Virus record (IMG/VR): IMGVR_UViG_3300046471_000117
Location: 1 to 23,344 of that record
Length of the DNA: 23,344 nt
Reading direction: 5' to 3' (one strand)
Source of the DNA: a virus
The notes beneath the pieces were generated by a model, which was not told where the DNA came from, searched no databases, and saw nothing but the letters and a program-made list of their open reading frames with translations. Shown here one piece after another: positions 1 to 23,344 of this stretch. A program made the position numbers and the translations under genes. Each line of letters begins with the position of its first letter. Position 1 is the first letter of the stretch.

Positions 1-264
1 CGGGTTTCGAATGATCAGCGAAGTGCGGTCCACCTCGGAATAGACGTAACGGGCGTAAGGGTTGGTGTTGTCAGCGATTGTGTTGAAACTTTCGATGGTC
101 CGCAGTGTGGTTGGCACGGGGATCGTAGCCGCCCCCAGCACAGACTGATACGCGCCGCCCACCTTGGCGAACGCACCCTGCACAGCCGCATAGACGCCGT
201 TCTTCTTGACGAAGATAGCGACCGGCGCAGCGTACGCGCCAGCTTTCTTGATCAGGATCGTCAT
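1..264 (-). CDS. Partial phage tail-side protein, 5' part only
   Basis: The reading frame opens with ATG at 264 and stays open for 88 codons to the window edge, so only the N-terminus is seen. The protein starts MTILIKKAGAYAAPVAIFVK and has two similar segments, 'KKAGAYAAPVAIFVKKNGVYAAV' style repeats of about 12 residues that alternate Val/Ile/Tyr/Lys, followed by a Thr/Pro linker. Such N-terminal modules occur in phage tail-associated proteins, sometimes before an SGNH hydrolase or a fibre domain, but the catalytic part would lie outside the window. The ATG begins 2 nt after the TGA of the upstream gene, which suggests translational coupling in the late operon. Function is not assigned. That the frame is coding is fairly safe from codon pattern and spacing. 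Confidence 0.6.
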   Translation of the reverse strand, partial: MTILIKKAGAYAAPVAIFVKKNGVYAAVQGAFAKVGGAYQSVLGAATIPVPTTLRTIESFNTIADNTNPYARYVYSEVDRTSLIIRNP

Positions 265-266
265 GA

Positions 267-572
267 TCAGGCCGTCTGGATATAGATCGTGCCGTCAGGA
301 CGGCCGTCTGCGTTGATTGGAGCAACGGTGGAGACGACAAGGAACCGCCCGCCATTAGGCTGCGCCAGCCCCAGAATGGAGCCGGAGGCGTCAACCTCGA
401 CTTGTGCGGGGTAACGCTGAGCCGGCCCGACAGGTGCAACATACGCCACGCCACCGGTGGTGTTCGTAGACGCCATCTTCGCTGCAACCAGGCCAGCCTC
501 GGTGCCGGTGTCCAGCGTCACGATCGCATTGATCGGGTATTTATCGTATGCAGCGAGAAGGCGAATCGTCAT
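267..572 (-). CDS. Small conserved-looking phage structural-region protein (101 aa)
   Basis: A 101-residue protein starting MTIRLLAAYDKYPINAIVTL, preceded by a good ribosome binding site (AGGA about 6 nt before the ATG). It is predicted to be a compact beta-rich domain: alternating hydrophobics, many Gly/Ala/Thr, and an end reading GRPDGTIYIQTA. It lies two genes downstream of the capsid gene and 2 nt from the next gene, where HK97-type phages carry head-decoration, head-completion or tail-associated small proteins. No motif allows a specific assignment. The overlapping longer frame on the same strand (71-487) is arginine-rich shadow translation. Confidence 0.65.
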   Translation of the reverse strand: MTIRLLAAYDKYPINAIVTLDTGTEAGLVAAKMASTNTTGGVAYVAPVGPAQRYPAQVEVDASGSILGLAQPNGGRFLVVSTVAPINADGRPDGTIYIQTA

Positions 573-604
573 GTTTAATCCTGAATAGTTTGGTGATTTG
601 GGCG

Positions 605-859
605 CTACAAATTAATGGTGCGCATCAGGCCGTGGCGCTCCATCATCACGGTCTTGACGCCTTGACCGCGCAGTAGGTCGAGCATCTTTTCCCAAGTCTC
701 GCGGTCGACCGTGCCGATGGCGCCGCGCAGGTAGACGATGGTGTCGGTCAGGTGGCACACGGTCACGATGGCGGTGTAGGGCAGGCGCTTGTCGTAGCCG
801 CCTGGTTGGTTGTAGGCGCGAATGTTCGACGTCGCGGGCGTCATTTCCAGGTGGACCAT
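605..859 (-). CDS. Small phage protein of unknown function (84 aa)
   Basis: The frame is open from 937, but the upstream gene stops at 876 and the first 26 residues of the longer frame are basic shadow sequence, so I place the start at the ATG at 859 (MVHLEMTPATSN), 16 nt after the upstream stop. The C-terminal half, DRETWEKMLDLLRGQGVKTVMMERHG in outline, looks like an amphipathic helix followed by a beta strand, as at the end of small alpha/beta domains. No signal peptide or membrane segment is seen. It belongs to the late operon between capsid and tail-side genes. Family not recognised. An alternative start is the ATG at 844. Confidence 0.55.
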   Translation of the reverse strand: MVHLEMTPATSNIRAYNQPGGYDKRLPYTAIVTVCHLTDTIVYLRGAIGTVDRETWEKMLDLLRGQGVKTVMMERHGLMRTINL

Positions 860-875
860 CGCGCCGGCCTGCTCG

Positions 876-1322
876 TTATTGAACGAGCGACTGAGCGTAG
901 GCGACGGCCGCCGGCGAGGAATCCACCACACCATCAAGAGTCTTGACGAGAGCCGGATCCAGCTGAATGACGTCGTCTGGTTTGCCGTAGCCGCAATGCG
1001 CCAGCACGCGAACTTTCACCGGCACTACCGGGGCGCTAACTGCGGGATCGAGCGCGGTGTCGACCGAGGTGTCGGTTACGGGATCGAGCGCGGTGTCGAC
1101 CGGGGTGTCGGTAGCGGCAACGACAGCGGTGTCGACCGGGGTGTCGGTAGCGGCAACGACAGCGGTGTCGACCGGGGTGTCGGTAGCGGCAACGACAGCG
1201 GTGTCGACCGGGGTGTCGGTAGTGGCAACGACAGCGGTGTCGATCGGGGCGCCAACTGGGACAGCGGCCAGGGCGGCGACTGCGGAATGGATTGCGGAAT
1301 TTGCATTTTTAGCTTTCGCCAT
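876..1322 (-). CDS. Repeat-containing head-tail region protein with a small C-terminal conserved domain (148 aa)
   Basis: The start is placed at the ATG at 1322 ([13 protein letters not shown]), preceded by an AAAGAA ribosome binding site. The longer frame upstream covers non-coding hairpin DNA. Residues about 1-30 are Ala-rich. Residues about 32-95 are six copies of a 12-residue unit, consensus [12 protein letters not shown]. The last about 45 residues ([20 protein letters not shown] then AVAYAQSLV) resemble a short module found after the capsid gene in many HK97-like phages (possibly the family called DUF7210; name from memory). The repeats probably form a flexible Thr/Ala/Val-rich spacer in front of that domain. 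The protein sits directly downstream of the capsid gene, so a role at the head surface or head-tail joint is likely but unproven. Confidence 0.65.
1057..1272 (+). repeat. 36-bp in-frame tandem repeat, six units
   Basis: Units begin with GTGTCGA at 1057, 1093, 1129, 1165, 1201 and 1237. The three units from 1093 to 1200 are identical, the unit at 1201 differs by one base, and the outer units at 1057 and 1237 are diverged. Each unit is exactly 12 codons of the minus-strand gene, so copy number can change without a frameshift. The identical central copies with decayed edges are the usual pattern of recent slippage or unequal recombination. Because the repeat has no stop codon in several frames, it also produces long spurious frames on both strands. 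Confidence 0.95.
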
Positions 1323-1350
1323 GATGTTCTTTCGAAATGGATGCAAGACA

Positions 1351-1368
1351 GGCGGGCCGCAGCCCGCC
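1351..1368 (-). other. GC hairpin after the capsid gene
   Basis: A perfect 7-bp stem (GGCGGGC / GCCCGCC) with a 4-nt loop lies 12-29 nt beyond the capsid stop codon, in the 57-nt gap before the next late gene. It lacks a U-tract on the minus strand, so it is not a typical intrinsic terminator. It could reduce readthrough, or protect the 3' end of a capsid message. Seen directly; its role is inferred. Confidence 0.5.
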
Positions 1369-1379
1369 GCCAACCCGGC

Positions 1380-2627
1380 TTACGTCGCCGAGTTCTGGTA
1401 GTACTTGATGGCGCCACCGACGTCGACCATGTTGGCGCCCGAGCGGCAGAACGCGACGAAGCCGACTTGGCCGCGCAGCGTGTAAGCGCTGTCGGTCATG
1501 CGGAACAGCGTGGTGTCCATCACGTCGCGGATCAGGTACTTCGAGAAGTCGCCGAACAGGACGGACTTCGCATTCGCAGCCATCACAGGCATGTGCTGGT
1601 TGATGACGATTTCGCGACCCATCAACCGATCTGGCGCGCCACCGGCGTTACCTTGCTCGTAGCCAGGGGCGAAGATCGGACGGCCGTTGCCGTCCTTGAT
1701 CTTGCGGAGGGTCCGCAGCGTGTCGTCGTGCATCATCCACTTGGCCGTTGGACGGTAAATCGGATCGACCGAGTGTTCTAGGTCGACCAGGTCATCGTAG
1801 GTGATCGTGACGGTCTGGCCGGTGGCGCCGACCTTGCCGGCAGTTGCAGCAGCTGCGATGCCACGAGGCATGCCGGCGCCAGTGCCAACGGTGTGGTGAC
1901 GATTCTGGATGCGACCGATACGCGCCGTCAGCAGCGACTGGATGTACTCTTCAACATTGAACATCGAGTCCTGGATCAACTCGAACGGCAACGCGATCGA
2001 CTTCGAGCTGTACTTGAACACGTCCATGCTGGCCTGGCCGAACGTGGTTTCGCCAACGCTGGTCAGCATATTTTGGCCGACGATTTCGCCCTCTTCCGAC
2101 GTCGAGTCGGTAGTCGGAAACAACATCTGCGCCCCGGTCGCGGTTTGGATGGAGCTGGCGACATCGCGAACGGGGAAGATCGCTTTCATCGCCTGGATCA
2201 GCGTGCGGCTGAATTCCGGCGCCACGGTGTAACCACCCTCGGATCCGGTGGTGGTGGACATCGCCGCGCGAATATCCGGGTTGACGCGCGCATGCATGGC
2301 GTTGCGCTGTTCCGGCGACAGGGCGGACAGGCCGCCGCACAGCATTGCGCGCAGGGCGGCGCCCTCGGCAGTCTGGCCGCTGCCGGCAACGGTCGCGGCG
2401 CCCATGGCGACGACATGCTGCGCCGCCGGATCGTCCGCAGCCATAGCGGCAATGCGCTGTTCACGGGAGATTTCCACATCGATCGCTTCGACTTCCGCGA
2501 GTACCTGGTCGAGCGCCTCGGCGTCAGCGGCCGACATGCGTTGATCCGCCGGAACTTTGTTATTGAGAGCCGCCGCTTTTTTGGCGGCGATGTTGCGTTG
2601 TTCACGCAGTTGGGCAAGCTTGATCAT
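1380..2627 (-). CDS. HK97-family major capsid protein
   Basis: A 415-residue protein of the usual length for an HK97-fold capsid subunit with its own scaffolding (delta) domain. Residues about 1-65 are charged and helical ([17 protein letters not shown], then [16 protein letters not shown]), typical of the delta domain that the prohead protease removes. The mature part contains the familiar [17 protein letters not shown] start, the loop region around [13 protein letters not shown], and the C-terminal ending [14 protein letters not shown]...[22 protein letters not shown]. It forms the icosahedral head shell. A good ribosome binding site (GAAAGG, 6 nt) precedes the ATG at 2627. The gene order portal, protease, capsid is the classic HK97 order. 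A strong intrinsic terminator lies just upstream of its ribosome binding site, so its transcription relative to the protease gene needs explaining. Confidence 0.95.
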
Positions 2628-2649
2628 GTAGAACCTTTCAGGGTTGGTC

Positions 2650-2717
2650 CGCTCTCGCGGCCGGTTTGGGCGAAAAAAAAGCCACCCGAAGGTGGCGTGC
2701 TTAGTGGCGCGAGAGCG
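2650..2717. repeat. 10-bp inverted repeat enclosing the protease-capsid terminator
   Basis: The arms CGCTCTCGCG (2650-2659) and CGCGAGAGCG (2708-2717) are perfectly complementary and enclose the terminator hairpin at 2673-2696. The right arm abuts the protease stop codon (2718-2720) and the left arm is about 22 nt before the capsid ATG. The RNA could fold into either the local terminator stem or a larger two-tier structure close to the capsid ribosome binding site. Confidence 0.8.
2673..2696 (-). terminator. Intrinsic terminator between protease and capsid genes
   Basis: Read on the minus strand this is a perfect 6-bp stem GCCACC / GGTGGC with a 4-nt TTCG loop, followed at once by eight T. 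This is a textbook Rho-independent terminator with an extra-stable UUCG tetraloop. It lies after the protease stop and before the capsid gene, in the middle of what should be one late transcript. Confidence 0.85.
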
Positions 2718-3494
2718 TCAGCTAATGTGTTGAAGGCGCGTCAGCATGCTGATGCGTTGCTGCTGTCGGGCGCGGTGATCGTCTGAGGCTTCCGGCACGA
2801 TGATGATCGGCGCTGCGGCAGGAGGCGGTTCGATGGCCACCGGCGCGTTGGCGTAGGCCGAGAGGTTCCAGCGCGCCAGGGCACTGGCCTTTGCAGCCGG
2901 TGCCGCCGTGATGACCGCGTCGGCGAATCCGTTCGCCACCGCCTCTTCGGCAGTGAACCAGGTCTCTGCCGCACACCAAGCCGCGACCTGTTCGAGCGTA
3001 TTGCCGGACCGCCGGACATACTCGGCGTACATCGAGGTGTCGCACTTGCGCAGCAGCTCGACGGCAGCAAGCATGTCGTCCTCGTTGCCCATGGCGAAGG
3101 TCCACGTCTTATGGATCATGTACTTCGATGCCGGCGTCATGTTCACCACATCGCAGGCGCAAGCTAGCGAAGTGGCCGCACTGGCGGCGTAACCTTCGAT
3201 CTGCATCGTGATCTTGGCCGGGTTTTCGCGCAGCGCCTGACACATGGCCTCGGCGGCAAACACGTCGCCGCCAGGGCAGTTGGTGTAGATCGTGATCTCG
3301 TCGGCCACGATGGCGCGCACGGCTGGCACGAAGTCCTGCGGACAGACACCGCCCCACCACTCGGCCGTGGCCCGGTCGCCGACGATGGGGTCGTACAGGT
3401 AGATCGCGGCGGTGGTGCCAGAGGCGACGACGCGCGCTTCGATCGGCGTGAACTTGCGCCGGTTCTCATTCAGCAGTTGCAGGAGTTTCGTCAT
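2718..3494 (-). CDS. ClpP-like (S14 family) prohead protease
   Basis: A 258-residue protein with a ClpP fold, responsible in this phage type for removing the capsid delta domain during head maturation. Visible landmarks are the oxyanion/substrate loop NCPGGD (residues 72-77), the nucleophile Ser105 in GYAASAAT, the catalytic His128 in YMIHKTWTF, and the C-terminal motif AAETWFTAEEAVANGFADAV. In that motif Glu177 stands where ClpP has its catalytic acid, a common feature of phage members. The last about 50 residues are a Pro/Ala-rich tail plus a charged end, probably dispensable for catalysis. It starts inside the 3' end of the portal gene (29-nt overlap) with a GAGA-type ribosome binding site, as expected for coupled head genes. 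It is followed directly by an intrinsic terminator. Confidence 0.92.
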   Translation of the reverse strand: MTKLLQLLNENRRKFTPIEARVVASGTTAAIYLYDPIVGDRATAEWWGGVCPQDFVPAVRAIVADEITIYTNCPGGDVFAAEAMCQALRENPAKITMQIEGYAASAATSLACACDVVNMTPASKYMIHKTWTFAMGNEDDMLAAVELLRKCDTSMYAEYVRRSGNTLEQVAAWCAAETWFTAEEAVANGFADAVITAAPAAKASALARWNLSAYANAPVAIEPPPAAAPIIIVPEASDDHRARQQQRISMLTRLQHIS

Positions 3495-4752
3495 CAGCTT
3501 TTTTCTCGATTATGGGTGGTGGGATCGGCGTCGATGCAGTAACTTCGAGCAGCTCGTCGCCGTTGTCCTTCGGCGGCAGGTTCTTGAAACGCCGCACTTC
3601 GTTTTGTGTCATCCAGCCGGGCTCGCCGGCGCGGCCCAGCGCGATGCGCAGTGCTTCGTTCTCGGACTTCAGGTCGCCGCGTTCGATGTCGGCCAGGTCG
3701 AAGCGCACGTACAACTGCTGCCGCGTCGGCCACATCTTGCGGTTGAATTCCTGCTCGAATTTCACCAGGTCGCGTTTGAGCGTGAACTTGACGAAGCCGC
3801 GACCCATCTGCTCGACGCCGGATCCGAACGATGTGTTCTTGTCGGTCTTGCCGATCATGTGCGGCGGCACGCCCAGGATGCGGGCAATCTCTTCGATCTG
3901 GAACAGGCTGGTTTCCAGGATGGCGGAGTCGGAAGCGGACAAGCTCAGCTGCTTGACATCGATACCGCCCATCAGCACGGCCGGCATGTGCGAACGTGCC
4001 ACGCCGCCGTGCTGGTCGGTCCAGGTCGCGCGGATCATTTCCGCCTGGTCCGTCGTCAAGGTTTTCTGAGACGTAAGCGCGAAGTCCGGCCGCGCACCGT
4101 TGGTGAAGAATCGCGAGCTGTATTCGCTTGCGCTAAGCGCCGTCTCGACAGCGCGCATGGCCGCGAACGTAATCGGCGACGGGCTGCGCAGGCCATTGAA
4201 GCCAAGGCTCGGCACATGAATGATGTCGGCCGGATTCAACGTGTACTGCGGGCCGTTCTCCGGTGTGATGCGGTACCACAGCCGCCTGTCGCCATCGCGA
4301 AACGGTTCAACGCGGTCGGGATGGTGCGGCAGAAATCCCCTGATCTCCGAACTGCGGAACGACGGCCGCAGGATTTCAGCGAAGCAGTCGCCGCGAAACA
4401 GCCGTGAGCTCACCAGGAATTCCCAGAACACCGCCGCCGTGATGTCCGAATTCGGCTCCTCATTCAGGAGCCAGTAATACGGATGGTCTGCCGGAATAGG
4501 GCCGGTGGGTGTCCGCTCAAGAATCGATAAGGGCAGCGTCGACACCGCGCCGGCAAGCAACGCGACGCCGGCGTAGACCGCACTGACGCGCATGGCGGAT
4601 GCCTCACTGACCGGCGTTCCGCTGCTGGCCCCGCCGCCACCAAGGAGATTGATCAGCTCCTGCGGCTGCGCGGTTGAGGCGGTAGCACCCTGCACCACTG
4701 GCGCACCTGCCGGCCACACACCGCTGAAGACTGTTTGCAGCCAATTTTTCAT
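3466..4752 (-). CDS. HK97-family portal protein
   Basis: A 428-residue protein of normal family length (Phage_portal type). It forms the dodecameric channel at the head vertex through which DNA enters and leaves and to which the terminase docks. Family landmarks are SAVYAGVALLAGAVSTLPLSI near residues 55-75, HPYYWLLNEEPN, the FRGDCFAEI strand, IIHVPSLGFNGLRSPSP, and the conserved late segment IARILGVPPHMIG followed by SFGSGVEQMGRGFVKFTL. It overlaps the upstream terminase gene by 4 nt and the downstream protease by 29 nt, which fits a tightly coupled packaging and head operon. The C-terminal 30 residues are Pro/Glu/Lys rich. Confidence 0.95.
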   Translation of the reverse strand: MKNWLQTVFSGVWPAGAPVVQGATASTAQPQELINLLGGGGASSGTPVSEASAMRVSAVYAGVALLAGAVSTLPLSILERTPTGPIPADHPYYWLLNEEPNSDITAAVFWEFLVSSRLFRGDCFAEILRPSFRSSEIRGFLPHHPDRVEPFRDGDRRLWYRITPENGPQYTLNPADIIHVPSLGFNGLRSPSPITFAAMRAVETALSASEYSSRFFTNGARPDFALTSQKTLTTDQAEMIRATWTDQHGGVARSHMPAVLMGGIDVKQLSLSASDSAILETSLFQIEEIARILGVPPHMIGKTDKNTSFGSGVEQMGRGFVKFTLKRDLVKFEQEFNRKMWPTRQQLYVRFDLADIERGDLKSENEALRIALGRAGEPGWMTQNEVRRFKNLPPKDNGDELLEVTASTPIPPPIIEKKADDETPATAE

Positions 4753-6581
4753 AGTCGTAGGATTCCTGGTTCGTCTGATGCTTGATGCGCTGCGATGCGG
4801 CTGAGCGCCATGATCGTCGCGACCACGGCATCGATGCGGCCGTTCGCGTTCGACTTCTTTTTGTCGGGCCGGTAGTTACCGTTACTGTCAAACAGCAGTG
4901 CCGTGTTCATGGCGCACATGCGCAGAACCGGGTTGCCGCCGTGCTGCAGCAACAGCCCGTACACCAGCTCCTCGAGGAGCTTGCTGCCCGGGTGCATGCC
5001 ACCGGTGTTTTGCGGAATCTCGACCAGCGGCACGCCCGCGTCGATCAGCTGGTTGGCCAGCTGCTGCGCGTTCCACTTGTCGTAGCCGATCTCGGTCACG
5101 TCGTAGTCCTGCAGCGACCGCATGATCTGCTTGCGCACCTGCTCGTAGTCGGTGACGTTGCCTTCGGTACCAATGATCCATCCGGCCTTTTGCCATGCCT
5201 TGTAGGGCGCAGCGTCATCGTGTTCCTGCGTGTCGATCTTCTCTTGGGGACACCAGACCCAGACCAGCACCCGCCAGTGCGGATCGGCATCGGTCGGCGG
5301 AAACACAAGCGAGTACGCAGTCAAGTCGCGCGTCGACGCCAAGTCGAGGCCGCCAAAGCAACGCCGCCCTTTCAGCATCTCGGGGTCGAACTTCTTGCCG
5401 CCCTTGTCCCACACGCTCAGCTCGAACCACCCATCGGCGCTGTTGCACCAGATGTTCAAGTCCTTCGTGAAGAAGTTGGCCCTCGCCCCCGGGAGGGCCG
5501 CGGCCTTGCGCGCCATGCCACGCATGTAATCGAGGGTCTTCGACTTGCCCAGGCCGGGGTTGGACTTGATCCAGTTGCGCTCGTCGAACGGGTCGTCGTC
5601 GGTATCGAGCGTGTAGATGTAGCCGAACCAGCTGTCGTCGACGCGCTTGCCTTCGAGCACGGAGATCAGGTACGACCGTACCTCGGTGCAGATGCCGTCC
5701 AGGATGAAGCCGGCCGTCGTGATCGCCGACAGCAGCGGCTGCTTCCGCGCACCCAGCGCGGTCTCCATTACATCCCACACGTCGCGGCTCTTCTGCGCGT
5801 GCAGTTCGTCGAACAGGATGGCCGATGGGTTCAGGCCGTCCAGGTTCTCAGCGTTCGCCGGCAGCGGCGCGAACACCGAAGCGTCCAGCAGCACGCGCTC
5901 CTGGTTGAGGCCGTTGTTGATCTTGAACGAGCGCGCGATGCCCGGCGAGCGCCGCACCCACCGCTTCATGTTGTCGAACGCGGGTTTGAAAACCGTCATC
6001 GCCTGGGCACGCGTCGTCGCCACTGCGTACACCTCCGCGCCCTCTTCGCCATCCATCGAGAACAGGTACGCGCCCTGCGGCCCGGTCCAGGTGGACTTGC
6101 CATTCTTCCGCGCCACCTCTTCGTACGCCCGGCTGAAGCGCCGGCCGCCGTCGACCGCGCGGCGCCAGCCGTACTTCACGGCGGTCCAGAACTTCTGCCA
6201 CGGGTCGAGCAGCATCGGCTTGCCGGCCAGTGGCCCCTTGATGTGCACGAAGAACTTCTCGATGTACTGGATGATGTGCCAGCCGTGCGCCGGCACGAAC
6301 ACCAGGCCGCGCGCCGCACCCTTGATCAAGTCGGTGTAGTGCCGCACCACCGCCAGGTAGACCAGCTTGCCGGTCACCAGCTCGCCGCGCAGCACGGGCA
6401 GGCCGTACGCGACATCCCATTCCTCCTGCACCTCCGGCGTCAGTGCGGCGAGTTTCGATTTGGAGAGGATGTGGCGTGGTTTACGAGATCGCCGAACAGG
6501 TCGTCCTGTCCGCCCAGCGTGCCCGTGTCCTTCCGGACCCGCGCCAGCGCCGGGATTGTCAAACATGCTTTTGGTAGCCAT
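4749..6581 (-). CDS. Terminase large subunit (Terminase_1 family)
   Basis: The 610-residue packaging motor and nuclease. The ATPase half shows a Walker A-like ARKNGKST (about residues 157-164) and a Walker B AILFDELH (254-261). The nuclease half shows the acidic residues Asp413 in GGLDLAS, Asp501 in GYDKWNA and Asp584 in RIDAVVA. These are what the family needs for ATP-driven translocation and DNA cutting. The first about 35 residues are Gly/Pro/Arg rich and lie inside the small-subunit gene. Family similarity by eye starts near residue 35, but no better start codon with a ribosome binding site is visible downstream, so I keep the ATG at 6581. It overlaps the portal gene by 4 nt. Confidence 0.94.
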   Translation of the reverse strand: MATKSMFDNPGAGAGPEGHGHAGRTGRPVRRSRKPRHILSKSKLAALTPEVQEEWDVAYGLPVLRGELVTGKLVYLAVVRHYTDLIKGAARGLVFVPAHGWHIIQYIEKFFVHIKGPLAGKPMLLDPWQKFWTAVKYGWRRAVDGGRRFSRAYEEVARKNGKSTWTGPQGAYLFSMDGEEGAEVYAVATTRAQAMTVFKPAFDNMKRWVRRSPGIARSFKINNGLNQERVLLDASVFAPLPANAENLDGLNPSAILFDELHAQKSRDVWDVMETALGARKQPLLSAITTAGFILDGICTEVRSYLISVLEGKRVDDSWFGYIYTLDTDDDPFDERNWIKSNPGLGKSKTLDYMRGMARKAAALPGARANFFTKDLNIWCNSADGWFELSVWDKGGKKFDPEMLKGRRCFGGLDLASTRDLTAYSLVFPPTDADPHWRVLVWVWCPQEKIDTQEHDDAAPYKAWQKAGWIIGTEGNVTDYEQVRKQIMRSLQDYDVTEIGYDKWNAQQLANQLIDAGVPLVEIPQNTGGMHPGSKLLEELVYGLLLQHGGNPVLRMCAMNTALLFDSNGNYRPDKKKSNANGRIDAVVATIMALSRIAAHQASDEPGILRL

Positions 6582-6925
6582 TGGCCCAGTTCCATCTTGA
6601 GCCGCTTCTCGTCGTCAGCCCAGGGGGTCGGGGTCGACCATCCAGTTTTCGAAGTTTGCGACCGGCCTTTGTCGGCACATTCTTTTGATGCGGCGAGCCA
6701 GTCGATGAAGGTACGCACGATCACGGCCAGCGGCATGCCGGCAGTAACGTGCTCGATGCCGGCGGCACGCAGCGACTCGCAGATGTATTCGTACACCTGC
6801 AGCTCGTCGGGTTTCAGGTTGATGACCGGTGGCGGCAGCGGCGACGTCACGTCACCAGGTGCAGCCAGCACGTTCGACCCGCCCACCGTCGGCAGCGCCG
6901 CTTCAAAATTTATTTTTTTGTCCAT
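6440..6925 (-). CDS. Terminase small subunit (P27-like)
   Basis: A 161-residue protein in the right place and of the right size for the DNA-recognition subunit of the terminase. The segment LKPDELQVYEYICESLRAAGIEHVTAGMPLAVIVRTFIDW resembles the helical core of P27-family small subunits, in which a helix-turn-helix-like bundle binds the packaging site. It ends with RVRKDTG and a polar Asn/Ser tail. The ATG at 6925 has a GAGG ribosome binding site about 9 nt upstream. The 142-nt overlap with the large-subunit gene is unusually long. Assignment rests on size, position and composition, with moderate sequence resemblance. Confidence 0.8.
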   Translation of the reverse strand: MDKKINFEAALPTVGGSNVLAAPGDVTSPLPPPVINLKPDELQVYEYICESLRAAGIEHVTAGMPLAVIVRTFIDWLAASKECADKGRSQTSKTGWSTPTPWADDEKRLKMELGQWLPKACLTIPALARVRKDTGTLGGQDDLFGDLVNHATSSPNRNSPH

Positions 6926-7067
6926 GCCTTCGGCCTCGTCCTTCTGCGCTGTACCTGGTGCGACTGGAACGTTCGAGCATCCACAGCACCACCACCACGC
7001 CGGCCAGCCCGATCAGGACAGGCAGGGAATCGACAACCGCCGTGGCGGCAATGATCAAATCGCGCAT
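6903..7067 (-). CDS. Short single-pass membrane protein (54 aa)
   Basis: I start this frame at the ATG at 7067 (MRDLIIAATAVVDSLPVLIG), with an AGAAAG ribosome binding site. The longer frame to 7295 crosses the GC-palindrome non-coding region and is rejected. Residues about 3-27 form one continuous hydrophobic helix (IIAATAVVDSLPVLIGLAGVVVVLWML), followed by a strongly basic tail (ERSSRTRYSAEGRGRRHGQKNK). That topology fits a tiny inner-membrane phage protein, for example holin- or antiholin-like, but nothing proves a lysis role and no endolysin is visible in the window. It overlaps the start of the terminase small-subunit gene by 23 nt. Confidence 0.5.
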   Translation of the reverse strand: MRDLIIAATAVVDSLPVLIGLAGVVVVLWMLERSSRTRYSAEGRGRRHGQKNKF

Positions 7068-7324
7068 CGTTTTCTTTCTCGGGCACTGCGTTGGTTGGGT
7101 TTCAGGCGATGGCGTTAACCCCCGGGGGGTAGTTTTGGCTCCCCATACACGGGGCCATACACGTTCGGTTTCCGGGGTCGGGGCCCCAGACATTCGACCA
7201 CCCCCGGGGGTTGCACTGAAACAATATAGTGCATTTATGCAACACATTGCTTGTATGCAACACGGCTGGCGCGGGGGGATGAGATCGATTCGCATTCATC
7301 CGCGCTCAGCCGACCATCGGGGGT
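7068..7324. other. Non-coding GC-palindrome region between HNH and TerS genes, candidate packaging (cos) region
   Basis: This 257-bp gap holds two near-identical GC palindromes, ACCCCCGGGGGGT at 7118-7130 and CCCCCGGGGG at 7201-7210. Between them is a short tandem repeat with CCATACACG at 7143-7151-like and 7154-7163 positions, plus the palindromic GGGGCCCC at 7180-7187. To the right, in AT-rich DNA, are an inverted repeat TGCACT/AGTGCA (7212-7217, 7228-7233) and two direct copies of ATGCAACAC (7237-7245, 7255-7263). In HK97-type phages the cohesive-end site lies next to the small terminase and HNH genes, so this is where cos would be expected. The palindromes are seen directly; the cos role is inferred. 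Confidence 0.45.
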
Positions 7325-7675
7325 CTATCGCCGGCGCCCCGCCCGCTGCCGCTCGATCAGGCTCTTGGCCTCATGGCACGGGGTGCACAGCGCTTGCTCA
7401 TTGGTCTCGTCATCGAGGCCACCCTCATCGAGCGACTTGATGTGGTCACGCTGGGTCGCTGCCGTGGCCCTGCCTTCAGCCAGGCACAGCACGCACAGCG
7501 GCTGACGAGCAAACAGGCTGGCCCGCATCGCCTGCAGGCGCCGGCCGGTGATGCGCTTGACCGGGGTGAACTTCACCCACTGCTCACGCTGGTGTTCGGT
7601 GCAGCGGCCAGTGCCGTCTGTCACCAGGGCCCGGCAGCCACCGATGCTGCATGGTCTCGGTGCTGCTCTTGGCAT
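7325..7675 (-). CDS. HNH endonuclease, packaging-associated
   Basis: Starting at the ATG at 7675 (MPRAAPRPCSIGG), where AAGG lies about 6 nt upstream, the product is 116 residues. An N-terminal zinc-type cluster (Cys9, Cys14, Cys25, His28) is followed by the HNH fold: Cys61-x2-Cys64, the Asp77-His78 catalytic pair in QRDHIKSL, Asn92, and Cys97-x2-Cys100-His101. Small HNH proteins next to the terminase (HK97 gp74-like) nick DNA and are needed with terminase for cutting at cos in several phages. The longer in-frame extension to 7747 runs back through a transcription terminator and is not used. Confidence 0.88.
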   Translation of the reverse strand: MPRAAPRPCSIGGCRALVTDGTGRCTEHQREQWVKFTPVKRITGRRLQAMRASLFARQPLCVLCLAEGRATAATQRDHIKSLDEGGLDDETNEQALCTPCHEAKSLIERQRAGRRR

Positions 7676-7712
7676 GGTCATCCTTTTTCGTGCAGACGCA
7701 TGCACGTCATGC

Positions 7713-7737
7713 AAAAAAAGCCCCGGTTTCCCAGGGC
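7713..7737 (-). terminator. Intrinsic terminator after the 139-aa gene
   Basis: On the minus strand a 7-bp stem GCCCTGG / CCGGGGC (one G-T pair) with a GAAA loop is followed by seven T. It starts 12 nt after the stop codon of the 7749-8168 gene and lies upstream of the HNH ribosome binding site. Confidence 0.85.
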
Positions 7738-7748
7738 CATTTGACAAG

Positions 7749-8168
7749 CTACGCTAACCTTTGTTCCAGGTCAGTCGTTATCTGGTGCCACAAGTTCATC
7801 GCCACACTAGCCGGGGCGGAATCGCCCATCGATGAGGGAACGGGAACATTGCTGTGTCGCCCGTCAGCATCAATCAAGACCGCTTTACCGCCCATATGGC
7901 TAACCTTAAATTCCACTTCAACTTTTTGATTTAGCGAGAAGGTAACGGTAACTTTTTTAGTTGCATTGATTGAGGTCTTTGAGGTCTTCGCATAATTGAA
8001 TCCAGCTTCGTCAACAGAGGTCATGGACACATTTTCCGCTGGCGCCTGACTCTGTTCGATAAAGTTTTGAAGCACGACTTCGGCCACCTGATCAATTTCA
8101 CTTCCCAGTTTTTTTTCGTACGCAGCTTGATCTTTAAAACGTTGGTCGTACACGGAATAGGTAGTCAT
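7749..8168 (-). CDS. Unknown 139-aa protein, isolated by terminators
   Basis: The ATG at 8168 has a clear GAGGT ribosome binding site 5 nt upstream. The protein starts MTTYSVYDQRFKDQAAYEKK and has an N-terminal helical, acidic part (about residues 8-45). A central beta-like segment follows with alternating Thr/Val (KKVTVTFSLNQKVEVEFKVSH, about 70-90), then a helical end (VAMNLWHQITTDLEQRL). No signal peptide or membrane segment is visible. Base composition is visibly richer in A/T than the neighbouring packaging genes. Terminators lie on both sides (7713-7737 and 8339-8362). A single gene with its own terminator inserted between late genes is the layout of a moron-type accessory gene. Family not recognised. 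Confidence 0.7.
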   Translation of the reverse strand: MTTYSVYDQRFKDQAAYEKKLGSEIDQVAEVVLQNFIEQSQAPAENVSMTSVDEAGFNYAKTSKTSINATKKVTVTFSLNQKVEVEFKVSHMGGKAVLIDADGRHSNVPVPSSMGDSAPASVAMNLWHQITTDLEQRLA

Positions 8169-8338
8169 TTTTTACCTCATGGTTGATGAATGAATATTCT
8201 CGCACGACGCTGAAAAACCCTTTACTGCGTCCGCTTGATATAGGCCTTCGAATATAACCACGTCCACAACTTCGCCGGTCGAACCGTCCCGCTTTCGCTT
8301 GGAGTTCGCGCCTGGTCGAACTACCATGGGCACTGTGA

Positions 8339-8362
8339 ATAAAAAAGCCCGGCGAACCGGGC
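8339..8362 (-). terminator. Intrinsic terminator
   Basis: A perfect 6-bp stem GCCCGG / CCGGGC with a TTCG loop (minus strand) is followed by six T and then ATT. It would stop leftward transcription entering from the early/middle operon or end a short transcript starting between 8363 and 8509. Confidence 0.85.
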
Positions 8363-8509
8363 AAGACTGAACTGCGTGAGTATCCCCCGCTATGCTGCGG
8401 ATCGAGAGAGGATCACCACCTTTCGCCGTTGAGTAACTGGGTGCGCTTTGCGTTATCGCCCAACGCCGCCGGGCTGTGAGCGCCGGCCGAATCGATCGCG
8501 CTGAAATGC

Positions 8510-8530
8510 AAAAAGCCCGCATAAGCGGGC
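8510..8530 (-). terminator. Intrinsic terminator after the HTH late-regulator-like gene
   Basis: A perfect 6-bp stem GCCCGC / GCGGGC with a TTAT loop on the minus strand is followed by five T. It lies about 70 nt beyond the stop of the 8600-9571 gene and probably ends the replication/regulation operon. Confidence 0.85.
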
Positions 8531-8599
8531 TTCGGACACAACAACTGCGAGAATGACCGAAATATATACGTCCTGGAACACTTTCGTCAACGCATTAAT

Positions 8600-9571
8600 T
8601 TAAATTCCGCAAGAGATACCGTGGTCAACAAACAACGGTTCGAGCCATTCAATCGCACTTTCCTCCAACTGGCGCAGGTGATTCTTCATCTTCATCGACG
8701 CCCTCAAATATTTTGTGTGGTTGTCGCCGAATGCCGTCGCCAGGTCGCGCGCGCTGATGTCAATCTTTTTGTGATTCGCAAACATCCGGCCGAGCATGCA
8801 CGTGATAGCCAATGGCTTGATGTTCGGGAACATCGGTTCGAACCACTGCGCCAAGCCATCGATTGCCGCGATCCGCTCCGCTGAAAAGACAAACCGCCGC
8901 TGCACTGCCGCACCGCCCAGATTGGCTTTGCCGTTGTCGACCAGGCCGCATGCCGACGTGCGCTCGCACGCGATCCGGGCCGCACGCTCGTCCTTCTCGG
9001 CATTGGCCAGCGCAAAGCCCACATCTCGCACATCGTCCCGCGCGGCATGGTACTGCGTCCGCATAGTTGCCTGCGCCACCGCCTCCATGACCCGCCCCTC
9101 CGATTCCAAAAACCGCTCTCGCCAAACGTCCAAGCTTGCGCGGGCCTGCTTCAAGCGCGCGCGTTGCACCGTTACCTGCTGCACTGCCTTGGTCAACGCC
9201 GCCGCCAGCGCCGCGTTACCACCCGCTGCCACGTCCTCAACATCGGTCTGGCCGTACTTCGCCTGGAGCACCCACCGCTGGGCATCGGGCAGCTTCTTGA
9301 CCGCTTGAGTGATCAAGGCACATTGCGCCCTGATCTCGCTACCCTGCAAGCCTTCGAAGTTCACCGTACCGCCGCCAGTACCGCGCAGCTGGTCCAGCCA
9401 GTGACGCTGCCCGTTGTCCAGCTTGACCGACTCCATCGCCTTGATGATGGCCTTGCGAAGTGGCGCGTCCTGCGTCGCCTCCTGGGCCATGATCAGGAAC
9501 GCCACGTGCACCGCCTGCCCTGTATTCTCGAAAATCGGTTTCTCCACCACCACGTCCGCCGCACCCATCAT
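8600..9571 (-). CDS. Phage protein with C-terminal helix-turn-helix, candidate late regulator (Q-like position)
   Basis: I start at the ATG at 9571 (MMGAADVVVEKPIF), which overlaps the upstream TGA as ATGA and has AAGGGA just upstream; the next ATG at 9568 is equally possible. The product is 323 residues. Residues about 25-110 are helical (FLIMAQEATQDAPLRKAIIKAM). The segment QRWVLQAKYGQT recalls the helical core of phage antiterminator and sigma-like proteins. Residues about 272-320 (ISARDLATAFGDNHTKYLRA, then LRQLEESAIEWLEPLF) look like a helix-turn-helix followed by a helix. It is the last gene of the early/middle operon and is followed by stacked terminators and then the late genes, the position of lambda Q. 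The function is inference from position and HTH; no family is recognised with certainty. Confidence 0.7.
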   Translation of the reverse strand: MMGAADVVVEKPIFENTGQAVHVAFLIMAQEATQDAPLRKAIIKAMESVKLDNGQRHWLDQLRGTGGGTVNFEGLQGSEIRAQCALITQAVKKLPDAQRWVLQAKYGQTDVEDVAAGGNAALAAALTKAVQQVTVQRARLKQARASLDVWRERFLESEGRVMEAVAQATMRTQYHAARDDVRDVGFALANAEKDERAARIACERTSACGLVDNGKANLGGAAVQRRFVFSAERIAAIDGLAQWFEPMFPNIKPLAITCMLGRMFANHKKIDISARDLATAFGDNHTKYLRASMKMKNHLRQLEESAIEWLEPLFVDHGISCGI

Positions 9572-9864
9572 TGATCCCTTTCTGTTGCGGGACGGTACCG
9601 CCCGTCCACGTATAGCCACCGCTTGCCCTGCCTGTCGATATGCGCCTCCTTGCTCGCCTTCGACCCCTGCCCTGCTGTCCTGCCCTGCGCTTCCTTCGTC
9701 CCCACCGTGTGCCCGTTCTCACTGGCCCAGAACACCGGCTCGCCCTTCATGCCCTTCCGTATCTGCCCATCGATGTGCTCCGCGCCGAACGCCAGCCTCA
9801 TCCGGTCGATCCAGGCAGCCGTGACAGGCATCACCTCGCGCATTCCTCCTTTGTTTGCACCCAT
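9568..9864 (-). CDS. Conserved-type small phage protein (98 aa)
   Basis: The start at the ATG at 9864 (MGANKGGMREVMPVTAAWID) follows a strong AGGAG ribosome binding site 5 nt away, and the longer frame to 9891 is not needed. The segment VTAAWIDRMRLAFGAEHIDGQIRKGMKGEPVFWASENGHTVGT in outline is a recurrent phage sequence type of unknown role. The C-terminus is basic and Gly/Gln rich and ends RWLYVDGRYRPATERDQ. The gene is coupled by ATGA overlap to the following HTH gene and lies directly downstream of the candidate replication origin. Confidence 0.75.
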   Translation of the reverse strand: MGANKGGMREVMPVTAAWIDRMRLAFGAEHIDGQIRKGMKGEPVFWASENGHTVGTKEAQGRTAGQGSKASKEAHIDRQGKRWLYVDGRYRPATERDQ

Positions 9865-9948
9865 CCCTTCTCCTCTATTTCTCCTATGCAAACCCTCAAC
9901 ACCGTCAACATAGTGTCAACACCTCTAACTAATTGATTTCATTTACTT

Positions 9949-9977
9949 TGTTGACAGTGTTGAGACTATTGAGGGTT
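9949..9977 (+). repeat. Left arm of 29-bp inverted repeat in candidate origin
   Basis: It begins TGTTGACAGTGTTGAG and ends ATTGAGGGTT. It matches the reverse complement of 10065-10093 at 27 of 29 positions; the two mismatches lie in the middle (GACT against GGGT). Confidence 0.9.
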
Positions 9978-10064
9978 AAATTGAAATTGGTAAAAATAAA
10001 AATGCTGCCCTCTCTTTCTTCCCTGCTTTGTCTATCTCGCGTGCGCGCACATGGAGCTACAAAA

Positions 10065-10093
10065 AACCCTCAATACCCTCAACACTGTCAACA
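10065..10093 (-). repeat. Right arm of 29-bp inverted repeat in candidate origin
   Basis: On the plus strand it begins AACCCTCAAT and ends CACTGTCAACA. It is the partner of 9949-9977 (27/29 matches) with 87 bp between the arms. Confidence 0.9.
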
Positions 10094-10147
10094 AATCCAG
10101 CATTCATGCGGGTTCCAGCGTGTTGGGGGTTCGCCGGATGTTGGGGG

Positions 10148-12883
10148 TTAAGTGTCAACATGCGTGCCCCGATGGCGGTACGACTTCAAATCCACGTCGA
10201 ACAGGTCGCATGCCGCCTCAGTCCAGTCGCGCAGGCTCGTGCCTTCGGGCTGGTCGCCGATCAGGAACACGAAGCGCTGTTTGACCGCCGCACCGTACTC
10301 GTACTTGATGGCCTTCTTGGTGATGGCGTTGCCGGCGTAGCGCTCCACAGTGGGGCTGAAAATGGTCAGCGAGGTGTACTTCGATTCGCCTGACCGGTTG
10401 CACCACACCTGGAACGCGTCGTACAGCTGCTGCACGCCGCACGTGAGGAACGGCAGCGGCAGCAGGCCACGTGACCACTCGCGGTAGAAGCGCTCGGCCG
10501 GCGCCAGGCTCTTCTCGATCAGGTTGTCCTTGGCCTTGTTGTAGAGCGGCTTCGTGTGTTCGTTGAAGTCGCCCATGTCCAGCTCGTGCACCAGGTAGTG
10601 ATAGAACGCCTGTATGCCGCCAGCATCGATCTCGTCGGCCACGCTGACATAGAACTCGCGCCCCAGGGCTGGCGGCGTCCACACCACCAGGTAGCGCCGG
10701 TCGGTCTTATCGAGCGCGAGCGGTTGCAGCTCATTCGACAGGAACACGAAATTCATCTGGTTCTTTTCGCTGTGTTCAGGCATGCCCTTCGGGTTGACGA
10801 TGACCGTCTCGCCCGACACCAGGTACTTGAGCTTGCCCTTCATCTGTTTCAGTTCGGACCGGGTGACCACCTCGTCGGCCACCATGAACAGCTTCATCGA
10901 GGCCCAGTCGTTGAAGTTGGACTCCAGCTGCGCATTGCCGATCACGTAGCCGTACTCGCCGTAGATGGCCTTGACTACCTTCTCGAAAAAGAAGTTTTTA
11001 CCGGACCCCTCGTCGCCGTGCATGATGATCGAGGTTTCCATCTTGGCGCCCGGGTTGCGCAGTGGGTACGCCAGCCAGCGCGCGATCCACGTCTCCATGG
11101 CCTCGTTGCCGTCGCACAGGTGCGACAGCAACGTGAGGATCTGGATGCACGCGCCCTTCTTCGGGCGCATCTGCCAGCCGCTGAACAGGTTGACCGTGGC
11201 CGTGGGACCGCTCTTGGCCGGACTGGGGGCTTCGGTCGGGTCGAACACGATGTTCTTCTTGAGCACCCACTTGCGCGCGTCACCCTTCCAGAACTTCATC
11301 ACGTCATTGTCGGCGATGATGGTGCGCATGGCGGCCACCCGCATCAGCATGCGCTGCCGGCAGTCCCACACCAGGTCATCGCCGTAGACCAGGATGAAGT
11401 TTCCCAGCGTGTCGTCGACCAGGTCCCAATGCGCACGGCCGTATTCCTTCTTCGGCTTGTCCTTCTTGCCCGGTTTTTCCGCGTCTCCCCCCTCCCCCGG
11501 CGCGACAGCGTCGCCAGGTGCAGCCAAAGCGGCGTACGTGGCCACGGTCGACTCGAATTCGCTGTCAAACCGATTAACGATTTCGTCCGAAAGCTCGTCA
11601 TTCGCGCTCGCGCGCGGCTGCTCCGCAGCAGGGGGCGGGGGGAATTCCAGGTCAACATCGGACGAAGGGATCGAGGCGTCGACGTCCGCGGCCGCTGGCG
11701 CGGGAGAGGGGGCGGGAGAACCATTTGTGTGCTGCTCCGCAGCAAGGATGGAAAGGACCGCAGCAGCAAGCTGCGCCTTGACGACATCGACGCCCTCTTC
11801 GATTTGCAGATCGTTGAAATCGGTCAGCTTGCGCCCGGCCCGGGCTGCGAACAGCGGCAGCACCACTGACGCGTTGCCCACGGCAGCGGCCGCAGCGTGG
11901 CACGCGGCCACGCCGGCATTCTTGTACGGGTAGGTGCGGTGCTGGCGGCCCTTGCGAATGTCGGACTCGATGTACGCGATGCCCTGCTTGTCCTTGCGCC
12001 ACCAGGCGGTGACGTCGACCAGCTCACCGTCGTCGGCCAACACTTTGTGCGAGGTCCCGTCGATCGGCACGGGCGCGGAGACATTGAATTCCTCGCGCAA
12101 GCGCTCGATCAGTCGTTCAGCAAGGAGGTAATCATCGTCAGCGAGGAAAAGCAGATGCGCCGTGGGATTCTCTCGGCGCAAGCACTTCGCCACCGCCATG
12201 ATCGAGCCGGCATCGAAGGCAACCGCCACTGGCAGATCGAAGTCGGGCTGTGCCAGGGCCCCGCGCGAACTGGCGCAGGTGGCCAGGCCTTCGCCGAGGC
12301 CGATGATGTGCGCACCCGCAGCCGTGCCGAGCATGAAGAACGCCTCGGCCTTGTCCATGTCCTTGTTGTAGCGCTTGGCGCCGTCCGCTTCGATCTTCTG
12401 CAGGCCGACCAGCTGGCCACCGCGCGAAAGCGGAACAAGCAGCGTGCCGGCGCCGTCAACGCGCAGCCCTTCGGCCACGATCTGCTTGCGCACGATGTAC
12501 GGGTGCGACTGGGGATCGCCGCCGGCGCCTGCCCACTGGCCACGCGCGCGGTTTGCCGCCAGGCGCACGGCCTTGTCGCGCTTCTCAGCTTCGGCCTTCT
12601 CGACGGCGCGCTGCTGCCGGCCAAACTCAGCGCGATCCTCTTCCGTCATCGCTTCCGCGTCGACGGTAACCGGCACCGTGTTGCGGCTTTCGCCAACGAA
12701 GAAGCCGAACGCGCCCGTTACGACCGTGCGGCCGGACGTGAGCGTCATTTCGCGCAGGATGTACCAGCCCTTCTTCTTCGGGCCAAAGCGCTTGTGCGTG
12801 CCATCGAGAACAGGATGGCCAGCGGGGAGAGTCGGTAAACCGTGGTCCAGCATCATTTGTACTACTTGCCCCACGTCGCTCAT
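10148..12883 (-). CDS. Phage primase-helicase: Toprim-like domain plus DUF5906 SF3-type helicase
   Basis: A 911-residue replication protein. Residues about 125-270 hold a Toprim-like primase domain: GEGLATCASS (Glu198 region), a strand ending FLADDD (247-251) and a preceding HPYIVRKQIVAEGLRVDG segment that often precedes Toprim. Residues about 385-480 are a Pro/Ala/Lys-rich linker. Residues about 485-800 are the DUF5906/D5-like superfamily 3 helicase: Walker A GDEGSGKN (623-630), Walker B FMVADE (666-671), sensor-1 FVFLSNE (712-718) and the arginine-finger region TDRRYLVVW (727-735). It should prime and unwind DNA at the phage origin, which lies immediately downstream of the gene. It is coupled to the previous gene by ATGA overlap. 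An N-terminal segment (about 30-75) resembles a small beta domain seen in similar phage primases. Confidence 0.9.
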   Translation of the reverse strand: MSDVGQVVQMMLDHGLPTLPAGHPVLDGTHKRFGPKKKGWYILREMTLTSGRTVVTGAFGFFVGESRNTVPVTVDAEAMTEEDRAEFGRQQRAVEKAEAEKRDKAVRLAANRARGQWAGAGGDPQSHPYIVRKQIVAEGLRVDGAGTLLVPLSRGGQLVGLQKIEADGAKRYNKDMDKAEAFFMLGTAAGAHIIGLGEGLATCASSRGALAQPDFDLPVAVAFDAGSIMAVAKCLRRENPTAHLLFLADDDYLLAERLIERLREEFNVSAPVPIDGTSHKVLADDGELVDVTAWWRKDKQGIAYIESDIRKGRQHRTYPYKNAGVAACHAAAAAVGNASVVLPLFAARAGRKLTDFNDLQIEEGVDVVKAQLAAAVLSILAAEQHTNGSPAPSPAPAAADVDASIPSSDVDLEFPPPPAAEQPRASANDELSDEIVNRFDSEFESTVATYAALAAPGDAVAPGEGGDAEKPGKKDKPKKEYGRAHWDLVDDTLGNFILVYGDDLVWDCRQRMLMRVAAMRTIIADNDVMKFWKGDARKWVLKKNIVFDPTEAPSPAKSGPTATVNLFSGWQMRPKKGACIQILTLLSHLCDGNEAMETWIARWLAYPLRNPGAKMETSIIMHGDEGSGKNFFFEKVVKAIYGEYGYVIGNAQLESNFNDWASMKLFMVADEVVTRSELKQMKGKLKYLVSGETVIVNPKGMPEHSEKNQMNFVFLSNELQPLALDKTDRRYLVVWTPPALGREFYVSVADEIDAGGIQAFYHYLVHELDMGDFNEHTKPLYNKAKDNLIEKSLAPAERFYREWSRGLLPLPFLTCGVQQLYDAFQVWCNRSGESKYTSLTIFSPTVERYAGNAITKKAIKYEYGAAVKQRFVFLIGDQPEGTSLRDWTEAACDLFDVDLKSYRHRGTHVDT

Positions 12884-13320
12884 TCTTTCGCAGCTCCCAG
12901 TCCAGGGATGACGGACTTGTGCTGCAGGCGCTGGGCGCCATGAAGGGATGGGACATCACGGTAGTCGAACGCGCCGGCACGGATGACCGCGGGGCCATTT
13001 TTGAAGCGGTTTTTCAGTTCGGTCATGGGTGCGACGTAACGTGACGCGACCACCTCCGGCGCCGGCCCGGTTTCGACCACTGGCGGCTCCATGTAGCGCT
13101 TGCCGGCCGCGGTGATTTTGAGCGCGCCGTCGGTCTCGACGATGAAACCGAAGCGTGCCAGGGACGTGACCACGATGCAGTCGAACTCCCCGGGCGACAG
13201 GTTCGGCGCCGCAGCACGACGTACCTCACTCTTGTGCGCGCTGGCATGGGCGCGGCGGAACAGGTGCTCGAGCACGATGTACGCGCGGCTGCCGGCGCGT
13301 GGGCCTTGGTGGTTGCTCAT
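12880..13320 (-). CDS. Winged-helix-like early phage protein (146 aa)
   Basis: Starts at 13320 with an AGGGGA ribosome binding site and is ATGA-coupled to both neighbours. Residues about 12-75 (YIVLEHLFRRAHASAHKSEVRRAA, then FDCIVVTSLARFGFIVETDGALKITAAGKRYM) have the helix-helix-wing pattern of a winged-helix DNA-binding domain, with ITAAGKRY like the end of many phage and PadR-type wings. The second half (about 85-146) is polar and Pro-rich with no recognised domain. Located between the YmfL-like regulator and the primase-helicase, it may help replication initiation or regulate the early operon. That role is inference. Confidence 0.75.
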   Translation of the reverse strand: MSNHQGPRAGSRAYIVLEHLFRRAHASAHKSEVRRAAAPNLSPGEFDCIVVTSLARFGFIVETDGALKITAAGKRYMEPPVVETGPAPEVVASRYVAPMTELKNRFKNGPAVIRAGAFDYRDVPSLHGAQRLQHKSVIPGLGAAKE

Positions 13321-13778
13321 TGGTCGTCCCCTGGTGCGGTGGCCGTGTACAGCCGCAGCGTTAGCGCGTGCAGCTCGCCCATGTTTTTGTGGACGCGCGC
13401 GGCCGCTGCTTCGAGCGTGATGCGCTCACCCTTGTCAATGACGCCATCGGCGGTCGCAGTGCGCAGGGCCTTGAAGTAGTCGCCCAGTTCGATGTACAGC
13501 GCCTGCGCCTTTTCCATCTGGCACTCGTTCGCATCGGACAAATCGTCTGGCAGCTTGACGAACGTGCCGCCGCTGGCCGTGGCCACCGCTTCGGCAAAGT
13601 AAGTCGTTGCCGAGAAGGCCTGAATCTGGAGCGCCAGGTCGACGCCGACGTCCTGCCCCTTGCGCTCGTAGATGCGATTTTCCAACGAGCTCCGGGTCAT
13701 GCCGAGGCCGCCAACGATTGCGTCCCAGCCGCCAGGGAAAGCCTTAATCATTGCCAGATAAGATTGCTTGATCTTCAT
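13317..13778 (-). CDS. YmfL-like / CII-position phage regulatory protein
   Basis: A 153-residue protein opening MKIKQSYLAMIKAFPGGWDA, then LGMTRSSLENRIYERKGQ and ALQIQAFS. This is the signature of the YmfL-type putative phage regulators that sit second in the early operon after the cro-like gene, where lambda has cII. The first about 60 residues form a helix-turn-helix-like domain, and GTFVKLPDDLS marks the transition to a helical C-terminal domain (about 85-145). The ribosome binding site GGAAAAG precedes the ATG at 13778. It is separated by 44 nt from the upstream YdaS-like gene and overlaps the downstream gene by 4 nt. Likely role: transcription control of lysogeny or early functions. Family recognition is good; the biochemical role is not established. 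Confidence 0.82.
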   Translation of the reverse strand: MKIKQSYLAMIKAFPGGWDAIVGGLGMTRSSLENRIYERKGQDVGVDLALQIQAFSATTYFAEAVATASGGTFVKLPDDLSDANECQMEKAQALYIELGDYFKALRTATADGVIDKGERITLEAAAARVHKNMGELHALTLRLYTATAPGDDQ

Positions 13779-13822
13779 AACTTTTCCACTGTATTGATGG
13801 TTTGCTAATGATTGTTCATCGG

Positions 13823-14074
13823 TTAAATTGCGCTTGAGCTCACACTTGCTTGCGCGCCGCTAAGCTCAGGCCAAATACGTTGCCAGTCGTCGGGAAACAT
13901 CTCTTTGCGGGTCACGCTGCCGCCAGTAGCCGCCTCTATAGCTGCGGCGTGTCGGATCGGAACCGGTTTCGTGCCGTCAGCCCAACGGCTTATGTCAGGC
14001 GCGTGCGCGCCCAGTGCACGTGCCAGTGCTGCTTGACGGCCGCGCTCCTGCGAGAGGTATTGGGATAGTTTCAT
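13823..14074 (-). CDS. YdaS/Cro-like early repressor
   Basis: An 83-residue protein. Residues 1-60 (MKLSQYLSQERGRQAALARALGAHAPDIS, RWADGTKPVPIRHAAAIEAATGG) are a Cro/YdaS-type helix-turn-helix, with the recognition helix in the APDISRWADG segment. It is transcribed divergently from the CI-like repressor across a shared operator block and should act as the lytic-side repressor. A promoter with -35 TTGCGA (14109-14104), a 17-bp spacer and TAACCT (14086-14081) would start transcription at or very near the A of the ATG. GAGGG abuts the ATG too closely for a normal ribosome binding site, so the message may be leaderless. The -10 match is weak. Confidence 0.88.
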   Translation of the reverse strand: MKLSQYLSQERGRQAALARALGAHAPDISRWADGTKPVPIRHAAAIEAATGGSVTRKEMFPDDWQRIWPELSGAQASVSSSAI

Positions 14075-14083
14075 CCCTCAAGG

Positions 14084-14156
14084 TTAGCCTAAGGCTAAAT
14101 AAATCGCAAGGGAAACATTAGCCATTGGCGAATTTACTATGTTAGCCAAATGCTAA
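14084..14156. promoter_or_regulatory. Lysogeny switch operators O1-O3 and divergent promoters
   Basis: Three copies of a 15-bp palindrome lie between the divergent cro-like and cI-like genes: TTAGCCTAAGGCTAA (14084-14098, perfect), TTAGCCATTGGCGAA (14118-14132) and TTAGCCAAATGCTAA (14142-14156). The leftward promoter (-35 TTGCGA at 14109-14104, -10 near 14086-14081) has O1 across its spacer and -10 and O2 8 bp upstream of its -35. A rightward candidate -10, TACTAT (14135-14140), has O2 in the -35/-10 interval and O3 at the start point, so the repressor could autoregulate. Confidence 0.85.
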
Positions 14157-14869
14157 ATAATCACCTCATGACTACAATAGATAAAATTCACAAAGACAAT
14201 TTGAGACTGCTCGCCAGAGAATTCGGTGGCGTAGCCGCAGTAGCAAAAGCCCTCGGCAAGAGCTCTTCGCAGTACAGCCAGTGGCTAAATGGATCGGAGA
14301 ACTCCGGGACAGGCAAGCCGAGAGGAATGCGCCCAGCTTCAGCCCGGCACATTGAACAAGCTCTTGGCAAACCAGTCGGCTGGATGGACGCACCGCATCA
14401 TGATCAACTTGATGCGACGTTCGACAGAAACGTGTCTCCGGCCACTGTGGGCGCGCGCGCGATCCCAGTCATATCAGCGATTCAAGCCGGCTTGTTGAAA
14501 GACATGGTGGCGCCCTATGAAGTGGGCGACGGATACGCTTTTGAATATACCGATGAGAAGTTGTCTCGATGGGCTTTTGCTTTCGACATCGAGGGCCTGT
14601 CGATGATGAACGAGTTTCGCCCTGGCGACAGGGTCATCATCGACCCCGAGTTAGCGCCGAATCCTGGCGATTTCGTTGTGGCGAAAAATGGGGGCGACGA
14701 AGCAACGTTTAAAAAGTACCGACCACGTGGCATTGACGAGAGCGGCAACGAAATATTCGAACTGGTTCCCTTGAATGACGACTTCGCAACCTTGCGCAGC
14801 GACACGATGGGTCTTTGGGTTATCGGTGTTATGACGGAGCATCGGAAACGATACCGTCGGGGCGGTTAA
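14150..14869 (+). CDS. CI-like phage repressor with S24 self-cleavage domain
   Basis: A 239-residue repressor. Numbering from the ATG at 14150, residues about 15-80 are a helix-turn-helix domain (LLAREFGGVAAVAKALGKSSSQYSQWLNG). The linker carries the LexA-type cleavage site Ala113-Gly114 in ISAIQAGLL. The S24 peptidase domain has nucleophile Ser151 in EGLSMMNEF and the general-base Lys188 in DEATFKKY. RecA-stimulated self-cleavage after DNA damage should therefore induce the prophage. No ribosome binding site precedes either the ATG at 14150 or the one at 14168. With -10 TACTAT at 14135-14140, transcription would begin near 14147-14150, so leaderless translation from 14150 is plausible, as for lambda cI; 14168 is the alternative. 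It heads an operon with two HIRAN genes. Confidence 0.93.
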   Translation: MLNNHLMTTIDKIHKDNLRLLAREFGGVAAVAKALGKSSSQYSQWLNGSENSGTGKPRGMRPASARHIEQALGKPVGWMDAPHHDQLDATFDRNVSPATVGARAIPVISAIQAGLLKDMVAPYEVGDGYAFEYTDEKLSRWAFAFDIEGLSMMNEFRPGDRVIIDPELAPNPGDFVVAKNGGDEATFKKYRPRGIDESGNEIFELVPLNDDFATLRSDTMGLWVIGVMTEHRKRYRRGG

Positions 14870-15255
14870 TGAAGCGTCTCAAAATCCCGTTTATCAAAGG
14901 TCAAGATCGATTCCAAGTCAATGTAGCTGGCGAAAGCTTTTATCCCGATTCGTTTGCGGCCTTGTGTGGCGCGCGAACCCGCGACGGCATCGCGTTTCCG
15001 GCCCGGGCGCAACTCACACTGGACGACCAAAATGTACACGACAAAAACGCCGTTACGGTAGTGATCGACGGGCACCAAGTGGGTCACCTGCCGCGTGAGG
15101 CTGCGCGAGCTTTCCGGCGAACGGTGCGTTATGGAGATTTGGCAGTTCACGAAACATTCGAATGCGCAGCACTAATTAACGGCGGCTGGGACCGAGGCGG
15201 CGGCGATGCTGGACACTTCGGCGTCAAGCTGGATTTAGCACTCTTTGACGATTAA
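14869..15255 (+). CDS. HIRAN-domain protein A, co-transcribed with the repressor
   Basis: I start at the ATG at 14869, which overlaps the repressor stop as TAATG (128 residues); the longer frame from 14815 lies inside the repressor gene. Residues about 14-95 match the HIRAN pattern: FQVNVAGESFY, TLDDQNVHDKNAVTVVI, GHQVGHLPREAARAFRR. HIRAN domains bind DNA ends or damaged and stalled-fork DNA, and in bacteria occur alone or fused to helicases and nucleases. The rest, ALINGGWDRGGGDAGHFGVKLDL in outline, is a conserved beta tail shared with the next gene. There are no catalytic motifs, so it likely acts by binding DNA or a partner. Expression from the repressor operon means it would be made in the lysogen. 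Confidence 0.8.
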   Translation: MKRLKIPFIKGQDRFQVNVAGESFYPDSFAALCGARTRDGIAFPARAQLTLDDQNVHDKNAVTVVIDGHQVGHLPREAARAFRRTVRYGDLAVHETFECAALINGGWDRGGGDAGHFGVKLDLALFDD

Positions 15256-15270
15256 CGGAGGACAAGCAAA

Positions 15271-15651
15271 ATGGACGTTCCAAGCATTACCGGCCCGGGA
15301 AATTTCGATATCGAAGTGGTTGGCGAAAGCTACTACCTCAAGAATTTTGAAAAAATATGCGGCCCACGCTGCGCGGATGGAGTCAACCTCGATGTCAAAG
15401 CCATACTAACGCTGGAAGACTCCAACCAGTACGACAAAAAAGCAGTTCAGGTAACGATCAACGGTCACGCCGTTGGCTATCTAGCGAAAGACATAGCGAG
15501 GGAGTTCCGCGGCGCGATAAAAGCTGGAGGGCTATCGGCATACACATCATTTGAATGTGACGCTATCGTCCGCGGCGGCTGGGATGACGGCAAGGGAGAT
15601 CGTGGCCATTACGGTGTATGGCTAGATATACCTCAGGATGACGACGACTAA
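15271..15651 (+). CDS. HIRAN-domain protein B, paralogue of the preceding gene
   Basis: A 126-residue protein with a strong GGAGG ribosome binding site about 9 nt before the ATG. It aligns without gaps over about 115 residues to the preceding protein, with roughly 45 percent identity counted by eye: VxGESxY, TLxDxNxxDKxAVxV, GHxVGxL, ARxFR, FEC, GGWD, GHxGVxLD. It therefore arose by tandem duplication of a HIRAN gene and has since diverged. The C-terminus ends in an acidic DDDDD-type tail (PQDDDD). There is no enzymatic motif. It is followed by an intrinsic terminator, so the repressor and the HIRAN pair form a closed unit. Likely a lysogen-expressed accessory protein; exact role unknown. Confidence 0.82.
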   Translation: MDVPSITGPGNFDIEVVGESYYLKNFEKICGPRCADGVNLDVKAILTLEDSNQYDKKAVQVTINGHAVGYLAKDIAREFRGAIKAGGLSAYTSFECDAIVRGGWDDGKGDRGHYGVWLDIPQDDDD

Positions 15652-15728
15652 GAGACAGCGGCACTGTCGATCCCACCCTACTCAAGTGTCAGCGCGTAAG
15701 CCAAATTCAGTTCTCCATCATTTCTTCG

Positions 15729-15752
15729 ACCCGCGTAAGGCGGGTTTTTTTT
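15729..15752 (+). terminator. Intrinsic terminator of the repressor-HIRAN operon
   Basis: A perfect 6-bp stem ACCCGC / GCGGGT with a 5-nt loop is followed by seven further T on the plus strand. It lies about 78 nt after the second HIRAN gene and separates this operon from the operator-controlled promoter downstream. Confidence 0.88.
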
Positions 15753-15792
15753 CGGGCCACGAAGACTTAACTACACCATCAGGATGGGATAT

Positions 15793-15844
15793 TTAGCCTA
15801 AGGCTAAAAATAAATTTGCACGAAAGTTAGCCTTAGGCTAAAGT
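15793..15844 (+). promoter_or_regulatory. Second repressor-controlled promoter, distal operators O4-O5
   Basis: Two perfect palindromes, TTAGCCTAAGGCTAA (15793-15807) and TTAGCCTTAGGCTAA (15827-15841), match the cI/cro operators. Between and across them lies a rightward promoter: -35 TTGCAC (15816-15821), a 17-bp spacer, -10 TAAAGT (15839-15844). O5 covers the spacer and most of the -10. The distances operator-8 bp-(-35)-5 bp-operator are the same as at the cro promoter. This promoter feeds the operon at 15878-19849, so that operon should be off in the lysogen and on after induction. Confidence 0.85.
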
Positions 15845-15877
15845 GGTCGAATTCGAGTCCACTTCCTGAGGCGAGCA

Positions 15878-16033
15878 ATGCATACCTTCACTGTCACGAT
15901 CCGTACCGGCACGACTACCTATAAGTACCCAGCCATTGCTACGTCGATTTCCGCCGCTCACGTAGCCGCTGAGGCCACACAGGGCGATGAGCCATTCGGC
16001 ATCACCGTCATTCCAGCACCGAGCGTCCAATGA
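15878..16033 (+). CDS. Small phage protein (51 aa), first gene of the distal operon
   Basis: ATG at 15878 with GAGG about 6 nt upstream; the frame runs 51 codons to TGA at 16031-16033. It starts MHTFTVTIRTGTTTYKYPAI and continues SISAAHVAAEATQGDEPFGITVIPAP, suggesting two beta strands flanking a helix. The TGA overlaps the next ATG as ATGA, and the gene begins 27 nt after the predicted transcription start, which is strong support that it is real despite its size. Proteins of this sort are common as unnamed leaders in phage early operons. No function can be assigned. Confidence 0.8.
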   Translation: MHTFTVTIRTGTTTYKYPAIATSISAAHVAAEATQGDEPFGITVIPAPSVQ

Positions 16034-16257
16034 ACGCCGGCCAGTACCGGAAGGCAATTGACCTTGCCATCGCCATTGCCACAGACGCGAACGAAGACGG
16101 CCAGGCGCCATCGAACGTCACCCAAATGTGCTGTTTCATCGGCGCACTCGCCGGTGCAATCAGCAACGGCGACCCTGCGCTGGCGAAGCGCATAAAGCAG
16201 GTTGGCCAGCGTGCGATCGCGGCAGGACAACCTGCAATCGCTGACGCGGACGCCTGA
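16030..16257 (+). CDS. Small helical phage protein (75 aa)
   Basis: A 75-residue Ala-rich, probably all-helical protein (MNAGQYRKAIDLAIAIATDA, then CCFIGALAGAISNGDPALAKRIKQVGQRAIAAG). It is coupled on both sides, with ATGA overlap to the upstream gene and TGATG overlap to the downstream gene. It has no own ribosome binding site, so translation probably depends on the upstream gene. The stretch MCCFIGALAGAISNG is moderately hydrophobic but too short and polar for a sure membrane helix. Function unknown. Confidence 0.75.
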   Translation: MNAGQYRKAIDLAIAIATDANEDGQAPSNVTQMCCFIGALAGAISNGDPALAKRIKQVGQRAIAAGQPAIADADA

Positions 16258-16589
16258 TGCCGACCACCGCCACCAGGCCGAAGCAAGCGGCGGCGCCGAT
16301 CGGCACCGGCCACCTGCACAAGGCGCTCGAAGATTCGCGCGACCATGCCCGATTGGATGACTTCTGCGCGACGATGGACTGCACCGCGGCCGACGTCTCC
16401 GCCGATGGTATCCACCTGGACATCCTCCGCGTGCTCGACGTGATGCGCGGCCGCGGCTACCAGGTGAGCGCGCCACTCAAACCACCACACCAGCCACGCC
16501 GCGACCTGACGACGTGGCTCGTCGACGTCACCCTTCCGAACAACGGCCCGACCCTGCGGCTGGCGTTCGTCACGCCCAACGCTTCTTAA
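16257..16589 (+). CDS. Unknown phage protein (110 aa)
   Basis: Coupled to the previous gene by TGATG. The first about 30 residues are Thr/Ala/Lys/Gly rich (MPTTATRPKQAAAPIGTGHL), probably disordered. A helical middle (DHARLDDFCATMDCTAADVSADGIHLDILRVLDVMRGRGYQV) is followed by a beta-like end (TTWLVDVTLPNNGPTLRLAFV). The order helix bundle then beta hairpin recalls small DNA- or protein-binding adaptors, but no family is recognised. It precedes the ParB-like gene by 17 nt. Confidence 0.72.
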   Translation: MPTTATRPKQAAAPIGTGHLHKALEDSRDHARLDDFCATMDCTAADVSADGIHLDILRVLDVMRGRGYQVSAPLKPPHQPRRDLTTWLVDVTLPNNGPTLRLAFVTPNAS

Positions 16590-16606
16590 CCCAATTGGAG
16601 AATCTC

Positions 16607-18550
16607 ATGACTGCGCCAGACACCGCCGCGCCCATCATTGCGCCAACCAGCAAGCCTTCATTCGGCGATATCCCGCTCGACTGCATCCGCGCGTCCACCA
16701 CCAACCCCCGCAAGATCTTCGACGAGATCCACCTGCAGGACCTCGCCAACAGCATCAAGACGCAGGGCGTCGCCCAGCCTATCCTGGTGCGCCCCGTCGA
16801 GGTGATCGACGACATCACGTACTTCGAGATCGTCGCCGGCGAGCGCCGCTTCCGCGCGTCCCGCATCGCTGGCATGCCAACCGTGCCGGCAATCGTTCGT
16901 GAACTGTCCGACCGCCAGGCGTACGAAATCCAGGTGCTGGAAAACCTGCAGCGGGTAGACCTGCACCCGCTTGAAGAGGCCGAAGGTTTCGAGGTCATGA
17001 TGGCGACGTACGGCGACACCGCCGACGAGCTGGCCGCGAAGATCGGCAAGAGTCGCGCCTACATCTACGCCAGCCTGAAACTGTGCGCGCTCGAGCCAGC
17101 TGTCCGAAAATTCTTCTACGCCGGCGAACTGACCAAGTCGACTGCTCTGCTCGTCGCACGCATCCCGGTCAAAACATTCCAGATGAAGTGCGCGGAAGAG
17201 ATCACCGGCTCTTACAACGGTGCGATGTCGACGCGCAACGCTGCCGCGCACATCGAGCGCAACTACATGCTGGATTTGAAGAAGGCAGTTTTCAAGCCAT
17301 CCGACGCAGATCTCTATCCTCAGGCCGGTCCGTGCACCACGTGCCCGAAGCGCACCGGCAACCAGCCGGAAATTTTTACCGACGTGAATGCAGACGTCTG
17401 CACTGACTCGATCTGCTTCAAGGCCAAAGAAGGCAGTCACTTCATGCGGATCAAGGCAGTGGCCACGGCAAAAGGTCAGACCGTGCTTAGTGGCGTCGAG
17501 GCCAAAAAGATCATGCCGAATTGGTACGGTGAACTGAAAGGCTATGTCAAGCTGGATGAGACAAATTTCGATGACAAGGACCGCCGTACCTATCGCGAAA
17601 TTCTTGGAAAGAAAAAGCCGTCCGTAGCTCTGCTGGAAAACCCCCACTCGGAGGGATTCATCGAAGTTATCAGCGTGACGGACGTTGCGCCGATTCTAGA
17701 AGAGCTTGGGATCAAGAGCCGCAAGAAGACTGCTGACGACGAAGAAGCCAGCAAGACGCGAGAGAAGGAACTCGCCGCCAAAGGCAGGCTTGAGCAGGAA
17801 TTCCGTCAGCAATTATTCGAAGCCAATCACCATGCCTCGCTGATGATGAACCTCATCGATCCGGACTTGCGCCTGGTGGCCAAGCAGTTATTCAGCCGAC
17901 TGGGCGGCGGCACCATTCCACAGACTACGGTCATGCGTTTGCATGGCTGGGAGAAAGGCGAAAACTACGGCTCGTCCAAGATCAGCGACGCCATCGAAGC
18001 CTTCGAGCCAGCGCAGTTGAACCAATTCATCCGCGACTGCGTACTGTGCGGCGAGCTTGAAACGTATTCGTACACGCCCAATGAGCCCCCGAAAAACCTG
18101 CTTGCGTTCGCCGAGCGCGCCAAGGTCGACGCGAAGGGAATTCGCGCAACGCTGACCGCAGCTGCCAAAGCCAAAGCCGATGCGAAAAAGAAGTCCGCCG
18201 ACAGCAAGGCCGCGAAGGCAGCGAAAGCGCTGGCCACCGCCGAACCGGAATACATTGCGCCGACGCCGGCAGCTCCAATCGCGAAGAAGGCGGCGAAAAC
18301 TGCAGCAGTGCCGGCGAAGAAAACCGCGACTGCGCCGACCAAAAAACCCGTCGTCAAATCCAAGGCAGCAGCCGCAACTGCGCCCGTCGTCGCCGCGACG
18401 CCGGCGGCCGCGATCGAAGAGAAAGGGCCTGCGCGCATCCCTGACGCTGCCAGTTGGCCGTTCCCGACATCGAGCCGACAGTTTGGTCTCGATCCGCAGC
18501 CAGAAACCACCACCCCGCAAATTGAAGCCATCCAGGAGATCGCAGCATGA
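16607..18550 (+). CDS. ParB/Srx-domain protein with cysteine cluster and lysine/alanine-rich tail
   Basis: I start at the ATG at 16607 (MTAPDTAAPIIAPTS), preceded by TTGGAG 6 nt away; the upstream extension overlaps the preceding gene. The product is 647 residues. Residues about 20-115 are a ParB/Srx domain with NPRKIF, QPILVRP and the signature GERRFRA (78-84), the CTP-binding motif of ParB proteins. Residues about 125-165 are the ParB-type helix-turn-helix (ELAAKIGKSRAYIYASLKL). Cys243, Cys246, Cys265 and Cys270 look like a zinc site. Residues about 510-615 are a low-complexity Lys/Ala tail like histone H1, probably binding DNA non-specifically. No ParA is visible in the window. It may act in phage DNA handling after induction rather than in partition. 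It overlaps the next gene by 4 nt. Confidence 0.88.
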   Translation: MTAPDTAAPIIAPTSKPSFGDIPLDCIRASTTNPRKIFDEIHLQDLANSIKTQGVAQPILVRPVEVIDDITYFEIVAGERRFRASRIAGMPTVPAIVRELSDRQAYEIQVLENLQRVDLHPLEEAEGFEVMMATYGDTADELAAKIGKSRAYIYASLKLCALEPAVRKFFYAGELTKSTALLVARIPVKTFQMKCAEEITGSYNGAMSTRNAAAHIERNYMLDLKKAVFKPSDADLYPQAGPCTTCPKRTGNQPEIFTDVNADVCTDSICFKAKEGSHFMRIKAVATAKGQTVLSGVEAKKIMPNWYGELKGYVKLDETNFDDKDRRTYREILGKKKPSVALLENPHSEGFIEVISVTDVAPILEELGIKSRKKTADDEEASKTREKELAAKGRLEQEFRQQLFEANHHASLMMNLIDPDLRLVAKQLFSRLGGGTIPQTTVMRLHGWEKGENYGSSKISDAIEAFEPAQLNQFIRDCVLCGELETYSYTPNEPPKNLLAFAERAKVDAKGIRATLTAAAKAKADAKKKSADSKAAKAAKALATAEPEYIAPTPAAPIAKKAAKTAAVPAKKTATAPTKKPVVKSKAAAATAPVVAATPAAAIEEKGPARIPDAASWPFPTSSRQFGLDPQPETTTPQIEAIQEIAA

Positions 18551-19260
18551 AAACCTTATTCACCGCCATCAAAGCATTCTTCCGCGGCCTGCAGCCGGTT
18601 CTCGTCGGCCCGACAGAGCGGCCGTCCAGCAACTGCGGCAACATCAACGCCCTGCTGTTGCATCTATGCGACTACGACACCGAACTGCACGCGTGGGTGC
18701 TGCGCTGGCTTGCCTACCCGCTGCGCAATCCCGGCGCCAAGATGGCCACGTGCCTGCTCGTCAACGGCGACCAGGGCACCGGCAAGTCGCTCTTCTTCGA
18801 TAACGTCATGTCCGGCATCTACGGCGCCGCCGCCAGGACCGTGGCCCCGCATCGTTTGGAACCGCAGGCCCTACCGGCTTGGACAAATGACGCCCGATTC
18901 GTCATTGTCGACGGCCGCTACTCGGACGCATCGATGGGGCACCTGAAGCACCTAGTCACTGACTCCGCTATCTACGCGGTCGCTGCCAGCAAGCGATCGG
19001 CGACGCTGCAGCCGAATCACATGAACTTTGTATTTTGCACAGGAGAGGTCGATTTCCTGCCAGTCGAGGTGGCCAACCGGCGCTTTGTCGTAATAGAGGC
19101 CCCGCCGCCGCAGCACCGCCGCTTTTACGAGGCCGCCCACTACGAGATCGAGAACGGCGGCGTGGAGGTCTTCCGCGAATATTTGCTCACTCGCCTCGAC
19201 ATGGGCGACTTCAACGCCACCACGGCCCCGCCAGTTGCCCGCGTGCGGAAGGTGGCGTAA
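18547..19260 (+). CDS. Stand-alone DUF5906-type helicase-like protein with altered catalytic motifs
   Basis: A 237-residue protein that aligns with the helicase core of the 911-aa primase-helicase in this same window: RWLAYPLRNPGAKM is shared, then Walker A GDQGTGKS (74-81), MNFVF, and the LDMGDFN end. Key residues differ. The Walker B segment reads FVIVDG, so Gly123 stands where the large protein has Glu671. The sensor-1 segment reads FVFCTGE instead of FVFLSNE, replacing the Asn. The arginine-finger region NRRF is kept. It lacks the Toprim domain and the C-terminal DNA-binding part. It may bind ATP without efficient hydrolysis, acting as a regulator or partner of the replicative helicase. 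It is ATGA-coupled to the ParB-like gene and TAATG-coupled to the next gene. Confidence 0.85.
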   Translation: MKTLFTAIKAFFRGLQPVLVGPTERPSSNCGNINALLLHLCDYDTELHAWVLRWLAYPLRNPGAKMATCLLVNGDQGTGKSLFFDNVMSGIYGAAARTVAPHRLEPQALPAWTNDARFVIVDGRYSDASMGHLKHLVTDSAIYAVAASKRSATLQPNHMNFVFCTGEVDFLPVEVANRRFVVIEAPPPQHRRFYEAAHYEIENGGVEVFREYLLTRLDMGDFNATTAPPVARVRKVA

Positions 19261-19628
19261 TGATGAATGCAATTCCGGAAATGACAGAACCGTTGGGACG
19301 GTACTGGCGCCAACCCGCTGACATCCGCGAAGCGCCAATGGACGACTTGCATGTGCTGCTCACGGCCCAGCAGTTTGATGGTCTGCCAGAGTATTCAAGT
19401 ACCTATCCATCAGGCACCTACGACGGCAAATGCTGGAAACGCCAAGGTGACGTGGAATGGTACTTGTGCTGGTATCGCCCCCACAGCCAGCCCGGGAAAA
19501 TTGGCATTGGGTTTCGAACCATTTTGGAAGTCAATGCGGAAGCCCTGCCATCCGCGGTAGACAACCTTGAGTCGGTGCGCCAAGGACTGCGCCAAGCGCT
19601 CATAGCCGCACGGGAAGCGAAAAAATGA
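19260..19628 (+). CDS. Unknown phage protein (122 aa)
   Basis: The start at 19260 overlaps the previous stop as TAATG, with GGAAGG upstream. The longer frame from 19035 is inside the helicase-like gene. It begins MMNAIPEMTEPLGRYWRQP. Residues about 25-90 look like a compact alpha/beta domain with many aromatics (CWKRQGDVEWYLCWYRPHSQPGK, then GIGFRTILEV). The end is an amphipathic helix (LESVRQGLRQALIAAREAKK). No membrane segment is seen. It is coupled to the following AlpA gene by ATGA. The family is not recognised. As the gene between a helicase-like and an excisionase-type protein, it may serve prophage excision or early lytic functions. Confidence 0.72.
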   Translation: MMNAIPEMTEPLGRYWRQPADIREAPMDDLHVLLTAQQFDGLPEYSSTYPSGTYDGKCWKRQGDVEWYLCWYRPHSQPGKIGIGFRTILEVNAEALPSAVDNLESVRQGLRQALIAAREAKK

Positions 19629-19849
19629 TGAAGCCTCTCTACCTTGAACTGCCAGCCGTCGCCGAGGTCATCGCCCTTGCGCCGGCGACGATCCAGCGCT
19701 GCGTGCGTGAAGGCACCTTCCCAGCGCCGCGCCAGATCTCCGGCCGGCGCGTTGGCTGGCTGGTGCGCGAACTGGAGGAGTGGGCGGAGAGCCGCCCGAA
19801 ATCCGAGCTGCCGCCTCCCAGTAATACTATGCGGCGTACCAACGCGTGA
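19625..19849 (+). CDS. AlpA-family MerR-like regulator / excisionase
   Basis: A 74-residue protein with the short MerR-like winged-helix pattern of AlpA and phage excisionases: LPAVAEVIALAPATIQRCVREGTFPAPRQISGRRVGWLVRELEEWAES in outline. The recognition helix lies at APATIQRCVREG and the wing at RQISGRRVGWLV. AlpA-type proteins activate integrase genes or bend DNA at the attachment site to favour excision. It is the last gene of the operator-controlled rightward operon, so it would be made on induction, exactly when the P4-like integrase further right needs a directionality factor. A bidirectional terminator follows. Family call is firm; excisionase role is inferred from context. Confidence 0.88.
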   Translation: MMKPLYLELPAVAEVIALAPATIQRCVREGTFPAPRQISGRRVGWLVRELEEWAESRPKSELPPPSNTMRRTNA

Positions 19850-19856
19850 CCCAATA

Positions 19857-19886
19857 GAAAAGCCCGCTTAACGCGGGCTTTCTTTA
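19857..19886. terminator. Bidirectional intrinsic terminator
   Basis: A 7-bp stem AGCCCGC / GCGGGCT with a 5-nt loop, with A-tract on the left (AAAA) and T-tract on the right (TTTCTTT). It can end both the rightward operon after the AlpA gene and the leftward Fic cassette, whose last stop is at 19899. Confidence 0.85.
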
Positions 19887-19898
19887 AAAGAAGTTTCT

Positions 19899-20531
19899 TT
19901 AACCGATAATACATTTTAGCAACACTGCGCTTAGCGGCTTTGGGTCGCCCCGACGATGCGCGTAAATCGCACTGTCATAGGGAGGCCGATCATCAAGCTC
20001 CCATTTTGCTGGAATAATATTGACAACGCCCATCATCCTAAGAAAAAGAACTCGGCCAATGTGCCCATTTCCATTTGCATAGGGATGAGTAGTCAGAAAC
20101 CGAACTAACAAGGTACCTAAAATCTCGACAAGCTTAACGAGAAGAACAGCATGGTTCGCGTCAGCTCTGTTAAACATTTTATCGAAATAAACAGCCGCCG
20201 CCAGAAACTGCTTGTCGAACAATGCCATTTCGCGCGGCACAAGTGCTGGGGGCAAGCCAACCTTCGGATCGGACTTAATACCTACTGGGTAAATTTTCAG
20301 CACATCAAAATTACTGCCTCGATAATTTCCAGCATAAAAAGGAAAATGTCTGGGCGTAAACTGCCGAAAAATATACTTGTGAGCCAAACAAGTTGTCTTG
20401 CATCGGGGTGAATCGAATTCTTTTGGCAACTCAAGCAATGCAGCGCCTAACCGGACACATCGATCTCTTAAAACTTTCCGTTGGGGATGAGTATCATATT
20501 CCCAATTCATCGGGTTATCGTGATATCTCAT
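19899..20531 (-). CDS. Fic-domain protein with variant motif HPYANGNGHIGR
   Basis: A 210-residue protein, last gene of a three-gene leftward cassette. The Fic core has catalytic His149 in HPYANGNGHIGR (149-160). The canonical motif is HPFx(D/E)GNGRxxR, so here Asn153 replaces the acidic metal ligand and His157 replaces the first Arg, while His149, GNG and Arg160 are kept. Upstream FYAGNYRGSNF (about 65-75) is the typical Fic flap-side segment. Fic proteins transfer AMP or other nucleotide groups to protein hydroxyls. The altered residues suggest changed chemistry or cofactor use. No obvious (S/T)xxxE(G/N) inhibitory helix is visible in the protein. The first ATG (20531) lies 6 nt after the previous stop and has only a poor ribosome binding site; Met8 is an alternative. 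AT-richer than the phage genes. Confidence 0.85.
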   Translation of the reverse strand: MRYHDNPMNWEYDTHPQRKVLRDRCVRLGAALLELPKEFDSPRCKTTCLAHKYIFRQFTPRHFPFYAGNYRGSNFDVLKIYPVGIKSDPKVGLPPALVPREMALFDKQFLAAAVYFDKMFNRADANHAVLLVKLVEILGTLLVRFLTTHPYANGNGHIGRVLFLRMMGVVNIIPAKWELDDRPPYDSAIYAHRRGDPKPLSAVLLKCIIG

Positions 20532-20537
20532 CCTAAC

Positions 20538-20957
20538 TTATGCATACCTCGGAAAAAACGCTTCAGCGATCTCCAATGGTGTCCGGGAACTACGCTGCTT
20601 TGATGCCGTTAGCGCCTGCTGGGCTAGCGCAAGCAAATCCTGGTCGATAGATGCCTCCGTAACATCCGGCAACTTCATCAACTCACTATCAACACTGGCA
20701 GCCATTCTTTGCAATTCTTGATGCAGAGAAGCGCTTTCAGAAAATTGGACATTTGGTGATGAAAAAGAATCAGCTGCAGCGGTCGCGGGAACAGAAATTG
20801 CTGACGCTGCAATGAATGTAGTTGCAACGGCAATATCAGTGGCGGCCTTCTTTATGGTGCTTTTAACTTTCTCGCCAACTTCAGCCCAGCCGATAAGAAA
20901 ACAATCATCCATCCAGGCACCGATTCTGAAATCGTCAAAACCTATAAAGCTACTCAT
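20538..20957 (-). CDS. Unknown 139-aa protein with hydrophobic segment, middle gene of Fic cassette
   Basis: Start at the ATG at 20957 (MSSFIGFDDFRIGAWMDDCF), with AGGAGAGAG upstream; it overlaps the end of the previous gene by 8 nt. The longer frame to 21017 is a shadow of the upstream gene. Residues about 30-45 are charged (EVGEKVKSTIKKAATD), followed by a hydrophobic Ala/Ile/Val stretch of about 20 residues (IAVATTFIAASAISVPATAAA). That stretch looks like a signal anchor or a signal peptide with an extended N-region and an AxA-type end. The remaining about 75 residues are polar and helical (LHQELQRMAASVDSELMKLP, then IDQDLLALAQQAL). It may anchor the cassette product at the membrane or be exported. 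No family recognised. Confidence 0.7.
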   Translation of the reverse strand: MSSFIGFDDFRIGAWMDDCFLIGWAEVGEKVKSTIKKAATDIAVATTFIAASAISVPATAAADSFSSPNVQFSESASLHQELQRMAASVDSELMKLPDVTEASIDQDLLALAQQALTASKQRSSRTPLEIAEAFFPRYA

Positions 20958-21633
20958 TACTCTCTCCTTCTTCTTGAATTTTTTTAGAAAAACCAATAAT
21001 AGTACGAGCAAAAGCAAGGAATAACGAAGTCCGCAAATCTACGCGCACGACTGGCTCGACCTCCAACTCGGTTTCACGCTCTGCCTTCCTGACGGCGAAG
21101 GCCGAAGCATGATAGAAATCCATACAAGCCTCTTGACCAGCAATCGCAACTGAGCAAATATTGGCTACCATATTGACTGTTTGAACAGGCTTTGAAGGGA
21201 TATTAGAAATTTCTTCATTGCGGCATTTCCAAGAAGAACTCATGCCATCAGTATTCTCGTCCAAACCAAGGTCAAGCAAACTGTTGGAAAAGCTTACAGT
21301 CGCATCTGGATTCATCCTGATCAGGATTGCAGAATCTACATCAGACTCGTCAAATCCCTGTTGAGCAAACATGATTCTAATTTCACCATGTAAATATCTA
21401 ACTTGGCACAAATCCGCTGCATATCGCCTTTGAGGAACTGGCACCTGCTGCATGTCCATTCCATACCTCCCGCTTTCTGGAGACGTGTTGGTAAGCGGAT
21501 TTAATGTAACCGCATACCCTTCGCGACGCGAACTCGTTTTTTCAGGTGCAATCGTCTTATTCATGAGCCCTTGCAGCAGACCCGACTGCGACGCTACATC
21601 GCTACGGCCACCCTTACCTCTTCCTCTAGACAT
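20950..21633 (-). CDS. Unknown 227-aa protein, first gene of Fic cassette
   Basis: The ATG at 21633 is preceded by AGAAA and by a long AT-rich stretch that should hold the cassette promoter. The N-terminus (MSRGRGKGGRSDVASQSGL) is basic and Gly/Ser rich, probably disordered. Residues about 72-125 (ADLCQVRYLHGEIRIMFAQQGFD, AILIRMNPDATVSFSNSLLDLG) form a beta-rich pattern that recalls DUF3467-type small domains, a weak resemblance only. Residues about 150-205 (VNMVANICSVAIAGQEACMDFYHASAF, then VRVDLRTSLFLAFARTIIGFSKK) repeat a strand-plus-helix theme, so the protein may have two related halves. Its base composition is unlike the high-GC phage genes, suggesting separate acquisition. Function unknown. 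Confidence 0.72.
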   Translation of the reverse strand: MSRGRGKGGRSDVASQSGLLQGLMNKTIAPEKTSSRREGYAVTLNPLTNTSPESGRYGMDMQQVPVPQRRYAADLCQVRYLHGEIRIMFAQQGFDESDVDSAILIRMNPDATVSFSNSLLDLGLDENTDGMSSSWKCRNEEISNIPSKPVQTVNMVANICSVAIAGQEACMDFYHASAFAVRKAERETELEVEPVVRVDLRTSLFLAFARTIIGFSKKIQEEGESNE

Positions 21634-21786
21634 AGTTTTCTGACAATTTATTGTAGTAGTTATACTATCACAGTACTAGATCTTCACCGCGTCTCGGATT
21701 TAGAGGTGCGACGGCGCAAACCTCCGGATGATAGTGACAGACGCCATCTTACACAAGTATTTCCTGATAGAAATGTCTCATATGTG

Positions 21787-23079
21787 TCAATCCTTAGACA
21801 AAGTTTCATACTGATCACTAAGCTTTTTCAGCCACTCCCACCGCTCAGTATCGTACCGATGTAGATTGTACACTCCCACTATCCCCTCTTTCATGTGACC
21901 CAATATCGCTTCGCCGACCTCGTCCGGGCATCCCATCGACGCCAGCAAGGTGCGTGAACTACGCCGCAGATCGTGTGGTGCCCAAAGCGGGATTTCATCT
22001 GGATAGCGCGAGCGCGGATAGTCCGACCTGGTTACGCAGTCACGCCGGCGCATCCATACCGCACACCCGATGGTCTTCTGCTCGATATGACCGAGCGCGC
22101 GGCTATTCGGGAACAAAAACGAACCCGGCTCCGACTGGAGGCGCCGTCGTACGACGACCGCAGCGCGACCGAATAGAGGCACGCGCAGATCGGTTGCCAA
22201 TTCATGACGGGCGTTCTTTGTCTTGTGCTTCGGTATCGTCCACCATAGCCCGTTTTCTTCCTCGGTAATCTCGGCACGCTCCATCGCGACGATTTCCGAA
22301 CCGCGGCAGCATGTCCACATATACAGGGTTAATGCATCCTCGATCCGTGCGGTGAAGTTCGGCAGCCATCGAACCAACGCGCCCAACTCTTTCGCAACGA
22401 GAAAGCGCTTGCCTGGTCCAGCGTGCACACCCTTGATTACCTTGCCCTTCGATCGAAGCTTGCCGCGCATGATCAACCGCCACCAGTTGGGCGCGCTCTC
22501 GGGAAGACGGCCCGAATCCAGGCCGTAATCCCATGCAGCGCCAAGTTCGCAGCGTATCCGGCCGCACTGCACCGGGATATGTATGTATTGCTCGAGCAGA
22601 TCAAATGCCGCCGACCTGGTCACGTCCTGCGCCGGTAAGTCGCCGAAGTCGCCCAGCATCGTGTCGAACATACGCAATACTTCCGCAGCACCTTTCGCTT
22701 TGCGCGCATGAACAACCCGACCCTCGTAATAGTATTGGCACAGCCGGCGTACGGTAAGTTTGACGACCTTGGCTCGTTCGCGCTTTTCGACGGCGACAGC
22801 ACGCACGTCGGCAGCCGCTTGTTTCTTCACCGCGGCTGGGTCGACGCCGGCGCTGCGCGCGGTGCGCAGCTTTTCCCAGGCGGCGATTGCAGCCGATATC
22901 GACATGGCTGGCCAGTCCCCAATTTTCGACTGGCGCATCTTGCCGTCGACTGGACTTTTATAGCGGTAGACCCATGACTTGGTCGACACAGTAGCCTTCA
23001 GGCGCAGCCCAGGGCAATCATCAATGGTAAAGTGCTGACCTGCTTCCAACAGCTTCGCGGTGCGCGCATCGAACGGCAT
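21787..23079 (-). CDS. P4-like tyrosine recombinase integrase
   Basis: A 430-residue integrase that inserts and excises the prophage. Residues about 15-65 are the arm-binding DUF4102-like domain (DCPGLRLKATVSTKSWVYRYK, IGDWPAMSISAA). Residues about 105-205 are the core-binding domain. The catalytic domain shows Arg259 (CCRGSE), a Lys in KHKTK (284-288), His369-x2-Arg372 (HDLRRS), His395 (LGHMKEG) and the nucleophile Tyr404 (VYNLHRY), a complete set. An AGAGGAA ribosome binding site precedes the ATG at 23079. It reads inward from the right edge, so the attachment site is expected upstream of its start, where repeated GCGTAAC sites occur. P4-like integrases usually target tRNA genes, but no tRNA is seen before the window ends. 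Confidence 0.95.
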   Translation of the reverse strand: MPFDARTAKLLEAGQHFTIDDCPGLRLKATVSTKSWVYRYKSPVDGKMRQSKIGDWPAMSISAAIAAWEKLRTARSAGVDPAAVKKQAAADVRAVAVEKRERAKVVKLTVRRLCQYYYEGRVVHARKAKGAAEVLRMFDTMLGDFGDLPAQDVTRSAAFDLLEQYIHIPVQCGRIRCELGAAWDYGLDSGRLPESAPNWWRLIMRGKLRSKGKVIKGVHAGPGKRFLVAKELGALVRWLPNFTARIEDALTLYMWTCCRGSEIVAMERAEITEEENGLWWTIPKHKTKNARHELATDLRVPLFGRAAVVVRRRLQSEPGSFLFPNSRALGHIEQKTIGCAVWMRRRDCVTRSDYPRSRYPDEIPLWAPHDLRRSSRTLLASMGCPDEVGEAILGHMKEGIVGVYNLHRYDTERWEWLKKLSDQYETLSKD

Positions 23080-23094
23080 AGTTTCCTCTTGGTG

Positions 23095-23183
23095 GCGTAA
23101 CGTCGGCGTAACTTTTTAGCCGGCGCAAAAATGACCAGAGGATTCTAGCGTAACTTTTGAAATCGAACTCATCAAAGTTACGC
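23095..23183. repeat. Repeated GCGTAAC sites upstream of the integrase, candidate arm-type sites
   Basis: GCGTAAC occurs at 23095-23101, 23106-23112 and 23148-23154 on the plus strand and inverted at 23177-23183. The sites are mostly followed by CTTTT or ATCAAAG-type flanks. A diverged copy, ATCAAAGATAACGCC, lies at 23321-23335. Short repeats just upstream of an integrase start are typical of integrase or excisionase arm sites, and some overlap the likely integrase promoter. Confidence 0.65.
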
Positions 23184-23279
23184 CAAATCAGCAAGTGTAG
23201 TGAAATGTCTTGATGCGCAATGAGTAAAGCGAAAAAATGACGGCGCGATAAATTCTCTAACGAGATCAAAGACTTACAA

Positions 23280-23344
23280 ATGAATATGGCATTAAATCAA
23301 GAGCTTAGCGAAGTCGGAAAATCAAAGATAACGCCAATGATGGC
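23280..23344 (+). CDS. Possible start of a gene cut by the right edge
   Basis: From the ATG at 23280 a frame (MNMALNQELSEVGKSKITPMM) stays open for 21 codons to the window end. There is no clear ribosome binding site, and the frame includes the diverged GCGTAAC-type repeat, so it could equally be non-coding attachment-site DNA. Reported only because it would mark the prophage edge or the first flanking gene. Confidence 0.2.
   Translation, partial: MNMALNQELSEVGKSKITPMM

What the first reader, a model, noticed from the sequence alone, without database searches (positions are those of the whole stretch)
19899..21633. Three-gene Fic cassette as uncharacterised prophage cargo
A leftward, AT-richer cassette with overlapping or tightly spaced genes (227-aa unknown, 139-aa with a hydrophobic segment, Fic protein) lies between the excisionase operon and the integrase, a classic cargo position. 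The Fic enzyme would modify a protein; the two unknown partners could be antitoxin, sensor or membrane adaptor. I know of no described system with this exact composition. A defence, toxin-antitoxin or conversion role is inference.
Basis: partly seen in the sequence, partly recalled or inferred. Interest (0 to 1): 0.7.

Follow-up and report, generated by a model that had tools for sequence, protein, structure and literature searches.

The report
Modular three-gene Fic toxin cassette
Next to its integrase this prophage carries three genes that recur together across bacteria and look like a toxin, its antidote and an antidote-specific helper that can be swapped like building blocks, probably a phage-defence switch that nobody seems to have described.

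Summary
In detail: three leftward genes (227 aa, 139 aa with a hydrophobic segment, Fic 210 aa; GC about 0.45 against about 0.60 nearby) lie between alpA and the integrase. The trio recurs in a sister prophage (L062), Massilia, two Paraburkholderia and Cupriavidus. In 22 sister prophages the int-alpA site is empty (12), holds this cassette (1) or other cargo (9), including NACHT, HEPN/Toprim and 1TM-TIR-like genes: a cargo and probably defence hotspot. A wider Fic family from five phyla (HPYANGNGHxxR in place of HxFx[D/E]GNGRxxR) almost always has a short gene upstream whose C-terminus follows the Fic. Gene 1 is exchanged among at least five unrelated types. Conversely, the same gene 1 and middle-protein N-terminus occur with two non-Fic third genes. 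So the middle protein looks like an adaptor-antitoxin: N-terminus read by gene 1, C-terminus by the effector. Best reading: a TAC-like tripartite toxin-antitoxin module with a Fic effector and a dedicated, non-SecB helper or sensor. Toxicity, neutralisation and defence are inferred, not shown. I found no description in the papers searched.

The parts
20950..21633 (-). Gene 1 (227 aa): proposed dedicated chaperone/sensor; family A of the first genes
   Evidence: No significant Pfam, PADLOC, NCBIfam or PDB sequence match; homologues at 25-35% in L062, L019, L032, L033, L034, L063, L067, L068; AF2 pLDDT 84, two beta-rich units each followed by helix
20538..20957 (-). Middle gene (139 aa): proposed modular antitoxin/adaptor
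   Evidence: N-terminus shared with all relatives that have the same gene 1 family, C-terminus shared with relatives that have a Fic
20898..20957 (-). Middle protein residues 1-20, FxxFxVxAW-like motif that tracks gene 1
   Evidence: Invariant F, F, A, W in 8 aligned relatives; HMM 22-33 bits on middles with the same gene 1 but another effector, at most -1.9 on all others
20778..20834 (-). Hydrophobic, signal-peptide-like segment of the middle protein (residues 42-60)
   Evidence: KD19 1.68; 1.43-2.06 at the equivalent place in 7 of 8 family-A relatives (absent in L067); also visible in L110
20541..20654 (-). Middle protein C-terminal segment (residues 102-139), proposed Fic-binding part; degenerate here (no Trp)
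   Evidence: C-terminal HMM 8.6 bits here, 20-28.5 in L062, L032, L033, L034; best of 550 shuffles 9.4
19899..20531 (-). Fic-fold protein (210 aa), proposed toxin/effector
   Evidence: PF02661; AF2 pLDDT 89, Foldseek probability 1.00 to FICD, EcFicT, BepC and others
20052..20087 (-). Fic motif HPYANGNGHIGR (residues 149-160)
   Evidence: H, P, GNG, H and R invariant in 28 aligned relatives; N replaces the Mg-binding D/E, H replaces R1, R2 kept
19859..19881 (.). GC-rich stem, probable shared terminator between the cassette and the convergent alpA gene
   Evidence: fold z = -3.1
19625..19849 (+). AlpA excisionase-like gene, left border of the cargo site
   Evidence: PF05930 6e-10; border conserved in 22 sister prophages
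21787..23079 (-). Tyrosine integrase, right border of the cargo site
   Evidence: PF13356, PF00589; 46-62% identical integrases in 22 sister prophages

Best explanation
A tripartite toxin-antitoxin-helper module carried as cargo in a prophage defence hotspot. The Fic protein is the toxin and modifies a host or phage protein. The middle protein is its antitoxin: its C-terminal helices bind and silence Fic, while its N-terminal FxxFxVxAW motif plus hydrophobic segment make it depend on gene 1, a dedicated chaperone/sensor that keeps it folded, soluble or in the cytosol. When infection titrates or disables gene 1, the antitoxin is lost and Fic is released, stopping growth and phage production. 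Shown: the gene set, its conservation, the two-way modularity, the Fic fold, the cargo site. Inferred: toxicity, neutralisation, dependence on gene 1, the trigger, defence.
For: (1) Same trio in six elements. (2) Two-way modularity: an HMM of the middle C-termini from loci with other first genes finds the C-termini of four of the six gene-1-A/Fic middles at 20-28.5 bits (window 8.6, L019 3.3) but not gene-1-A/non-Fic middles (at most -3.6); an HMM of the gene-1-A/Fic N-termini finds gene-1-A/non-Fic N-termini (22-33 bits) and nothing else. (3) Gene 1 is exchanged: families A, B (TIGR04255), C, D, E show no sequence relation, and closely related Fic proteins L032 and L035 (97/90 support) carry families A and D. 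(4) The effector is exchanged: L063-L066, L068 and L110 have a 180-189 aa 'SHDC' protein in the Fic place, L067 another. (5) Hotspot shared with NACHT, HEPN/Toprim and 1TM-TIR-like genes. (6) No in-cis inhibitory [S/T]xxxE[G/N] motif is conserved in the Fic family, so silencing should come from a partner. (7) TAC precedent: an antitoxin with a toxin-binding part and a transferable, chaperone-read segment (PMC5105189, PMC6377645), released by phage capsid protein in CmdTAC (PMC11618068).
Against: No experiment. Gene 1 is not SecB-like by sequence and SecB is not among the 50 structural matches listed. The window's own middle C-terminus is degenerate (8.6 bits, below the best shuffle). Some Fic relatives have no identifiable gene 1 (L020, L025, L027), and L008 has no middle gene. 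The Fic motif lacks the Mg-binding acid and R1, so its chemistry is uncertain. The Panacea gene beside L008's Fic is convergent, not in an operon with it.
Confidence: 0.55

Rival explanations
1. A two-part Fic toxin-antitoxin pair (middle + Fic), with gene 1 a transcriptional regulator or nucleic-acid sensor rather than a chaperone.
For: Gene 1's best, though insignificant, structural match is Pur-alpha repeats I-II, a nucleic-acid-binding fold (E = 0.015); several Fic relatives have the middle gene but no visible gene 1.
Against: The middle N-terminus follows gene 1 in loci with three different effectors, which points to a protein contact rather than mere regulation. TM-scores to Pur-alpha are only 0.2-0.3.
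Confidence: 0.2
2. A membrane- or export-linked switch: the middle protein is a single-span or exported protein that anchors or removes the partner, and gene 1 keeps it in the cytosol.
For: Hydrophobic segments of KD 1.4-2.1, usually after a basic stretch and often followed by A-x-A, in most gene-1-A middles, e.g. L110 ...LTTVAVAEPAP.
Against: L067 and the middles of several other types (L006, L023, L029, L031, L035) lack a strong one; an exported C-terminus could not bind a cytosolic Fic.
Confidence: 0.15
3. Lysogenic-conversion or prophage-maintenance genes in which Fic is a regulator or inactive enzyme, not a toxin.
For: Departures from the canonical Fic motif (N for D/E, H for R1), compare EcFicT, which lacks R1 and shows no AMPylation (PMC5033356).
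Against: H149, GNG and R2 are invariant across 28 relatives, which a dead enzyme would not need; hotspot company is defence-like; the modular swapping resembles TA systems.
Confidence: 0.1

Closest known systems
Toxin-antitoxin-chaperone systems (Mtb-TAC, CmdTAC)
   Same: Three-gene operon; antitoxin with one part for the toxin and one short, transferable part read by a dedicated partner; different toxins on one chassis; CmdTAC is anti-phage
   Different: No SecB homologue; the partner-read part is N-terminal, not a C-terminal ChAD; order is partner-antitoxin-toxin; the toxin is Fic
Class I FicTA modules (VbhTA, EcFicTA, Fic-1/AntF)
   Same: Small upstream gene plus Fic-fold protein
   Different: No [S/T]xxxE[G/N] motif in the middle protein; Fic motif HPYANGNGHxxR; an extra gene 1 paired with the small gene
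SoFic with AS1 (anti-phage Fic, PMC12249575)
   Same: Fic fold; defence-linked; small partner protein
   Different: SoFic has a C-terminal domain and a downstream antitoxin; SoFic and PDC-S04 PADLOC models match only the Fic core, weakly
PanAT (Panacea antitoxin with Fic/Doc toxins, PMC8832971)
   Same: Modular pairing of an antitoxin with many toxins, Fic included; a Panacea gene lies beside one relative (L008)
   Different: No Panacea domain in this cassette

Membership tests
Fic/DOC protein fold | Match to PF02661 and the Fic fold | tested here: met
   24 of 24 relatives match (window itself 23.1 bits against cut-off 24); Foldseek probability 1.00
Canonical AMPylating Fic | HxFx[D/E]GNGR1xxR2 | tested here: not met
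   HPYANGNGHIGR; acid replaced by N in 25 of 26 family members (D in L010) and R1 by H in all, R2 kept
Class I FicTA | Separate antitoxin with [S/T]xxxE[G/N] facing R2 | tested here: not met
   Absent from the window middle protein and not conserved in any group
Class II/III Fic | [S/T]xxxE[G/N] helix in the Fic chain itself | tested here: not met
   None in the window Fic; scattered in 3 of 26 family members
TAC | SecB-like chaperone gene | tested here: not met
   hhalign to SecB probability 0.2% (only two SecB sequences used); no SecB Pfam match; not in the 50 Foldseek rows listed
TAC | Antitoxin with a C-terminal chaperone-addiction segment | tested here: not met
   The gene-1-tracking segment is N-terminal
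TAC | Neutralisation of the toxin requires the third protein | not testable with these tools
   Needs expression experiments
PanAT | Panacea domain (PF13274) in the antitoxin | tested here: not met
   Middle protein has no Pfam match

The most novel reading that the evidence does not exclude
A new class of tripartite defence switch whose antitoxin carries a built-in export or membrane segment: gene 1 normally holds it in the cytosol on the toxin, and loss of gene 1 sends the antitoxin to the membrane, freeing one of several interchangeable effectors.
Probability: 0.15. Interest if true: 0.85.

Novelty: new variant of a known kind. Interest (0 to 1): 0.64.

Why it matters
It would extend the toxin-antitoxin-chaperone logic beyond SecB to several unrelated helper families, give Fic toxins a new kind of antitoxin and a new motif variant, and define a combinatorial toolkit (swappable helper, adaptor and effector) in prophage cargo sites, with an unstudied 'SHDC' effector family as a bonus.

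Tried and rejected
Close-relative scans with the single 227-, 139- and 210-aa proteins found nothing in viral contigs, phages or genomes; plasmids gave only distant Fic hits without the cassette; alignments were needed. SecB homology of gene 1 was tested and rejected by sequence. A VbhA-type antitoxin was tested and rejected. Gene 1 against PDB and viral models gave no confident fold relative; Pur-alpha is only a lead. The Azospirillum and sphingomonad plasmid Fic relatives have other neighbours and serve as outgroups. A survey of 399 Burkholderiales genomes showed the cassette is rare (gene 1 in one genome, already known). No paper was found on TIGR04255 or on a Fic tripartite module.

Full report
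Observation. The first two overlap by 8 bp and the last two are 6 bp apart; all are AT-richer than the rest. The window is the whole of one IMG/VR record of 23,344 bp, which may be a fragment. Left of the cassette is a convergent alpA gene, with a GC stem between them; right of it, on the same strand, the integrase.

What the parts are. Only Fic has a family match, just under the Pfam cut-off (23.1 of 24 bits). Its relatives settle the matter: 24 of 24 match PF02661 and the AlphaFold2 model (pLDDT 89) is matched to FICD, EcFicT, BepC and others at probability 1.00. The motif is HPYANGNGHIGR. The acid that holds Mg in HxFx[D/E]GNGR1xxR2 is N, R1 is H and R2 is kept; H, GNG, H and R2 are invariant in 28 relatives (motif roles from PMC5033356). 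Gene 1 has no significant sequence match in the libraries. Its model (pLDDT 84) shows two beta-rich units each followed by helix, and Foldseek gives nothing below E = 0.001, Pur-alpha being the first row at E = 0.015.

Conservation. Scans with Fic alignments and a gene 1 alignment found the exact trio in L062 (a sister prophage), L019 (Massilia, next to a broken integrase of the same kind), L032 and L033 (Paraburkholderia) and L034 (Cupriavidus pauculus). The wider Fic family spans Pseudomonadota, Planctomycetota, Cyanobacteriota, Acidobacteriota and Saccharibacteria, and a short gene ending in a D-x-W-A-x-x-L-like C-terminus precedes nearly all members. It is rare: one of 399 Burkholderiales genomes has gene 1, and the deposited phage and plasmid collections gave no gene 1 match.

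Modularity, the main new result. Gene 1 differs between loci: family A (window type, with distant A2), TIGR04255 (family B), and families C, D and E, which show no sequence relation to one another. On the Fic tree, sister Fic proteins L032 and L035 (97/90) carry families A and D. In the other direction, gene 1 A with a middle gene of the same N-terminus occurs with a different third gene: an 'SHDC' protein in L063-L066, L068 and L110 and another protein in L067. Profile tests make this quantitative. A C-terminal model from middles with other first genes scores 20.0, 23.4, 24.0 and 28.5 bits on L062, L032, L033 and L034, 8.6 on the window and 3.3 on L019, but -4.2, -3.6 and nothing on the three non-Fic cassettes (best of 550 shuffles 9.4). 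An N-terminal model from the family A/Fic middles scores 32.9, 32.7 and 22.5 on the non-Fic cassettes and at most -1.9 on every other middle (best of 660 shuffles 7.2). So the N-terminus follows gene 1 and the C-terminus follows the effector. For the window itself the C-terminal match is marginal, and the test would not stand on it alone.

Cargo site. Twenty-two sister prophages share the integrase at 46-62% identity. Between integrase and alpA, 12 have 2-76 bp; the window and L094 (same contig as L062) have the cassette; the other 9 have other insertions, among them a NACHT protein (L080), a HEPN/Toprim protein (L078), a 1TM-TIR-like protein (L081), DUF5677 (L095) and a reverse transcriptase with an Lcl_C protein (L085). 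The trio thus sits as a unit in a site used by defence-like genes.

Mechanism. A Fic toxin without a conserved in-cis inhibitory motif needs a partner; the middle protein, upstream and co-varying with Fic at its C-terminus, is the natural antitoxin, though it lacks the VbhA-type motif. Its other half is read by gene 1. This is the logic of TAC systems, where a transferable segment makes the antitoxin depend on a chaperone (PMC5105189, PMC6377645) and where phage capsid protein can pull the chaperone away (PMC11618068). Gene 1 is not SecB, and the segment is N-terminal, so this is TAC-like, not TAC. The hydrophobic, signal-peptide-like segment in most family A middles suggests aggregation or export as the route by which the antitoxin is lost; this is inference. 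Toxicity, neutralisation, trigger and defence are all untested.

Novelty. No paper in the library searched describes a Fic tripartite module or TIGR04255, with the limit that most subscription papers and all bioRxiv preprints are missing. I file it as a new variant of a known kind.

Noticed in passing
L063:5897-6451, L068:5908-6477, L110:5604-6146: An unnamed effector family (180-189 aa, motif V-V-S-H-D-C or a relaxed form) takes the Fic place behind the same gene 1 and middle N-terminus; the middle C-terminus then reads roughly YW...(8)..M(R/K)SWE.LPEP.
   Followed up: partly
L076-L097, between integrase and alpA: A variable cargo hotspot in this prophage family, with NACHT (L080), HEPN/Toprim (L078), 1TM-TIR-like (L081), DUF5677 (L095), serine recombinases (L083) and unknown genes (L079, L084, L093); 12 of 22 are empty.
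   Followed up: partly
L085:1573-4616: A reverse transcriptase with two Lcl_C-type proteins, probably a diversity-generating retroelement, in the same cargo site.
   Followed up: no
L008:4962-6260: A Fic relative without a middle gene lies 6 bp from a convergent Panacea-domain gene (PF13274, 1.8e-19), a known antitoxin domain.
   Followed up: partly
window 18547-19260: A VapE/primase-like ORF of only 237 aa that matches the C-terminal half of much longer phage primases and overlaps the end of the ParB-like gene; perhaps a truncated replication protein.
   Followed up: no
L067:4977-6791: Gene 1 A with a middle protein that lacks the hydrophobic segment and carries a folded-looking C-terminal domain, plus a third unknown 192-aa gene, in a prophage between tail genes.
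   Followed up: partly
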